DNA from: Dichelobacter nodosus
GTDB lineage: Bacteria > Pseudomonadota > Gammaproteobacteria > Cardiobacteriales > Cardiobacteriaceae
Length of the DNA stretch: 64,000 nucleotides
Direction: 5' to 3'
Assembly (NCBI RefSeq): GCF_001263335.1
Contig: NZ_LGVW01000012.1
Span: 124,001-188,000 of the forward strand
Shown here: positions 1-64,000 of the stretch, piece by piece
How positions within the stretch are numbered: position 1 is the first letter of the stretch
How the letters are laid out: every line of letters starts with the position of its first letter
Made by a program: the position numbers and the translations under genes
The notes under the pieces: generated by a model
What the model was told of the DNA's origin: nothing
Database searches by the model: none
What the model saw: the letters and a program-made list of their open reading frames with translations, nothing else

Positions 1-385
1 TTAAATCGATGTCTGTTTTACGTTCAATTAAATAAAAAGGCGCGGTCGGTAAATGATGGCGTTCGTAAAATTGTTTTTGTACGCCTTTATCTTGAATGAT
101 GGCTAATATTTCCGGATCGGGCAGCACTTTTTTGCCCATCGCTTGCAAACGGCGTAAACCGGCGACGCTGACGTGTTCAATTTCAATGCCGATCACGTCG
201 CAATCCGTACCAAAAGCGACCACCGTTTCTTCATCACGAAAATCACCTTGCACGAATTCATCGCATAAATGCGCACACGGCGCGTCCGCTTGGGGATCTA
301 ACACTTTAATTGTAAATGGATAATTTGCCGCTGCTTGTAAAAACATGCGTCCTAATTGTCCGCCGCCCAGTAATCCTATTTTCAT
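1..385 (-). CDS. purK: N5-carboxyaminoimidazole ribonucleotide synthase PurK (partial, N-terminal 128 codons)
   Basis: ATP-dependent carboxylation of aminoimidazole ribonucleotide in purine synthesis (cytosol). The minus strand from the ATG at 385 reads MKIGLLGGGQLGRMF, the nucleotide-binding glycine-rich start typical of PurK, followed by a segment containing LDPQADAPCAHLCDEF and DCDVIGIEIEHVS, all characteristic of the family's N-terminal pre-ATP-grasp domain. An AAGGA lies about 8 bases upstream of the ATG. The gene runs off the left edge, so the ATP-grasp part is not visible. The neighbouring yqcC-like gene diverges; purE is not seen in the window. Confidence 0.95.
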   Translation of the reverse strand, partial: MKIGLLGGGQLGRMFLQAAANYPFTIKVLDPQADAPCAHLCDEFVQGDFRDEETVVAFGTDCDVIGIEIEHVSVAGLRRLQAMGKKVLPDPEILAIIQDKGVQKQFYERHHLPTAPFYLIERKTDIDL

Positions 386-516
386 GAGGAAAATCCTTAA
401 TAAATCGTATTCGGCGGCAATTTTATCAGACTGGAATCCAAAATCCGCACGCGGGCTTTTTTGAACGCTGAACGCGTCTATCGCTAAAATAACGGTTTTC
501 TTAACCGGAGTAATCG

Positions 517-858
517 ATGAACCGCGCAGCACTTGCTGAAATGCGTTTGACTTTGCAGGAGTTAGAACAGGCTTTAAAAACGATCGATTGGTGGCAAGAA
601 AATCCGCCGCCAAAAGCGGCATTAGCCAGCGTGCAGCCGTTTTGCGTTGATACGTTAACGTTTACCGAATGGTTGCAATGGGTTTATATTCCCAAAATGT
701 TGCAATTTATGGAAGTTTATCAAGCGTTGCCGGCGGCGAGCGGTTTATTGCCGATTGCTGAAGAAGCGTGGAAAGGCTGCGCTGAATCTACCGATGATTT
801 ATATCGCATTGTGAAAAAACTTGATTTTTTGGTGCTTCATTTTCATCAAGTGCATTAA
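517..858 (+). CDS. yqcC: YqcC family protein (DUF446)
   Basis: Small cytosolic protein of 113 residues of unknown biochemical role. It carries the family pattern: an N-terminal helix, the stretch QPFCVDTLTFTEWLQWVYIP near residues 40-60, and a short helical tail. Length equals the usual 105-115. ATG at 517 has GGAG seven bases upstream. In many gammaproteobacteria YqcC sits next to truC; here truC is absent and the gene stands alone. Its stop overlaps the stop of the convergent transporter gene (shared TTAA), leaving no room for a terminator between them. Confidence 0.85.
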   Translation: MNRAALAEMRLTLQELEQALKTIDWWQENPPPKAALASVQPFCVDTLTFTEWLQWVYIPKMLQFMEVYQALPAASGLLPIAEEAWKGCAESTDDLYRIVKKLDFLVLHFHQVH

Positions 859-1733
859 CTTTTTCTGCCCGAATAAGCCGTTAAAATTCCTGCAAATACG
901 ATAATAATCATGCCGATGATTTTGGGCGCATTTAACGTTTCGCCGAAAAATTGCGCTGATAATAATGCCGAAAATGCCACCGTTAAATAAGACATGGCGG
1001 CAACGGTAAATTTAGGGCCGGCGGCGTAGGCACGCGTGAGCGCAAATTGTGCAATTAATGCCGAACCAGCAATGCCGGCAAGATAAGGCAAGGTAGATAA
1101 AGGCGGCAGATGCCAACCTTGTAGCGTGGCGCCGAGCGCGGCGCCAATCATGCTGACGAGAGAAAAATAAAACACGATCCGCCATGCCGGTTCATTAATT
1201 TCGGTCATTTGCCGCAATTGTAAATAAGCCCAACCTGCCAATAATGAACTGCCTAAAGCCGCGACAATCCCGATCGAGCTGCCATCAGCAAACGCCGGAC
1301 GCAATAATACGGCAACGCCCGCGCAGCCCAGTAATAAGGCAAAAATCGTTAAACGCGCAATGTGTTCGCCTAAAAAAATAAAGGATAACAATGCTAAAGA
1401 AAGCGATGAGGTGTAACTCAAAGTGGTTGCTGTTGCGAGCGGTAATTGTGCCACCGCATAAAAAAAGAGCATCATCGAAATGGTGCCGGAAAGACTGCGG
1501 CTTAAATGTTTACTAAGATAACGTGTGCGCAAATTTTGCCGACGAATTACCGCGGTTACGCTTAAAAAAATAACCGCTGGCATCGTGCGCCAAAAAATCA
1601 GTTCATTGGAATGAAAGGAAAAATGTTGGTAACAGGCTTTGATTAAAACGCCCATCAGCGCAAAATTAAGCGTTGACAACAAAGACCACGCAATACCGCG
1701 CCAATTAAAAGATTTTGAAACTGTATCGTGCAT
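855..1733 (-). CDS. DMT/EamA family transporter
   Basis: Inner-membrane carrier of the drug/metabolite transporter superfamily with two EamA repeats and about ten hydrophobic helices; substrate cannot be read from sequence. The ATG at 1733 (MHDTVSKSFNWRG) gives 292 residues, the normal length for the family. A TTG at 1790 would add 19 residues with no hydrophobic or conserved content, so the ATG is preferred, although neither has a good ribosome-binding site. Convergent with the yqcC-like gene and divergent from the OmpA-like lipoprotein gene. Confidence 0.85.
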   Translation of the reverse strand: MHDTVSKSFNWRGIAWSLLSTLNFALMGVLIKACYQHFSFHSNELIFWRTMPAVIFLSVTAVIRRQNLRTRYLSKHLSRSLSGTISMMLFFYAVAQLPLATATTLSYTSSLSLALLSFIFLGEHIARLTIFALLLGCAGVAVLLRPAFADGSSIGIVAALGSSLLAGWAYLQLRQMTEINEPAWRIVFYFSLVSMIGAALGATLQGWHLPPLSTLPYLAGIAGSALIAQFALTRAYAAGPKFTVAAMSYLTVAFSALLSAQFFGETLNAPKIIGMIIIVFAGILTAYSGRKS

Positions 1734-1914
1734 GAAAAAGTAACAATTTTTAGGTTGAGACGCCGCAGCCAATCGCGGATAATGCCGCAATTATACGCTT
1801 TTCAAACCATAGGACGGCAAAAGCCCAGAAAACTCAATGGTAAAGCGTAGATTTTTATGCGACGCGTTGAATGCGCGCATGAATGAGGTAGACAAAAATT
1901 TTAAGGAAAATCAG

Positions 1915-2592
1915 ATGAAAAAAATTGTTTTAACAGCAAGCATTGCAGCTTTCATGATTTCGGGTTGTGTTTCTAACGGTGGCGGTTTGAGCGCGAATCA
2001 ATCTGCAGCGATTGGCACGGCAGTTGGCGCGTTAGCCGGCGGCGTTTTAGGACATCAACTCAATGATGACAATGGTCGTTATGTAGGCGCGGCGGCGGGC
2101 GCGCTGGCGGGTGCGGCAATCGGCAATTATATGGACAGACAACAGCAACAATTGCAGCAACAAGTTCAAGGAACGGGGATTAATGTACAACGAATTGATC
2201 AAGGCACTTTGCAACTGAATATTCCTGGAGACGTTTTGTTTGCTACTGATGAGTATCAAATTCGCCCGAATTTTTATCAAACCTTAAACAGCGTTGCGCA
2301 AACGATGAATCAATATCCGCAAACGATCGTCCACATTTATGGTCATACCGATAGCACCGGCAGAGCCGCTTATAATCAAGGATTATCAGAACGCCGCGCA
2401 AATTCTGCCGCGCAATATTTGATGCAACAAGGCGTTAATATGCAACGCATTTTAAGCAAAGGTTACGGACAAAATTATCCGCGCGCAAACAATGCAACGC
2501 CTGATGGACGCGCACAAAATCGCCGCGTTGAAGTCTACATTAAAGCCATCGATCAAAATAATCCGCAGGCGGCTTATCAATCTGTTTATTGA
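1915..2592 (+). CDS. YiaD-type OmpA family outer-membrane lipoprotein
   Basis: Lipoprotein of 225 residues. Signal peptide MKKIVLTASIAAFMISGC ends in the lipobox ISGC, so Cys18 is the lipidated residue. Residues 30-75 form a glycine-zipper segment (repeated GxxxG, AVGALAGGVLG and AAAGALAGAAIG), then a Q-rich linker, then a C-terminal OmpA peptidoglycan-binding domain (HIYGHTDSTGRAAYNQGLSE and the closing NRRVEV). The order of parts matches Escherichia coli YiaD. The start was chosen because AAGGA precedes the ATG at 1915; an ORF extension upstream to 1837 would hide the signal peptide. The role is presumably envelope-peptidoglycan anchoring. Confidence 0.92.
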   Translation: MKKIVLTASIAAFMISGCVSNGGGLSANQSAAIGTAVGALAGGVLGHQLNDDNGRYVGAAAGALAGAAIGNYMDRQQQQLQQQVQGTGINVQRIDQGTLQLNIPGDVLFATDEYQIRPNFYQTLNSVAQTMNQYPQTIVHIYGHTDSTGRAAYNQGLSERRANSAAQYLMQQGVNMQRILSKGYGQNYPRANNATPDGRAQNRRVEVYIKAIDQNNPQAAYQSVY

Positions 2593-2616
2593 TTTTTATC
2601 AAGCATATTTTTTGCT

Positions 2617-2648
2617 GCGCCCGACGTTCGTTGGGCGCGCTGTTTTTT
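2617..2648 (+). terminator. Rho-independent terminator after the OmpA-like lipoprotein gene
   Basis: Nine-base-pair stem GCGCCCGAC / GTTGGGCGC with a GTTC loop, followed shortly by TTTTTT. It lies 25 bases after the lipoprotein stop codon and before ribF. Confidence 0.8.
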
Positions 2649-2737
2649 GTTTTCCGGCAGATAAAAAGAGAGCTCATGCACTTTTTTAAACCAACACCGC
2701 GCGCAGCTTTGATATTCAATAAAAAAGGTTGCGTTTC

Positions 2738-3688
2738 ATGAAGATTTACCGCTGCACTACGCGTTTTCATTTAACGGCACCGCGGGTGCTGATGATTGGC
2801 AATTTTGACGGCGTTCATCGCGGACATCAAAAAATGATCAGTTGTCTACAAGAAATGGCAGCGCCGCAAAAACTTGTTTTAACGGCGATGAGTTTTTATC
2901 CGCACCCACGACAATTAACGCGTCAACAAGCGCCGCAATTTTTATCTACCATTCACGATCGCGCGTATTTTTTAGAAAAATATGGCATTGAAGACTGGAT
3001 TTTGGTGCCGTTTACGCCGTCTTTTATGCAATTAGCGGCGGAAGATTTTGTGCAAACTTATTTATTTAACCAATTAGATTTACGCGCGTTATTAGTAGGC
3101 GACGATTTTCGTTTTGGTTATCGCGGTGCAGGCAACGTTGATTTACTGCGCAAAATGTCTAAAAACGCGCTGAAAATTGCCGCGCTGGCAACGGTTGCCG
3201 ATGAGCAGGCGCGCATTTCCAGCTCGCGGATTCGTCAAGCTTTGTTGCAACATCGGCTTGATGAAGCAACGCATTTGCTCGGACACGCGCTCACGTTTAC
3301 GGGTTTGGTGCGCGCTGGCGCCGCGCGCGGCAGAAAAATAGGCGTGCCTACGGCAAATATTCACGTTTCCCCGTATTGGTGTTTACCAGATGGCGTCTAT
3401 GTGGTAAAACTGCGCCGTTGTAAAGCGCCTCAACAGTGGCATTGGGCGGTTGCCAATCTCGGCACGGCGCCGACTTTTTCCGGTCAACAGCGTAAATGGG
3501 AAGTTCATCTTCTCCCTGATTCTCACGGCGTATCTCAAGCGTTTCATTTATACGGTTGCCGCGTACAAATTGCTGTGATGCAGTTTTTGCGGACGGAAAA
3601 GAAATTTGAAAATATGCAGGCGCTTAGTGATCAAATTCATCAAGATATTGCGGCAGCACAAAGCGTTATCGCCGCACAAACTCCTTAA
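2738..3688 (+). CDS. ribF: Bifunctional riboflavin kinase / FAD synthetase RibF
   Basis: Makes FMN from riboflavin and then FAD (cytosol). The N-terminal nucleotidyltransferase domain shows [11 protein letters not shown] near residues 20-30; the FAD-synthetase motif SSSRIRQAL is near 160; the C-terminal kinase domain shows [11 protein letters not shown] near 200. The protein has 316 residues, the normal length. ATG at 2738 is chosen over an in-frame TTG at 2729. Ten bases separate it from ileS, giving the conserved ribF-ileS-lspA order of gammaproteobacteria. Confidence 0.95.
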
Positions 3689-3698
3689 AGGCAAAAAA

Positions 3699-6473
3699 AT
3701 GGCAGATTACAAACACACCCTCAATCTTCCTCAAACTGATTTCCCGATGCGCGGCAATCTTGCCCAGCGCGAACCCGAACAATTGCGCTGGTGGCAGGAA
3801 CACGAAATTTATCGTAAACAACGCGAAGCTTTTGCCGATTGTCCTACTTTTATGCTCCATGACGGCCCGCCTTATGCAAATGGACAAATTCACGTGGGGC
3901 ACGCGCTCAATAAAATTTTAAAAGACATCATTATCAAATCGCGGCATTTGCTCGGTTATAACAGTCCTTACGTTCCCGGTTGGGATTGTCACGGGCTGCC
4001 GATTGAACAAAAAGTTGAACAAAAAATCGGTAAACCCAATCAAAAAGTTTCTGCTACGGAATTCCGCGCGGCATGTCGCCGTTATGCTGCTGAACAAGTT
4101 GCATTGCAAAAAGATGGTTTTATGCGCTTGGGCATTTTTGGTTTTTGGGATCAACCTTACTTAACCATGAATTTTGAAACCGAAGCGCAAATTGTGCGTG
4201 CGCTGCGCGATATTGTAGCTGCTGGACACGTTACCCAAGGTTTTAAACCGATTAATTGGTGTTTTGATTGCGCTTCTTCATTAGCGGAAGCGGAAGTGGA
4301 ATATCAGGATAAAACGTCTTATTCCATTGATGTTGCTTTTGCCGTGAAAGACGTTGCCGCGCTGGCAAAAATAATGCACGCTGACGTTGTGCCTGCTGCT
4401 GTTGACGTTGTTATTTGGACGACGACGCCGTGGACATTGCCTGCCAACGTTGCCGTCAGTATTCACCCTGAATTTTATTATGTTTTGGTTGAGATTGAAG
4501 GCTGGTATTGCGTTGTTGCTGAAGAACTGATTCCGGCGCTGAAAAGTCGTTGGAAAAAATCTGCCGATTGGCGCATTTGCGGACGCGCGCTCGGTAAAGA
4601 TTTAGATCGTTTAATGTTGCGCCACCCGTTTATCGATCGCGATGTTTTACTCATCAACGGCACGCACGTTACTTTAGATGCCGGAACGGGCTGCGTTCAT
4701 ACCGCACCGGCGCACGGTGTTGAAGACTATGACGTTTGTCAACAATATGGCATTGATCTGATTCATTGCGTTTTGGGTAACGGTCTTTATAACGACGATA
4801 CGCCGCATTTTGCCGGTCAACATATTTTTGCCGCCGAACCGCAGATTATCGAATTATTGCAAACGCAAAACCGTTTGATTGCCGTGGAAAAAATCACACA
4901 TAGTTATCCGCATTGTTGGCGCCATAAAACGCCGACGATTTACCGCGCGACCACGCAATGGTTTATCAGTATGGATAAAGCGGGATTACGGCAAAAAGCG
5001 TTGGACGGACTAAATGAAGTTGCGTTTACGCCGGATTGGGGCAAACCGCGCCTGCTTAATATGATTGCTCATCGTCCGGATTGGTGCATTTCGCGTCAAC
5101 GTTATTGGGGCGTGCCGTTGTGTTTTGTGGTGGATAAACAAACCGGACAATTGCACCCCGATATTGTGAATATTATGGATAAAGCGGCATCAGCTATTGA
5201 GCAAAAAGGCGTGGAAGCGTGGTATGAATTATCGCTTGATACTTTGCTTTCCGGAAAAGAAGTTGATCGTTACGAAAAACTCAATGATGTTTTAGATGTT
5301 TGGTTTGATTCCGGCACCACGCATTATTCCGTCTTAAAAAAACGCGCGGAATTATCGTATCCCGCGGATTTATATTTAGAAGGTTCTGACCAACACCGCG
5401 GTTGGTTCCATTCTTCCTTATTAACCGCCAGCGCTATTACCGGTAAACCGCCTTATAAAGCTTTGTTAACACACGGTTTTACCGTTGATGAAGACGGGCG
5501 CAAAATGAGCAAATCATTAGGTAACGTTGTTGATCCCAATCAAGTGATTAAAACGTTAGGCGCGGATATTTTGCGGTTATGGGTTGCCTCTGCGGATTAC
5601 ACGGCGGAAGTGAGTTTATCGCCCAATATTTTGAATCAACGCGCTGATGCTTATCGTCGCATGCGTAATACTTGCCGCTTTTTATTGGCGAATTTGCACG
5701 ATTTTGATCCGGAAAAAAATAGCGTTGCTTATGAAAAACTGCTGCCGTTGGATCGTTACGTGATTGCGGTGGCGCACGATTTGCAAGAAAAAATCAAAAA
5801 ATTGTATGTTTCTTACGATTTTCATTTGATTTATCAAGAAATTTTTAATTTTTGTTCCGTGATGTTGGGCGGATTTTATCTGGACGTGATTAAAGACCGA
5901 CAATATACCGTGGCGCAAAATGCGTTAGCGCGGCGCTCGGCGCAAACCGCGATTTTTCATATTATTGAAGCAATGGTGCGTTGGCTGGCGCCGATTTTAT
6001 CGTTTACCGCGGAAGAAATTTGGCGGTATTTACCAGGGAAACGCGAAGAATCAGTGTTTTTAACAAAATTTTATGAAGGATTGCAACCGCTTAACGATGA
6101 TTTTTTATCGATGCACGATTGGGAATTGCTGTTGCAATTGCGGGAAAAAGTCAACGCCGCATTAGAAAAAGCGCGTAATCAAGGCATTATCGGCGGTTCG
6201 TTAGAAGCGATGGTGGTATTACATTTGCCGCCGCAAGAATATGAAATTGCGGCGCGATTCGAACAAGAATTGCGCTTTATTTTGATTGTTTCGGCGGTTA
6301 ACGTACAACCAAGCGCGGCATTGTCCATTGAAGTGCAGCACGCGATCGGCGAAAAATGCGAACGTTGTTGGCATTATTTGCCCGATGTTGGCACCGATCA
6401 CCAGCACCCAACTTTATGCAAACGCTGCATTGAAAACGTTGACGGCGGTGGCGAATTGAGGAGATTTGCGTGA
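3699..6473 (+). CDS. ileS: Isoleucyl-tRNA synthetase
   Basis: Class I aminoacyl-tRNA synthetase, 924 residues (E. coli 938), charging tRNA-Ile in the cytosol. [16 protein letters not shown] carries the HIGH signature in the form HVGH; an editing (CP1) domain occupies the middle with [27 protein letters not shown] is the KMSKS loop near residue 605; the C-terminus ends with a zinc knuckle CERCWHYLP...CKRC. Start at 3699 ([11 protein letters not shown]) is supported by AAAGG upstream and by the family N-terminus; the reading frame is open further upstream inside ribF. Its stop codon overlaps the lspA start. Confidence 0.97.
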
Positions 6474-6937
6474 TGAATTGGGCAAAACGTTCGGCGTTTT
6501 TTCTCATCAGCGTTGCGTGTTTTCTCGCTGATTATTACAGCAAATATTGGGCGCTGACCGAATTGGGAGCACGGAAAATTGTTGTCAACACCTATATGAA
6601 TTTTATTTTAGCGTTTAATCACGGCGCGGCTTTTAGCTTTTTAGCGCGCGCCGGCGGTTGGCAGCGTTGGTTATTTGCGGGATTCGCCGGCATTGTGGCG
6701 CTGTGGTTGATTATGACATTGCTCACAAAAAGCCATCATTGGTTGATGAGCGTGAGTTATGCCTGCATTTTGGGCGGCGCCGTGGGTAATTTATACGATC
6801 GCGTGGTTTATGGTTATGTCATTGATTTTATTCAATGGCATTACCGTACTTTTTATTGGCCGGTCTTTAATCTTGCTGATGTTGCCATTACTTTGGGCGT
6901 TATATTGATGCTGATTGCCGAATTACACCGACGATAG
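6473..6937 (+). CDS. lspA: Lipoprotein signal peptidase (signal peptidase II) LspA
   Basis: Aspartyl protease of the inner membrane that removes signal peptides from prolipoproteins such as the OmpA-like and YkuD lipoproteins in this window. Four hydrophobic helices; conserved boxes DYYSKYWA, FNHGAAFSF, GGAVGNLYDRV and VFNLADVAI, the last two supplying the two catalytic aspartates. The start is ATG 6473 (154 residues), sharing one base with the ileS stop; a GTG at 6470 is an alternative, with GAGGAG serving either. Last gene of the ribF-ileS-lspA block; fkpB and ispH, which often follow, are absent here. Confidence 0.95.
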   Translation: MNWAKRSAFFLISVACFLADYYSKYWALTELGARKIVVNTYMNFILAFNHGAAFSFLARAGGWQRWLFAGFAGIVALWLIMTLLTKSHHWLMSVSYACILGGAVGNLYDRVVYGYVIDFIQWHYRTFYWPVFNLADVAITLGVILMLIAELHRR

Positions 6938-6960
6938 TTGTAAAGCGCTTTTTTATTTTC

Positions 6961-6986
6961 AAGTCGACTGCGGTCGACTTTTTTTT
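6961..6986 (+). terminator. Rho-independent terminator of ribF-ileS-lspA
   Basis: Perfect eight-base-pair stem AAGTCGAC / GTCGACTT, TGCG loop, followed by an eight-T run (counting the two at the stem base), 23 bases after the lspA stop. It faces a second terminator read from the minus strand; the two T runs form a palindrome T8-GCGC-A9. Confidence 0.9.
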
Positions 6987-6989
6987 GCG

Positions 6990-7066
6990 CAAAAAAAAAG
7001 CCGGTTTTTTTAAACCGGCCAACAACCACCAAAGGAGGATATAGAGGAGATAACATCGATGATGTC
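6990..7066 (-). ncRNA. Candidate small RNA, about 77 nt, with anti-Shine-Dalgarno tract
   Basis: A consensus promoter at 7074-7102 would start a minus-strand transcript near 7066 that ends at a strong hairpin plus nine T (stem GCCGGTTT / AAACCGGC, 7000-7019, T run 6991-6999). The RNA would open with a hairpin (ACATC / GATGT), then an unpaired C/U-rich stretch with TCTCCTC and TCCTCCTTT, then the terminator stem. TCCTCC is complementary to Shine-Dalgarno sequences. No gene follows on this strand, since lspA is convergent, so it is not a leader. An ATG at 7056 opens a short frame (MLSPLYPPLVVVG) but has no ribosome-binding site. The gene is predicted from sequence signals alone; no family was recognised. 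Confidence 0.65.
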
Positions 7067-7073
7067 GGGGTGC

Positions 7074-7102
7074 ATTATAGGGTTGTTGCTGCAACGCGTC
7101 AA
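7074..7102 (-). promoter_or_regulatory. Sigma70 promoter of the candidate small RNA
   Basis: On the minus strand TTGACG (plus 7102-7097) and a perfect TATAAT (7079-7074) are separated by exactly 17 bases. The region further upstream is very AT-rich, as expected of an UP element. Confidence 0.8.
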
Positions 7103-7430
7103 TCAGAATAATGATTTTTTACATTAAACTTTATCCATATTATTTATTGTTTTAATTCAATAGATTACGAAAAAATATTGAATTTTATAATCCAAAATCA
7201 TAATTGCTGCATAGCAGCATAAAATCATAAAATAAAATTAAGGTAAAATAAAAATATAACTCATTGAAACTAATAAATAATCTAATAATTGCCGTTTTCG
7301 GTCAAGAAAAAAAGAAATAAGGAAAAATAAATAACAAAATTGACAAATAAAAAATGAGCAAATTTCCGTTGCACTAAGTAAAAATAAGCTTTTTTCTAAA
7401 AAACCATTAAAAACAGCGCAAAACACAATA
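7103..7430. other. AT-rich non-coding stretch with two inverted repeats
   Basis: About 330 bases of very low G+C between the small-RNA promoter and the terminator of the GST gene. A perfect nine-base inverted repeat AATTCAATA / TATTGAATT occupies 7154-7162 and 7176-7184, and TGCTGC-ATA-GCAGCA lies at 7205-7219, flanked by two copies of AAAATCATAA. The only reading frame (minus, ending near 7238) starts inside the GST terminator and is low-complexity, so no gene is called. A regulatory or DNA-bending role is possible but not shown. Confidence 0.5.
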
Positions 7431-7454
7431 AAAAAACCGCCCGCAGGCGGTTTT
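7431..7454 (-). terminator. Rho-independent terminator after the GST gene
   Basis: Stem AAAACCGCC / GGCGGTTTT with a short TGCG loop (minus strand), followed by TTTTTT, 15 bases beyond the GST stop codon. The core, including loop and T run, is identical to the terminator after clpB. Confidence 0.85.
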
Positions 7455-7468
7455 GTGCGCAAAAAAGT

Positions 7469-8080
7469 TTATAAACCTTCTTGCCGTAAAACATTTTTCA
7501 CACCGGCATCGTCTTCCACGCGTTGATAAAAATCAGCGAGCGCCGAAAAAGCCGCGGTATCCAATTTTAATGCCCGTGCCCAACGCAAAATAACGTAAAA
7601 ATACACATCAGCAATCGTCAATTCTCCCGTTAAATAAGGTTGTTCACTCAATACACGGTTAACGGGCTCCAAAAGTGATAATGCTTTTTCCGTTGCCCGC
7701 GCGCGCACTTCCGTTTGCGCATCGTGTTCGGCGGCAATTGCCGCGGGGTGAAATAACATGCTAAAAACTTTATGAACATCAGTATTGGCAAACGCCAGCC
7801 ATTGCCGCGCTTTCGCCTGACTTTTAATATCGCCGCTGCCAAATAAATGCGCCTGCGGATAAAGTGCATCTAAATAATGCAAAATCGCGCTATTTTGCGC
7901 CAAAACCCAATCGCCATCTTGCAATAACGGTACGGCACCTTGTGGATTTAATGCCAAATATGCTGGCGATTTTAATTTTGCGTGCGTCATCACCTCTGCT
8001 TCATAAGGCGCTTTAGTCCACTCCAAAGCCACGTGCGGCACCAATGAGCACGCGCCCGCTAAATAATATAATTTCAACAT
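7469..8080 (-). CDS. Glutathione S-transferase family protein
   Basis: Soluble protein of 203 residues. The N-terminal thioredoxin-like domain (LKLYYLAGACSLVPHVALEW) has the CSLVPH pattern of beta/GstA-type bacterial enzymes, with Cys10 and Ser11 as likely glutathione-contacting residues; NPQGAVPLLQDGDW and NSAILHYL follow as the glutathione-binding part; the C-terminal half is the all-helical domain (LTIADVYFYVILRWA). ATG 8080 is favoured over a TTG at 8083 because AGGAG lies seven bases upstream. Monocistronic, divergent from hemN with 280 bases between. Confidence 0.88.
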   Translation of the reverse strand: MLKLYYLAGACSLVPHVALEWTKAPYEAEVMTHAKLKSPAYLALNPQGAVPLLQDGDWVLAQNSAILHYLDALYPQAHLFGSGDIKSQAKARQWLAFANTDVHKVFSMLFHPAAIAAEHDAQTEVRARATEKALSLLEPVNRVLSEQPYLTGELTIADVYFYVILRWARALKLDTAAFSALADFYQRVEDDAGVKNVLRQEGL

Positions 8081-8360
8081 CAATAACTCCTGATTATGGA
8101 AAATCTGCGCCGATGAATTTCGCGCAAAATCATCACGTTTTGTGATTCATTTCATACGACAAAATACGCGTTCTTTTATTTTTTGTCAGCAATTCGTTTG
8201 ATTTATGAAAAAAATAAAATATCAATGCTGCTATTTTTTGCGTTTGGCGCTTTGTGGTTACCGCATAAAACCGTAAACCGTGAAAAAATCGTGCATTACT
8301 TGTGTTTTATGATAATTTGCACGCCTTTATATTTTTAATGCAGCGCCAAAAAGGAGAATT

Positions 8361-9737
8361 ATGACTCATTATTTTGATGCGGCTTTGATTGAAAAATACC
8401 GCATGACGGGTCCGCGTTACACTTCATATCCCACCGCCGTGCAATTTCATGAACATTTTGGTGAACAAGATTATCTTGCGCAGCTGCAAGAAAGTAATCA
8501 GCATAAAAAAGATTTATCGCTTTATATTCATATCCCTTTTTGCACACACGTTTGCTACTACTGCGCCTGCAATAAAATCATTACACAAAAACGCGAACAC
8601 GCCGCCGCATATTTGGATTATTTGCGCCGCGATATCGAACGGCAAAGCGCGCACATTGATGCTTCACGAAAAGTTGTGCAACTGCATTTAGGCGGCGGCA
8701 CGCCCACATTTCTCACGCCCGAACAACAATCTGATTTAATGGCATTTTTATACGATCATTTTACTTTTGCTTCCGCGGAAGAAAGCGAATTATCCATTGA
8801 AATTGATCCGCGCACGGTTGATAAAGCCTATTTAGCGCATTTGCGGCAATTGGGTTTTAATCGCTTGAGTTTTGGTATTCAAGATACGCAGGAAGCCGTG
8901 CAAAAAGTGGTGAACCGTGTGCAGCCGCTCGAAGAAATTGCGCAATTGATGAATGAAGCGCGCGCTTTGGCTTATCAATCGCTTTCCGTTGATTTAATTT
9001 ATGGATTACCGCTGCAAACGCCGGCGCGTTTTGCAAAAACGCTTGAAGATGTTGTGCGTTTAAATCCGGATCGTTTAGCCGTTTATAACTATGCGCATAT
9101 GCCAACTTTATTCGGCGCGCAAAAACAAATTAATGCCGACGATTTGCCCGACAGTCACAGCAAACTAGCCATTTTAGAAACCACGATTAATCAATTAACC
9201 GGCGCGGGTTATGAATTTATCGGCTTGGATCATTTTGCCAAACCCGAAGATACGCTCGTTACGCATCAAAAAAACGGCACTTTGTATCGCAACTTTCAAG
9301 GTTATTCCACTTTTTCCCAATGCGATTTACTCGGTTTTGGCATCAGCGCCATTTCGCAAGTGCATCATTGCTACAGTCAGCATGAAAAATCCCGTCAAAA
9401 CTATTACCAAGCGCTTGATGAGCAACGTTTGCCCGTCATGCGCGGGATTATGCTCACGCTTGACGATCGCATGCGCCGCGATGCCATTATGCAAATTATG
9501 TGCAATTTGCGGCTGGATTTAGCACAATTAAGTATCCATTATCAGCGAGATGCGCAAAAATATTTCGCGCCCGAATGGCAACAGTTAACGACATTTGCGG
9601 ACGACGCATTAATTGAACTGACGACAGAAACTTTAATCGTTTTGCCGGTCGGTCGTTTGTTTATTCGTAATATTGCTATGGTTTTTGACCGCTATTTATC
9701 GCCGCAAAATCCGCATCGTTTTTCGCAAGTGATTTAA
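8361..9737 (+). CDS. hemN: Oxygen-independent coproporphyrinogen III dehydrogenase HemN
   Basis: Radical-SAM enzyme that oxidatively decarboxylates coproporphyrinogen III in haem synthesis without oxygen. Cys61, Cys65 and Cys68 form the CxxxCxxC cluster motif, with the extra Cys70 that separates true HemN from HemW (CTHVCYYCACNK). YTSYPTA at 20-26, LGGGTPT and the GLDHFA segment are also HemN hallmarks. 458 residues, as in E. coli. ATG 8361 is preceded by AAGGAGAA. No FNR site could be picked out in the 280-base upstream gap. Together with cytochrome bd it points to a low-oxygen lifestyle. Confidence 0.96.
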   Translation: MTHYFDAALIEKYRMTGPRYTSYPTAVQFHEHFGEQDYLAQLQESNQHKKDLSLYIHIPFCTHVCYYCACNKIITQKREHAAAYLDYLRRDIERQSAHIDASRKVVQLHLGGGTPTFLTPEQQSDLMAFLYDHFTFASAEESELSIEIDPRTVDKAYLAHLRQLGFNRLSFGIQDTQEAVQKVVNRVQPLEEIAQLMNEARALAYQSLSVDLIYGLPLQTPARFAKTLEDVVRLNPDRLAVYNYAHMPTLFGAQKQINADDLPDSHSKLAILETTINQLTGAGYEFIGLDHFAKPEDTLVTHQKNGTLYRNFQGYSTFSQCDLLGFGISAISQVHHCYSQHEKSRQNYYQALDEQRLPVMRGIMLTLDDRMRRDAIMQIMCNLRLDLAQLSIHYQRDAQKYFAPEWQQLTTFADDALIELTTETLIVLPVGRLFIRNIAMVFDRYLSPQNPHRFSQVI

Positions 9738-9779
9738 ACGCGCATTTAGCTGTAGTTATCTATTTTTTAAGGAGAATTT

Positions 9780-11297
9780 ATGTGTGGCATTGTGGGAATT
9801 GTCGCTTGCAGCCCCGTTAATCAAGCGTTATATGATGCATTAATTATGCTTCAGCACCGCGGTCAAGATGCCGCCGGCATCGTTACCAGCGTGCACGGTC
9901 GTTTTTTTATGCACAAAAACAATGGATTAGTTGCCAATGTTTTCAAGCAAGAAGATATGCAACGTTTATACGGCACAATGGGCATTGCGCACGTGCGTTA
10001 TCCCACCGCCGGCACCTCCAGCTCCGCCGAAGCGCAACCGCTTTACGTTAATTCGCCGTACGGCATCGTTTTAGCGCATAACGGCAATTTAACCAACGCC
10101 GTAACGCTGATGAAAGAAGTGCAAGAAACGCATTTCCGCCACATCAATACTTGCTCGGATTCGGAAGTATTGCTCAATATTTTTGCCCACGAATTAAGCC
10201 AAACGCGTTCTACAGCGCTGACTTCTGATCATATTTTCCAAGCTATTCGCCGCACGCATCAACGCGTTAAAGGCGCTTATGCCGTTGTTGCCATGATCAG
10301 CGGTTATGGATTAATTGCTTTTCGCGATCCTTATGCCATTCGTCCTTTAATTTACGGCGAACGTTTAGATGCGCAAGGTCGTAAAGAATATATGGTTGCT
10401 TCCGAAAGCGTGGCATTAGAAGCGCAGGGCTTTCGCATTGTGCGCGATTTGGCGCCGGCAGAAGCCATTATCATCACGGAAGACGGTCGCTTTTTCAGCG
10501 AAATTTGTGCCGAACACGCCAAACGGGTTCCGTGTATTTTTGAATACGTTTATTTCGCGCGCTCCGATTCCACCATCGACGGCATTAACGTTTATAAAGC
10601 GCGTTTGCGCATGGGCGAAAAACTCGCGCAACAAATTCAAAAAGAATGGGCAGATCACGATATTGACGCCGTTATTCCCATTCCGGATACCAGTCGCCCC
10701 GCAGCATTAGCGCTGGCGAAACATTTAGGCGTTGAATTTCGCGAAGGCTTTATGAAAAACCGCTATATCGGGCGCACTTTCATCATGCCCGAACAAGCGC
10801 AACGAGAACGTTCCGTGCGGCAAAAATTGAGCCCGTTGCCTTTGGAGTTTCGCGATAAAAACGTGTTATTGGTAGACGATTCTATCGTCCGCGGCACCAC
10901 CAGCGAGCAAATCATTCAATTAGCGCGGGAATCGGGGGCGAAAAAAGTCTATTTTGCGAGCGCCGCGCCGGCGGTTCGTTTTCCGAATGTATACGGCATT
11001 GATATGCCGACGCATGAAGAACTCATTGCTTATCAACGTGATACCGATGAAGTGGCGGCATTAATCGGTGCCGATAAAGTGATTTATCAAACTTTGCCCG
11101 ATTTATTAGCCGCGGTGATAACGGATTCATCAGCGCCGCAGGAATTTGATTGTTCTGTTTTTAATGGTTGTTATGTCACCGGCGACATTGACGATGCCTA
11201 TTTGCGCCAATTAGTGCAGCAACGCGATGATCAAGCCCGCGCACGGATTACGCCCATCAATCCTCGTCCGCTGGATTTGCTTCACGCTCATGACTGA
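9780..11297 (+). CDS. purF: Amidophosphoribosyltransferase PurF
   Basis: First committed step of purine synthesis: glutamine plus PRPP to phosphoribosylamine. Starts MCGIVGIVA, so Cys2 becomes the N-terminal nucleophile after Met removal; glutamine-amidotransferase domain through about residue 230, then the phosphoribosyltransferase domain with the PRPP motif [14 protein letters not shown] near 365. 505 residues, normal length. AAGGAG precedes the ATG. cvpA, the usual upstream partner, is absent. The 3' end overlaps rsmJ by eight bases. Confidence 0.97.
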
Positions 11298-11997
11298 TTA
11301 TTTTGCGCTCAAAGAACGTCCGCCTTATTTTCCGGAGCACGTGCCCTGCCACATTCTAGAGCACGCGCCGCAGGGCTTTTATTTGGCAAAACATGAACAG
11401 CGCTGGGCGTTATGTTGCACCGATAAAAAACCGATTCATATTGATTTTACGGATACGCTTTATCGCCGCGGCGGCAAAGAATATTTGCCGAAAGCGTTTA
11501 AAAATATGAACGGTAAACGCATTTTTGATGCCACCGCCGGCTGGGGACGCGATAGTTGGTTATTAGCGTGTCGTGGTTTTCAGGTGACTTTGTGTGAACG
11601 TCAGGCGTATTTGTATACGTTATTGGCACAAGCCATTGAATTGGCAAAAAATACACCAGAAACGGCGGCGACTGCCGCGCAATTAACGCTCGTTTATCAA
11701 GACAGTTGCCAGTATTTACGCACGACATCAACGCAATTTGATGCCATTTATTTGGATCCAATGTATCCGCCGCGGCAAAAAAGTGCCAAAGTGAAAAAAG
11801 AAATGGCGATTTTGCATATTTTGCTGGACGACGAAGCCGGCGACACCGCCGAAAATTTATTACTTTTGCAAACGGTGCGAACGCGGTGCGCGCGTGTGGT
11901 GGTTAAACGTCCGCACACGGCGCCTCCTTTAGGCAATCAAGTGCCGCGCTATTGTATTGACGCGCCGAATACGCGTTTTGATATTTATTTGCACTGA
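11290..11997 (+). CDS. rsmJ: 16S rRNA (guanine1516-N2)-methyltransferase RsmJ
   Basis: SAM-dependent methyltransferase modifying 16S rRNA. Visible motifs: [15 protein letters not shown] (SAM-binding loop, near residue 80) and [19 protein letters not shown], the DPMYPP catalytic box with the basic tail typical of the YhiQ/RsmJ family. 235 residues. The start at 11290 (MTDYFALKE) overlaps the purF stop; a longer frame to 11227 would overlap purF by 71 bases and lacks family similarity. Followed ten bases later by thiN. Confidence 0.92.
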
Positions 11998-12007
11998 TGG
12001 AGTTCGC

Positions 12008-12679
12008 ATGAATCATAAGCATGTCTGGTTATCGCTTTCTGGCGAATTTGCCGCACCGTTATTTCCGCCGGCGCAAGAAGATTGCATCATTGCGGTGGAC
12101 GGCGGTTTGCAGCATTTAACGCATTTGCACCGCACGGCTGATATTTGTTTGGGCGATTTTGACAGCACGAAAACGCCGCCCGTGGAAACGCCCACCACTA
12201 AAGTAATTCAACCTAGCGCAAGAGATTTTACTGATTTTACCGATTTTGAAATCGCGCTGAAATATTGCGCGCAACATTATCCCAACGCGCCGCTGCAAAT
12301 TATTGGCGCCGGCGGCAAAGAAGCCGATCATGCATTTGCTAATTTATGGGTTTTGCCGCGTTGTTCGGTGCCGGTGATTATGTGGTTGGAAACCGCGGTG
12401 CTCGTGGCTGGTTATCAATTGCAGTGTCATTTTTCGGCGCCGATTGGGGCAAAAGTCAGTTTATTTGCGTTGCATACGTTATCGGGGATTCGTTTATCGG
12501 GTTTGCGTTGGCATTTACCATTAGAGGAAAGCGTTCCGCCTTATTCCGTGCGCACGGCGAGAAATGAAGTTGCCGCTGATACGGCAAGCGTCAGCTGGGA
12601 AAGTGGTTATGGTTTTTTATTTTTACCTAGAACGTTGACCGCGTTGGACGGCAGTTTTCATCGTGCATTAAAGCGTTAA
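12008..12679 (+). CDS. thiN: Thiamine pyrophosphokinase
   Basis: Converts thiamine to thiamine diphosphate (cytosol). The N-terminal catalytic domain shows VDGGLQHL, the hallmark GDFDS near residue 56, and a DFTDFEIAL box that normally reads D-x-TD-x-E; then a C-terminal beta-rich thiamine-binding part ending near residue 220. 223 residues. ATG 12008 with GGAG upstream. The conserved acidic box appears as DFTDFTDFE, a small in-frame duplication of the codons for TDF. Third gene of a purF-rsmJ-thiN run. Confidence 0.88.
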   Translation: MNHKHVWLSLSGEFAAPLFPPAQEDCIIAVDGGLQHLTHLHRTADICLGDFDSTKTPPVETPTTKVIQPSARDFTDFTDFEIALKYCAQHYPNAPLQIIGAGGKEADHAFANLWVLPRCSVPVIMWLETAVLVAGYQLQCHFSAPIGAKVSLFALHTLSGIRLSGLRWHLPLEESVPPYSVRTARNEVAADTASVSWESGYGFLFLPRTLTALDGSFHRALKR

Positions 12680-12761
12680 ATTATTAATTTAACCGAACGG
12701 AAAGACATTATTTTTATAAATAATTTATAATCTTGCCTCATCATTTTTGAGGAGCTCTGTT

Positions 12762-13316
12762 ATGAGTCAAACGATTGCGGTTTTTATCGGCAGCAGTAGC
12801 CAAACGTCTTACAGCCGATTAGTCGTTCGTTATTTACAAAAAATTGCACCAGCAACGCTGAAGTTGCAAATTGTCGAAATTGGCGATTTGCCGCTCTACG
12901 ATCGGGATTTAGATGCAAATCCGCCGGCGGCTTATGAACGCGTGCGTGCGGCGGTTCAAGCAGCGGCGGGAGTTTTGTGGGTGAGTCCTGAACATAACGG
13001 CGCGATGACGGCGATGTTAAAAAACGCCATTGATGTGGTAACGCGTCCTACAGGACAAAGCCAATGGTTGGGAAAACCGTTAGGCATTATTACGTTAGGC
13101 GCCGGCATGAGCGGCGGCGCATGCGTTGCCGATCAATTGCGGGCAATTGCGGCGCGCGGTTCGCTTTCAATGCCGACTTATCCGCAAAATGTGTGCATTT
13201 CTAGCATCACGCACGGCGTTTTTGATGCTTCGGGCGAGGTGATCAGCGTGCCTGTTAAAACGTTGTTACACAATTTTATTGACGGATACGCGGGTTTTGT
13301 CGCGCGGTTTCAATAA
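12762..13316 (+). CDS. NADPH-dependent FMN reductase family protein
   Basis: Flavodoxin-fold oxidoreductase of 184 residues. [12 protein letters not shown] at residues 8-19 is the FMN phosphate loop, [19 protein letters not shown] near 80 is the diagnostic SPEYNGS-x-LKNA(I/L)D motif of the chromate/quinone reductase group (YieF/ChrR, SsuE-like), and GAGMSGG follows. ATG 12762 has GAGGAG upstream; an in-frame TTG at 12747 is less likely. The physiological substrate cannot be told from sequence. Followed by a terminator. Confidence 0.88.
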
Positions 13317-13331
13317 TCGCGTCACAGCTTG

Positions 13332-13358
13332 AAAACACTTCTTCGGAAGTGTTTTTTT
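13332..13358 (+). terminator. Rho-independent terminator after the FMN reductase gene
   Basis: Ten-base-pair stem AAAACACTTC / GAAGTGTTTT closed by a stable TTCG tetraloop and followed by further T residues, 15 bases after the stop codon. Confidence 0.92.
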
Positions 13359-13375
13359 ATTGTCGGTGGGATCCG

Positions 13376-13404
13376 TTCACAGTTGCGCTATTTTGCCCTA
13401 CAAT
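13376..13404 (+). promoter_or_regulatory. Candidate sigma70 promoter of gapA
   Basis: TTCACA and TACAAT separated by 17 bases, directly after the preceding terminator and 32 bases before the gapA ATG. Confidence 0.55.
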
Positions 13405-13435
13405 GCGCGGCAGGACTTTTAATGAAGGAAAAATG

Positions 13436-14440
13436 ATGACAATTAAATTGGCAATTAACGGATTTGGTCGGATTGGTCGTTTGTCTTTGCGGCAAGCTTT
13501 GCAACACGATGATTTAGAAGTGGTGGCGATTAATGATTTAAATCCGCCGGATATGTTATTGCATTTATTTAAATATGACACGATGCAAGGACGTTTTACG
13601 GGGGAAGCAAAAGTTGTTGACGGCAATTTAGTAGTCAACGGTAAAACCGTGAAATTATTAGCAATTTCTGATGCCAAAAATTATCCTTGGGGCGAATTGG
13701 GCATTGATATTGTTTTGGATTGTACGGGCGCGTTTACTTCTAAAGAAAAAGCCAGCGCGCATCTTGCGGCGGGCGCTAAAAAAGTGATCATTTCGGCGCC
13801 GGCGGGTAATGATGTGAAAACCGTTGTGTTTAACGTTAACCACGATATTTTGCGCGCTGATGATACGATTATTTCTGCCGCATCGTGCACAACAAACTGT
13901 TTGGCGCCGATGGCGAAAGTATTGCATGAACGTTTTGGCATTGTGCGCGGTTTGATGACGACAATCCACGCCTACACTGGCGATCAAAATACGCTCGATT
14001 CTTCACATCGTAAAAATGATAAACGCCGTGCGCGCGCTGCTGCGATGAATATCGTGCCCAACAGCACCGGCGCTGCGAAAGCCATTGGTTTGGTCATTCC
14101 AGAATTAAACGGCAAATTAGACGGTTCCGCGCAACGCGTGCCCGTGGCAACAGGATCGTTGACGGAATTAGTGTGCCTTTTAGAAAAAGAAGTAAGCATT
14201 GCTGATGTGAACGCGGCGATGAAAGCGGCAGTTAATGAATCCTTTGGTTATACCGAAGAGGAACTCGTTTCCACCGATATTATCGGCATGAGTGAAGGTT
14301 CATTATTCGATGCCACGCAAACGCGCGTTTTTGGTAGCGGCGAAACGCAATTGGTAAAAACTGTGGCGTGGTATGACAACGAAATGTCTTATACCAATCA
14401 ATATATCCGCACTGCTCGATATTTCGGCTCATTAGTTTAA
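13436..14440 (+). CDS. gapA: Glyceraldehyde-3-phosphate dehydrogenase, type I
   Basis: Glycolytic NAD-dependent dehydrogenase. [16 protein letters not shown] is the Rossmann start; [11 protein letters not shown] near residue 150 holds the catalytic Cys with its His partner in [24 protein letters not shown] and WYDNEMSY complete the signature. 334 residues from the second of two adjacent ATG codons (13433, 13436); AAGGA is six bases before the second. Monocistronic, convergent with the cas3 remnant. Confidence 0.96.
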
Positions 14441-14456
14441 AAGCGGATTTTTAAAG

Positions 14457-14506
14457 TGAACGCTTTGGGGAAAAACGCTTATTTTTTCCAAAAACCAAAG
14501 CGTTCA
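14457..14506. repeat. Perfect 12-bp inverted repeat at the gapA/cas3 junction
   Basis: TGAACGCTTTGG (14457-14468) and CCAAAGCGTTCA (14495-14506) flank a 26-base loop that itself contains GGAAAAA / TTTTTCC. One arm is the 3' coding end of cas3 (residues ERFG), the other lies in the intergenic gap. It may act as a terminator between the convergent genes, though no long T run follows on the gapA strand. Confidence 0.6.
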
Positions 14507-17500
14507 TCGAAATAATAACCAAAGGATTCACCGGGACGAGGTGCGCTTGCTAACGTTACCGTTGCAAAACGTTGCACCACTTCATGCCAATCAGAATCAG
14601 GGCAAACTTTTTCCTGAATTTCTTTCAATACTGTTTCCAATCGGCTTTCCAACCAAACTGTTACCACAGCATTTTCTGGCGTTTCAATGCGTTGAGGCGT
14701 AATCGTGTAATTGTTGGTGTTGTCGTTTTGAAAACCGTACAGTTCAACGCTTTTTTGCATATAAATATCAAAATCATCACCATCAGGTTTTACGATATAA
14801 ATATCCTGAGCGCGTCCGTCGCGAAATGGCGTTAAAACGCTTAAATGCACGTGGCTGCGGTTGGCAGTTTGTTCATTTCTAAAATAAGCATTAACCACGT
14901 TAGGTTTATCGCAATTCATTAAATCTTTCATCACCCGATGCTCTAAATCAGGCAAAGAATTCTCCGGGTCTAACTCTTCTGCTTTATGAATACGGCGGAC
15001 TGCGTCAATTTTATTTAAAACCGCCTTATCGATTAATTCATTCATATCATGAGTTTCCAAATGATAATCTTTGCTTTCAAAACCTGGACACGTAAAAGCG
15101 ATTTTTTTTGCATCTTCATTTGCATCGATCAGCGCACGGATATTATTTTGCCAAATGCCAATATTGGCTTCATCGGCAATTAAGGAAGGACGATGCCGCC
15201 AAACGCGTCCCGCCAATTGAATGATCGAACGCATCGAACTCGGCTCCACCAGCGCCCAATCGTAATCGTGATCGCGTCCCACCTCGGCGACCGCGGTCGC
15301 AAGTACGATAAAAATATGATGCGTTTTTTGGGGAAATTTTTTGAGAGCGGCGGCAATATCGGGATTTTTTGCAAAGGTTTCCGGCGTGGCATTATGGCGC
15401 GTTAATAAAGCATCGAGCCGCGTTTCCAAACGGTTTCTTAACGCCAAAACTTGCTGCGAATGATAGCAACATAAATGAAAAACACAGTCTTCCGCGTTTT
15501 CTAAAGAATCGATTTGATGCATTGCCTGCGCGATTGCCATTAATGGTTGAATATTTGCCATACGAATCAAACCAATACTGATTTGATGGCGCTCCACATT
15601 CACGTGATGACGCTGATGATATTTTTGCGATAAAAGTAATAATTGTCGCGCAATTTGCTGATAAAAATCTTGAGGTTCTTCGCGATCGTATTGCGCATTG
15701 ATTGCCACGATTTCCCCTTTTCGGCGCGGCGGTTGCTCGTTTAAAAAAGCGCAGCGTTTTTTAATAAATTGCTGATGTTTTTCGGAAAAAGCCGCCAAAT
15801 CCGCGCAAGCATTGGTTTGAATATGCTGTTCATCAAACCAAGCGCATTGAATTTCGGGTTGAGGATAGCCAAATTGCGCGTTATAAATTTTGCGTCCGGC
15901 GTGATAAGCGGTAAATAATCCAAAAACCATGTCTGGCGGCAATGTTGCGGAAGACAACAACACGCGCGTGCCCAATAATCCCGCTAAATGCACCAAACGC
16001 GATAATGCCGGCAAATCGTTTTGATCGAAATCATCGGGTTCATCCAAAATTAAATCGCTACTTAATAAACGCAGCAGCGGCGCAATATATTTGCCGCCGC
16101 GGGGCGTTTCGGAAGCCGGCGTTAAATGATCAATGGTGCAAACCACAATCGGCGCGCCCAGCAATTGCTGCGCTGAACGTTCTTTGATAATGCTGTTGGG
16201 CAATTCGTCTAAAATGCTGTCGTCAGCATCAATATATTCATTAAACCAAGATTCGGCTGATTCGCTGCCGTTTGGCGTTTTATGATTGAGGTTTTCTTTT
16301 TCCGCGGTCGTTTGCGATGTGTATTCAAATAATTGTTTTTGCGCTGAACCGCCGACTAAAACCGCTAATTCTTGATCGTTTAAATCTAAATTGCGGCGAA
16401 AACTCAATCCCGTTTGCAACGTTAACACCCGTAAACCCAAAGCAATTGTGATGCGGGCGCCTTTTTCGCGCGCCGATAAAGCATACATAATACGGGCGTT
16501 GGCGATGGTTTTGCCGCTGCCGGTTGATGCCATATTAATGCCAAAAAAACCATTGGTTTCGCTTTCTTTACTGCATTGTTCCGCCATTTTAAAGGCATTG
16601 TTTTGCCAAATAAAAGCCGTTTCCGCCGTATCTTTAACTAAAAAATCGTGATCTTTGAGATGCGGTAAATCATGATGTAATAATGGCAATTGTCGGCAAA
16701 ATTCTGCGGCAGATTTTGCCACGCCAATTAAATGTTCATCGAGATATTGATTGATTTTTTCGTGATGTTTGGGGTGCGTATTGGCGGCAAGCTGTTTTCC
16801 CCAATCGCGTCCCTTTTCGCTGATTTCTTCGCTGGAATAATGATGATCGGCAACCATGACGATCATGCGCGAGAGCATCAATAAAAAAGGATCGGCAATT
16901 ACTTGATTTTGCGCGCTTAATGTTTGCAAAAAAGGATCACATTCGGCTTTTTGCGCATAACGTTTGATCTCTTTTTGCCAAATGGGACTGCATAACACGA
17001 GCTCATGAGTTTGATAAAACTTAATCTCATGAGTTTGATAAAATTTCTTTTTTTCCGCCGCTGATAATTTTGATTGATTTTTCACCCATTTATCTAATGC
17101 ATTTAAGTGTTTTTTATAATAATTTGGTAAAGAAAGTTTAAAATCCGAATGATCAATTTTTAATTTTCTCGCTTTCGTTTTTGCATCAAAAAAATACTTT
17201 TCCAGTGGCGGTAGACGATGATGCGTCACAATCAACCACGCAATCCATTGACAAATCGGCGGCAAACTATCAACAGCGCCTCGATCCAATTCATTGGGCG
17301 CGATGCACCAAAGCGGCGCTTCGGATAATTGTTCCTTCAAAAAGGATTCAATATTTTGTAAACGTTGAAAAACTTCGGCATCTGTCGTGCATTTTTGACA
17401 CAACCATATCCATAATTTTAAAGAAATCCATTCATGACGATACGGATCGGCGGCGGTGGTTTTTTGTTGTAATTTTTCTTGAAAACCATCGGTAGATTTT

Positions 17501-17685
17501 CCGATATCGTGCAATAAAGCAGCAAGATGGCTGACGATCGCCAGCGCGTTTAGCGATTGCCAATGATGTTGATGATCATCAGGTAATTGAGCGCATTTTG
17601 TCCGATTCACTGCTATCACTCCCTCTTCCGTAAACTCTTTTTTATTGCCCACTGTCCACATCAATTCTAATTTCTGCCGCCGCAA
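14479..17685 (-). CDS. cas3: Type I-F CRISPR-associated helicase-nuclease Cas3, lacking the N-terminal Cas2 domain (orphan)
   Basis: A 1068-codon open frame. H59-D60 in SHLAALLHDIGKSTDGFQ is the HD nuclease motif; ASTGSGKT near 390 is Walker A; LILDEPDDFD near 545 is the I-F form of the DEAD box; SSATLPP near 577 is motif III; AEVGRDHDYDWALVEPSS and QLAGRVWRHR near 805-822 are motifs V and VI; the C-terminal part continues to FGYYFDERFGFWKK. In type I-F proteins about 60-90 residues of Cas2 fold precede this; here only a remnant (SISCHRLRRQKLELMWTVG) is left before an in-frame TAA 26 bases from the msbA stop. No cas1, csy genes or CRISPR array are in the window. The start is unclear: TTG 17685 or ATG 17661, neither with a ribosome-binding site. 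Possibly a decaying remnant, yet there is no internal frameshift. Confidence 0.85.
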   Translation of the reverse strand: MRRQKLELMWTVGNKKEFTEEGVIAVNRTKCAQLPDDHQHHWQSLNALAIVSHLAALLHDIGKSTDGFQEKLQQKTTAADPYRHEWISLKLWIWLCQKCTTDAEVFQRLQNIESFLKEQLSEAPLWCIAPNELDRGAVDSLPPICQWIAWLIVTHHRLPPLEKYFFDAKTKARKLKIDHSDFKLSLPNYYKKHLNALDKWVKNQSKLSAAEKKKFYQTHEIKFYQTHELVLCSPIWQKEIKRYAQKAECDPFLQTLSAQNQVIADPFLLMLSRMIVMVADHHYSSEEISEKGRDWGKQLAANTHPKHHEKINQYLDEHLIGVAKSAAEFCRQLPLLHHDLPHLKDHDFLVKDTAETAFIWQNNAFKMAEQCSKESETNGFFGINMASTGSGKTIANARIMYALSAREKGARITIALGLRVLTLQTGLSFRRNLDLNDQELAVLVGGSAQKQLFEYTSQTTAEKENLNHKTPNGSESAESWFNEYIDADDSILDELPNSIIKERSAQQLLGAPIVVCTIDHLTPASETPRGGKYIAPLLRLLSSDLILDEPDDFDQNDLPALSRLVHLAGLLGTRVLLSSATLPPDMVFGLFTAYHAGRKIYNAQFGYPQPEIQCAWFDEQHIQTNACADLAAFSEKHQQFIKKRCAFLNEQPPRRKGEIVAINAQYDREEPQDFYQQIARQLLLLSQKYHQRHHVNVERHQISIGLIRMANIQPLMAIAQAMHQIDSLENAEDCVFHLCCYHSQQVLALRNRLETRLDALLTRHNATPETFAKNPDIAAALKKFPQKTHHIFIVLATAVAEVGRDHDYDWALVEPSSMRSIIQLAGRVWRHRPSLIADEANIGIWQNNIRALIDANEDAKKIAFTCPGFESKDYHLETHDMNELIDKAVLNKIDAVRRIHKAEELDPENSLPDLEHRVMKDLMNCDKPNVVNAYFRNEQTANRSHVHLSVLTPFRDGRAQDIYIVKPDGDDFDIYMQKSVELYGFQNDNTNNYTITPQRIETPENAVVTVWLESRLETVLKEIQEKVCPDSDWHEVVQRFATVTLASAPRPGESFGYYFDERFGFWKK
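17002..17049 (-). repeat. 24-bp tandem duplication inside cas3
   Basis: CTCATGAGTTTGATAAAA begins at 17002 and again at 17026, period 24, so it stays in frame and duplicates the peptide KFYQTHE in the HD domain region (residues about 213-228). 21 bases match with one difference. Confidence 0.85.
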
Positions 17686-17711
17686 ACGATGACAACTGAT
17701 TGATTAAAACA

Positions 17712-19451
17712 TCATTGACTGCCGCGCGTTTGCTGCCACATGTGTGCATAAACGCCGTGTTGCGCCAATAAAGCATCATGATGACCGCTTTCAATAATTT
17801 TTCCCGCGTGCAACACCACGATCCGATCGGCGTGGCGAATAGTGGTTAAACGATGCGCGATAATTAACGCCGTGCGTTTATGTTGCAACGCCTCGATTGC
17901 CTGCTGTACTTTGGCTTCACTATTTTGATCAAGCGCTGACGTTGCCTCGTCTAAAATTAAAATCGGCGCGTTTTTGTATAACGCCCGCGCGATGGCAATC
18001 CGCTGTTTTTGTCCGCCAGAAAGTCGTCCGCCTTGTTGACCGATATCGCTATCATAATTTTCCGGTAATTGACGAATAAAATCATCAGCATAAGCTGCGG
18101 TTGCTGCTGCAATAATGCGTTCGCGCGGTGCGTCAGAATCAGCGTACGCAATATTTTCGGCAATGCTGCTGCTAAATAACACGGTTTCCTGCGTTACGTA
18201 CGCCATCACGCGCCGGCGTTGCGCTAAAGAAAGCGTTTCCACATTGATGCCGTCGATATAAATGGCGCCGTGTTGCAGCGGATAAAAACCCGCGAGCAAA
18301 GCGGCAATAGTTGATTTACCGCTGCCCGATGCGCCTACTAATGCCACCGTTTCTCCAGCGGCAATGCAAAGATTGAAATCTTCGAGCACGGTTTGTTCGC
18401 CGTACGCAAAACGAATATTACGAAATTCAATTGTTTTTCCTTCAAGGGAATGTTCCGCGGCGGGCAAAGATTCTTCATTGGGTAAATCCAAAAATTCAAA
18501 AATACTTTGCGCGGCGGCTAAACCGCGTTGAATCGGTTCAAAAACTTTGCCTAAGCGTTTGGTGGGCTGAAAAAGCATTGCCATCGCGCCTAAAAAAGCA
18601 ACAAATTTACCAATCGTCATTTGTTCGGGGTGATTTTGTGCGCTGTACGCCGCCAATAAAATCACTGCCGACAGCGCCAGCACAATAATCATTTCCAAAA
18701 TCGGCGAAATCAAAGCCGCAACTTTTTTAGAACGCAAAGCGTGCACTTCGATGGCATGCGTTTCCCGAATAAAACGTTGATTTTCATGCTGGAATCCATC
18801 GTACATTCGAATGATTTCCCGTCCACGCACCACTTCATCAACGATATGATTCATGCCGCCCATATCTTCCTGCAAACTGCGGGCGAGCGCGCGCAGTTGT
18901 TTGGCAATATAAATGATGATAAACGCCACAAAAGGTACCGCGATCATCACGATGAGCGTCATCTGCCAATCGAGATAAAACAAATATGCCAATAGCGCGA
19001 TGATGGTAATCGTATCGCGGCACAAAGTAATTAATGAATCGGTGACCGCTGACATCAGTTGCGTTACGTCGTAACTAAAACGCGACAAAATGCTGCCGTG
19101 TGAATAATGATCAAAATACGGCATCGGCAAACGCAATAATTTGGCAAACATTTCCACACGCAACGTATAAACCACGCGTTGCGCAATCCAAGTGGTGGTA
19201 TATGCTGAGCTTAAATTCGCCATACCGCGCACGAAAAATCCCGCAATTAATACCGCAATAGTTGTATAAATAATCTGCATATTGCCTTGTGCAAAACCGC
19301 CGTCGATCATCGGCTGCAGCGCGCTGGGAATAATTAATTCCGAAGCGCCGTAAATCATCGTGCCCACGGCAGCGGCAACGCCCATTTTCCAGTGCGGTCG
19401 CAAATAGCCTAATAAGCGCAGATAACGAATTTTGTCTTCTTTGTTGAGCAT
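17712..19451 (-). CDS. msbA: Lipid A ABC exporter, ATP-binding/permease protein MsbA
   Basis: Half-size ABC exporter that flips core-lipid A across the inner membrane, working as a homodimer. Six transmembrane helices in residues 1-310, then the nucleotide-binding domain: Walker A GASGSGKS, signature LSGGQKQRIAIARAL, Walker B ILILDEATSAL, and switch histidine in IIAHRLTTI. 579 residues (E. coli 582). ATG 19451 lacks a clear Shine-Dalgarno sequence. Divergent from hldE with 46 bases between, a natural LPS pairing; lpxK is not adjacent. Its stop overlaps an ATGATG in the frame that leads to cas3. Confidence 0.93.
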   Translation of the reverse strand: MLNKEDKIRYLRLLGYLRPHWKMGVAAAVGTMIYGASELIIPSALQPMIDGGFAQGNMQIIYTTIAVLIAGFFVRGMANLSSAYTTTWIAQRVVYTLRVEMFAKLLRLPMPYFDHYSHGSILSRFSYDVTQLMSAVTDSLITLCRDTITIIALLAYLFYLDWQMTLIVMIAVPFVAFIIIYIAKQLRALARSLQEDMGGMNHIVDEVVRGREIIRMYDGFQHENQRFIRETHAIEVHALRSKKVAALISPILEMIIVLALSAVILLAAYSAQNHPEQMTIGKFVAFLGAMAMLFQPTKRLGKVFEPIQRGLAAAQSIFEFLDLPNEESLPAAEHSLEGKTIEFRNIRFAYGEQTVLEDFNLCIAAGETVALVGASGSGKSTIAALLAGFYPLQHGAIYIDGINVETLSLAQRRRVMAYVTQETVLFSSSIAENIAYADSDAPRERIIAAATAAYADDFIRQLPENYDSDIGQQGGRLSGGQKQRIAIARALYKNAPILILDEATSALDQNSEAKVQQAIEALQHKRTALIIAHRLTTIRHADRIVVLHAGKIIESGHHDALLAQHGVYAHMWQQTRGSQ

Positions 19452-19497
19452 GAGTAAACTAAATCACATTTTTATATGAATTCATTTTAACGTAAAT

Positions 19498-20934
19498 ATG
19501 ACACAATTCAGCAATCTCCCTATTTTCGAGCGCGCGCGGATTTTAGTCGTCGGCGATACTATGCTTGACCGCAATTGGAGCGGTTTAGCGCAACGCATTT
19601 CGCCCGAGGCGCCCGTTCCCGTGGTCAATATCGAACAACAAACGGCAACGGCAGGTGGCGCCGCAAACGTAGCGATGAATATCGCGGCGTTAGGCGGTCA
19701 GGTGTATTTATGCGGTTTGATCGGCGATGATGATGCCGGCGCCGTTTTGCGCCAAATTATGCGTGAGCACGCGATCGGCGATGCGTTAAGCGTTTGTGCG
19801 CTGCCAACGATTACTAAATTGCGCGTTTTATCGCAACATCAGCAATTGATTCGTTTGGATTTTGAAAGTAATCGTTATGCGGAATGCGCGCATTTAATGG
19901 CGGCGCCTTTTAATCGCGCGTTGCCAGAGCATGATTTAGTGATTTTTTCGGATTACGGCAAAGGCAGTTTGCATAATGTCAGCACATTGATTGCTCAAGC
20001 AAAAGCGGCAGGAAAATGGGTTTTAGTTGATCCTAAAGGTACGGATTTTCAGCGTTACCGCGGCGCCGATATCGTTACGCCCAATGTTGCGGAATTAACG
20101 GCGGTTGTCGGGCATTTTGCCGATGAGAAAACGATGATCGCTAAAGCGCGCGCGTGTTTAATTGATGCGGGGATTTCCGCGTTTTTAATCACGCAAAGCG
20201 AAAAAGGTATGACGTATGTCACGGCGCAGCAACATTATCATTTGCCGGCACAAGCGCGGGAAGTGTTTGACGTAACCGGCGCGGGCGATACCGTGATTGC
20301 TACTTTAGCGTGCGCACTGGCGAGCGGTTACGATTGTGAATCAGCAATGATTTTTGCTAATGCGGCGGCGTCGGTTGTGGTGGGAAAATTGGGTACGGCA
20401 ACGCTAACGCCCACAGAATTACATCACGCTTTGGCGCCTCGCGCTGCAAAAGCGCGCGGTTTGGTTGATTTATCTCAATTGCAAGAGCAACTGCATTATT
20501 TGAAAAAACAAGGCAAAACCGTGGTGATGACGAACGGCTGTTTTGATATTTTGCATGCTGGTCACGTGCGTTATTTAGAAGAAGCCAAAGCGTTGGGCGA
20601 TTGTTTGATCGTGGCGATTAATACCGATGAATCGGTTAAACGTTTAAAAGGCGCCGATCGTCCGGCTAATACGCTTGCCAGTCGGGCGGCGGTTTTAGCG
20701 GCGTTGCATAGCGTCGATTGGGTGATTTCTTTTGCCGAAGATACGCCGGCGGATTTAATTGCCGCGATTAATCCCGATATTTTAGTGAAAGGCGGCGATA
20801 ATCGCGTTGATGATATTCCGGGTGCGCAGTGGGTGCGTGAACACGGCGGCAGCGTGCGCGTTTTAAGTTATGTAGATGGTTTTTCCACCACAAAAACGTT
20901 GCAACAATTTCTTTCGCATCACGAAAAAGATTAA
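19498..20934 (+). CDS. hldE: Bifunctional heptose 7-phosphate kinase / heptose 1-phosphate adenylyltransferase HldE
   Basis: Two steps in making ADP-heptose for the LPS inner core. Residues 1-320 are a PfkB/ribokinase-type kinase ([13 protein letters not shown] at the start, [14 protein letters not shown] as the anion-hole motif); residues 345-478 are a cytidylyltransferase-like domain with [16 protein letters not shown] and a KGGD segment. 478 residues, usual length. ATG 19498 has no good ribosome-binding site. Heads an LPS-themed stretch with msbA divergent on the other side. Confidence 0.95.
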
Positions 20935-20965
20935 AGCCGTTTTCCACGTTTAAAAGGAGTTTGAG

Positions 20966-22108
20966 ATGATTGTTATTATTGGCGGTGGTATTGCGGGTTT
21001 ATTTACGTTAGCGCGTTTGAAAAAATCAGGTTATCCCGTTGTTTTATTGGAACAAAATGGATTAGGCGGCGGTCAGACTTTAGCCAGTCAAGGTATTATT
21101 CATGGTGGCGTTAAATATGCATTGAATGGATTATTAACAGGCGCCGCACAAGCAATTGCGCATATGCCAGCGCGTTGGCAAGCATTGCGGAAAAATGCTG
21201 AAGAGCCGCATTTAGCAGAAACAACGTTATTATCGCCGCAGCAATATTTGTGGACGATGGGCGCGCTCGGCGATAATCTCACGGCTTTTTTTGCCGGAAA
21301 ACTGATGCGTTCACGGATGCAAAAACTTACACCGGCGGATTATCCCGATTTTTTACCGTCGGATTTTTCTGGCGTGTGTTACGGTCTGCAGGAGCCCGTT
21401 TTTGATATTTTTTCTGTATTGCGTGCATTTGAGCGTCAATACGGCGATTGTATTTATACTGATGCCGTTTGGCAGCGCACCGGCAAACAATTTCGTATTC
21501 AAACGCCGGAAGTTACATTAAGCATTGATGCTGATGAAGTGGTTTATTGTGCGGGCGCGGGTAATGAGGCGGCAAGTGGCGCCGCGCAACAATTAAGACC
21601 ACTTCATATGGTGGCGTTGCGTGTGCCGCAACATGCGCCGAATATTTATGGGCACTGTTTGGGTATGAGTGATAAGCCAAGAATCACCGTTACCACGCAC
21701 CCTTATGATGCGCTTGTTCCGGATTTGGGAAAAGTGTATTGGTTGGGCGGACAGCCGGCGGAAGAAGGGGTTTTAAAAACGCAGGAAGAACACATTGATG
21801 CCGTGCGGCAGGTTGTTTTGGAATGCGTACCGTGGTTGCCGGCGGCGTGGTTAGATGATACGCGGCAGTTTCGTTGCGTTCGCGTGATGCGGGCGGAAGG
21901 ATTGAGCGGTGGTCATCGTCCTGATTTGCCGGTTTTAACAGAAAATGCGCAGGGATTGACGGTTTGGGCAACAAAACTCGCTTTTGCACCTTTGGTGGCG
22001 GATTGGGTTTTGGAAAAAATCCAGCAGCGCGCGGCAGTTGATCGCGTTGTTATCAACGAATTACCGCCGCATACGCTGCGTATTGCGCCGTTTTTATGGC
22101 AGCAGTGA
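20966..22108 (+). CDS. FAD-dependent oxidoreductase (DAO/GlpA-like)
   Basis: Soluble or peripheral flavoprotein of 380 residues. VIIGGGIAGLFTLARLKKSG is the FAD-binding dinucleotide fold with a trailing acid (VVLLEQ), followed by GGQTLASQGIIHGG, the flavin-contacting loop seen in glycerol-3-phosphate dehydrogenase and D-amino-acid oxidase relatives; a C-terminal segment (VMRAEGLSGGHRPDLPV) resembles the family's substrate/FAD closing part. Substrate unknown. AAGGAG precedes ATG 20966. The stop abuts the stop of the convergent glycosyltransferase (TGATCA), with no intergenic base. Confidence 0.8.
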   Translation: MIVIIGGGIAGLFTLARLKKSGYPVVLLEQNGLGGGQTLASQGIIHGGVKYALNGLLTGAAQAIAHMPARWQALRKNAEEPHLAETTLLSPQQYLWTMGALGDNLTAFFAGKLMRSRMQKLTPADYPDFLPSDFSGVCYGLQEPVFDIFSVLRAFERQYGDCIYTDAVWQRTGKQFRIQTPEVTLSIDADEVVYCAGAGNEAASGAAQQLRPLHMVALRVPQHAPNIYGHCLGMSDKPRITVTTHPYDALVPDLGKVYWLGGQPAEEGVLKTQEEHIDAVRQVVLECVPWLPAAWLDDTRQFRCVRVMRAEGLSGGHRPDLPVLTENAQGLTVWATKLAFAPLVADWVLEKIQQRAAVDRVVINELPPHTLRIAPFLWQQ

Positions 22109-23365
22109 TCACCAGTTTTCTAAGTGATGATGTTTCAATGTCCGCAAAAAAGAGAGGTTGTCTTTTGCGTATTCGTTTTCGGGATTTTTGGCGAGATATT
22201 GCTCAAAAAAGCTGACTAATTTGGCAATATTTTCCAAACTGTCTTCCGCGGCGTACGAGCGCACTAAAGTGAGATTGCGGACGGTGGAATCAAAATAATG
22301 TTGCGCGTGCGGGTGGCATAAAACGGTGCGGCAGCATTCGTAGCTGGATTTAAAATCTTGCACGTAATAGGCGCAAATCGAGATTTCGTAATAAATATCT
22401 AATTCGTAATTCAGGCGTTTGATAAATAAAAGATCGTTTTTAGGATAAGGGATCTTTTTGCCTAACATGGCTAAGTGGTAAGCCAAGCGGGGATTATTTT
22501 CAATGCGCAATAAACGCACGGCGCGATATAAACATTCCAACCGTTTGGGATTGTAATCGTAGCCTTTAAGCCAAGCATGCAAAGCGAGGGCGCTTTGTTT
22601 GAGGCTTTCGTAGGCGGCGCCTAAATTTTCATAAGCCACGGTGACTTCTTCTTTCCAACCGCCGCTGGCAATGCGTTTTTGATACCATTCGGCAGCTTTT
22701 TCATAATTTTGAATATCGCGGTAGGAATTGGCTAAATAAAATTGATAACGGGCATTGTCGGGTTCGTCGATTAATCCCTGCGTTAACAAACGGATATCGC
22801 GTTCAAATTTATCCGCTTTAAAACCGCCGTCTTTTAAATCGAGAATAGAAATCGTGTTGATTTTTTCTCGGCTGTAGGCTTTATCGCAGGTGATATATTC
22901 ATGCGTTACGCCAACAAAGCGCCAATTTAAATCGCCGCGGATCAGATAAGTGACGGCATAATCATTGGCGCCTTGATAAGACAACATATATCCATCTTTA
23001 TCCAATGTGCTCGCATCGAATTCCGGCGAAAAAATAATTTGTTCGTCGGCGTCGCACAATAATAAATAATCCGCTTTGCCTTTTGCCAACGCTAAACTTT
23101 CCGAACGATTGACGCCGAAATTCACCCACGGGCGTTGATGCAGTTCACCGGGAACCGCTGCCAGCGTTTTTCGAATGAGATCCATCGTTTCATCGTCAGA
23201 ACCGGTGTCAACGATAACCCAATAATCAATATGATCTTTTACCCGATTTAAACAGCGTTCAATAATTTTGGCTTCATTGCGCACAATCATTACTAAACAC
23301 AAAGTCTTTTTTTCTTTACCATGATTTGATTTGATTTGATTTGATTTGGATCGTTTTGTTGCCAT
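22109..23365 (-). CDS. Family 2 glycosyltransferase with C-terminal TPR-like repeats, candidate phase-variable
   Basis: Cytosolic GT-A transferase: CLVMIVRNEAKIIERCL and VIVDTGSDDETMDL form the nucleotide-sugar fold, and LLLCDADEQI gives the metal-binding DAD. The N-terminal catalytic domain spans about residues 20-230; the rest is helical repeats of TPR type (NARYQFYLANSYRDIQNYEKAAEWY). 418 residues from ATG 23365, which has GAGGAG six bases upstream; an earlier in-frame ATG at 23395 overlaps the upstream terminator. Codons 7-15 consist of five AAATC units, whose gain or loss would shift the frame. Acceptor unknown; LPS or a surface protein is plausible. Confidence 0.85.
   Translation of the reverse strand: MATKRSKSNQIKSNHGKEKKTLCLVMIVRNEAKIIERCLNRVKDHIDYWVIVDTGSDDETMDLIRKTLAAVPGELHQRPWVNFGVNRSESLALAKGKADYLLLCDADEQIIFSPEFDASTLDKDGYMLSYQGANDYAVTYLIRGDLNWRFVGVTHEYITCDKAYSREKINTISILDLKDGGFKADKFERDIRLLTQGLIDEPDNARYQFYLANSYRDIQNYEKAAEWYQKRIASGGWKEEVTVAYENLGAAYESLKQSALALHAWLKGYDYNPKRLECLYRAVRLLRIENNPRLAYHLAMLGKKIPYPKNDLLFIKRLNYELDIYYEISICAYYVQDFKSSYECCRTVLCHPHAQHYFDSTVRNLTLVRSYAAEDSLENIAKLVSFFEQYLAKNPENEYAKDNLSFLRTLKHHHLENW
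23323..23347 (-). repeat. Pentanucleotide tandem repeat (AAATC)5
   Basis: Five perfect GATTT units on the plus strand, AAATC on the coding strand, within codons 7-15 of the glycosyltransferase. The unit length is not a multiple of three, so slippage changes the frame. Confidence 0.95.
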
Positions 23366-23396
23366 TTTTTCTCCTCTTTTACTGTTTTTTATCATG

Positions 23397-23425
23397 CAAA
23401 AAAGGCATTCGAAACGAATGCCTTT
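23397..23425 (-). terminator. Rho-independent terminator of the cyd operon
   Basis: Eleven-base-pair perfect stem AAAGGCATTCG / CGAATGCCTTT with a three-base loop and a T run on the minus strand, ten bases beyond the cydX stop. It ends about 30 bases before the glycosyltransferase start codon. Confidence 0.92.
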
Positions 23426-23434
23426 GGCGTTTTT

Positions 23435-23572
23435 TTAAACAGCGTCTTCTTTTTCAGGCAATTTCGGCGCAAAATTTTCCGTTCTTTTTTGGGCAAATTC
23501 GCCCCACAACGCAACTAAAATCGCAAATAAAACGGCAAAACCCAATCCCACAAGCCACGTTAAATACCACAT
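23435..23572 (-). CDS. cydX: Cytochrome bd oxidase small subunit CydX
   Basis: A 45-residue single-span membrane peptide (MWYLTWLVGLGFAVLFAILV, then ALWGEFAQKR). CydX/YbgT peptides start MWYF, contain one helix and a conserved Glu after the hydrophobic stretch (here in WGEFA), and stabilise the haem site of cytochrome bd. The tail is longer than in E. coli (37 residues). AGGAG lies six bases before the ATG. Twelve bases after cydB and followed by the operon terminator. Confidence 0.93.
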   Translation of the reverse strand: MWYLTWLVGLGFAVLFAILVALWGEFAQKRTENFAPKLPEKEDAV

Positions 23573-23584
23573 TTAATGCTCCTT

Positions 23585-24736
23585 TTAATAAGCGCTGTGC
23601 TCGTTTTCTTGAATATATTCGGCAGTTACTTTGCCGCGCATAATACGAAACGCCCACGAAGTATAAGCCAGCACAATTGGCATTAAAACCAAGGTGGCGT
23701 AAAACATAACGGCTAAAGTGCGTTGGCTCGAGGCTGCGTCCCAAATCGTTAAACTTGAAGATAAATGACTGCTACTTGGCAACACAAACGGAAACATCGC
23801 TGTGCCGTAAGTCGCAATAATGCCCAAAATACCTAATGACGAGCACACAAAAGCCAATAACGTTTTATTTTTACGCACGTAAAACCACGCGCTGATAAAA
23901 CCTAAATAAGCTAAAACCGGCAGCAAAATTGTTAGCGGATATTTTTGGAAATTGTGTAGCCAAAATCCGCTTTCCCGTCCCACTTCTTTAACCAGCGGTG
24001 TGGCAAAAGTTGCCGGATCGAGACCGCCGATAACGCGGTAGCCGTCCATAAAGCATAACCAAATGCCGCCGAGGCTGAATAAAATCAGCGTGACTAACAA
24101 AGCAAAATATAAAATTTTGCGCGTTCTTTCATAAATGTTGCCTTGCGTGCGGTGCATTAAATAAATGCCGCCGTGAAAAATACACATCGCTGCGGAAACG
24201 CCGCCAGCTAATAAGGCAAAAGGATTTAATAATCCCCAAAATGAACCGGTATAAAACGCGCGCATATCTTGATCAAAATGGAAGGGAACGCCTTGCAAAA
24301 CGTTGCCCAACGCAACGCCAAACAATAATGCCGGCACAAATGAACCCACAAATAAACCCCAATCCCAAGTTTTTCGCCACGTTGGATTGGCAATTAAACT
24401 GCGGTATTTAAAGCCGACGGGGCGCAAAAACATCGCCCACAAAACGGCTAACATCGCCCAATAAAATCCAGAAAATACGGTGGCATAAACCATGGGCCAC
24501 GCCGCAAAAATAGCGCCGGCGCCCGTAATTAACCACGTTTGGTTGCCTTCCCAATGAGCGCCGATGGAATTAATAACCACGCGGCGCTCGGCATCAGTTT
24601 TCGCAACGAAAGGAAGCAGCGCGCAAACGCCCATATCGTGCCCGTCCATAATGGCAAAACCGATGAGGAGAAAACCAATCAAAATCCACCAAATAAATTT
24701 AAGGGTGGCGTAATCTAAGAGGTTGATAATATCCAT
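23585..24736 (-). CDS. cydB: Cytochrome bd ubiquinol oxidase subunit II
   Basis: Inner-membrane partner of CydA, 383 residues, about eight or nine helices. The N-terminal GFAIMDGHDMGVCALLPFV and IGAHWEGNQTWLITGAGA are family signatures, and the Asp/Glu in these segments belong to the proton/oxygen pathway. Starts two bases after the cydA stop. Confidence 0.96.
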   Translation of the reverse strand: MDIINLLDYATLKFIWWILIGFLLIGFAIMDGHDMGVCALLPFVAKTDAERRVVINSIGAHWEGNQTWLITGAGAIFAAWPMVYATVFSGFYWAMLAVLWAMFLRPVGFKYRSLIANPTWRKTWDWGLFVGSFVPALLFGVALGNVLQGVPFHFDQDMRAFYTGSFWGLLNPFALLAGGVSAAMCIFHGGIYLMHRTQGNIYERTRKILYFALLVTLILFSLGGIWLCFMDGYRVIGGLDPATFATPLVKEVGRESGFWLHNFQKYPLTILLPVLAYLGFISAWFYVRKNKTLLAFVCSSLGILGIIATYGTAMFPFVLPSSSHLSSSLTIWDAASSQRTLAVMFYATLVLMPIVLAYTSWAFRIMRGKVTAEYIQENEHSAY

Positions 24737-24738
24737 GT

Positions 24739-26292
24739 TTATGCTCCTTGCTGCATATTTTCGTTATCGTAACGACCTGTGCCCAATGATGAAGGTCCCA
24801 AATGGACGTACTTACGCATTAAATACACTTCTACCATCAACAAAATCGTATAAAAACCGATAAATCCCGCTAATGAGCCGTAAAGAGAAGCCGTGCTTAA
24901 TGATGATGCGGATAAATGCGTCGGCAAAACTTCATAAATTGTCCACGGCTGGCGACCGTATTCCGTTAATAACCAGCCCATTTCCACGGCAATCCAAGGC
25001 AGCGGCAACGAAAAAACTGCCACGCGTAATAACCATTTCTTTTCGGCAAAGGTGTTTTTCAACGTTGACCACAAACTATAGGCAAACAACATTAACATCA
25101 AAAAGCCGCAACCAACCATAATTCGGAAGCTCCAAAACATCGGCGCCACGCGCGGAATCGTGCTGCGGGCAGCTTGTGCAATTGTTTCTGGCGACACGTT
25201 ATTGAGATCGTCGCTGTATTGTTTGAGCAGTAAACCAAAACCTAAATTTTCTTGATGCGCGGCAAACGTTTTGCGCGCTTCGCTATCATTTTTATCTTGT
25301 CGCAATTTTTCCAAAGCGAGCACGGCGTGGCGTCCGGATTCAATGCGTTTTGCATTTTCGGCAACGATATCGTGAATACCGGCGAGTTGTTTATCCAAAG
25401 AACGCGTGCCGATGATGCCCATCATAAAAGGAATTTTGACCGCAAAATCATTTTTCATTGCCGCTTCATTGGGTTTAACAACCACGTTAAACGATGCCGG
25501 CGCCGGCTCCGTTTCCCACATCGCTTCCAAAGCTGCCAATTTGCTCGGCTGACTTTTTCCCAAACGATAACCCGATTCATCGCCCAAAATAATGACTGCT
25601 AAAATCGCCATCAAACCAAAAGCCGCCGCGATACTAAAACTTTTTTGCGCAAATTCTCTATCTTTCTTTTTCAGCAAATACCAGCTGGAAATCGATAAAA
25701 CAAACATCGCGCCAGTGACGTAACCCGCGGAAACCGTATGCACAAATTTATGTTGCGCATCTAAATTGAAAAAGACGGCAGCAAAACTGGTTAATTCCAT
25801 GCGCATGGTTTCAAAATTAAACGCGGCGCCAACCGGACTTTGCATCCAACCGTTTGCCACCAAAATCCATAAAGCGGATAAATTCGTGCCCAGCGCCATG
25901 AATAGCGTCGCGATAAAATGTTGCCGGCGCGACATTTTCTGCCAACCGAAAAAGAATAAACCAACCAAAGTGGATTCTAAAAAGAACGCCATCAAGCCTT
26001 CTAAAGCGAGCGGCGCGCCGAAAATATCGCCGACATAATGCGAGTAATACGACCAGTTCGTGCCAAATTGGAATTCCATCGTGATACCGGTGGTAACGCC
26101 GAGGGCAAAGTTAATGCCAAATAATTTGCCCCAAAATTGCGTCATATCGCGGTAAATCACTTTCCCTGTAATTAAATACAGCGCTTCCATAATCACTAAA
26201 ATCCAGCACAATCCTAAAGTTAGCGGCACGAAAATAAAGTGATATAACGCGGTGATGGCGAATTGAAATCGCGATAATTCAACGATATCCAT
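24739..26292 (-). CDS. cydA: Cytochrome bd ubiquinol oxidase subunit I
   Basis: Quinol-oxidising, haem-carrying subunit of the high-affinity terminal oxidase, 517 residues. Axial His18 in ALYHFIFVPLT, the GRQPW box in LLTEYGRQPWTIYEVLPT, and a Q-loop of the long type (region 250-350, containing KIPFMMGIIGTRSLD). AAGGAG sits six bases before ATG 26292. Lies after cydC with 30 bases between, so the exporter and oxidase are probably co-transcribed. Confidence 0.97.
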   Translation of the reverse strand: MDIVELSRFQFAITALYHFIFVPLTLGLCWILVIMEALYLITGKVIYRDMTQFWGKLFGINFALGVTTGITMEFQFGTNWSYYSHYVGDIFGAPLALEGLMAFFLESTLVGLFFFGWQKMSRRQHFIATLFMALGTNLSALWILVANGWMQSPVGAAFNFETMRMELTSFAAVFFNLDAQHKFVHTVSAGYVTGAMFVLSISSWYLLKKKDREFAQKSFSIAAAFGLMAILAVIILGDESGYRLGKSQPSKLAALEAMWETEPAPASFNVVVKPNEAAMKNDFAVKIPFMMGIIGTRSLDKQLAGIHDIVAENAKRIESGRHAVLALEKLRQDKNDSEARKTFAAHQENLGFGLLLKQYSDDLNNVSPETIAQAARSTIPRVAPMFWSFRIMVGCGFLMLMLFAYSLWSTLKNTFAEKKWLLRVAVFSLPLPWIAVEMGWLLTEYGRQPWTIYEVLPTHLSASSLSTASLYGSLAGFIGFYTILLMVEVYLMRKYVHLGPSSLGTGRYDNENMQQGA

Positions 26293-26322
26293 AAAAAACT
26301 CCTTGATAGCAGGTGGTTTGTT

Positions 26323-27954
26323 TTAATCGTCAGATTTATCTTGAGAATGAGACAAATCCAAATATAAAGATGCTTTATTATCAGGTAAATGATGACTCAC
26401 GACAATCAGCCAGCCGTTTTGTTGTTGTGCACATAACGATTGCCAAATTCGATTACGCGTATCTGCATCAAGCCCAGCAAAAGGTTCATCTAATAATAAT
26501 AACGGTTTGGGACGCAATAATAAGCGCGCCAAAGCAATGCGGCGCGCTTGTCCACCGGAAATTGCGGTGCCGTATTCACCTAAAGGTGTTTTTAATCCCT
26601 GCGGCAAATCTTGCGCCCAACGCGCTAAATCCACTTTTTCCAGTGCGGAAAATAATGCATCGTCGCTAATGGCATGATCGCCCAAACGCAAATTATCTGC
26701 GAGCGATAAATCAAAAATATCAATACGTTGTGCGAGATAATGCGCCATTTTTGGAGAATAAACCGCGCCATCGCACAAAATTTTTCCGCGCGCGGGCGCT
26801 AATTCGCCGGCTAAAACGTCCAATAAAGTAGATTTACCGCAACCCGACCGCCCCGTAATAATTAATGATTCGCCGCGTGAAAGCGTAAAATTGACGCCCT
26901 CAAATCCCGAAAGTGCCCCTTTTTGCCGCGCGGCAAGATCGGTGACGATGATTTTTTCAACGTTTTCATCAGGCAAATGAACAGCCTCCGGCGTTATATC
27001 AACGGGCAAAGCATTTAAACGACAACTGGCAGCGCGCGCAAAGCCCAGCGCCATAAATTGTTGAGCGAGCGGCGCCATCGCTTCATTGAGTCCAAAAACG
27101 CATAAAATCATCGCCAAAAACAACGGCACCGATAAAATCTGCGCCTGCAATAACGGCACCGCCTGCCATAACAATGCACACACCAGCGCCGCCAACACGC
27201 ATTGTTGTAGCCATAAATAAAACGATGCGCGCCATTGTTGCTCGCGTTTTAATTGGCTGTAGTCATCATCGGCGCGCAAAAAATCGCGGCGGCAATTTTC
27301 CCAACGATCCCAAAGCAGCAGCGCTGTTAAAATCCGCAGCGGATTAATCAATAAAACGCGCCGTTGTTCTGATTTATCCGCATCATTTTGTGCCAACGTT
27401 GTGCCGCGGCGCGCCGCACACGCCGGTAATAAAATGCCGGCAAAAATCAACGGTACCGCGGCAACGATTGCCAGCATCGGCGCCGTCCAAAAAAGCCAAC
27501 ATAAAAAAATACTTTGCAGTAATAACGCCCACAGCCACGGTTGCACAAAACGCAGCGGAAAATGATCCAATAAATCAATGTCATTGGTTAAACGGTGCAT
27601 CGTTTGCGCGAAAAAAAGCGGTTGCGCGCTGGCAGCGAGTTGGGCAAAAAAACGGCAACGTAAATCGCGCAATAAATGAAGAACGGCATTATGCGAAGCT
27701 AAACGTTCGCCGTAACGTCCAGCGGTGCGCATCATGGCTAAAGTACGAATGAGGGCTGCCGGCGGAAAATAATTAAAAGTAAAAGCGTGATTGAGGGAAA
27801 CGAGTCCGGCGAGCGCTGCGGCGCTGATAAACCAACCCGAAACCGCTAACAATGCAATTGCCGCGCCTAAAGTGATCGCGCCTAAAAAGGCGGCGAGCCA
27901 CCATTGTTTGGCGCGCGGTTGCCATAATTCACGCAAATGCAGCGGACGCTTCAT
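26323..27954 (-). CDS. cydC: Thiol reductant ABC exporter subunit CydC
   Basis: Half of the CydDC heterodimer that exports glutathione/cysteine to the periplasm and is required for cytochrome bd assembly. Six helices followed by an ATPase domain: Walker A TGRSGCGKST, signature ISGGQARRIALARLLL, Walker B LLLLDEPFAGLD. 543 residues. Overlaps the end of cydD by 26 bases, indicating translational coupling. Confidence 0.92.
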   Translation of the reverse strand: MKRPLHLRELWQPRAKQWWLAAFLGAITLGAAIALLAVSGWFISAAALAGLVSLNHAFTFNYFPPAALIRTLAMMRTAGRYGERLASHNAVLHLLRDLRCRFFAQLAASAQPLFFAQTMHRLTNDIDLLDHFPLRFVQPWLWALLLQSIFLCWLFWTAPMLAIVAAVPLIFAGILLPACAARRGTTLAQNDADKSEQRRVLLINPLRILTALLLWDRWENCRRDFLRADDDYSQLKREQQWRASFYLWLQQCVLAALVCALLWQAVPLLQAQILSVPLFLAMILCVFGLNEAMAPLAQQFMALGFARAASCRLNALPVDITPEAVHLPDENVEKIIVTDLAARQKGALSGFEGVNFTLSRGESLIITGRSGCGKSTLLDVLAGELAPARGKILCDGAVYSPKMAHYLAQRIDIFDLSLADNLRLGDHAISDDALFSALEKVDLARWAQDLPQGLKTPLGEYGTAISGGQARRIALARLLLRPKPLLLLDEPFAGLDADTRNRIWQSLCAQQQNGWLIVVSHHLPDNKASLYLDLSHSQDKSDD

Positions 27955-29617
27955 CGGATTCCTTTAAAGTAATGATGTGATCAAGCCAAGGCAGATGTTC
28001 AATATCGTGCCCAACGAGTAACAGCGTTTTTCCGGTACTCACGCACGCTAATATGGCATAAATTTCAGCGGCAGTTTGTTCGTCTAAATGCGCGGCGGGT
28101 TCGTCTAACAGCCACAGCGGTTTATTGCTTAATAATAATTGCGCTAAAGAAAGCCGCTGCTGCTGTCCGCCGGATAGACCGCGCCCATTTTCGCCCAGCG
28201 GCGTATCCAGTCCCAACGGCAAAGCGGAAATTAATGTCCACAAATCCACTTGCATTAAAACGCGTTTCATATCGCTGGCGCTCGCTTCTTTTTGGGCTAA
28301 ACGTAAATTTTCGGCGATGGTGCCGGATAATAATGTCGGCGTTTGCGCGAGATAAGCGATATCTTGCCGGCGCCAAAAATGCGCGGATTCGCCGTTGATA
28401 TTAATAACGCCTTGATAATCCGCAAATCCTAATAAAGCGTGTAATAAACTCGATTTTCCTACGCCGCTTTTGCCACAAATACCCACGCGTTCGCCGGCGG
28501 CAACGGTAAATGAAACGGGCGCCAAACGTTTTCGTCCGACGGCATCAATCATCGTTAATTGCGCAAAACGCAATGACGGCGCCGCGGTTAACGGTTTACT
28601 ACTGGATAATTGGGGCGGCGGATTGGCAGCAAGCAGCGGTTGCAACATGGAAATTGCCGCTTGTGCCTGCGCTTTAGCGTGGTAATCGCTGCCTAATTGC
28701 CGCAAAGGAAGATAAAACTCCGGCGCCAGTAATAAAATAAATAAAGCACTTTGATAAGGAACGGGAACGCGTCCTGCCGCCCACGGCAAAATGCCGATCA
28801 GTCCCAAACCCAAATAAACGGCAACTAAAGCAATGGCGAGCGCAGAAAATAGTTCTAAAATCGCGCCGGATAAAAAAGCAAGTCGCAAAACGCTCATCGT
28901 TTTTTGGCGATATTCTTCCGCGCTGCGGGCAATCGTGGTTTGCGCCCAATTGGTGACGGCAAGACGGCGCAAAGTAGGCAATCCGCGCACAATATCTAAA
29001 AATTGACCGCCGAGTTGATTTAAAACGCGCAATTGTTGCCGGCTTTTATCAGCGGCTAAACTGCCGACTAAAATCATAAAAATTGGCACCAGCGGCGCCG
29101 TTAATAGCATTAATCCGGCGGCAAGTGGACTGTGAAAAAAGACGGCAGCGGCGATGATGAGCGGCGTCATCATTGCCAGTTTGCTTTGCACGTAATAACG
29201 GCTGATGTAGCCGTCTAAAGCGTCTACTTGCTCTAAAATTTGCATACTTAAAGCGCCGTCATTACCGAATTGTTGCCGCGCGGCGCCAAAGGCAGCGATT
29301 TTATCCAGTAATTGCACGCGCAATTGTTGACGGCAACGCAGGCTGATGTTTTGCAGCACATAATCTTTTATCAAATGAGTTAACGGGCGCAAAAATAAAC
29401 ACAATAAAAGCGCGGGCAAATCATGCTGCAATAATTGTCGGGTGAGCGGTTGCTGCTGACTGGCAGCCGATAACCAATCGGCAAAAATGCGCGCCAGTAA
29501 TGCGCTTTGCACAATGAATAGTACGACGCTGATCGCGGCTAAAAAAATGGGCAATACTAATTGCCGGCGATAAGGACGCAGCAGTGTTTTAAGCAAAACG
29601 GCAGCGGGTTGAGGCAT
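27929..29617 (-). CDS. cydD: Thiol reductant ABC exporter subunit CydD
   Basis: Partner of CydC: six transmembrane helices, then Walker A CGKSGVGKSSLL, signature LSGGQQQRLSLAQLLL and Walker B LWLLDEPAAHLD. 562 residues. Starts two bases after the cupin gene stop and overlaps cydC, so cupin-cydD-cydC read as one unit leading into cydABX. Confidence 0.92.
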   Translation of the reverse strand: MPQPAAVLLKTLLRPYRRQLVLPIFLAAISVVLFIVQSALLARIFADWLSAASQQQPLTRQLLQHDLPALLLCLFLRPLTHLIKDYVLQNISLRCRQQLRVQLLDKIAAFGAARQQFGNDGALSMQILEQVDALDGYISRYYVQSKLAMMTPLIIAAAVFFHSPLAAGLMLLTAPLVPIFMILVGSLAADKSRQQLRVLNQLGGQFLDIVRGLPTLRRLAVTNWAQTTIARSAEEYRQKTMSVLRLAFLSGAILELFSALAIALVAVYLGLGLIGILPWAAGRVPVPYQSALFILLLAPEFYLPLRQLGSDYHAKAQAQAAISMLQPLLAANPPPQLSSSKPLTAAPSLRFAQLTMIDAVGRKRLAPVSFTVAAGERVGICGKSGVGKSSLLHALLGFADYQGVININGESAHFWRRQDIAYLAQTPTLLSGTIAENLRLAQKEASASDMKRVLMQVDLWTLISALPLGLDTPLGENGRGLSGGQQQRLSLAQLLLSNKPLWLLDEPAAHLDEQTAAEIYAILACVSTGKTLLLVGHDIEHLPWLDHIITLKESDEASAAFA

Positions 29618-29619
29618 TT

Positions 29620-29916
29620 TTAGGCGGCAACAAATTGTTTGACTGCCAAAATGAGCGTGTTATCTTCCAGCGCGGAAATGCGGTGGCGCTCGTTGGCTGC
29701 TAGACGAATAATGTCATATTGCGCGGCGGTATATTTTTCTTGCTGGGTGATGATTTCCGCGCGTCCGTTAAAGACGATGAGCAAAATCACGGCATTGGCG
29801 CAATATGGCGGAATTTCATTGCCTTTTTGTAGCGCTAATTGCACGATTTGCTGAGTTTCGTCTTCAGCGAGAATGCCGCCTAATAAAGCATTTGGGTCTA
29901 AAGCATAATGTTGCAT
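29620..29916 (-). CDS. Small cupin-fold protein, first gene of the cyd operon
   Basis: 98 residues with the one-domain cupin look: a run of short beta strands, GNEIPPYCANAVILLIVFNGRAE (metal-binding motif 1 region, though the usual histidines are mostly replaced, leaving PPYCAN) and ANERHRISALEDNTLILAV as motif 2. Function unknown. Two bases separate it from cydD, so it belongs to the operon. The single Cys in motif 1 and the cyd setting make a redox or metal-sensing role thinkable, but this is inference. Confidence 0.7.
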   Translation of the reverse strand: MQHYALDPNALLGGILAEDETQQIVQLALQKGNEIPPYCANAVILLIVFNGRAEIITQQEKYTAAQYDIIRLAANERHRISALEDNTLILAVKQFVAA

Positions 29917-30001
29917 GATGTTCTCACAAAAAAATTGGGCGTTTCTAGATGATTTTCGCGATTAATTTTATCATCTGCGACAGCAAATATTAGTCAGTTT
30001 T

Positions 30002-31552
30002 TTAAATGACGCTGTGATGATGAATGTGAACATGATGATTGAGCGGTTCATTTTCATAATCATGATTGGCTTTAAAGCCGCGCAATATCACGCGAATATT
30101 TTTTTCTTTCGCGGTGATATTGGAAAAATCTTCAATTAAATCCATTACATCGCTGGAAATATACAGTGAATTGCTGGCGTTGATAATCAGCGTTGAATTG
30201 CGGCGGATATTTTTTAAGGTTTTTTTAATCGCGGCTTTGTTTAAAAAAGACACTTCCTCGGCAAGCGATAATTCAATCACTTTCGCATCGGCAAGCTGTT
30301 CGCGGCTTAAATAATAGGCGCGTTTCATGTGATTTTGTAGGATAAAAATAATGCTGATAATCAAGCCAATGCCTACGCCTTTGAGTAAATCAAATTGCAC
30401 CACGGCAATCATCGTTGAGAAAAAGGGAACGAATTGATACCAGCCTTTTTGCCAAAAATGTTTTATCACGCTCGGGCGCGCTAATTTATAACCCACCAAA
30501 ATTAATACCGCGGCTAAACTGGCGAGCGGAATGCGATTAAGCAGCGGTGCCATTGTTAAAACGCAAACGAGCAATAAAAAGCCGTGCACAATGGTGGCGG
30601 TTTTACGTGTAGCGCCGGCGTCAGCATTGGCAGAAGAGCGAACGATGACGGAAGTCACCGGCAAACCGCCCAATAATCCGGCGATGATGTTGCCAATCCC
30701 TTGCGCGCGCAATTCGTGGTTGGTGTCGGTGATGCGGCGTTGTTTATCGAGATGATCAGCGGCTTCAATGCTTAAAAGTGTTTCAATAGATGCCACGATT
30801 GCCATCGTTGCGCCCGTTATCCAAACATAACTATTTTTAAAACCGGCAATATTAGGCAGCGTAATCATATTTTTAATATCTTCAATGCCGCGTGGATTGG
30901 GCAGCGAAACGAGTTGATGTGCGTCGAGCGTCCAATGATTGCCCATTTTTTGAAAAATGATGCTGATGATGGTGCTGACGATAACGGCAATTAATGCCGC
31001 CGGTATGTTTTTGAAAACGCCGGCAATGTTTTTCCAAAATAAAATAATAAATAACGAAATGATGGTGATGAAACTGGCGCCGAGATGCGGCTGCGTGAGC
31101 AATGTTTGCCAATTATCGCCGCTGTTGCCGCCGAACGCGTAAGGCAGTTGTTTTAACATAATGAGGATACCGATGCCGGCTAACATGCCTTCAATCACCG
31201 CGGTGGGCATATATTCGGCGATACTGCCCGCGCGCAAAAATCCCAAAATCAGTTGAATGGCGCCGGCGATGATGACGGCACATAAAAAAAGGTCAAACGC
31301 GCCTAATTGCGCCATCGCTGCCAAAATGACGGACACTAATCCCGCGGCAGGCCCGGAAACGCTGATGTGTGAGGTGCTTAAAAAGCCAATCACGATGCCG
31401 CCAATAATGCCCGCAACGATTCCCGATAACGGCGGAGTTCCCGAAGCCAGCGCGATGCCCAAACATAACGGCAAAGCAACTAAAAAAACAACCAATCCAG
31501 CGGAAAAATTCGTTTTAAATTCAGTTAAATAACTTGGTTTTTGGGCTTCCAT
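30002..31552 (-). CDS. SulP family inorganic anion transporter with STAS domain
   Basis: Inner-membrane anion carrier (sulfate or bicarbonate type), 516 residues. N-terminal signature FSAGLVVFLVALPLCLGIAL, then VSGPAAGLVSVI and a dozen or so hydrophobic segments to about residue 410; a STAS domain follows (STLIINASNSLYISSDVMDLI). The tail is histidine-rich (NHHVHIHHHSVI), a feature seen in bacterial SulP proteins paired with carbonic anhydrase; none is adjacent here. Bicarbonate transport is a guess. AAGGA precedes the ATG. Confidence 0.88.
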   Translation of the reverse strand: MEAQKPSYLTEFKTNFSAGLVVFLVALPLCLGIALASGTPPLSGIVAGIIGGIVIGFLSTSHISVSGPAAGLVSVILAAMAQLGAFDLFLCAVIIAGAIQLILGFLRAGSIAEYMPTAVIEGMLAGIGILIMLKQLPYAFGGNSGDNWQTLLTQPHLGASFITIISLFIILFWKNIAGVFKNIPAALIAVIVSTIISIIFQKMGNHWTLDAHQLVSLPNPRGIEDIKNMITLPNIAGFKNSYVWITGATMAIVASIETLLSIEAADHLDKQRRITDTNHELRAQGIGNIIAGLLGGLPVTSVIVRSSANADAGATRKTATIVHGFLLLVCVLTMAPLLNRIPLASLAAVLILVGYKLARPSVIKHFWQKGWYQFVPFFSTMIAVVQFDLLKGVGIGLIISIIFILQNHMKRAYYLSREQLADAKVIELSLAEEVSFLNKAAIKKTLKNIRRNSTLIINASNSLYISSDVMDLIEDFSNITAKEKNIRVILRGFKANHDYENEPLNHHVHIHHHSVI

Positions 31553-31613
31553 ATTAAAATCCTTATTAAAGCGGGGCGCGCAATGTTTTGCTCTTTTATT
31601 GATATTTTTTTGA

Positions 31614-31673
31614 GAATGTAACGGAAAATGTCATGCCAATTAAGCACGATTCCGTGATGGCAATGAATGTAAC
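31614..31673. promoter_or_regulatory. Possible operator region upstream of the SulP gene
   Basis: Two direct copies of GAATGTAAC (31614-31622 and 31665-31673) bracket a dyad in which TGCCA and TGGCA flank CACG-ATTC-CGTG (about 31633-31662). It lies 60-120 bases before the SulP start. No regulator recognised. Confidence 0.3.
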
Positions 31674-31751
31674 CATATGTAATACGGCGCAAAATGGTAT
31701 CACATTCCGCGCCTGATGCCCGTTTTGATGCTTTGGGCTCGTTTTTGATCG

Positions 31752-31779
31752 AAAAAAATGCCGTCTTAAATCAGACGGC
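31752..31779 (-). terminator. Rho-independent terminator after alkaline phosphatase
   Basis: Seven-base-pair stem GCCGTCT / AGACGGC with a six-base loop, then ATTTTTTT on the minus strand, 40 bases after the stop. The stem contains GCCGTCTGA, nine of the ten bases of the Neisseria DNA uptake sequence. Confidence 0.85.
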
Positions 31780-31819
31780 GAAATGATGATATTTTTATGA
31801 AAAAGTAATGAGCGCGGTT

Positions 31820-33265
31820 TTATTCGGTAGCGATGCCCATTGATTTTGCGGCGACACGGAAAATGTCTGTGTTATCAATGTAAAACTGACTTTCCGGTTT
31901 AACTTGATAGTATTTGCCCAAATTATTTTCCGTTTTGGCGATGGCTAAAAATTCTTTTGCCCCCGCACCGTGCGCATAAACGGGCACTAATTCGCGCGTA
32001 TGATTATCGCTGTACCAACGCACTAAAGGCAGCGCACCGGCGCCTTGATTGACGATTTCAGAATAGATGTTTTTATTAGAATCAGGACCTTGCAAGAAAC
32101 CGTTACCGTGATCAGTGGTGACGATTAATAAGGTTTCGTCCCAAGAACTGTTCTTTTCAACCCAATCGACTACGTTTTCAACCATGGTGTTGAAATCGAT
32201 TTGTTCTTCAACCAAACGCGGCAGATTATTGGCATGCGCTGCCCAGTCAACCGCGCCGCCTTCAACCATTAAGAAGAAACCATTTTTATTTTTACTGATC
32301 ACGTTTAACGCACCGCGCGCCATTGTGGATAAATCTGGTTGATTCATCAGTAAATTACCAGCGGCAACGCCCGAACGGTTAAATTGTAATGTGGCGTTAT
32401 TTTGTGCGGTGCCCAATACTTTTTCTTTGCCGTTCATAGCAAGTTTATCGTTTGCTAAAGCCACGAAATCTTCTTTCTTTTCGATAAAACGATAATCAGT
32501 GTCGCCAGCGGTTAATTTATCCCAAGTTTCTTTGCCGCCGACATATTTAAATGCTTTATCTTCTTTAGGTTCAATTGGTTGACCATTTTCATCGAAATAT
32601 GGGTGACCAGTGCCCATCACGACGGTTGCTAATCCAGAGTCTACGATTTCTTTACCAATTTGTGCGTATTCATTGCGGCTGCTGTTGTGCGCTAAAAATC
32701 CGGCAGGTGTTGCGTGTGACCATTGAACGCTGGAAACAACGCCTAAAGAACGTCCGCTTTCAACCGCATATTCACCAATATTTTTGAGTTTTTCGTCATC
32801 GTTTGACCAGTTAATGGCGTTATTGTAGGTTTTATGACCAGTTGCCAAAGCGGTTGCCGCAGCGGCGCTATCAGTTGCATCATTTCGAGCATATTCATAA
32901 CCGCTAAAAAAGCTCGGATAATGTGCTAATTCGCCTTCAAGAACGGCTTTAGTTGGTTTATCGCTCCATAATTCTGCCGGATCAAAAATTACCGCATTTT
33001 CGTTACTTTTGGTTGGTTTTTTGGAGGTATTTAAAGGATAAGTGGAAGCAAATATTTGTACGTCAAATTTATCATAAGCTTCTTTTCCTAAAGCGCCGTG
33101 GCGGAAATAGCTTGCGGCTCTCCATGTATTAATACCAGCGCCATCACTGATTAATAAAATGACATTTTTCGCCGCTGCTGGCGCTTTTTCTTCTTGAGCG
33201 CTAACGAAAACGCTGCTTGCAGCCAAAGCTAAAGCTAAAGCCAATCGAGTCATAGAATGAGTCAC
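31820..33265 (-). CDS. Alkaline phosphatase (PhoA family), secreted
   Basis: Periplasmic phosphomonoesterase, 481 residues. Signal peptide from MTRLALALALAASSVFVSAQ; NVILLISDGAGI is the metal-binding start with the first Asp; DSAAAATALATG holds the phosphorylated Ser; VEGGAVDWAAHANN and IVTTDHGNG supply further metal ligands; HGAGAKEF the last His. GTG 33265 is used here because GGAGAA is five bases upstream; ATG 33253 is an alternative four codons in. No convincing Pho box upstream. Ends at a uptake-sequence-like terminator. Confidence 0.9.
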   Translation of the reverse strand: MTHSMTRLALALALAASSVFVSAQEEKAPAAAKNVILLISDGAGINTWRAASYFRHGALGKEAYDKFDVQIFASTYPLNTSKKPTKSNENAVIFDPAELWSDKPTKAVLEGELAHYPSFFSGYEYARNDATDSAAAATALATGHKTYNNAINWSNDDEKLKNIGEYAVESGRSLGVVSSVQWSHATPAGFLAHNSSRNEYAQIGKEIVDSGLATVVMGTGHPYFDENGQPIEPKEDKAFKYVGGKETWDKLTAGDTDYRFIEKKEDFVALANDKLAMNGKEKVLGTAQNNATLQFNRSGVAAGNLLMNQPDLSTMARGALNVISKNKNGFFLMVEGGAVDWAAHANNLPRLVEEQIDFNTMVENVVDWVEKNSSWDETLLIVTTDHGNGFLQGPDSNKNIYSEIVNQGAGALPLVRWYSDNHTRELVPVYAHGAGAKEFLAIAKTENNLGKYYQVKPESQFYIDNTDIFRVAAKSMGIATE

Positions 33266-33400
33266 ACGAGTTCTCCATTTATTGATAAACGCGGGAAATG
33301 TTAATTCTCGTTTGTTTCCAAATAATGACGAATGCTACGCATAATCATTAAAAATGGCAGTTTTATTGGAGTTTGGCGCGATTTATAAATAAATGGCAAT

Positions 33401-33429
33401 AAAAAAAGCGACCGCTCGGGGTCGCTTTT
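33401..33429 (-). terminator. Rho-independent terminator of cyuP-cyuA
   Basis: Ten-base-pair stem AAAAGCGACC / GGTCGCTTTT with a six-base loop and a T run on the minus strand, 16 bases after the cyuA stop. Confidence 0.9.
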
Positions 33430-33444
33430 AAAACGTTTCATTAT

Positions 33445-34746
33445 TTAATGCATGGGTTTTTGAACCATGATATCGATAATTTGCTGGTCAACGTGCTGCA
33501 TACTTTCTCGCGCTAAAGCGCATAAATTGTTAATAGAACGTTCGAGATCGTGCTCCACAATACCTTCAAAACCCGTCACCCGCGTATTATCCAGCGCCAT
33601 CAACATGGATTTATAACCCGATGTAATGCTGCTGATAACTTTCATCGCGCAACTGTTTGCCGCGCCGTCGCAAATCATGCCGCTGACATCGCCGATCATG
33701 CTGCAAATCGTATCGCTGACCGCTTCAAAACGTTCACTAAATAACCAAGCGCACGCGCCCGCGCTGCCCATCGCTGCCGTATTTGCCGCACATAATGAAG
33801 ATAATGTGGGTAATTTCGCGTGAATATAAATGGCTAACGCATGCGATAAAAAGAGCGCGCGAATGGTTTTTTCTTCGCTGGATTTGAGATGCCGCGCAAC
33901 CACAACCACGGGCATCGTCGCGGCAATGCCTTGATTGCCAGAACCAGAATTACTCATTGCCGGCAAACTCGCGCCGCCCATTCTCGCGTCAGATGCCGCG
34001 CCGGTTTCAATAATAATGCGGTTGAGCAAATCATCGCTTAATAAACCGTTGCCGATGTTTTTTTGCAAACTTCTGCCGATGTGCAAACCATAATCGGTGC
34101 GCAAACCCTCTTGTGATAATGCGCTGTTGAGCGTAGCGGCTTCTTTAATAAAACGAATTTTTTCCAAATCAACCGTGGTCGCAAAATCAAAAACATCTTT
34201 CGCTGTTATTTTCGTGAAAACGGCAACTGGATTTTTTTCATCTGCCGCGGCGACTGGTTTTTGATAAATTGTTTTTCCGTTTTTTTCGATGAGCACTACA
34301 TTAGTATGCGTATCGGCGATGCAGACGCGCGCGATTTCGGCGCCCGCGGTTAACGTCACTTCAGCATAAAAAATGTGATCGGTATCTGCCATGGAAACGC
34401 TGACGGCATCATCTGCTAACATTTTTTTAGCAGCGGCAACGTCTTCCGCGCTAATTGATTTTAAGGTTTGTAAACCCGCTTCAGCATCGCCACCAATGGC
34501 GCCAACGGCGGCGGCAATGGAGAGTCCGACCATGCCGGTTCCGGGAACGGTGACGCCCATGGCGTTTTTCATTAAATTTCCCGAAACGCGTACGGCGATT
34601 TTTTCCGGCGCTGATGATAAATGTGTTCTACCGATGGCGGCGGCTAAAGCCACGCAAATGGGTTCGGTACACCCCAAAGCCGGCACTACTTCATGGCGTA
34701 CTGCCGCTAAAATTTCCTGCTCTAAATCCTGTAATGAGGTATTCAT
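33445..34746 (-). CDS. cyuA: L-cysteine desulfidase family protein (CyuA/YhaM)
   Basis: Iron-sulfur enzyme releasing sulfide, ammonia and pyruvate from L-cysteine; related to the alpha subunit of L-serine dehydratase. 433 residues. Cluster cysteines are seen in VPALGCTEPICVAL near residue 26, in the SLCAANTAAMGSAGACAW stretch and in MICDGAANSCAMKV near 370; the glycine-rich SGSGNQGIAAT lies near 265. Thirteen bases after a HAAAP-type transporter gene, matching the E. coli cyuP-cyuA pair, which supports cysteine as the substrate. Confidence 0.88.
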   Translation of the reverse strand: MNTSLQDLEQEILAAVRHEVVPALGCTEPICVALAAAIGRTHLSSAPEKIAVRVSGNLMKNAMGVTVPGTGMVGLSIAAAVGAIGGDAEAGLQTLKSISAEDVAAAKKMLADDAVSVSMADTDHIFYAEVTLTAGAEIARVCIADTHTNVVLIEKNGKTIYQKPVAAADEKNPVAVFTKITAKDVFDFATTVDLEKIRFIKEAATLNSALSQEGLRTDYGLHIGRSLQKNIGNGLLSDDLLNRIIIETGAASDARMGGASLPAMSNSGSGNQGIAATMPVVVVARHLKSSEEKTIRALFLSHALAIYIHAKLPTLSSLCAANTAAMGSAGACAWLFSERFEAVSDTICSMIGDVSGMICDGAANSCAMKVISSITSGYKSMLMALDNTRVTGFEGIVEHDLERSINNLCALARESMQHVDQQIIDIMVQKPMH

Positions 34747-34759
34747 ATTGACTCCTACG

Positions 34760-36034
34760 TTATCCCCAAAATGCTAATAAAGGTGAAATCAGTAATAAGA
34801 ATCCGGTAATGATGATGAGATGCAAAGAAATGCCTCGATATTTCCGGAGAAAGTCTACTTTATAAACCAAATAAGCAGGAATCAAGCAGCCGACGAGTCC
34901 AAAAATGGGGCTGCAAATAGAAGTAAACATCAAAACGGGCGCATTTAATACTACGGCGCTCCACGCCAAAATGATGGCAAAAAACATGATGCCTTTTTGT
35001 ACCCAATCGGCGTTGATTTTTTCCGCCGGCATATAACGCAATAAAATATTCATGACGATGCCTTGGGTGGCTTCACGAAATCCTAAATAAACGCCGAAAA
35101 ATGCCGTCATTACCGCAAAAATGTTGAGTAATACGCCGACATAAGTTGCCCAACTGCCGGGGAAAATTTGCGCGACGATGGCAAGGGCGGAAATATTTTG
35201 TTCGTAAGCTTTTACGGCTTCATCGTGTCCCATCGATAAAGTGAAGGAAACGGCGTAGAAAAAGACGGTGACAAAAAGCGTAATAAAGGCGATATTCATC
35301 GCGCGCAACGCTTTATAACGCGCAACTTCTGGTGATTGTTCTTTAGCGCGGTAGGAAATGACCATTGGGCTTAAAGTTTGAATAAATAAAATGGAGGTCA
35401 GCGTAAACGGAAGCGTAATAATCGCATCTTTAATTAATTTACCAACGGGCGGCAGCGCGCCGATGTTGGATAATTTCCACATGCCAACCATGGATAATCC
35501 CAAAGCGGCAACAATGACTAATTTGGTCAGCACCATAAAACTGGAGATTTTAAAAAGCAGCTTTTCGCCGCGGGAAGAAATCGCTACTAATATGCAAATC
35601 AGCGCCAAACCGTAAAAAGGACTATCAGATAATAAGGTTTTGGTGACGCCGAAGGTTTTTAAATAGGAGGCGCTGTCGTTGGTGATGGCAGTGGTATAAA
35701 CAAACATCCAAATCACCAGCATGACGAAGTATAAAAGCCCGAGGAAGATGCCCCAGTTTTTGCCCAAATAACCGGAAATCACGGAAGGATAATCTTCACA
35801 TTTGGGCGCTTCCGCCAGCGTATTAATGAAAAGCCGTTGGAATAAATACATCGCGGGATAACCGATGATGGAAGAAAGTAAAAATACCCACATACCCATC
35901 AAACCCACTTGCACCGGCAAAAAAACGATACCGGCACCAATTGCCATGCCGATACTCATAATGACCCAGCCGACATCGGTTGAATCAAATTTAATTTTTT
36001 CCGGAAGGGAAGAAGTTGCGTTTTGTTCTTGCAT
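34760..36034 (-). CDS. cyuP: HAAAP-family amino-acid permease (CyuP/YhaO-like)
   Basis: Inner-membrane secondary transporter, 424 residues, eleven or so helices. Opens with VGWVIMSIGMAIGAGIVFLP, the family's first helix, and ends in hydrophobic RGISLHLIIITGFLLLISPL. Start at ATG 36034 (MQEQNATSS), supported by GAGGT six bases upstream; an earlier in-frame codon at 36064 adds ten residues without support. Pairing with the desulfidase gene suggests cysteine import. Divergent from clpB. Confidence 0.85.
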   Translation of the reverse strand: MQEQNATSSLPEKIKFDSTDVGWVIMSIGMAIGAGIVFLPVQVGLMGMWVFLLSSIIGYPAMYLFQRLFINTLAEAPKCEDYPSVISGYLGKNWGIFLGLLYFVMLVIWMFVYTTAITNDSASYLKTFGVTKTLLSDSPFYGLALICILVAISSRGEKLLFKISSFMVLTKLVIVAALGLSMVGMWKLSNIGALPPVGKLIKDAIITLPFTLTSILFIQTLSPMVISYRAKEQSPEVARYKALRAMNIAFITLFVTVFFYAVSFTLSMGHDEAVKAYEQNISALAIVAQIFPGSWATYVGVLLNIFAVMTAFFGVYLGFREATQGIVMNILLRYMPAEKINADWVQKGIMFFAIILAWSAVVLNAPVLMFTSICSPIFGLVGCLIPAYLVYKVDFLRKYRGISLHLIIITGFLLLISPLLAFWG

Positions 36035-36292
36035 AAAAACCTCTTTTACTAGCGATGCCATCAAAGCTGATGACGGATAACGGATTACATTTAGTTTATA
36101 AATGAAGAGGTTTTAATGTTATCGCAAGAAATTCGAGATACCAAACACTAAAAAATTACCATTTTTAATTATTTGTTTTTAAACAATTTATTGATATTGC
36201 TTTCCTTTTTTAAAAGAAATTGATGAGTAATATAAAAAATGAATCCCGCGTCATCATTTATTCATAAACTACTGGTGCGATTCATATTTTTA

Positions 36293-36320
36293 TTTGAAAA
36301 AAATAATAATGCCCTCATTA
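36293..36320 (+). promoter_or_regulatory. Candidate sigma32 heat-shock promoter of clpB
   Basis: TTTGAAA and CCCTCATTA, 12 bases apart, resemble the sigma32 consensus CTTGAAA and CCCCATNT, and lie 33 bases before the clpB ATG. The rest of the 318-base gap between cyuP and clpB shows no further feature. Confidence 0.5.
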
Positions 36321-36352
36321 AAGCAATCAATAATTCAATGGAGTTCATGCAA

Positions 36353-38920
36353 ATGAGTAAAAAATTTACAGCACGTTTTCAAGAAGCTTTATCGGCGGCG
36401 CAATCGCTCGCCGTGGGCAAAGATCACGCATATATTGAGCCGCTGCATATTTTTTCGGCACTACTCGATCAAGAAGGCAGCAGCATTATTGCGATTGTGC
36501 AACGCGCGGGCGCGCAAATCGGCGCGCTTCGGCAAGCGGTGATGCAGGCGTTGGAACGTTTACCGCGGGTGAAAAATCCCACGGGTGATGTCAATATTTC
36601 GCCGGAAAGTATGCGGTTATTGAATTTATGCGATAAATACGCGCAACAAAATGGCGATGAATATATTTCTTCTGAGCTCTTTTTGCGCGCGGTTTATGAT
36701 GCAAAAGGGGATTTGGAGCAATTATTGCGTGCCAACGGTTTGGAAAAAGCGGCGGTAGTGGCAGCAATTGATGCGGTGCGCGGCGGCGAGGCGGTGACAG
36801 ATGAATACGCTGAAGATAAACGCGGTGCATTGAAAAAATATACCTTAGACGTTACGCAGCGCGCGTTAGACGGCAAAATCGATCCCGTCATCGGTCGCGA
36901 TGAGGAAATTCGCCGCGCGATGCAAATTCTTCAACGTCGTAGTAAAAATAATCCCGTATTGATTGGCGAGCCGGGCGTCGGTAAAACGGCAATTGTGGAA
37001 GGTTTGGCGCAAAGAATCGCGGATCGCGCTGTGCCGGAAAGTTTAAAAGGTAAACGTTTGTTATCTTTAGATTTAGCGGCGTTATTAGCCGGCACGAAAT
37101 ACCGCGGTGAATTTGAAGAACGGCTAAAAGCCGTTTTAGATGAAATCACGAAAGCCGATGGGCAAATTATTTTATTTATCGATGAAATTCATACCATGGT
37201 TGGCGCGGGCAAAAGTGAAGGTTCTTTAGATGCCGGCAATATGCTCAAACCAGCGCTTGCGCGCGGCGATTTGCATTGCATTGGTGCAACGACTTTGGAC
37301 GAATATCGTCAATATATGGAAAAAGATGCGGCGCTGGAACGGCGTTTTCAAAAGGTGATCGTTGATGAACCCAGCGTTGAAGATACGATTGCGATTTTGC
37401 GCGGTTTGCAGGAACGTTATGAAGTGCATCACGGCATTAATATTACGGATCCGGCGTTGGTGGCAGCGGCGCAGTTGTCGCATCGTTATATCAGCGGACG
37501 AAAATTGCCCGATAAAGCTATCGATTTGATGGACGAAGCCGCGGCGCAAATTCGCATGGAATTGGATAGTAAACCGGAAGTGATGGATAAAATTGATCGG
37601 CGGTTGATTCAATTGCAAATCGAACGTATGGCGCTGGAAAAAGAAACCGATGCGGCGTCGAAAAGACGTTTGAGCGATTTAGAAGCAGAAATTGCCGCGC
37701 AAGAAAAAGAATATGCCGATTTAGAAGAGATTTGGTTGGCAGAAAAAGCGGGAACGCAGGGCGCCGCCGAAATTAAGGAGCAATTAGATAAATTACGCGT
37801 GGAATTGGAAGCGGCAAAACGGCGCGGCGATTTTGCGCGCGCGAGCGAAATTCAATATGGTTTGATTCCGGCAAAAGAAAAGCAATTGCTTGAAAATGAA
37901 CAACAAACGGAACAACGTCCGCATCGTTTAATGCGTAATAAAGTGACCGCTGAAGAAATCGCGGAAATCGTTTCCCGTTGGACGGGGATTCCGGTTGCCA
38001 AAATGATGGAAGGCGAAAAAGAGCGTTTATTGCATTTGGAAACGGTATTAAATGAACGCGTGGTAGGACAAAAAACGGCAGTTGAAGCGGTTGCCAACGC
38101 GATTCGGCGCAATCGCGCGGGATTATCTGACCCAAAACGTCCAATTGGTTCTTTTTTATTTTTGGGGCCGACGGGTGTTGGTAAAACTGAATTATGTCGT
38201 ACTTTGGCGCAATTTTTGTTTGATAGTGAAGAAAATATGGTGCGCATCGATATGAGCGAATTCATGGAAAAACATAGTGTTGCACGTTTAATTGGGGCGC
38301 CTCCGGGTTATGTTGGCTACGATCAAGGCGGTTATTTAACGGAAGCTGTGCGGCGCAAACCGTATAGCGTGGTGTTATTTGATGAAGTGGAAAAAGCGCA
38401 TAGCGATGTTTTTAATACGTTATTGCAGGTTTTAGATGAAGGTCGTTTGACTGATGGGCAAGGTAGAACGGTCGATTTTCGTCACACGGTGATTATTATG
38501 ACCTCCAATTTGGGCTCCGATATGATTCAATTGCTGGCGGAGAAATCGTATGAAGAGATGAAATCGGCAGTGATGGAGATTGTGATGGCGCATTTCCGCC
38601 CCGAATTTATTAATCGTATTGATGAAGCGATTGTGTTTCACGGTTTGGCAAAAACGCATATGTATCGCATTGCGCAAATTCAATTGGAACGTTTGCGGCA
38701 ACGTTTGCAAACGCGCGAATTACTGTTAAGCGTTGAAGAAGATGCGATTAATCAATTGGTTGAATTGGGTTATGATCCGCTTTTTGGCGCCCGTCCGCTA
38801 AAACGTGCGATTCAAAATTATATTGAAAATCCTTTGGCGCAGGCGTTGTTAGCAGGACAATATTTGCCGCAAAGTACAATTACGATTGGTTTTGATGGCA
38901 CAAATTTTACTTTCCACTGA
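36353..38920 (+). CDS. clpB: ATP-dependent disaggregase ClpB
   Basis: Hexameric Hsp100 chaperone resolving protein aggregates with DnaK, 855 residues (E. coli 857). N-terminal Clp-N repeats to about 150; first AAA+ domain with GEPGVGKT and [12 protein letters not shown]; the coiled-coil middle domain from about 400 to 525 that distinguishes ClpB from ClpA; second AAA+ domain with [15 protein letters not shown] and LFDEVEKAH. Start at ATG 36353 ([10 protein letters not shown]), nine bases after GGAG; the frame is open upstream but the extension has no similarity. Confidence 0.97.
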
Positions 38921-38934
38921 TTTTTAATGATTGA

Positions 38935-38959
38935 AAAACCGCCTGCGGGCGGTTTTTTT
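38935..38959 (+). terminator. Rho-independent terminator of clpB
   Basis: Stem AAAACCGCC / GGCGGTTTT with TGCG loop and seven T, 14 bases after the stop. Core identical to the terminator after the GST gene. Confidence 0.92.
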
Positions 38960-38998
38960 GTGGGGAGGGTTTTTGAACAACTCGAAATGATGCAGTTT

Positions 38999-39772
38999 TT
39001 ATAATTCAAATGCATCAATTTCAACTGCCGTCGTAATGTTCATATTTTTATCTAGGATAACCATCCATTCCATAGAACGATTGGATACCAACGGCAAAAA
39101 GAATGCTTCTTCCAGATTGAGATGCGCTTTTTGTAGGGCAGTTTTTACGTTTTGTTGTTGTTCGGCATTGAGTTTTGGAAAACTTTGCGCCAGCGGTTTA
39201 GCAGCTTTGCGGATTTTTTCAAGTTCAGATGAATAGGCAACCCAGAGTGTTGGTTGTTGCGCAATGTCGAAACCTTGAAATGCTTTCTCAACGCCTTCTT
39301 TTCGCTCTTCGGCGTTTTTCCAGTCGCGAACGGCAAGGAGATGATGACCAAAATAAGGAAATTGACGAAATTCTGGCAACGCTTGTGGCAATTCATCAAG
39401 CAAAATATCACCTTTCGATAAAATACGAATACTGTCCAGTTCAAAAACTACAGCAACGGGACGCGCCAGATAAATGTTATACATGCCATAAATAAAGGCG
39501 GAAAGTTGAATGAAAATAATCAAAGAGAAATCAATGATGCATTCTTTTAAGCGTTTTTGCGGATTGGACAAAATAAAAGTCAGCAGCGGTCCACAACAAA
39601 CATCAATACCAAAAATTAAAAAGAATAATTTAAAACTGCCCATAATCTTTTGATATGGAAAAGGATACCAAACGAAAAAGATTAAACCAGCTAATAAGAC
39701 AGCAACGGTTAAGGAAAGTAAAAAATGGATTCCAGAAATTTTTGCAGCAAATAAAAATCGTTGTTTATTCAT
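38999..39772 (-). CDS. TfpZ/TfpX-family type IV pilin accessory protein
   Basis: Inner-membrane protein, 257 residues: four hydrophobic segments in the first 120 residues (HFLLSLTVAVLLAGLIFFVW; FFLIFGIDVCCGPLLTFIL; IIFIQLSAFIYGMYNIYLA) and a soluble C-terminal half. The family (TfpX, TfpZ, PilB-neighbour FimB of Dichelobacter) assists assembly or surface display of a cognate major pilin and is normally encoded directly beside it, as here. Its exact function is unknown. Separated from pilA by a terminator, so expression would need read-through. Confidence 0.85.
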   Translation of the reverse strand: MNKQRFLFAAKISGIHFLLSLTVAVLLAGLIFFVWYPFPYQKIMGSFKLFFLIFGIDVCCGPLLTFILSNPQKRLKECIIDFSLIIFIQLSAFIYGMYNIYLARPVAVVFELDSIRILSKGDILLDELPQALPEFRQFPYFGHHLLAVRDWKNAEERKEGVEKAFQGFDIAQQPTLWVAYSSELEKIRKAAKPLAQSFPKLNAEQQQNVKTALQKAHLNLEEAFFLPLVSNRSMEWMVILDKNMNITTAVEIDAFEL

Positions 39773-39796
39773 AGCTTTTTACTGATTGATGGTGAA

Positions 39797-39826
39797 ATAA
39801 AAAAGCCTCTCAAGAGAGAGGCTTTT
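39797..39826 (-). terminator. Rho-independent terminator of the pilin gene
   Basis: Eleven-base-pair stem AAAAGCCTCTC / GAGAGGCTTTT, four-base loop, and a T run on the minus strand, 27 bases beyond the pilin stop and 25 bases before the accessory gene. Confidence 0.92.
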
Positions 39827-39852
39827 AAGTAAGCTAATGTTTACACTAGATA

Positions 39853-40338
39853 CTATTTTTTAGCTTTTTTTACTGCATTCGGGATAAATTTATCTGCTAA
39901 GTCAGTACCATCACCTGCAATAAATGAACCATTAACCAATTGATCTAAAACCAATTTTTTACCAGTGATCAGCTTAGAAATTTTACCTTCTGCAGTGCCT
40001 TGACCATAAGTGATTTCGACCTTACAACCATTCGGATCGCCAGCTTCTGTCTTTGATTGATCATAGGTACCATCAATTTTTGCTAAGGCATACTTACCTT
40101 TGTCTTCGTTGCCAACAACACCAGATGCTGGAGCTGCGTCCGGTCCTTTACATTCGCCGTCTTGTAAGTTTTCAGCGATACGAACTTTCAAACCATCAGC
40201 CAAGCTTACGCCTTCAGCTGCTTGTGAACGAGCGATGTAGTCGTTGTATGCAGGGATAGCGAAAGCCGCTAAGATACCGATAATTGCAACTACAATCATG
40301 AGTTCGATTAAGGTGAAACCTTTTTGTAAACTTTTCAT
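39853..40338 (-). CDS. pilA: Type IVa major pilin
   Basis: Prepilin of 161 residues. Leader MKSLQKG ends at Gly7; mature protein begins [20 protein letters not shown] with the methylated Phe1 and Glu5 needed for assembly. The globular part contains two cysteines (GECKGPD and NGCKVEIT), the latter pair perhaps forming the D-region loop. The second of two adjacent ATG codons is chosen (AGGAG six bases upstream). Preceded by a sigma54-type promoter and followed by a terminator and the TfpZ-type gene. Corresponds to Dichelobacter FimA by context. Confidence 0.95.
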
Positions 40339-40387
40339 CATATTCTCCTATTAAGAATGTGAACATTTAAATATCATCTTGTTTAGA

Positions 40388-40401
40388 GTCAGTTGCCTGA
40401 C
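40388..40401 (-). other. Hairpin at the predicted 5' end of the pilin mRNA
   Basis: GTCAG-GCAA-CTGAC on the minus strand, a five-base-pair stem capped by a GNRA tetraloop, at or just after the start expected from the sigma54 promoter. Confidence 0.5.
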
Positions 40402-40412
40402 GCCTTTCATTA

Positions 40413-40429
40413 TGCGTCATCAATGCCAA
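40413..40429 (-). promoter_or_regulatory. Candidate sigma54 promoter of pilA
   Basis: Minus strand TTGGCATTGATGACGCA has GG and GC exactly ten bases apart and matches TTGGCA and GCA of the RpoN consensus; the TT before GC is replaced by AC. It lies about 75 bases before the pilin ATG. Pilin genes of this type are commonly RpoN/PilR-controlled. Confidence 0.6.
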
Positions 40430-40551
40430 TATTGTTTTTATATTTAAAAACAATTAGTTAAAAAAATTATTTTCTGACACACGCGCTTTTTTTGCATTTT
40501 TTCTACTATTTTTCCGGCACAATAACGTTGGTTTTATAAAAGGAAATGATG

Positions 40552-41880
40552 ATGACGAATATATGGCACACTGCGCCCGTCTCTGCGCTTTCCGGCGAAA
40601 TAACGATATGCGGCGATAAATCAATGTCGCATCGCGCCTTATTATTAGCAGCGTTAGCAGAAGGACAAACGGAAATCCGCGGCTTTTTACCGTGCGCGGA
40701 TTGTTTGGCGACGGCGCAAGCATTGCGTGCATTATGCGTTGATATTCAAAGAGAAAAAGAAATAGTGACGATTCGCGGCGTGGGATTTCTGGGTTTGCAG
40801 CCGCCGAAAGCACCGTTAAATATGCAAAACAGTGGCACTAGCATGCGTTTATTGGCAGGAATTTTGACGGCGCAGCGCTTTGAGAGCGTGTTATGCGGCG
40901 ATGAATCATTAGAAAAACGTCCGATGCAGCGCATTATTACGCCGCTTATGCAAATGGGGGCAAAAATTGTCAGTCACAGCAATTTTACGGCGCCGTTACA
41001 TATTTCAGGACGCCCGCTGACCGGCATTGATTACGCGTTACCGCTTCCCAGCGCGCAATTAAAAAGTTGCCTTATTTTGGCAGGATTATTGGCTGACGGT
41101 ACCACGCGGCTGCATACTTGCGGCATCAGTCGCGACCACACGGAACGCATGTTGCCGCTTTTTGGCGGTGCGCTCGAGACTCAAAAAGAGCAAATAATCG
41201 TCACCGGTAGACAAAAATTGCACGGTTGCGCGCTTGATATTGTCGGTGATTTGTCGGCGGCGGCGTTTTTTATGGTTGCGGCTTTGATTGCGCCGCGCGC
41301 GGAAGTCGTTATTCGTAATGTCGGCATTAATCCGACGCGGTCGGCAATCATTACTTTGTTGCAAAAAATGGGCGGACGGATTGAATTGCATCATCAGCGC
41401 TTTTGGGGCGCCGAACCGGTGGCAGATATTGTTGTTTATCATTCAAAATTGCGCGGCATTACGGTGGCGCCGGAATGGATTGCCAACGCGATTGATGAAT
41501 TGCCGATTTTTTTTATTGCGGCAGCTTGCGCGGAAGGGACGACTTTTGTGGGCAATTTGTCAGAATTGCGTGTGAAAGAATCGGATCGTTTAGCGGCGAT
41601 GGCGCAAAATTTACAAACTTTGGGCGTGGCGTGCGACGTTGGCGCCGATTTTATTCATATATATGGAAGAAGCGATCGGCAATTTTTACCGGCGCGGGTG
41701 AACAGTTTTGGCGATCATCGGATTGCGATGAGTTTGGCGGTGGCAGGTATGCGCGCGGCAGGTGAATTATTGATTGATGACGGCGCGGTGGCGGCGGTTT
41801 CTATGCCGCAATTTCGCGATTTTGCCGCCGCAATTGGTATGAATGTAGGAGAAAAAGATGCGAAAAATTGTCACGATTGA
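40552..41880 (+). CDS. aroA: 3-phosphoshikimate 1-carboxyvinyltransferase (EPSP synthase)
   Basis: Shikimate pathway, cytosolic. 442 residues. GDKSMSHRALLLAALAEG binds shikimate phosphate, NSGTSMRLLAG and LCGDESLEKRPM are the PEP-site motifs, and LRVKESDRLAAM is the C-terminal signature. Three ATG codons in a row (40546, 40549, 40552); the third best fits AGGA seven bases upstream. The 3' end overlaps cmk by 23 bases, giving the common aroA-cmk-rpsA-ihfB series. Confidence 0.95.
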   Translation: MTNIWHTAPVSALSGEITICGDKSMSHRALLLAALAEGQTEIRGFLPCADCLATAQALRALCVDIQREKEIVTIRGVGFLGLQPPKAPLNMQNSGTSMRLLAGILTAQRFESVLCGDESLEKRPMQRIITPLMQMGAKIVSHSNFTAPLHISGRPLTGIDYALPLPSAQLKSCLILAGLLADGTTRLHTCGISRDHTERMLPLFGGALETQKEQIIVTGRQKLHGCALDIVGDLSAAAFFMVAALIAPRAEVVIRNVGINPTRSAIITLLQKMGGRIELHHQRFWGAEPVADIVVYHSKLRGITVAPEWIANAIDELPIFFIAAACAEGTTFVGNLSELRVKESDRLAAMAQNLQTLGVACDVGADFIHIYGRSDRQFLPARVNSFGDHRIAMSLAVAGMRAAGELLIDDGAVAAVSMPQFRDFAAAIGMNVGEKDAKNCHD

Positions 41881-42532
41881 TGGTCCTAGCGGTGTTGGAA
41901 AAGGCACGGTGGCGCAAGCTTTGGCGCGGCGGCACGGTTGGGCATATTTAGACAGCGGCGCGGTTTATCGTTTGGCAGCGTTGTTTTTGAAGCGACAAAA
42001 TTTGTCACTCGCGGCAACGGCAACTCAAGTGGCAGCGTTACAAGAAATGGCAGTGGATTTTGTGATGACGGAGACGGTGGTGCGCGTTTTTTTAAATGGC
42101 GTGGTGATTGATGATGTTTTGCGTCGGGAAGAAACGGGTGCGTTGGCATCGCAATTGGCGGTTAAACCAGAAATCCGCGCGGCATTATTGGATTTTCAAC
42201 GCAATTTTGCCGGCGATGCGCCGTTAATTGCCGATGGACGCGATATGGGAACGGTGGTTTTTCCGGAAGCCCCGTTAAAAATTTTCTTAGATGCGACGGC
42301 AGAAATTCGTGCGGAAAGACGTTATAAACAGTTGATAGAAAAAGGGGAAGATGTTACCCTAGCCGCCCTCAAAAAAGAGATTGCCGCGCGCGATGCGCGC
42401 GATCGCAATCGTCTTGTAGCACCTCTTAAACCAGCTTCGGATGCGGTGCTGATTGATACTACCGATTTATCGGTGCAGGCGGTGCTTGAGAAGATCGATG
42501 CGCTTTGGCAAGCCCATTTTTTTAATTTTTGA
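41858..42532 (+). CDS. cmk: Cytidylate kinase
   Basis: Phosphorylates CMP/d[22 protein letters not shown] is the P-loop, [13 protein letters not shown] the substrate-binding stretch, and [13 protein letters not shown] the DGRD box. 224 residues. AGGAG six bases before the ATG; start lies inside the aroA 3' end. Confidence 0.96.
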
Positions 42533-42552
42533 TCAAACCCTTAGAGAACCTC

Positions 42553-44229
42553 ATGGTAGAAGAATCATTTGCAGAACTTTTTGAAAAAAGTATTGAAACA
42601 ACCGAACTGAAACCCGGTGCCATCATTAAAGCTGAAGTTGTTCAAATTGGTAAGGATTTTGTGGTTTTAAACGCTGGTTTAAAATCAGAAGGTTTTATTC
42701 CCGTTGAGCAATTTTGCGACGAACAAGGCACGTTGACGATTCAAGTCGGCGATAAAGTGGAAGTCGCTTTGGAAGCTTTGGAAAATGGCTATGGTGAAAC
42801 CCAAATTTCTCACGAAAAAGCTCAGCGCATCCGTACTTGGGAAATTTTAGAAGCAAAATTTGCCAGCGAAGAAATTATTAAAGGAATCGTTTCTGGACGC
42901 GTCAAAGGCGGTTTTACGGTTGACGTAGAAGGCGTAAAAGCCTTTTTGCCAGGTTCTTTAGTTGACGTTCGCCCCGTTAAAGATCCCGCTATTGTTGAAG
43001 GAAAAGAAATCGAATTTAAGATTATTAAACTCGATCAAAAACGCAATAATATTGTGGTTTCTCGTCGCGCGGTTATTGAACATGAATATAAAGCTGAACG
43101 TGAAGAAGTTCTGCAAAATCTGCAAGAAGGTGATGTTGTTAAAGCTGTGGTTAAGAATTTAACCGATTACGGCGCCTTTTTGGATTTGGGCGGCGTTGAT
43201 GGTTTGCTTCATATTACTGATATGGCGTGGAAACGCATTAAATATCCTTCTGAAGTGGTCAATATTGGCGATGAAGTAGAAGTTAAAGTTTTGAAGTTTG
43301 ACCGTGAACGCGCACGCGTTTCTTTGGGATTAAAACAATTAGGTGAAGATCCTTGGGGTGATATTGCCGAACGTTATCCGGTTAATACGCAAGCAAGCGG
43401 TCGTGTAACCAATATCGCTGATTACGGCGCTTTTGTTGAAATTGAAGACGGCGTGGAAGGTTTGGTGCACGTTTCCGAAATGGATTGGACGAATAAAAAC
43501 GTCAATCCCCGCAAATTTGTTGCCGTCGGTCAAGAAGTAGAAGTGATGATTTTAGATGTTGACAGCGAACGTCGCCGCATTTCTTTGGGCATGAAACAAT
43601 GTCAATCCAATCCGTGGCAAGAGTTTGAAAAGAATTACAACAAAGGCGAACGCATTAAAGGACAAATTAAATCTATTACCGATTTCGGTATCTTTATCGG
43701 ATTGCCGGGCGGTATTGATGGTTTGGTGCACTTGTCTGATTTATCTTGGGACGAAAATAACGAAGAAGCCGTGCGTGCTTACCAAAAAGGTCAAGAAGTG
43801 GAAACGATCATTTTGGGCATCGAAGCCGATCGTGAACGTATTTCTTTGGGTATTAAGCAACTTTCTCAAGATGTATTTTCTCAATATATCGCAGCGCATG
43901 GACACGGAAGCGTGGTCAGCGGCAAGATTGTTGAATTAGACGAACGTCAAGCAACTGTGAATTTGGCAGAAGGTGTAAACGGCGTTTTGCGTGCTGCCGA
44001 AGCGGCGATTGAACGCGTTGAAGATTTAACAAAATTGTTTGCTGTTGGCGATGAAATCGAAGCAAAAGTGTTAAATATTGACCGTAAACATAAATCTATT
44101 GCTCTTTCTATCCGCGCGAAAGATGTGGCTGAAGAAAAAGCAGTTATTCAAGACTATACCCGCAAAGATAATCAGGCGAGCACTTCACTCGGTGATATTT
44201 TCAAAGAATTAAATTCTGACGAAGCCTAA
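42553..44229 (+). CDS. rpsA: 30S ribosomal protein S1
   Basis: Six S1/OB-fold repeats over 558 residues (E. coli 557), which bring mRNA to the ribosome. Recurrent blocks such as [40 protein letters not shown] and [20 protein letters not shown] mark repeats 3 to 5. ATG 42553 ([13 protein letters not shown]) matches the family N-terminus; a TTG at 42529 is rejected. The Shine-Dalgarno sequence is weak, as is usual for rpsA, which is translationally autoregulated. Confidence 0.97.
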
Positions 44230-44251
44230 TTATTTCTGCGGAAATCTAACA

Positions 44252-44280
44252 AAAGAAGCTCCAATTGGAGCTTCTTTATT
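44252..44280 (+). terminator. Terminator or attenuator between rpsA and ihfB
   Basis: Eleven-base-pair stem AAAGAAGCTCC / GGAGCTTCTTT with AATT loop followed by only a weak TTATT, 22 bases after the rpsA stop and 12 before the ihfB start, so partial read-through into ihfB is likely. Confidence 0.75.
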
Positions 44281-44291
44281 CGAGGAATATG

Positions 44292-44582
44292 ATGACAAAA
44301 TCTGAATTAATTGAACGTTTAGTGATGAAGTATCCCCAGTTGCGCGCGCAAGATGTTGAAGATACTGTAAAATTGATGATTGAACGCATTTGCCATACTT
44401 TGGAAAAAGGCGATCGTGTAGAAATTCGGGGTTTTGGCAGTTTTTCTCTTCATTATCGTGAATCTCGCCAAGGACGTAATCCCAAAACGGGCGAATCTGT
44501 ACGCGTTCCTGCCAAATCAATTCCTTATTTTCGTGCTGGAAAAGAATTGCGTGAACGGGTTGATGAAGAAATAAACCAATAA
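44292..44582 (+). CDS. ihfB: Integration host factor subunit beta
   Basis: DNA-bending protein of 96 residues. [10 protein letters not shown] start, then [15 protein letters not shown] and the beta-arm [20 protein letters not shown] with the intercalating Pro. The second of two adjacent ATG codons is used because GAGGA is five bases upstream. Forms a heterodimer with IhfA (not in the window). IHF would be expected to assist the sigma54 promoter of pilA. Confidence 0.95.
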
Positions 44583-44601
44583 CAGCATGTCACTTCCAGT
44601 G

Positions 44602-44626
44602 CAGCACCGCTTGTCGGTGCTGTTTT
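44602..44626 (+). terminator. Rho-independent terminator of ihfB
   Basis: Eight-base-pair stem CAGCACCG / CGGTGCTG with a CTTGT loop followed by TTTT, 19 bases after the stop. Confidence 0.85.
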
Positions 44627-44660
44627 GTATTTATCTTTGGCAGCATTTTAAGGAGAAGGC

Positions 44661-45257
44661 ATGGCTCGAAAAAACTATTTGCGAAAACCCTCTTTGCGTC
44701 TTCGAAAAGGGGAAAGTGTGCAACAAAAGTTGAAGCAATGGCTGATTTTTATTGCGAGCGCATTCATTATGGCGCTGGTTAATCATTTTGTGCCCTCGGA
44801 AAATAGCGGTTCCAATCAAAAAGATGCGGCTTTTTCGCGTGGCGCGCGTTTATCTTGCCGTTTATTAAAAGTCACCGATGGCGATACCGTGCGCGCAGAA
44901 TGCGATCAGCGTAATTTATCGATTCGCCTGATTGGTATTGATGCGCCAGAAATGAAACAAAAACCATGGGGCGAACAATCAAAAGCGGTATTGAGCCAGA
45001 TATTGCCGGCGCAATTCATGCTGGAAAGTCACGGCGCCGATCGTTATCAGCGGCAATTGGGACGCATTTTGACCACTGATGGCGTTGATATCAATTTAGA
45101 AATGCTCAAACAAGGCAGAGCCGTTGCCTACGATGGCAAAGATACGCCTAAAAATTATCAACAAGCCGAAGCTGAAGCAAAACGCGCCAAACGCGGTGTT
45201 TGGGCAAAAGCAGGCGATCATCAAGATCCCAAAAAGTGGCGGCGTTATCATCAATAA
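44661..45257 (+). CDS. Membrane-anchored thermonuclease family protein (SNase fold)
   Basis: 198 residues. A basic N-terminus and one hydrophobic helix (WLIFIASAFIMALVNHFV, residues 27-44) anchor the protein; residues 60-190 are a staphylococcal-nuclease domain with VTDGDTVRAECD, IRLIGIDAPEMKQKPWG and the basic RQLGRI segment, containing the Arg, Asp and Glu positions of the active site. Presumably faces the periplasm and cleaves nucleic acid; could serve nutrition or biofilm DNA turnover. AAGGAG before ATG. Confidence 0.88.
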   Translation: MARKNYLRKPSLRLRKGESVQQKLKQWLIFIASAFIMALVNHFVPSENSGSNQKDAAFSRGARLSCRLLKVTDGDTVRAECDQRNLSIRLIGIDAPEMKQKPWGEQSKAVLSQILPAQFMLESHGADRYQRQLGRILTTDGVDINLEMLKQGRAVAYDGKDTPKNYQQAEAEAKRAKRGVWAKAGDHQDPKKWRRYHQ

Positions 45258-45269
45258 TTGAACACTTGC

Positions 45270-45291
45270 TTGTGGACAAGTAAATCCACAA
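45270..45291. repeat. Inverted repeat between the nuclease and pcnB genes
   Basis: TTGTGGA / TCCACAA separated by eight bases. No T run follows. It could be an operator or an mRNA hairpin. Confidence 0.35.
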
Positions 45292-45344
45292 AGGTCTCGT
45301 AAACAGTTGCGAGTTTGGTTTAGTACAAAAAAAACGAGGACGGC

Positions 45345-46637
45345 ATGGACGACGCCGCAACATTAATACCCACACGTTATACCCAAGAACAACATCACAT
45401 TGATCCCAGCGTTTTTGATCGAAGAGCGATTGCTATTTGTCGGCAATTGCATGAAGCCGGCTATGAGGCTTATTTAGTTGGCGGCTGCTTGCGCGATACA
45501 TTGTTGCAACAACCGCCAAAAGATTTTGATATTGCTACCAATGCGCGTCCGGAAGAAATTGCGGCATTATTTCGTAATTGTCGCTTAATTGGACGGCGTT
45601 TTCGTTTAGCGCATTTGCATTACGGGCGCGATATTATCGAAGTGGCAACTTTTCGCGCATCGGCAGATGAACAAGTAAAAACGGACGCCGATGGTCACGT
45701 TTTAGAAGACAATCATTACGGCACGATGGAAGAAGATGTGCTGCGCCGAGATTTTATCATCAATTCATTGTATTACGACGTTCAAACTGGCGTTTTAATC
45801 GATTATTTAGATGCTTTAGCGGATATTCGCGCGCGGCAAATTCGTTTAATTGGTACACCTTCTGCGCGTTATATTGAAGATCCCGTGCGCATGTTGCGTG
45901 CCGCGCGGTTTGCCGCAAAATTATCAATGCCTTTGGAGGCGCAAACGCAACAAGCCATTGCTTCTTGTCGGCAGGAATTGCGCGCCGTGCCTGCCGCGCG
46001 TTTATTTGATGAAGTACAAAAATTATTTATGAGTGGTTACGGCGAAAAAAGTTATGAAATTTTGCGTTCATTTGAACTTTTTGCCATGCTTTTTCCCGAT
46101 GTTGATCGTATTTTTTCTTATAAAAATAAAGCATTTGCCGATTATGCCGACCGGCTTATTCGTTCGGCTTTGCAAAGTACTGATCAACGCATCGCCCACG
46201 ATCAACCGGTTACCGTCGCCTTTTTATTTGCCGCATTTTTATGGCCGGTCTATCAATTGCAATACCGCGGTTTATTAAAAACGGGAATGAATTGGCACAG
46301 CGCGATGCAAGAATCAGTTGATTTAGTGTTGATTGCGGCAGCGGAGCGCGTATCGATTCCATTACGGTTGCGCGGCATGATTCGCGAAATTTGGACGTTG
46401 CAAGCGCGTTTTGAATTAACGGGGAACAGTCAGAAAAAAATCCGCGGATTATTAACGCACCCGCGGTTTCGTGCGGCATACGATTTTCTCGTCATTCGCC
46501 AAAAAGCCGGCGAAGCGCTTGCTCAATCCATCGCTTGGTGGACGGCAATGCAAACCGAACAACAACAATATTTAGAACAACCGCCCGTAAAAAATACGAA
46601 ACCGCGCAAATCGCGTAACACGCGGAGAAAATCGTGA
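45345..46637 (+). CDS. pcnB: Poly(A) polymerase I
   Basis: Adds 3' poly(A) tails that promote RNA decay. 430 residues. LVGGCLRDTLLQQPPKDFDIATNA is the nucleotidyltransferase motif with the DxD pair, followed by CRLIGRRFRLAHLHYG, the form that distinguishes PcnB from CCA-adding enzymes; a basic C-terminal tail (KNTKPRKSRNTRRKS) ends the protein. Overlaps folK by four bases (GTGA), the usual gammaproteobacterial pair. Confidence 0.93.
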   Translation: MDDAATLIPTRYTQEQHHIDPSVFDRRAIAICRQLHEAGYEAYLVGGCLRDTLLQQPPKDFDIATNARPEEIAALFRNCRLIGRRFRLAHLHYGRDIIEVATFRASADEQVKTDADGHVLEDNHYGTMEEDVLRRDFIINSLYYDVQTGVLIDYLDALADIRARQIRLIGTPSARYIEDPVRMLRAARFAAKLSMPLEAQTQQAIASCRQELRAVPAARLFDEVQKLFMSGYGEKSYEILRSFELFAMLFPDVDRIFSYKNKAFADYADRLIRSALQSTDQRIAHDQPVTVAFLFAAFLWPVYQLQYRGLLKTGMNWHSAMQESVDLVLIAAAERVSIPLRLRGMIREIWTLQARFELTGNSQKKIRGLLTHPRFRAAYDFLVIRQKAGEALAQSIAWWTAMQTEQQQYLEQPPVKNTKPRKSRNTRRKS

Positions 46638-47128
46638 AACGCATTTGGATCGCTTTGGGATCTAACCAAAACGATCCAGCCCAACAATTGCAGCGTGCGC
46701 GCCAAGAATTAGCGCAGCTTTTTCACGAAGAAAAAGCCTCTCATATTTATCGTACGCCGCCTTGGGGTTATCTCGCGCAGCCGGATTTTTTAAACGCGGT
46801 GATTCGTTATCGTACGGATAAAAATGCTCATCAGGTTTTGCGCGATTTGCAAGATATTGAGCAAAAGCACCACCGCATTCGGCAGCAAAAAAATGGACCG
46901 AGAACTTTGGATTTGGATTTGCTGCTTTATGAAGGCGTTGTTTTAGAGGAACCGGATTTAATCGTGCCGCACCCACGCATGCATCAGCGCGCTTTTGTTT
47001 TAGAACCGCTTGCCGAACTTGATTCCGAAATGCAGTTGGCAGAAAAAGGCAGCATTTGCGATTTATTAGCGCAATGCGATTGCAGCGGGCAGACGCGGTT
47101 AAACATGAGCGGCTGGAGCGTATCGTAG
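46634..47128 (+). CDS. folK: 2-amino-4-hydroxy-6-hydroxymethyldihydropteridine pyrophosphokinase
   Basis: Folate synthesis enzyme of 164 residues. IALGSNQNDPAQQL is the N-terminal signature, NAVIRY and PRTLDLDLLLYEG the catalytic loops with the paired Asp, and VPHPRMHQRAFVLEPL the closing motif. GTG start at 46634 preceded by GGAG and overlapping the pcnB stop. Convergent with ptsI, six bases between. Confidence 0.96.
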   Translation: MKRIWIALGSNQNDPAQQLQRARQELAQLFHEEKASHIYRTPPWGYLAQPDFLNAVIRYRTDKNAHQVLRDLQDIEQKHHRIRQQKNGPRTLDLDLLLYEGVVLEEPDLIVPHPRMHQRAFVLEPLAELDSEMQLAEKGSICDLLAQCDCSGQTRLNMSGWSVS

Positions 47129-47134
47129 CCGCAT

Positions 47135-48871
47135 TTATGACGAATGATCTTTGGACGTCGTCAATAACGGACGCACCAATTCGCGCACGGCATCAGCGCT
47201 GGCAGCGTTTAAAGCGCGGGCGAGTAGTTCGCGGCAATGTCGATAATTTAAGCGCCGGATTAATTGTTTGACCGCCGGCAATCCCGCGCCAGAAATAGAT
47301 AATTCATCAAATCCCATCGCAAATAATAAGGGTACGGCTTCAATTTGTCCGCCCATTTCGCCGCAAATGCCGATTGTGCGACCGGTGACTTGAGCGGCAT
47401 CAACAGCGTGCGCAATCAATCGCAAAACGGCAGGGTGCAGTCCATCGTATTGAGTGGCAATTTTGCTGTTACCGCGATCAATGGCGAGCGTGTATTGCGT
47501 GAGATCATTGCTGCCGATGCTGAAAAAATCGCAAACGGTTGAGAGTTGAGCGGTGATCAGTGCCGCCGCTGGCGTTTCAATCATCGCGCCGACAGGCAAT
47601 TGAGGATTGCAGGCAATACCTTGACTTTGCAGGATTTCTGCTTGTTGCGCGACGGTTTCACGGACGAAACGCATTTCGGAAATATCGTTTACCATCGGCA
47701 CCATAATATGTAAATTGCCAAAAGCAGAAGCACGAAGCGCGGCGCGGATTTGTGTTTCAAATAAATCGCGCATTTCGGTATAAATCCGCACGCCGCGCCA
47801 GCCTAAAAACGGATTTTCTTCTTGAGGAAAATTGAAATACGGCAATGGTTTATCGCCGCCAATATCCAGCAATCGCAAAATCACGGGTTTAGGCGCCAGA
47901 TGTTCAACTACTTGACGGTAAGCGTGATATTGCACTTCTTCAGAAGGTTCCGCGGTTGTTGACATAAATAAAAATTCGCTGCGAAATAAGCCGATGCCTT
48001 CGCTACCGTAATCGTCAACTAAATGTAGATCCGCGGTAGAGCCGATATTGGTAAAAAGATGAATGTCTATTCCATCTTGGCTGACGGCGGGCAAATCGCG
48101 CAATTCATTGTATTCTTTAGCGGTATTTTCGGCGCTGATGATTTCATTTTTAAATGTATTTAAGGTGGATTCATCGGGATCAATGATAAAAAGACCTTGA
48201 CTGCCGTCGAGAATGGCGGTGGTATCATCTTTGGCGGCGGAAAGGTGTTCTAATCCCATCACGGCTGGAATGCCTAAATTGCGCGCTAAAATCGCAGCAT
48301 GACTCGCGCGTCCCCCAAATCGCAGCGCAAAACCGCGCACGTGCGCAGGATTGAGTTGCGCGGTTTCGCTCGGCGTTAAATCTTCAGCAACGATAATGCA
48401 GTTTTTCGGTGCATTGATTAAAGAAATCAGCGGTTGATGATTGAGTGCTTGGAGTAAGTTTTTTTGTAAATCAATAAAATCTGCGGCGCGGGCTTGCAAA
48501 TATTCATCATCAAGCGCTGCCATGCGCGCTGCGGCTTCGTCTAAATAATGTTTTACGGCAAACGTTGCCGATTCTTGTTGACGGATCAAGTCCGCGATAT
48601 CTTTTTCGAATTCTTCGTCGTGCAGCAATTCCAGATGACTGGCAAAAATTTCTGCATCATCGGCGCCGGTGGTTTGTAATGTTGAGTGGTAAAGCCGTTG
48701 CAGATATTGATCAACTTGCGCTTGTGCGGCGAGAAAATGTTGTAAATGTTCTTCGATTTCTGCCGGCGCAATTTTTTGCGTTTGAATTTTAGGCGTGGTG
48801 GGGATATAGCGCCAGATAGTGCCGATGGCAATACCAGGAGCCGCGGCAATTCCTTTTTGTTGTGTTTGCAT
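47135..48871 (-). CDS. ptsI: Phosphoenolpyruvate-protein phosphotransferase (PTS enzyme I)
   Basis: Takes phosphate from PEP and passes it to HPr. 578 residues. GGRASHAAILARNLGIPAVMG carries the phosphorylated His near residue 188; EGIGLFRSEFLFM and FFSIGSNDLTQYTLAIDR are the PEP-binding and C-terminal signatures. The ATG shares one base with the ptsH stop. No sugar-specific EII is in the window. Confidence 0.95.
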   Translation of the reverse strand: MQTQQKGIAAAPGIAIGTIWRYIPTTPKIQTQKIAPAEIEEHLQHFLAAQAQVDQYLQRLYHSTLQTTGADDAEIFASHLELLHDEEFEKDIADLIRQQESATFAVKHYLDEAAARMAALDDEYLQARAADFIDLQKNLLQALNHQPLISLINAPKNCIIVAEDLTPSETAQLNPAHVRGFALRFGGRASHAAILARNLGIPAVMGLEHLSAAKDDTTAILDGSQGLFIIDPDESTLNTFKNEIISAENTAKEYNELRDLPAVSQDGIDIHLFTNIGSTADLHLVDDYGSEGIGLFRSEFLFMSTTAEPSEEVQYHAYRQVVEHLAPKPVILRLLDIGGDKPLPYFNFPQEENPFLGWRGVRIYTEMRDLFETQIRAALRASAFGNLHIMVPMVNDISEMRFVRETVAQQAEILQSQGIACNPQLPVGAMIETPAAALITAQLSTVCDFFSIGSNDLTQYTLAIDRGNSKIATQYDGLHPAVLRLIAHAVDAAQVTGRTIGICGEMGGQIEAVPLLFAMGFDELSISGAGLPAVKQLIRRLNYRHCRELLARALNAASADAVRELVRPLLTTSKDHSS

Positions 48872-49131
48872 TATTCGTTTAATCCATTTATAAAATCGAT
48901 GATATGCTGAACGGCGCGTTCTTCATCACTGCCCTGACCGCGCACTGTGATGTCGTCGCCTTGACTGAATCCTGCTTGGAGGAGTTTCATTAATGATTTG
49001 GCATTATGTGCGTGATTATCTTTGATAAGCGTGATTTCTGATTCAAAGGTTTTCGCCAATTGTACGAGCTCTTTTGCCGGACGCGCATGCAAACCGGAGG
49101 CGTTTTTGAGAGTGGTTTTAAGTTCTTTCAC
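48871..49131 (-). CDS. ptsH: Phosphocarrier protein HPr
   Basis: 86 residues from GTG 49131 (MKELKTTLKNASGLH), with AAGGA seven bases upstream; a TTG eight codons earlier gives an unusually long N-terminus. LKNASGLHARPAKELVQLA holds the phosphorylated His; NAKSLMKLLQAG holds the regulatory-position Ser. Directly upstream of ptsI. Confidence 0.93.
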   Translation of the reverse strand: MKELKTTLKNASGLHARPAKELVQLAKTFESEITLIKDNHAHNAKSLMKLLQAGFSQGDDITVRGQGSDEERAVQHIIDFINGLNE

Positions 49132-49278
49132 AAAAATATCCTTTTGGGAAATCAATGATGAGTGAGATTCTAGCCGATGCTATCGGGAAAATCAGTAATA
49201 ACCTTTTTAAACCACAAGCGTCCGTATGCTCAATAAAACGTGGCGCAATTTAGACGAGAGAAAAAAAGAAGTAATTCC

Positions 49279-50061
49279 ATGATTAAACAGATTTTTTTTG
49301 ATATTGATGACACATTATGTCGTTTGGGACGTTTGCCGGAATATAACGCCCAATTATTACAAGCGCTTCATCAACGAGGTATTCATATCGCTATTGCTAC
49401 GGGGCGCGGACTTTCTATGTTACCGCCGGATATTGAAGCGTTATTTACTGCGGGATTGATTGAAGTTTTAGTCAGTATGAACGGGCAATTTAATAGAGTG
49501 GGCGAAAAAGTGGTGAGTTGTTATCCGTTATCGTCGGAAGATATCAGCGATTTAATCGCGCTTTGCCAAAAATATCGCGTTCATTATCAACAAGTTGGTG
49601 AAAAACATATTGCGTGGTCTGCAGATATGCGTCATTACGATGCCATCACTGCTTCTTTAACGTCTTGCATTATCGATCCTGATTATTATCAAAAATTTCC
49701 GGTTTATCAGTTATCGGTTTTTTTGCCCGAATCGCAATTCGTCGCGCAGATTTATCAATCGTTTACGGAAAAAGGCTATTATTTATTGCCGTGGCGGGGC
49801 GGCGCTGATGTGTTACCGCATCAGGCATCAAAAGCGCGCGGCGTATTTGATATTTGTCAGGCGTTATCGTGGCTTCCGGAAGAAACTATGGCTTTTGGCG
49901 ATGGCGTCAACGATATTGAAATGTTGCAAGCGGTAGGCATTGGCGTTGCGATGGGCGATGCGGGCGACGAGTTAAAAGCGGTGGCAGATTACGTTACGGG
50001 AACGGTAGAAGAAAATGGCATTTTGCAGGCGTTACAACATTATAAAATTTTGCCGATATAG
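49279..50061 (+). CDS. Cof-type HAD-IIB family phosphatase
   Basis: Cytosolic hydrolase of 260 residues. FFDIDDTLCRLG is HAD motif I with both catalytic Asp, ATGRG motif II, and FGDGVNDIEMLQAVGIGVAM motifs III-IV; the C2 cap lies between about residues 85 and 185. Acts on a small phosphorylated metabolite, which cannot be named. ATG 49279 chosen for the family N-terminus; the ribosome-binding site is weak. Confidence 0.9.
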   Translation: MIKQIFFDIDDTLCRLGRLPEYNAQLLQALHQRGIHIAIATGRGLSMLPPDIEALFTAGLIEVLVSMNGQFNRVGEKVVSCYPLSSEDISDLIALCQKYRVHYQQVGEKHIAWSADMRHYDAITASLTSCIIDPDYYQKFPVYQLSVFLPESQFVAQIYQSFTEKGYYLLPWRGGADVLPHQASKARGVFDICQALSWLPEETMAFGDGVNDIEMLQAVGIGVAMGDAGDELKAVADYVTGTVEENGILQALQHYKILPI

Positions 50062-50440
50062 TTTTTATTTGTGTTGTTTATTAATGGTTTTGCCGATTAT
50101 GGCGCAACCAAATGCCGCGCGTTTGGTGGAGGCGCATTTTGAATACGTGAAAATGGTCAAACTTATTTCTGACGAATGTTTGCTGCACGCACAAGCATTT
50201 GCTCGATCGCAATCGTCGCGGCAAACCGCCATTGACGTTACCCGTTGTTATTCTTTTTTATTGGAAAAGCGCGAACGCATGCAGCATGAATTTATCGACC
50301 GCCTCAATCGTTTAAAATTTACCGAAGGCGCGCTGACTGATAAAGAAAAAGAATTTATCGCGCTGGTATTTTTTATTGACCAAAATTTGCAAGAAATTGC
50401 GGCAACCGTTGAACCGATTTATCAAAAATATCGGCAGTAA
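50015..50440 (+). CDS. Uncharacterised secreted protein
   Basis: 141 residues, no family recognised. A basic n-region (CRRYNIIKFCRYS), hydrophobic core (FYLCCLLMVLPI) and IMA cleavage site before QPNAARL look like a signal peptide, giving a mature helical protein of about 112 residues with two cysteines and many charged residues (LEKRERMQHEFIDRLNRLKF). To keep the basic n-region the ATG at 50015 is needed, inside the 3' end of the HAD gene (47-base overlap); ATG 50084 would give only part of the signal. Probably co-transcribed with the HAD gene. Confidence 0.6.
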   Translation: MAFCRRYNIIKFCRYSFYLCCLLMVLPIMAQPNAARLVEAHFEYVKMVKLISDECLLHAQAFARSQSSRQTAIDVTRCYSFLLEKRERMQHEFIDRLNRLKFTEGALTDKEKEFIALVFFIDQNLQEIAATVEPIYQKYRQ

Positions 50441-50448
50441 ATCGGCGC

Positions 50449-51177
50449 TTAACGAATCCATTTATGAACGATGGCATCATATTCTCCATTCGCGCGCAGA
50501 TTGCGCAATCCCGTTTGGATTTTGTCGAGCAATTCTTTATCTTGCCAGCGCACCAAAATGCCTTTATCTTTCGGATCTAATCCTTTCAGCTTCAAAATAT
50601 GAATATTCATTTTGATTTCAGGGTGTTGCCGGCGTAAATACGATAAAGAAATATAACTGCTAAACAAAGCATCGGCTTCTTGTTTGGCTAACGCTTTTAA
50701 TCCCAAAAACAGCGTCGCTTTTTTTATCGTGCTAGAAATACCAAAAACTGTCAGCAAAATTTTTTCTTCCGTCGATTCTTCCGGCACCGCAATTTTTAAA
50801 CTATCGAGATTGGTAACCGTTGGCGTAATCTTTGCGGTCGGCAAATAACCCACCGCATATTCGGAAGTAAAATAAGGTTCGCTGGTGCCGTAAAGCCGTT
50901 GGCGTTCGGGCGTAATTGTAATACCGCCCATAACGATATCGCGGCTGCCGTTATCCAGTTTTTCAAATAATTCTGACCAATCATGCGTAAATAATTCAAT
51001 ATTAAGTTTTTGATTTTTGGCAATCGCACGCATCAAATCCACGTCCAAACCAGTAACATTGCCCGCCTCATTTTTGAAAGCAAAAGGAAAAGCATTGGCA
51101 AAAAACGCCACCGAATAAACCTGTGAGCCGCACCATGTTGACACTAAAAATAAACTGAAAAAAATGATTTTTTTCAC
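50449..51177 (-). CDS. Periplasmic amino-acid-type solute-binding protein (SBP family 3)
   Basis: 242 residues from GTG 51177 with AAGGA eight bases upstream; signal peptide MKKIIFFSLFLVSTWCGSQV. Domain order fits family 3: AFPFAFKNEAGNVTGLDVDLMRAI, then DIVMGGITITPERQRLYGTSEPYF, and a C-terminal LRANGEYDAIVHKWI. No ABC permease or ATPase genes are adjacent, so it either serves a distant transporter or acts as a sensor. Longer upstream reading frame to 51291 has no coding merit. Confidence 0.85.
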   Translation of the reverse strand: MKKIIFFSLFLVSTWCGSQVYSVAFFANAFPFAFKNEAGNVTGLDVDLMRAIAKNQKLNIELFTHDWSELFEKLDNGSRDIVMGGITITPERQRLYGTSEPYFTSEYAVGYLPTAKITPTVTNLDSLKIAVPEESTEEKILLTVFGISSTIKKATLFLGLKALAKQEADALFSSYISLSYLRRQHPEIKMNIHILKLKGLDPKDKGILVRWQDKELLDKIQTGLRNLRANGEYDAIVHKWIR

Positions 51178-51389
51178 AAAAAATATCCTTGTTGATTCAA
51201 AGAGAAAAAAGAAAAACATTTCATGATGTTTTGAGAAAAAATGCAGCATTATTGATGCACTAGAAATTGGTGAAACTAAAACGCGGCACATTTTAATGTT
51301 TTATTTTTACCAAACGATTTCGCGCGACATTACGTTATGGAAAAATAACGCGCATTTTTATGAGATTTTGATTTTTAAAAAGGAAAATT

Positions 51390-52379
51390 ATGAATTTTAC
51401 CCCCGCACCTTTATTAGCGCCGTTTTGGCTCAATAACGCGCACGCCGACACCATCATCACCCGTTTTTTTCCAAAAATTCGTCCGCCGTATCGTCGCGAA
51501 TGGCATCGCGACAGCAGCGATCAAACCAATATTGCTTATGATTTTTTAGACAGCAACCGCGCAGAAGCGCCGTTACTCGTGTTATTTCACGGTTTAGAAG
51601 GTTCAAGTTTGAGTCATTACGCCGCGCGCATCACCAGTGCCGCGCATAAAATCGGTTGGCATGCCGTAGTGCCGCATTTTCGCGGTTGCGGTGGCGTGGA
51701 AAATACGGCGCGTTGTATTTATCATTCCGGTGATTCTCAAGAAATTGCTTTTGTACTCAATCAATTGCAGCAAAAATATCCCAAAATCGTGGCGGTGGGC
51801 GTTTCTTTAGGCGGCAATGCATTGGCAAAATATTTGGGAGAAACGGGGCAGGCGGCGCGCGTTGAAGCCGCGGTTATTATTTCAGCGCCGATTAATTTAC
51901 CTGCGGCGGGCAAAGCGATGGCAGAAGGCATTAATGCGCGGTTATATTCGCCCTATTTTTTGCGCAGTTTATTGCCGAAAGTGCGCCGTATGAAAGCGCT
52001 TTATCCAGATTTACCGATTCCTGCGGCAGCGCAACCGAAAACTTTGCGCGATTTTGATGATTTATATACGGCGCCGCTGGCGGGTTTTGCTAACGCGGAA
52101 GATTATTATCAGCGCGCATCGGGATTGCCTTATTTGCGGCGGATTATGCGTCCTACTTTATTATTGAACGCGCAAAACGATCCGTTTTTGCCGGCGCAAT
52201 TTTTGCCGACGGCGCAAGATGTCTCATCATTTGTGCAATTATGCCAACCCAAACGCGGCGGTCATGTGGGTTTTGTCAGTGGAAAATTTATTTTAAAAAT
52301 AAATTGGTTAGAGCAAACAACGCTCGATTTTTTGCGCGCGGCAATGGCAGCGTTTCCCGATAAACATCGGGCATCATGA
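51390..52379 (+). CDS. yheT: YheT family alpha/beta hydrolase
   Basis: 329 residues, AB-hydrolase-4 family. [11 protein letters not shown] is the oxyanion-hole strand-loop, [16 protein letters not shown] the nucleophile elbow with the catalytic Ser, NAQNDPF the Asp region, and RGGHVGFV the catalytic His. Substrate unknown; lipid esters are suspected for the family. AAAGGAAAA precedes the ATG. Confidence 0.9.
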
Positions 52380-52443
52380 GATTTTGCGCTCTTTTCTCAA
52401 ACGCGATACACTTCCGCGCTTTATAGCTTTTTCGGAGGGAAAA

Positions 52444-52953
52444 ATGGCTGGGGTGAATAAAGTAATTTTGGTTGGCAATGTGGGGCAAAATCCCGATGTG
52501 CGCGTAATGACCAATGGCGAACAAGTGGCAAATTTTTCTTTGGCAACCAGCATGAATTGGAACGACCGGCAAACCGGCGAAAAACGCGAAAAAACAGAAT
52601 GGCATCGTTGCGTTGCCTACCGTCGTCTCGCGGAAATCATCGGGCAATACGTCAGAAAAGGCAGCAAATTATATATTGAAGGACGATTGGAAACACGCAA
52701 ATGGCAAGATCAAAACGGCATTGATCGTTACACCACCGAAATCATCGTCAACGAAATGCAAATGCTCGATTCAAGAAATAGCAGCAGTGAACCCTACGAT
52801 TATCAAGCGCAAAGATCGCAAACAGAAAACGCGTATTCTGCCGCACCATCAAAACCACAAAAACCTGCCGCGCGTCCGGCGCCGATGCCGTCATCGCCGG
52901 ATTATGGTCCTGATGGCGCTTTTGATGATCCCGATGATGAAATTCCGTTTTAA
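52444..52953 (+). CDS. ssb: Single-stranded DNA-binding protein
   Basis: 169 residues: OB fold ([19 protein letters not shown] to about residue 110), a flexible linker rich in Pro, Ser and Gln, and the acidic protein-binding tip DPDDEIPF. The ATG 52444 follows GGAGGG. Uses the usual homotetramer design with one OB fold per subunit. Confidence 0.97.
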
Positions 52954-52975
52954 AAGATTGTGGTACTTTTGAAAT

Positions 52976-53006
52976 GAAAAAACGCGCCGTTCGGTGCGTT
53001 TTTTTA
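52976..53006 (+). terminator. Terminator after ssb
   Basis: Imperfect hairpin AACGCGCC-GTTC-GGTGCGTT flanked by A and T runs, 25 bases after the stop; could also end the convergent TAXI gene transcript. Confidence 0.8.
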
Positions 53007-53041
53007 TGAAATACGCAAAATTGCGTTTAAAAATCGAATGA

Positions 53042-54076
53042 TTAAAAACGTTTACCGATTTGGTCATAATATTTTTTGGCGCCGCGATGCAGCGGAATGC
53101 CGATGGCGTCTAAAGAATTGTTGATTTGATAAGCGTTGTAAATGGCGGAGACGAACCACGTCGGGCGATTATTGGGCTCCCATAATGCGCGGGTTAATTG
53201 ATAAACCATGGTTTCATCAACATCTTTGCGCGTTACCAATAAAGCTTGCACGGCAATCGTATTAATTTCATCGCTGATGGAATGGTAATAATGGAGCGGG
53301 AGCGTGACGGTTTTATAGTATGTATTAGCGCTGCCGAGTTGATTGCTGATCGTATTGGGGAGCGTTAAAAAGCGAATGGGTTTTTCGGTTTCCAGTTGTT
53401 GCAATAAAGGATTGGGCACGCCAGAAAGCACGATTAAAACATCGATTTCTTTTTTCTTAAAAGCTTCAATACTTTTTTTAATTGGTTGAAAATTAAGCGT
53501 TATTTGTTCTGGTGGCAACGCTAAAGCATTCAATACGTCTTTTGCGACGATTTGCGCGCCCGAAAAATCCGATCCCAGCGCAACGCGTTTACCGGCAACA
53601 TCTGCCCAACTTTTAATAGCGCTGTCGGCGTGCACAACGGTTTGCAAAACTTCAGGATATAAACTCGCAACTGCTTGTAAATCTTCAAAAACGCCTTCTT
53701 TTTCAAATAATCCTTTGCCGTTTTGCGCCATATAAGCAACGTTGGATTGAACCAGCGCAAAATCAACCGTTTTTGCGCGCAACAAATGGATATTTTCGAT
53801 GGAACCGCGCGAGCTTTTATTCACGAAAACGGTACGACTAACGCCGCAGGCTTGTTTTTCATCGCATATTTGCGCTTCGGTTCGGCTGGCTAAAGCGGAA
53901 ATATCAATGCCCGTGCGGTAATAAAGTCCTTCATAAAAACCGCTGGCAATCATGGGCGTATGCAACGATTGAGGCGCTGGCGTTGGTTTTGAAGCGGCAG
54001 GCGGCGCGGTATTAATCTCAAAAAGGGGCAGCGATTCAACGGCAGCGGCAAGCAAGGCAAGCAATAAAAAAGGCAT
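53042..54076 (-). CDS. TAXI-family TRAP-type periplasmic solute-binding protein
   Basis: 344 residues. Signal-like N-terminus, then GFYEGLYYRTGIDISAL, SSRGSIENIHLLRAKTVDFALVQ and WADVAGKRVALGSDFSG, the sequence pattern of TAXI proteins that bind small organic acids. C-terminal GIPLHRGAKKYYDQIG is likewise typical. No TRAP permease is adjacent. GGGAG before the ATG. Third gene behind dacB and the YkuD gene on the same strand. Confidence 0.85.
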   Translation of the reverse strand: MPFLLLALLAAAVESLPLFEINTAPPAASKPTPAPQSLHTPMIASGFYEGLYYRTGIDISALASRTEAQICDEKQACGVSRTVFVNKSSRGSIENIHLLRAKTVDFALVQSNVAYMAQNGKGLFEKEGVFEDLQAVASLYPEVLQTVVHADSAIKSWADVAGKRVALGSDFSGAQIVAKDVLNALALPPEQITLNFQPIKKSIEAFKKKEIDVLIVLSGVPNPLLQQLETEKPIRFLTLPNTISNQLGSANTYYKTVTLPLHYYHSISDEINTIAVQALLVTRKDVDETMVYQLTRALWEPNNRPTWFVSAIYNAYQINNSLDAIGIPLHRGAKKYYDQIGKRF

Positions 54077-54088
54077 GTTTTCTCCCAG

Positions 54089-54835
54089 TTAATAGACACT
54101 CAAAATGTGATTTAATTCATAGCGTCCAGCGTTGACTTGCACGACGGGCGGCGTGGCGTAATGTTCAAAATAATCATAAGCTGGTTTGAGCATTTGCCAG
54201 AAATCATACCACCGATGATATTGGTATTTTGCGAGATTCGCCGGCGTCAGCGGAAATGGAAAAATATGAACGGGAACGGAAGGCTGCCCGTGCCATAATG
54301 CCGCTTCGATAATTTGATAAATTTCCTCAATTTGTTCATCGCCCATCGCATAACAACCGTTGGAAACGCAGTTGCCGTGTACCATCAAATAATCTCCGGT
54401 GTAACCGTGCGCGCGATCGTAAAGATTGGGAAAACCCAAATTAAAAGCCAAATGAAAACGACTGTTGGGATTGAGTTGCGATAATCCCACGTAATAAATG
54501 CCTTCTGGCGCTTGTTTATCGCCGCGGCGCACTTTGGGCCCTAATTGACCGGAGAACGCGCAAATCGGGAATTTTTGATACAAATGGTAACGATCATCGT
54601 CCTTTTTAAGCCACAATTCTAAAACGCGTTCTTCCTTAAAAATGCGCACAAAAACCGGCGCGCCCAATTGAAAACCGCGCACTTCTAGATGACGCGCCAG
54701 CGGTAAATTCCACCAATTTTGCACGCCCGCCGGCAAACGCGAAAAAGGTGCTTCTTCCCGCACCACGTTTTGTTCGGGCGCGCGGCAGGAAATTAATGCT
54801 AATAAACTGAAAAAAATCAGAAATAATCGATTCAT
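54089..54835 (-). CDS. L,D-transpeptidase-fold (YkuD) lipoprotein, YafK/DpaA-like
   Basis: 248 residues. Signal peptide MNRLFLIFFSLLALISC with lipobox LISC, so it is membrane-anchored. YkuD domain in residues 65-185 with the catalytic MVHGNCVSNGCYAM (Cys in S-x-GC). YafK-type proteins cut the link between Braun lipoprotein and peptidoglycan (DpaA) rather than build crosslinks; the family assignment rests on the overall layout. ATG 54835 overlaps the dacB stop by four bases (ATGA), indicating coupling between two peptidoglycan enzymes. Confidence 0.85.
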   Translation of the reverse strand: MNRLFLIFFSLLALISCRAPEQNVVREEAPFSRLPAGVQNWWNLPLARHLEVRGFQLGAPVFVRIFKEERVLELWLKKDDDRYHLYQKFPICAFSGQLGPKVRRGDKQAPEGIYYVGLSQLNPNSRFHLAFNLGFPNLYDRAHGYTGDYLMVHGNCVSNGCYAMGDEQIEEIYQIIEAALWHGQPSVPVHIFPFPLTPANLAKYQYHRWYDFWQMLKPAYDYFEHYATPPVVQVNAGRYELNHILSVY

Positions 54836-56283
54836 TGCGTATCCACCCAACGGAATACATCGTCTTGAAACGGGCGACCGGCGGCAGCGGTTTTGCCGTT
54901 CGTGATGATAACGACGATATAAGTATTCCCATTTTCTGCTAAAAGATAACCGGCAAAAGAGCGCACTTCGTCGATTGTGCCCGTTTTTCCGTAAATGCGC
55001 CCGGCTAATTTTTCACCGCGAAAGCGTTTTTTCAAAGTTCCGGAATGTCCTGCTACCGCCAGCGAGCTGATAAACGTATCGGCATATTCGGAATGATACA
55101 TTTTGAATAATAAAGTCGCTAAATCGCCGGCGCTGACGCGCGTTTGCCGCGAAAGCCCCGAACCGTTATCGATAATGGCATGCTCGAGTGGTACGCCGAA
55201 TTGTCGTAAGGTTTCTAAAACGGCGCGCCGTCCGGATTTTAAATTTGCCGGTTGACCGTAAGCAAAAGCGCCCAGCGTGAGCATCAATTGCCGCGTCATT
55301 ACGTTATTACTCAATTGATTCATTTTTTGAATTTGTTCGGCAAGCGGCAAAGATAAGCCGGTGTAATAAATTTTTGCCGTTTTGGGAACCGTTGCGATGA
55401 CGCCGCTGCCATCAAAACTGCCGCCCAATTGATGCCAAATTTGATAAAACAAATAATAAAACTGTTCGCTTGCCTCGCCGAGCGCTAACGTCAATTCACA
55501 AGCGCCGCAGGCGGTGGAATAAGCGCCGCTGACTTGTAACCGCGCGAAACCGTTTTCTTCTCTAATGAGCGCAACATTGGGTGCGTAATTTTTTTGGCAG
55601 GATTTATTAGAAATCGTGAGCTGGTTTTCAATCGTCCAATTCGCGATATTCGGCGATAACAGCAAACGCACGGCACGGTCTCCCTGTGGCACAATTTGCA
55701 CTTTAATCGTTCGAAAATTCACCATTAATGGATTGGGAATGGCGTTATACGCCGATAATGGGTGACCATCAAAAGCCGCAGCATCGCGCTCTTCTGGCGG
55801 CAATTGATAAAGTGACATATCCAGCACGATGTTGCCCGTAATATGGCGCAAACCTTGATCGCGCAAAGCTTGCAGCATTTGCGTTAATTGTTCTTCCACC
55901 AAAAACGGATCACCGCCGCCTTTAATGTATAAATTGCCTTGACTGACGCCATTGGCATCAGGCAATTTGTCTAAATAAAATTCGGTTTGCCAACGATAAT
56001 CCGCACTCATACGAATCAGTCCAGCGGCGGTGGTTAATAACTTGGCAGTAGATGCCGGCGCGCGCAGCGTCGTATCGTTAAGATTGACCAACGGCACTGT
56101 ATTACGAACATTTTGCACGACAACGCTCACATCTTCTTGCGCCAGATGGTGTTTATTGAGCAAATCAACGATTGCCACAGGAATTTGTTGCGCTATCGCC
56201 GGAAACGTCAACATAACCAATAACATGAAATAAAAACGCGGCTGCCGGCAGAATTCCTGAACCTTATGAAAAAATTGCATCAT
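54832..56283 (-). CDS. dacB: D-alanyl-D-alanine carboxypeptidase/endopeptidase DacB (PBP4)
   Basis: Periplasmic penicillin-binding protein trimming peptidoglycan peptides. 483 residues with signal peptide (FYFMLLVMLTFPAIA). Ser78-Thr-Ala-Lys81 in RAPASTAKLL is the SxxK motif, QLSNNVMTRQL the SxN motif, and YGKTGTI the KTG box. Two ATG codons open the frame (56283, 56280) with no clear ribosome-binding site. Divergent from darP. Confidence 0.93.
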   Translation of the reverse strand: MMQFFHKVQEFCRQPRFYFMLLVMLTFPAIAQQIPVAIVDLLNKHHLAQEDVSVVVQNVRNTVPLVNLNDTTLRAPASTAKLLTTAAGLIRMSADYRWQTEFYLDKLPDANGVSQGNLYIKGGGDPFLVEEQLTQMLQALRDQGLRHITGNIVLDMSLYQLPPEERDAAAFDGHPLSAYNAIPNPLMVNFRTIKVQIVPQGDRAVRLLLSPNIANWTIENQLTISNKSCQKNYAPNVALIREENGFARLQVSGAYSTACGACELTLALGEASEQFYYLFYQIWHQLGGSFDGSGVIATVPKTAKIYYTGLSLPLAEQIQKMNQLSNNVMTRQLMLTLGAFAYGQPANLKSGRRAVLETLRQFGVPLEHAIIDNGSGLSRQTRVSAGDLATLLFKMYHSEYADTFISSLAVAGHSGTLKKRFRGEKLAGRIYGKTGTIDEVRSFAGYLLAENGNTYIVVIITNGKTAAAGRPFQDDVFRWVDTQ

Positions 56284-56368
56284 TTTTTAAAATACCCATT
56301 CGGAGCTTGCTCGAAATTCCAAAAAAAGGTCGTTATTATAATCCGTTGATTTTTATCCAACCATTTTT

Positions 56369-56926
56369 ATGCAAAAAAAAGAAAAAGAGTATGACGAATT
56401 TGGGCGCGTGATTCGAGAAAATCGTTCGGCATTAAAACGTGAGCGCCAAGAAATTAAGCTTTTTGTGATGGAACTGCTTAAATTGCCGGCAAAACAATAC
56501 GCGCTGTTGCCGTTATCGCCGGTAACGCAGGCGGCTTTTATTGAAGGCAAACGATTAAGCGGAAACGCTTTTCAGCGGCATTTAAATTATTTGGTGCGGC
56601 TGATTTCCGAGCACGATATTGAGCAAATTCGTTATGCACATCAAACCGTTAATCACCCTTATCTGCATCACGATCAAAAAAATCAACGGATTTTGCGCGA
56701 AATTGATCGTTTACTCGCCGATGATCCCGATATTTTTCCGGAATTAATTGCGTTATATGCCGATTTTGATATTCAATACGTGCGCCAATTATGCCGTGCC
56801 GAGCAAAAATATCGTCAGGCGCAAGCAATGTTGCCGGAAGAAGAACGCGGTCACCGCATCGGCAAACATCAGCGCCGTTTGCAACAGTATTTACATCATC
56901 TCGTTTTAAAAAAGAGCGCTGAATAA
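56369..56926 (+). CDS. darP: Ribosome biogenesis factor DarP (YjgA, DUF615)
   Basis: 185 residues. EYDEFGRVIRENRSALKRE at the start and the KRERQEIKL stretch, PLSPVTQAAFIEGKRLSG in the middle and HRIGKHQRRLQQYL at the end are conserved in YjgA. Binds late 50S precursors. ATG 56369 has no visible Shine-Dalgarno sequence and follows a TATAAT at about 56333-56338. Its stop shares one base with the hemW ATG. Confidence 0.9.
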   Translation: MQKKEKEYDEFGRVIRENRSALKRERQEIKLFVMELLKLPAKQYALLPLSPVTQAAFIEGKRLSGNAFQRHLNYLVRLISEHDIEQIRYAHQTVNHPYLHHDQKNQRILREIDRLLADDPDIFPELIALYADFDIQYVRQLCRAEQKYRQAQAMLPEEERGHRIGKHQRRLQQYLHHLVLKKSAE

Positions 56927-58074
56927 TGCTTGATCCGGCTCGTATTCCGCTGTCGCTTTATATTCATATTCCTTGGTGTTTGCGAAAATGTCCGTATTGT
57001 GATTTTAATTCACATGCTCGCACCGCCGATGACAACGAATCGGCATATGTTCATCATTTATTGCAAGATTTTTCCCTCGATTATGACGGAAGACCGTTGC
57101 ACAGCGTTTTCATCGGCGGCGGCACGCCCAGCCTTTTTCACAGTGAACAGATTGCTTTATTGTTAGACGAATTAAGGCAGCGCGCTGATTTTACCGATGA
57201 TTGTGAAATTACGTTGGAAGCCAATCCCGCAACTTTTGAGCAACAAAAATTTAGCGCTTATCGGCAAAGCGGCATTAATCGTTTATCGTTGGGCATTCAA
57301 AGCCTGCAGCCGCGGCATTTGCAGCAATTAGGGCGTGTGCACAGCGCTGATGAAGCAAAACAGGCATTGCGTCTTGCGCAATCGATGAATTTTCATCAAA
57401 TTAACACTGATGTGATGTTTGCTTTGCCGGCGCAAACGCTCGACGAGGCGCGCGCTGATTTACAAAAAATCATAGCGTTAGGCGCGGAACATATCAGTTG
57501 GTATCAATTAACGATTGAACCAAATACCGCTTTTTTTGTGCGACCGCCCAAAGCGTTGCCCGATTCGGATCAACAAGTGGAATTGTATGAAAACGGCAGC
57601 GCTTTTTTGCGCGCACAGGGTTTTAATCAATATGAAGTGAGCGCGTGGACGAAAACCACGCCCGCCAAACATAATATGAATTACTGGCTTTTCGGCGATT
57701 ATCTCGGCATCGGCGCCGGTGCTCACAGCAAAATCACGATAGCCGACGGCAAAATTATGCGGCAAAGTAAATATCGCGCGCCGGCGGCGTATCAAGCGCG
57801 CAGCGGTCGCAATCGTAATCCTTACCAAGATAATTGCCGCCGCGTGCCAAAAACGGAGCAGGCGTTTGAAGTAATGATGAATGGATTGCGTTTGCGCGCG
57901 GGTTTTCCTACCGCTTTTTTGGCGCAACGAAGCGATTTGGATTTATCCGATCTGATGCCAACATTGCTGCCGTTAATTGACCGCGGTTTAATCGATGCTG
58001 ATATTGCAGAGTGCATTGTGACGACGCCGCGCGGTTTTTCTTTATTAAATAATGTATTAGAAGCATTTTTGTAA
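56926..58074 (+). CDS. hemW: Radical SAM haem chaperone HemW
   Basis: 382 residues. Cys18-x3-Cys22-x2-Cys25 in PWCLRKCPYCDFNSH binds the iron-sulfur cluster; unlike HemN the fourth Cys is Phe, the mark of HemW. FIGGGTPSLFH and INRLSLGIQSLQP follow. HemW inserts haem into respiratory enzymes, so the link with cytochrome bd is reasonable. Overlaps darP by one base (TAATG). Confidence 0.94.
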   Translation: MLDPARIPLSLYIHIPWCLRKCPYCDFNSHARTADDNESAYVHHLLQDFSLDYDGRPLHSVFIGGGTPSLFHSEQIALLLDELRQRADFTDDCEITLEANPATFEQQKFSAYRQSGINRLSLGIQSLQPRHLQQLGRVHSADEAKQALRLAQSMNFHQINTDVMFALPAQTLDEARADLQKIIALGAEHISWYQLTIEPNTAFFVRPPKALPDSDQQVELYENGSAFLRAQGFNQYEVSAWTKTTPAKHNMNYWLFGDYLGIGAGAHSKITIADGKIMRQSKYRAPAAYQARSGRNRNPYQDNCRRVPKTEQAFEVMMNGLRLRAGFPTAFLAQRSDLDLSDLMPTLLPLIDRGLIDADIAECIVTTPRGFSLLNNVLEAFL

Positions 58075-58274
58075 CATTTATTTGCCGTGTTTTTCGCAAG
58101 GAAATTGCGGTAATTGCGTTGAAAATATCGGGGTTTTCTACGATTTTTTCATCAGAAGTGGAGTTTACAGTTTCGTTATATTTCAAGATAATGACAGCCG
58201 GTTACGTGCTCATCGTCAATAACAAACGATCACGGTACAATTAGCACGTATCATTTCAAAATAGGGGAGGAAAT

Positions 58275-59795
58275 ATGGCGATTTTTTTATTTTGTGTCGC
58301 AGCATTAATCATGGGCTATTTTGTCTATGGATTTGTTGTGGAAAAGGTTTTTGGGTTGAAACCTTATCGTACAACGCCGGCTTATGAACAAGCCGACGGC
58401 GTGGATTACGTTCCGATGTCAAAAACCAAAGTGTGGTTAATTCAATTGTTAAATATTGCCGGCACGGGACCGATTTTTGGGCCAATTATGGGCGCGTTAT
58501 ACGGACCTGTTGCCATGATTTGGATTGTAATTGGCTGTATTTTTGCGGGCGCGGTGCATGATTATTTTTGTGGCATGATTTCTATCCGCAACGGCGGCGC
58601 ATCAATTCCGAATATGGCAGGGCGTTATTTAGCTGCTCCAGTAAAACATTTTATTAATATTATCGCTTTGATTTTATTGGTTTTAGTGGGCGTGGTGTTT
58701 GTGGTTTCTCCAGCAGGATTGTTAACAAATCTCACGGAGCAAGCTTTGGGGCGCAGCGGTGATTTAGTCGCACAAGGCAATCCTGTTCACGATAGTTTGG
58801 TGATGATTTGGGTGGGAATTATTTTCTTTTACTACATCATCGCAACTTTATTGCCGATCGATAAAATCATCGGGCGGATTTATCCTTTTTTCGGCGCTTT
58901 ATTGATGTTTATGACTGGCGGCATGTTAGTTGGTTTGTTGTGTGAAGGTATTCCTTTATTTCAAACCATTGGTTTAGAAAACGGTGTCGCCGTGCAGGAT
59001 TTTTTCAGTAATTTCCACCCGCAAGCGGCAAATACGCCGATTTGGCCGTTGATTTTCATCACGATTACTTGCGGCTCGATTTCTGGATTCCACGCCACGC
59101 AAACGCCGATGATGGCGCGTTGTATCAAAAATGAACGCGAGGGACGTTTTGTTTTCTATGGCGCGATGATTACCGAAGGCATTATTGCTTTGATTTGGTG
59201 CATGGTTGGTTTGAGTTTTTATGATGATACGCAAACTTTGATCGAAACGATTAAAGTGGGAACGCCGTCGAAAGTTGTTTTTGATGCGGCGATGTCAATG
59301 CTGGGTCATTTTGGCGGCTTTTTAGCGGTATTAGGCGTGGTGGTGTTACCGATTACTTCTGGCGATACTGCATTCCGCGCTGCGCGTTTACAAATTGCCG
59401 AATTTTTTAAAATCGATCAAACGGGAGTTAATAAACGTTTATTGATTTGTATTCCTTTATTTGCCATCGGCGCGGTGTTAACCAAATTAGATTTTAGTAT
59501 TTTATGGCGCTATTTTGGTTGGGCAAACCAAACTACCGGTATGATTATGTTATGGACGGCAGCGGCTTATTTGTACCGTCACGGAAAATTCCATTGGGTT
59601 TGTACTATTCCCGCGATTTTTATGACCGTTATTTGCGCAACGTATCTTTGTTACGCAAAAATTGGTTTTGGTTTGGCGTGGTCGCTTTCTTGCGTGATCG
59701 GCGCGGGAATTGCCGTGATTTGTACGGGATTATTTTTCGCTTTAATCCGTCCTAATATTGCCACGATTGCTGCCGCGCGCGATTCTGGTGATTAA
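58275..59795 (+). CDS. Carbon starvation protein A family transporter (CstA/BtsT type)
   Basis: 506-residue inner-membrane protein, about fourteen helices. AGTGPIFGPIMGALYGPVAM, FAGAVHDYFCGMISIRNGG and SGFHATQTPMMARCIKNERE are CstA hallmarks; the length is that of the short form (E. coli CstA is 701). Family members import pyruvate or peptides. ATG 58275 follows GGGGAGG. A TACAAT about 30 bases upstream could be a -10. Confidence 0.9.
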   Translation: MAIFLFCVAALIMGYFVYGFVVEKVFGLKPYRTTPAYEQADGVDYVPMSKTKVWLIQLLNIAGTGPIFGPIMGALYGPVAMIWIVIGCIFAGAVHDYFCGMISIRNGGASIPNMAGRYLAAPVKHFINIIALILLVLVGVVFVVSPAGLLTNLTEQALGRSGDLVAQGNPVHDSLVMIWVGIIFFYYIIATLLPIDKIIGRIYPFFGALLMFMTGGMLVGLLCEGIPLFQTIGLENGVAVQDFFSNFHPQAANTPIWPLIFITITCGSISGFHATQTPMMARCIKNEREGRFVFYGAMITEGIIALIWCMVGLSFYDDTQTLIETIKVGTPSKVVFDAAMSMLGHFGGFLAVLGVVVLPITSGDTAFRAARLQIAEFFKIDQTGVNKRLLICIPLFAIGAVLTKLDFSILWRYFGWANQTTGMIMLWTAAAYLYRHGKFHWVCTIPAIFMTVICATYLCYAKIGFGLAWSLSCVIGAGIAVICTGLFFALIRPNIATIAAARDSGD

Positions 59796-59805
59796 TCATT
59801 AATAG

Positions 59806-59835
59806 AAATGCCCAGTAAACTCTGGGCATTTTTTT
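59806..59835 (+). terminator. Rho-independent terminator of the cstA-like gene
   Basis: Ten-base-pair stem AAATGCCCAG / CTGGGCATTT with six-base loop and a T run, eleven bases after the stop. Confidence 0.92.
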
Positions 59836-60010
59836 ATCTTGCCATTCTAAGCAAACAGTTAAGAATTGTTATTATTTTGCTTTATTATGAGTTCTTTGGA
59901 ACATTTGTTTTCATTATTTAAAACAATTGATTATATTTTTATCCTTTAATTTAAATGAGTTACAACGTATATTGTTCGTCTTCATTAACGATTGTTTCTA
60001 AGGAAAAACT

Positions 60011-60913
60011 ATGAATGCGACAAAAGCCACCATGATTGGTTTGATGGCAGTGTTGTTATGGAGTGGTATTGTTGGATTATTTCGGCGCATGAGCGAATTA
60101 TACGGTGTCATCGGAGGCGCCACGCTGACTTATACGTCTGCCGCAATAATTCTGATTTTAATCAATGGAATACCCAAATTATCTGATTTTTCAAGAAAAT
60201 ATTTATTTTGGGGCACCGTCTTTTTTGTGGGTTGTGAATTTTGTTTAGCGTTATCCATTGGTTACGCGCAAAATGGACGGCAAACGATTGAAGTCGGCAT
60301 GGTGAATTATCTTTGGCCGAGTTTAACAATTTTATCTACCATTTTATTTGCCGGTAAAAAAGCAAAATGGTGGATTGCCATTGGTTTTTTATTGTCTTTT
60401 GTGGGCATTTCTTGGGTGCTGGGCGGCGGATTGAATTGGAAAATGATGGGGCAGAATATTTTAGCCAATCCGTTTAGTTATGTTGCCGCATTATGCAGTG
60501 CTTCCAGCTGGGCAGCGTATTGCACGATTACCGTGAAATGGGCAGACGGAAAAGATGCTACTTCTTTGTTTTTCTTGGTAATTTCTATTTTATTTTGGGT
60601 GCGTTTTTATCAATCCAACGAACCTGCTTTACATTTCACCGGCTCTTCCATCATATTTTTACTCGCTGCCGGCGGCGTTTTAGGATTGGGTTATGCGGTG
60701 TGGAATATCGGCATTTTATACGGCAACGTTACGATTCTCGCCGGCGCTTCCTATTTTATTCCTATTTTTTCCGCAATTATTTCCGCTTATTTACTCGACA
60801 CGCCTTTAAGCCACGATTTTTGGTTGGGCGCCTCGATGGTGGTCGCCGGATCGATTGTTTGCTGGCTGGCAACTCTTAACGCTGACAAGGTTAAAAATAG
60901 CGTCAAAGCATAA
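60011..60913 (+). CDS. YddG-like DMT exporter (aromatic amino acids)
   Basis: 300 residues, ten helices, EamA superfamily. VLLWSGIVGLFRRMSE, VEVGMVNYLWPSLTI-like GMVNYLWPSLTILST, and YGNVTILAGASYFIPIFSA match the YddG subgroup, which exports aromatic amino acids; that substrate is inferred from the family. AAGGA precedes ATG 60011. The 215-base gap before it shows nothing beyond the preceding terminator. Confidence 0.85.
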   Translation: MNATKATMIGLMAVLLWSGIVGLFRRMSELYGVIGGATLTYTSAAIILILINGIPKLSDFSRKYLFWGTVFFVGCEFCLALSIGYAQNGRQTIEVGMVNYLWPSLTILSTILFAGKKAKWWIAIGFLLSFVGISWVLGGGLNWKMMGQNILANPFSYVAALCSASSWAAYCTITVKWADGKDATSLFFLVISILFWVRFYQSNEPALHFTGSSIIFLLAAGGVLGLGYAVWNIGILYGNVTILAGASYFIPIFSAIISAYLLDTPLSHDFWLGASMVVAGSIVCWLATLNADKVKNSVKA

Positions 60914-60950
60914 TTTTTACCGCAATAAAAATTTTTTAAATTGATTTTTT

Positions 60951-60978
60951 ACCGCACAACGAAAGGATGCGGTTTTTT
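60951..60978 (+). terminator. Terminator of the YddG-like gene
   Basis: Stem ACCGCA / TGCGGT with an eleven-base loop and a T run, 38 bases after the stop. The rest of the 300-base gap to the next gene is AT-rich with the two Fur-like sites described separately. Confidence 0.7.
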
Positions 60979-61176
60979 ATTTTGGTGAAAATTGTGATAA
61001 TGAGATTTAATCTTAATTATATTTATTATTGTGAATAATTTTTAAATAATAAAAAGTTTTTTAAAATATTGAATTCATAATTCGCAATTTATTTTGATTT
61101 TATTAACAAAATATTTATATAAAAATCAATGGTGATAAAAAAATAGATTGATTTTTAATGGCATTTAGTAGATCTT

Positions 61177-61195
61177 TATAAGAATGATTATCTTT
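61177..61195 (+). promoter_or_regulatory. Candidate Fur box before the feo cluster
   Basis: AATGATTATC at 61183-61192 is a perfect copy (reverse complement GATAATCATT) of the ten central bases of the Fur consensus; about 13 of 19 positions match overall. It sits 25 bases before the first gene, in the promoter zone. A second weaker match, GATAATGAGATTTAATC, starts at about 60996. Confidence 0.5.
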
Positions 61196-61215
61196 CAACA
61201 ATATTGGAGTTAATG

Positions 61216-61518
61216 ATGCATAAAAAAATATTACCGATGATTTTTGTTTTTTCTGCCGGCGTGATGGCGCATACGCCTCTTTTTAATTGTATGGATGAAG
61301 GCGATGGTTCTATTTTATGTGAAGGCGGTTTTTCTGATGGATCTTCTGCCGCAAATGTAGAAATTGTGGTGAAAAGCAGCGATGGACAAACAATTCTCAC
61401 GAGTAAATTAGATGAAAATAGCGAAATTGTTTTTCAAAAACCTGAAGGCGCGTTTCGTGTCATGTTCAACGCAGGGGAAGGGCATAATTTAGAAATTTCT
61501 AGTGACAACATTAAGTAA
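61216..61518 (+). CDS. Small secreted protein of the feo cluster, mature N-terminal His predicted
   Basis: 100 residues. Signal peptide MHKKILPMIFVFSAGVMA with cleavage after VMA leaves His as mature residue 1 (HTPLFNCMDEGDGSILCEGG), followed by two Cys and a short beta-rich domain (FSDGSSAANVEIVV, AFRVMFNAGEGHNLEI). The layout resembles small periplasmic NikL/CbiL-like proteins of nickel or cobalt importers, but similarity is only by eye. The ATG at 61216 is six bases after GGAG. It is 15 bases before a DUF4198 gene and then feoAB, so metal binding is likely. Confidence 0.7.
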   Translation: MHKKILPMIFVFSAGVMAHTPLFNCMDEGDGSILCEGGFSDGSSAANVEIVVKSSDGQTILTSKLDENSEIVFQKPEGAFRVMFNAGEGHNLEISSDNIK

Positions 61519-61533
61519 TTTGGGAAGATTATC

Positions 61534-62331
61534 ATGAAAAATAAATTACTCATCGCGTTTTTTCTGGTTTTTACTGCCGTTCGGGCGCACGCGCATTTTC
61601 AATTAATTTATACGCCGGAAGTTCATTTAGATGCTGAACGCGTTATTCCCGTTGCTTTGATTTTTGCTCATCCAATGGAAAATGGTTTTGTGATGGATAT
61701 GGAAAAGCCGGAGCAATTTTATTATCTCTTTAAAAACAAAAAAGAAGATTTATTACCAAAACTCAAACCAATTACTTTTTCCGGCACGGAAAATCAAGCT
61801 GCGGCTTTTACAACCGAGGTAAATATCCGCCGCAATGGTGATTATATTTTTGTATTAAAACCGGCGCCGTATTATGAAAAAAGTGAAGATATTTATATCC
61901 AACAAATTACGAAATCATATGTGAATAAAGGAAATTTTCCCGATGATTGGTCAAAAGAAATCGGACTGCCCACCGAAATCGTACCGCTAAATAAACCAAC
62001 CAATATCATTGCCGGCTCCACATTTAGCGGACGCGTATTATCCGCCGGAAAACCCGCTGCCGGCGTAGAAATTGAAATCGAATATCTCGCGGCTGAGCCT
62101 GATCTCAGTAAAAATGCGCCCGTTTCTCATAAAAAATTAACTGCCGCAGGTGGTAGCATCGTTGCTATAACAGATGATAACGGCGTGTTTACTTTTGGCA
62201 TTCCGAAAGCCGGTTTTTGGGGATTTGCTGCATTAGGTTCTGGCGCAGAAAAAGAATATAAGGGCAAACCGTTGAGTCAAGATGCGGTTATTTGGATTCG
62301 CGCTGAGGAATTGGCAACAGAATCATTGTAA
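61534..62331 (+). CDS. DUF4198 (NikK/CbiK-like) periplasmic protein
   Basis: 265 residues. Signal peptide MKNKLLIAFFLVFTAVRAHA; cleavage after VRA or AHA leaves HAHFQ or HFQ, so a histidine is at or next to the new N-terminus. Typical DUF4198 pieces: FAHPMENGFVMDMEKPEQF, DYIFVLKPAPYYEKSEDIYIQQ, an Ig-like half with GSTFSGRVLSAGKPAAGVEIE and a closing VFTFGIPKAGFWGFAAL. DUF4198 proteins accompany nickel/cobalt ECF transporters, where they are thought to handle metal in the periplasm. Here it stands before feoAB, which suggests ferrous iron or a related ion. Confidence 0.85.
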   Translation: MKNKLLIAFFLVFTAVRAHAHFQLIYTPEVHLDAERVIPVALIFAHPMENGFVMDMEKPEQFYYLFKNKKEDLLPKLKPITFSGTENQAAAFTTEVNIRRNGDYIFVLKPAPYYEKSEDIYIQQITKSYVNKGNFPDDWSKEIGLPTEIVPLNKPTNIIAGSTFSGRVLSAGKPAAGVEIEIEYLAAEPDLSKNAPVSHKKLTAAGGSIVAITDDNGVFTFGIPKAGFWGFAALGSGAEKEYKGKPLSQDAVIWIRAEELATESL

Positions 62332-62375
62332 ATTCTCCCGAATGATGGGCGCGCCAAGCGACAGGATTTAAAAAA

Positions 62376-62624
62376 ATGAAAAAAGAATATGCTGTGCAAA
62401 ATTTAAACTCCCTCAAAACAGGTCAGCAAGCTTACGTGGCCCGCATTTTAAACACTGATCATTTAATGCGGCGTCGTTTGATGGATTTAGGATTCATGGT
62501 TGGCACGGAAATTACGTTTATTCGCCCTGCACCGTTAAACGATCCGATTGAAATTCGTCTGGATAACGCCTTTATTTCTTTGCGGCGTGAAGAAGCTCAA
62601 GGCATTGAGGTGCGGTTAAAATGA
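62376..62624 (+). CDS. feoA: Ferrous iron transport protein A
   Basis: 82-residue SH3-like cytosolic protein: LKTGQQAYVARIL, RRRLMDLGFMVGTEITF and ISLRREEAQGIEVRL are the FeoA pattern. AGGA lies upstream of ATG 62376. Overlaps feoB by four bases (ATGA). Confidence 0.94.
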   Translation: MKKEYAVQNLNSLKTGQQAYVARILNTDHLMRRRLMDLGFMVGTEITFIRPAPLNDPIEIRLDNAFISLRREEAQGIEVRLK

Positions 62625-64000
62625 GCGCCGAGAAGATTTTAGCGGCGTTGGTTGGTCAACAAAATTGCGGAAAATCTACTTTATTCAATGCATTAACGGG
62701 ACTGCAACAGCATATTGCAAATTATCCGGGCGTTACCGTTGATAAAAAAAGCGGCTTTTTTACGTACCGCGATCGGAAAATAGAACTTGTGGATTTGCCG
62801 GGAACGTATGCGCTAACGTCTTTTTCGCCGGAAGAACGTGTGGCGCGTGCGTTTTTAATCCAGCAAAAGCCAGATGTGATTGTTAACGTGGTGGACGCGG
62901 CGAATTTAGTGCGCGGTTTATATTTAACTTATCAATTAATGCCGTTACGGCGCCCCATGTTATTAGTGCTCAATATGATGGATAGAGCGGAATATTTGGG
63001 CTTACACATTGATATTGAACAACTTTCATCATATTTAGGCATTCCCGTTATTGCCGCGGTGGGCTGCAAAACGCAAGGCATAGAAGCCATACGAGAACAA
63101 ATTCTTGCCACAGCCGATCGGGCGGCTGTGGCAAATTTATATCCATCGGCGCAACTCGATGCTTTGATTGAACCGATTGCTCGCGATTGGGAAAAAGAAA
63201 TTCCGTTGCCGCAGTATCCCGCGCGTTGGGCGGCTGAAAAAATTTTGGAACGTGATGGTGAGATTGCTCAAGTTGCCGAAAAAGCCGCGCCAGAAGCGTG
63301 GAAGATATTGGCGCAAACTGCGGAAACTTTGATGAACGCTTACGCCGAACAATACGGCAATTCGGCAAGCGACGATTTAATGGCAGCGCGTAACGTCGCG
63401 GCAAAAAAAGCTGTAGAAATCGCGGTGACACAAACCGGCGCGCGGCGCGCTTCTGTGACCGAGTTTTTAGATGCTTTGTTGCTGCATCGATTTTTAGCGC
63501 CGTTTTTTTTGTTATTTATTATTTGGCTTATTTACCAATTAGCGATTGTTCAAGGTTATCAATTAACGCAGCTGACTTGGCCAATTTTGGCGAATTTCCG
63601 CACGTTTGTGAGCCAATTATTGCCTGATGCTGGATTTTTAATTGATCCGCAAATCCGATCGATGACTTTATGGGCGCTTGATTCTGCGAATACTTTGCTT
63701 AATTATGTGCCGATTTTTTTAATTTTATTTGCCTTGATTGCTATTTTGGAAGATAGCGGTTATATGGCGCGGATTGCGTTCGTCTTAGATCGCATTTTGC
63801 ATCGTTTTGGTTTGCACGGGCAATCGACGTTACCGCTGATTTTAGCGGGGGTTTTTGCCGGCGGTTGTGCGGTTCCGGCGGTGATGGCAACCAAAGGTAT
63901 TCCCGATACGCGGGCGCGTATGGCAACGATTTTAACCGCGCCTTTTATGAATTGTTTGGCGAAAGTACCGCTTTATACGTTGTTAGTGAGCATTTATTTT
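62621..64000 (+). CDS. feoB: Ferrous iron transporter FeoB (partial, first 460 residues)
   Basis: Inner-membrane Fe2+ permease with an N-terminal GTPase. G1 is VGQQNCGKSTLFNALTG (most FeoB have NPN before the GK), G2 NYPGVTVDKKSG, G3 VDLPGTYAL, G4 NMMDRAE; helices begin near residue 285 (LLHRFLAPFFLLFIIWLIYQ), and the first Gate motif GCAVPAVMATKGI lies near 425. Runs off the right edge in the transmembrane part; feoC cannot be seen. Confidence 0.95.
   Translation, partial: MSAEKILAALVGQQNCGKSTLFNALTGLQQHIANYPGVTVDKKSGFFTYRDRKIELVDLPGTYALTSFSPEERVARAFLIQQKPDVIVNVVDAANLVRGLYLTYQLMPLRRPMLLVLNMMDRAEYLGLHIDIEQLSSYLGIPVIAAVGCKTQGIEAIREQILATADRAAVANLYPSAQLDALIEPIARDWEKEIPLPQYPARWAAEKILERDGEIAQVAEKAAPEAWKILAQTAETLMNAYAEQYGNSASDDLMAARNVAAKKAVEIAVTQTGARRASVTEFLDALLLHRFLAPFFLLFIIWLIYQLAIVQGYQLTQLTWPILANFRTFVSQLLPDAGFLIDPQIRSMTLWALDSANTLLNYVPIFLILFALIAILEDSGYMARIAFVLDRILHRFGLHGQSTLPLILAGVFAGGCAVPAVMATKGIPDTRARMATILTAPFMNCLAKVPLYTLLVSIYF

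What the first reader, a model, noticed from the sequence alone, without database searches (positions are those of the whole stretch)
6990..7102. Stand-alone small RNA gene with a consensus promoter and an anti-Shine-Dalgarno tract
Seen in sequence: TTGACG-17-TATAAT on the minus strand, a predicted transcript of about 77 bases with a 5' hairpin, an unpaired TCTCCTC...TCCTCCTTT tract, and a near-ideal intrinsic terminator. No gene follows on that strand because lspA is convergent, so this is not a leader. Known: CU-rich loops in bacterial small RNAs often pair with ribosome-binding sites. Inference: a trans-acting repressor of several mRNAs, of no family I recognise. No Hfq or target evidence is available here.
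Basis: partly seen in the sequence, partly recalled or inferred. Interest (0 to 1): 0.68.

Follow-up and report, generated by a model that had tools for sequence, protein, structure and literature searches.

The report
Conserved anti-Shine-Dalgarno regulatory small RNA
This is a real, stand-alone gene for a roughly 76-base RNA whose core matches the ribosome-binding sites of mRNAs. It has relatives in nearly all members of its bacterial order and in about a third of the wider class sampled, and it is probably a metabolic off-switch that is itself controlled by the storage-polymer regulator PhaR.

Summary
A minus-strand gene (promoter 7102-7074, RNA about 7066-6991) is conserved in 30 of 32 genomes of the order, whatever the neighbouring genes. 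Its 5' hairpin covaries, and a 27-base core TCTCCTC(T/C)ATATCCTCCTTTGGTGGTT is invariant there. It is a stand-alone small RNA, not a leader and not an ORF.

It does have relatives: RF02278 ("toxic" sRNAs; B. cenocepacia NcS27, B. pertussis S17S) and, in architecture, Neisseria NmsR. It scores below every Rfam cut-off (33.7 against 50 bits), so I do not file it as a member. A covariance model from these sequences finds it in 111 of 369 Gammaproteobacteria genomes.

Best explanation: a trans-acting repressor that covers ribosome-binding sites with two anti-Shine-Dalgarno elements. One osmC-like mRNA in this genome has a perfect 15-base match at its ribosome-binding site, but that match is not conserved.

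New lead: the promoter carries a site matching the known PhaR-binding consensus. Across sRNA loci this site goes with presence of a PhaR gene (13 of 15 genomes with the site, 5 of 44 without). The genome has PhaR but no detectable PHB synthase.

Expression, targets and PhaR binding are untested.

The parts
7204..7220 (.). second PhaR-like palindrome, TTGCTGCATAGCAGCAT, upstream of the sRNA promoter
   Evidence: 12 of 14 specified positions of YTKNTGCRNYGCANMAR; intergenic. Weaker than the first site; not checked in relatives
7086..7102 (-). PhaR-like operator overlapping the -35 box and spacer, TTGACGCGTTGCAGCAA
   Evidence: 13 of 14 specified positions; one of the three best-matching intergenic places in the genome; conserved in 9 of 12 family genomes and associated with a PhaR gene
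7097..7102 (-). -35 box TTGACG
   Evidence: conserved as TTGACG/TTGACA in family f1
7074..7079 (-). -10 box TATAAT
   Evidence: conserved
7067..7073 (-). GC-rich discriminator GCACCCC
   Evidence: sequence; G+C-rich in most family f1 loci but not in L010. Resembles the GC-rich discriminator noted for NmsRA
6991..7066 (-). small RNA, about 76 nt (ends inferred, not mapped)
7052..7066 (-). 5' stem-loop SL1, GACATC ATC GATGTT
   Evidence: covariation across 23 distinct sequences, 98.9% of cells paired
7044..7050 (-). anti-Shine-Dalgarno element 1, UCUCCUC
   Evidence: unpaired probability about 0.8-0.9; invariant in the order
7026..7044 (-). weak middle stem-loop SL2 that presents element 2
   Evidence: predicted clearly in family f2 relatives; nearly invariant, so covariation says little
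7031..7039 (-). anti-Shine-Dalgarno element 2, UCCUCCUUU
   Evidence: invariant in the order; resembles the 3' tail of 16S rRNA (own knowledge)
7023..7037 (-). CUCCUUUGGUGGUUG, exact complement of the osmC-like ribosome-binding site (G000:C28, about 35085-35100)
   Evidence: 15-nt exact match
6991..7020 (-). intrinsic terminator stem-loop and U tract
   Evidence: sequence varies but a stem and T run are kept in relatives

Best explanation
The locus encodes a stand-alone, probably Hfq-assisted, trans-acting small RNA. Its two anti-Shine-Dalgarno elements (UCUCCUC, and UCCUCCUUU presented by a weak middle hairpin) pair with the ribosome-binding sites of a set of mRNAs, block translation and damp parts of metabolism or transport. 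In this family and several others its transcription is probably governed by PhaR, which would bind the operator overlapping the -35 box and, by analogy with the alphaproteobacterial sRNA MmgR, repress it. Shown here: a conserved gene, a covarying 5' hairpin, an invariant core, Hfq and PhaR genes in the genome, and an association of operator and PhaR across genomes. Inferred: transcription, RBS occlusion, the identity of the targets, Hfq dependence, and PhaR binding with its direction of effect.
For: Homologous DNA in all 11 other family genomes at 82-90% identity and in most family f2 genomes; model hits in 30 of 32 genomes of the order. The core is invariant and the flanking genes differ. SL1 covaries. 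Related loci in 111 of 369 Gammaproteobacteria, many of them also matched sub-threshold by RF02278. Relatives tested in the literature act by covering ribosome-binding sites: NmsR (PMC5362039), S17 (PMC11722255); NcS27/RF02278 has predicted RBS targets and metabolic phenotypes (PMC5688073; PMC10987360). Hfq and a two-domain PhaR are encoded. An osmC-like mRNA has a 15-nt perfect match at its ribosome-binding site. The PhaR consensus in the sRNA promoter goes with PhaR genes: 13 of 15 genomes with the site against 5 of 44 without, Fisher p 1.8e-7; by family 5 of 5 against 4 of 26, p 7e-4. On genomes outside those where the motif was first seen, 4 of 5 against 5 of 35, p 0.006. PhaR represses the sRNA MmgR in S. 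meliloti (PMC12542648).
Against: No expression data. The osmC pairing is not conserved: no match to this protein in the rest of the family, and the f2 relatives whose start region could be read lack the site. The genome-wide target screen is only modestly above decoys (19 genes at -24 kcal/mol or better against 9.9 +/- 4.0), and comparison with 19% of one relative gave no convincing conserved target. In this genome an alternative fold partly hides the 5' arm. Five PhaR-bearing genomes have no site at their sRNA. The PhaR pattern was noticed after the fact, its cut-off and search region were chosen by me, and genomes are not independent.
Confidence: 0.76

Rival explanations
1. The RNA is mainly a general brake on translation: by imitating the 3' end of 16S rRNA it pairs with many Shine-Dalgarno sequences without a specific regulon, as the 'toxic sRNA' name of RF02278 suggests.
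For: UCCUCCUUU resembles the 16S tail (own knowledge); overexpressed relatives slow or kill E. coli (PMC5362039; PMC4603805); the target screen shows broad SD complementarity with little excess over decoys that keep the cores.
Against: The whole 27-nt core, not only the CCUCC motifs, is invariant across the order apart from one C/T position. [quoted passage not shown] coli and represses specific mRNAs. NmsR has a defined metabolic regulon.
Confidence: 0.15
2. The main partner is another RNA: the sRNA is sponged by, or sponges, a second small RNA, as CrfA does with SisA-D in Caulobacter.
For: SisA-D carry an anti-Shine-Dalgarno 10-mer and are held in check by a sponge RNA (PMC12559287).
Against: In the own genome no place outside the gene shares more than 12 nt with the complement of the RNA except the osmC-like RBS, so no dedicated sponge with long complementarity is visible; a short or imperfect one is not excluded.
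Confidence: 0.05
3. The conserved element acts from the plus strand as a small leader-peptide gene (AGGAG...ATGATG), and the minus-strand features are incidental.
For: Plus strand reads AAAGGAGGATATAGAGGAGATAACATCGATGATG, an RBS-like stretch before an ATG.
Against: The predicted peptides differ wildly in sequence and length between family members, and the f2 loci examined have no ATG there. The minus-strand promoter and terminator are conserved.
Confidence: 0.02
4. It is a cis leader or 3' fragment of a neighbouring gene.
For: It lies between lspA and a glutathione S-transferase gene.
Against: Own promoter and terminator, lspA convergent, and different flanking genes in other genomes.
Confidence: 0.02

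Closest known systems
RF02278 Betaproteobacteria toxic sRNA (B. cenocepacia NcS27/bdhR1 kind; B. pertussis S17S)
   Same: Shared order of parts: UCUCCUCCA, UCCUCC loop, GGUGG, terminator. Rfam's model aligns over its full length (E 9e-6), and many intermediate loci are hit by both models. L276 (UGUCUCCUCCACCUCCUCCUUUGGUGGAUUUAGCCC) contains the complement of most of a B. pertussis S17 primer.
   Different: 33.7 bits against a cut-off of 50; an extra 5' hairpin SL1 close behind its own promoter, whereas S17S is a processed form; a shorter AU linker between the two elements; single copy.
NmsRA/NmsRB (RF02877 for NmsRb; NgncR_162/163), Neisseria
   Same: Three stem-loops with two UC-rich anti-SD regions, one between SL1 and SL2 and one in the SL2 loop; sigma70-type promoter; GC-rich discriminator.
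   Different: 23.2 bits against a cut-off of 52; single copy rather than a tandem pair; no sign here of the TCA-cycle regulon.
MmgR / alphaR8 family (RF00519), including Caulobacter SisA-D
   Same: Anti-SD core before a terminator; MmgR has a PhaR site in its promoter and is repressed by PhaR (PMC12542648); SisA-D carry an anti-SD 10-mer (PMC12559287).
   Different: 20.7 bits against 41; no common descent shown; no hit of my model outside the class in a phylum sample, though the sample may hold few other classes.

Membership tests
RF02278 (toxic sRNA / S17S / NcS27) | score at or above Rfam's gathering score (50 bits) | tested here: not met
   33.7 bits for the window; 27.9-34.8 for six relatives
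RF02278 (toxic sRNA / S17S / NcS27) | conserved CU-rich 5' stretch, anti-SD loop, GGUGG arm, terminator | tested here: met
   full-length model alignment 1-64 and conserved core
RF02278 (toxic sRNA / S17S / NcS27) | continuous chain of intermediates to accepted members | tested here: met
   G254 is over the RF02278 cut-off (67 bits) and is also hit by model R2 (E 0.0016); several loci at 44-49 bits lie between
RF02278 (toxic sRNA / S17S / NcS27) | growth inhibition of E. coli when expressed | not testable with these tools
   bench test needed
NmsR (RF02877) | gathering score (52 bits) | tested here: not met
   23.2 bits
NmsR (RF02877) | three stem-loops with two anti-SD regions | tested here: met
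   fold of family f2 relatives; in the own genome SL2 competes with an alternative fold
NmsR (RF02877) | tandem sibling copies | tested here: not met
   one copy in the genome; sibling copies exist in other families
NmsR (RF02877) | repression of TCA-cycle mRNAs through the RBS | tested here: inconclusive
   energy screen gives no clear TCA targets
MmgR / alphaR8 (RF00519) | gathering score (41 bits) | tested here: not met
   20.7 bits
MmgR / alphaR8 (RF00519) | PhaR site in the promoter, repression by PhaR | tested here: inconclusive
   site present; binding and repression not tested

The most novel reading that the evidence does not exclude
An old regulatory pair, PhaR acting on an anti-Shine-Dalgarno sRNA, spans at least five Gammaproteobacteria families (GTDB sense) and resembles PhaR-MmgR in Alphaproteobacteria. 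In reduced Cardiobacteriaceae genomes it has outlived the PHB synthase, so PhaR there senses something other than PHB granules and the sRNA is one of its chief remaining outputs.
Probability: 0.42. Interest if true: 0.76.

Novelty: new variant of a known kind. Interest (0 to 1): 0.6.

Why it matters
RF02278-like anti-Shine-Dalgarno sRNAs are described, in the papers read here, as a betaproteobacterial affair. Here the kind appears in about 30% of sampled Gammaproteobacteria genomes, with no Rfam sRNA cut-off reached in the 16 distant loci scanned, so a widespread class of metabolic RNA regulators may go unannotated. The PhaR association gives a testable upstream input, and in genomes that keep PhaR without a detectable PHB synthase it asks directly what PhaR senses when there is no polymer.

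Tried and rejected
Rfam at gathering score: nothing in the window and no sRNA family in 16 distant loci. Text search for the core sequence in papers: none. Plus-strand small ORF: peptides not conserved. Conserved osmC target: no match in the rest of the family, sites not kept in the f2 homologs that could be read. Exact CCACCAAAGGAG in the order: about ten further places besides the sRNA genes and the osmC-like site, against three for the reversed control. Only the four with fetched context were looked at: three had no convincing gene start behind them, and one (L240) lies 5 nt before an ATG opening a 68-codon ORF, which I did not pursue. Conserved targets against 380 kb of relative G004: nothing convincing, and several start codons were plainly miscalled. 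A sponge RNA with long complementarity: none seen.

Full report
Observation. The minus strand holds TTGACG-17-TATAAT (7102-7074), a seven-base G+C-rich discriminator, a short hairpin, TATCTCCTCTATATCCTCCTTTGGTGGTTGTT, and an intrinsic terminator ending near 6991. lspA (6470-6937) is convergent and a glutathione S-transferase gene lies upstream on the same strand. The promoter match alone is unremarkable: one site in 64 kb reaches 11 of 12, and simulated sequences give 0-3. The predicted RNA folds better than shuffles (z -3.2).

Conservation. DNA searches find the same element in all 11 other genomes of the family (82-90% identity; named members include Cardiobacterium hominis, C. valvarum and Rappaport israeli) and in most genomes of a second family of the order. 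A covariance model finds it in 30 of 32 genomes of the order, one copy each; the two without it are G014 (91% complete) and G029 (80% complete). Oriented side by side, the loci of these two families share TCTCCTC(T/C)ATATCCTCCTTTGGTGGTT(A/G)TT without other exceptions, while flanking genes differ. The 5' hairpin is kept through changes on both sides in 8 of 9 pairs, 98.9% of cells paired; the middle hairpin is nearly invariant and so uninformative; the terminator varies in sequence and was poorly aligned in that count. This is strong evidence for a stand-alone structured RNA.

Wider family. With a model built from 31 sequences, 111 of 369 Gammaproteobacteria genomes drawn evenly over the class have a match at E 0.01 or better, against about four expected by chance if the rough E-values hold. 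Typical distant members read CUCCUCCAUCCUCCUUUGGUGGUU before a terminator. Some genomes carry two to six copies, several in tandem. None of 16 distant loci reaches any sRNA family of Rfam at gathering score. The Rfam family RF02278 rings at many of the same places but is over its cut-off in only 2 of 274 genomes, and one of those two (G254) is also hit by my model. So the window's RNA and RF02278 are parts of one continuum. L276, from a genome in the same family as G254 (f111), reads UGUCUCCUCCACCUCCUCCUUUGGUGGAUUUAGCCC, and a published primer for B. pertussis S17 is complementary to the stretch UGGUGGAUUUAGCCC, which ties S17S to this continuum. Because the window scores 33.7 against a cut-off of 50 bits, I do not file it as an RF02278 member; it works like one and is very probably related.

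How it works. In relatives the fold is SL1, a single-stranded UCUCCUC stretch, SL2 presenting CCUCCUU in its loop, and the terminator. That is the arrangement described for NmsR, where both regions pair with target ribosome-binding sites. S17 and NmsR have been shown to repress mRNAs at the RBS, and NcS27 affects carbon-source use. The genome encodes Hfq. I infer RBS occlusion. Target evidence in this genome is thin: an energy screen gives 19 genes at -24 kcal/mol or better against 9.9 +/- 4.0 for decoys that keep the anti-SD cores. One candidate stands out: CAACCACCAAAGGAG, a 15-nt exact match, starts 21 bases before the ATG of an OsmC-like protein. It is the longest match in the genome apart from the sRNA gene itself, but it is not conserved, so it is either a lineage-specific target or a coincidence.

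Upstream control. In nine of twelve family genomes the promoter spacer reads TTGACGCANNGCARCA or nearly so. This matches the PhaR-binding consensus TGCRNYGCASMA determined in Bradyrhizobium and YTKNTGCRNYGCANMAR of Ralstonia. The own genome encodes a two-domain PhaR, and its sRNA promoter is one of only three intergenic places at 13 of 14 positions, with a second, weaker palindrome about 100 bases upstream. Across sRNA loci with known PhaR status (family f2 thinned to six), the site is present in 13 PhaR-positive and 2 PhaR-negative genomes (both incomplete: 72% and 86%) and absent in 5 and 39 (p 1.8e-7; by family 5:0 against 4:22, p 7e-4). Three Cardiobacterium-type genomes (genus g4) lack both. 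Restricting to genomes outside those where I first saw the motif gives p 0.006. The test is post hoc, uses a cut-off and a search region that I chose, and is not corrected for shared descent beyond the family count. PhaR represses MmgR in S. meliloti through a similar site, so repression is the likeliest direction. PHB synthase (PF07167) was found in only one of 32 genomes of the order and not in this one, so PhaR here must answer to something else, or a synthase too divergent for the model exists.

Verdict. Real, conserved, and ordinary in kind but not in reach: a gammaproteobacterial branch of the anti-Shine-Dalgarno sRNAs, with an unexpected and testable link to PhaR. Not shown: transcription, targets, Hfq binding, PhaR binding.

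Noticed in passing
G000:C11, about 65784-65954 (outside the window): A PhaR protein (PF07879 and PF05233) in a 1.45-Mb genome with no detectable PHB synthase; the same holds for most PhaR-bearing genomes of the family.
   Followed up: partly
L146 (G099), minus strand, 1501-1738: Two tandem sibling sRNAs, both with PhaR-like sites in their promoters; that genome has four copies in all.
   Followed up: partly
G332 (six copies), G313 (three in tandem), G207, G176, G172: Multi-copy sibling arrangements of the same sRNA kind in other families.
   Followed up: no
G000:C28:35107 (outside the window): OsmC-like gene whose ribosome-binding site is a 15-nt exact complement of the sRNA; no match to this protein was found in the rest of the family.
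   Followed up: partly
L276 and L278: RF02278-like loci of an apparently betaproteobacterial family (f111) with full 10-of-10 PhaR-consensus matches upstream; PhaR status of those genomes not tested.
   Followed up: no
L240, minus strand, near position 1500 (G017:C2:263531): CCACCAAAGGAG lies 5 nt before an ATG that opens a 68-codon ORF; could be a further target-like site or chance.
   Followed up: no
window 6961-6980: A second terminator-like stem (plus strand, for lspA) lies just beyond the sRNA terminator, so the two genes end back to back.
   Followed up: no
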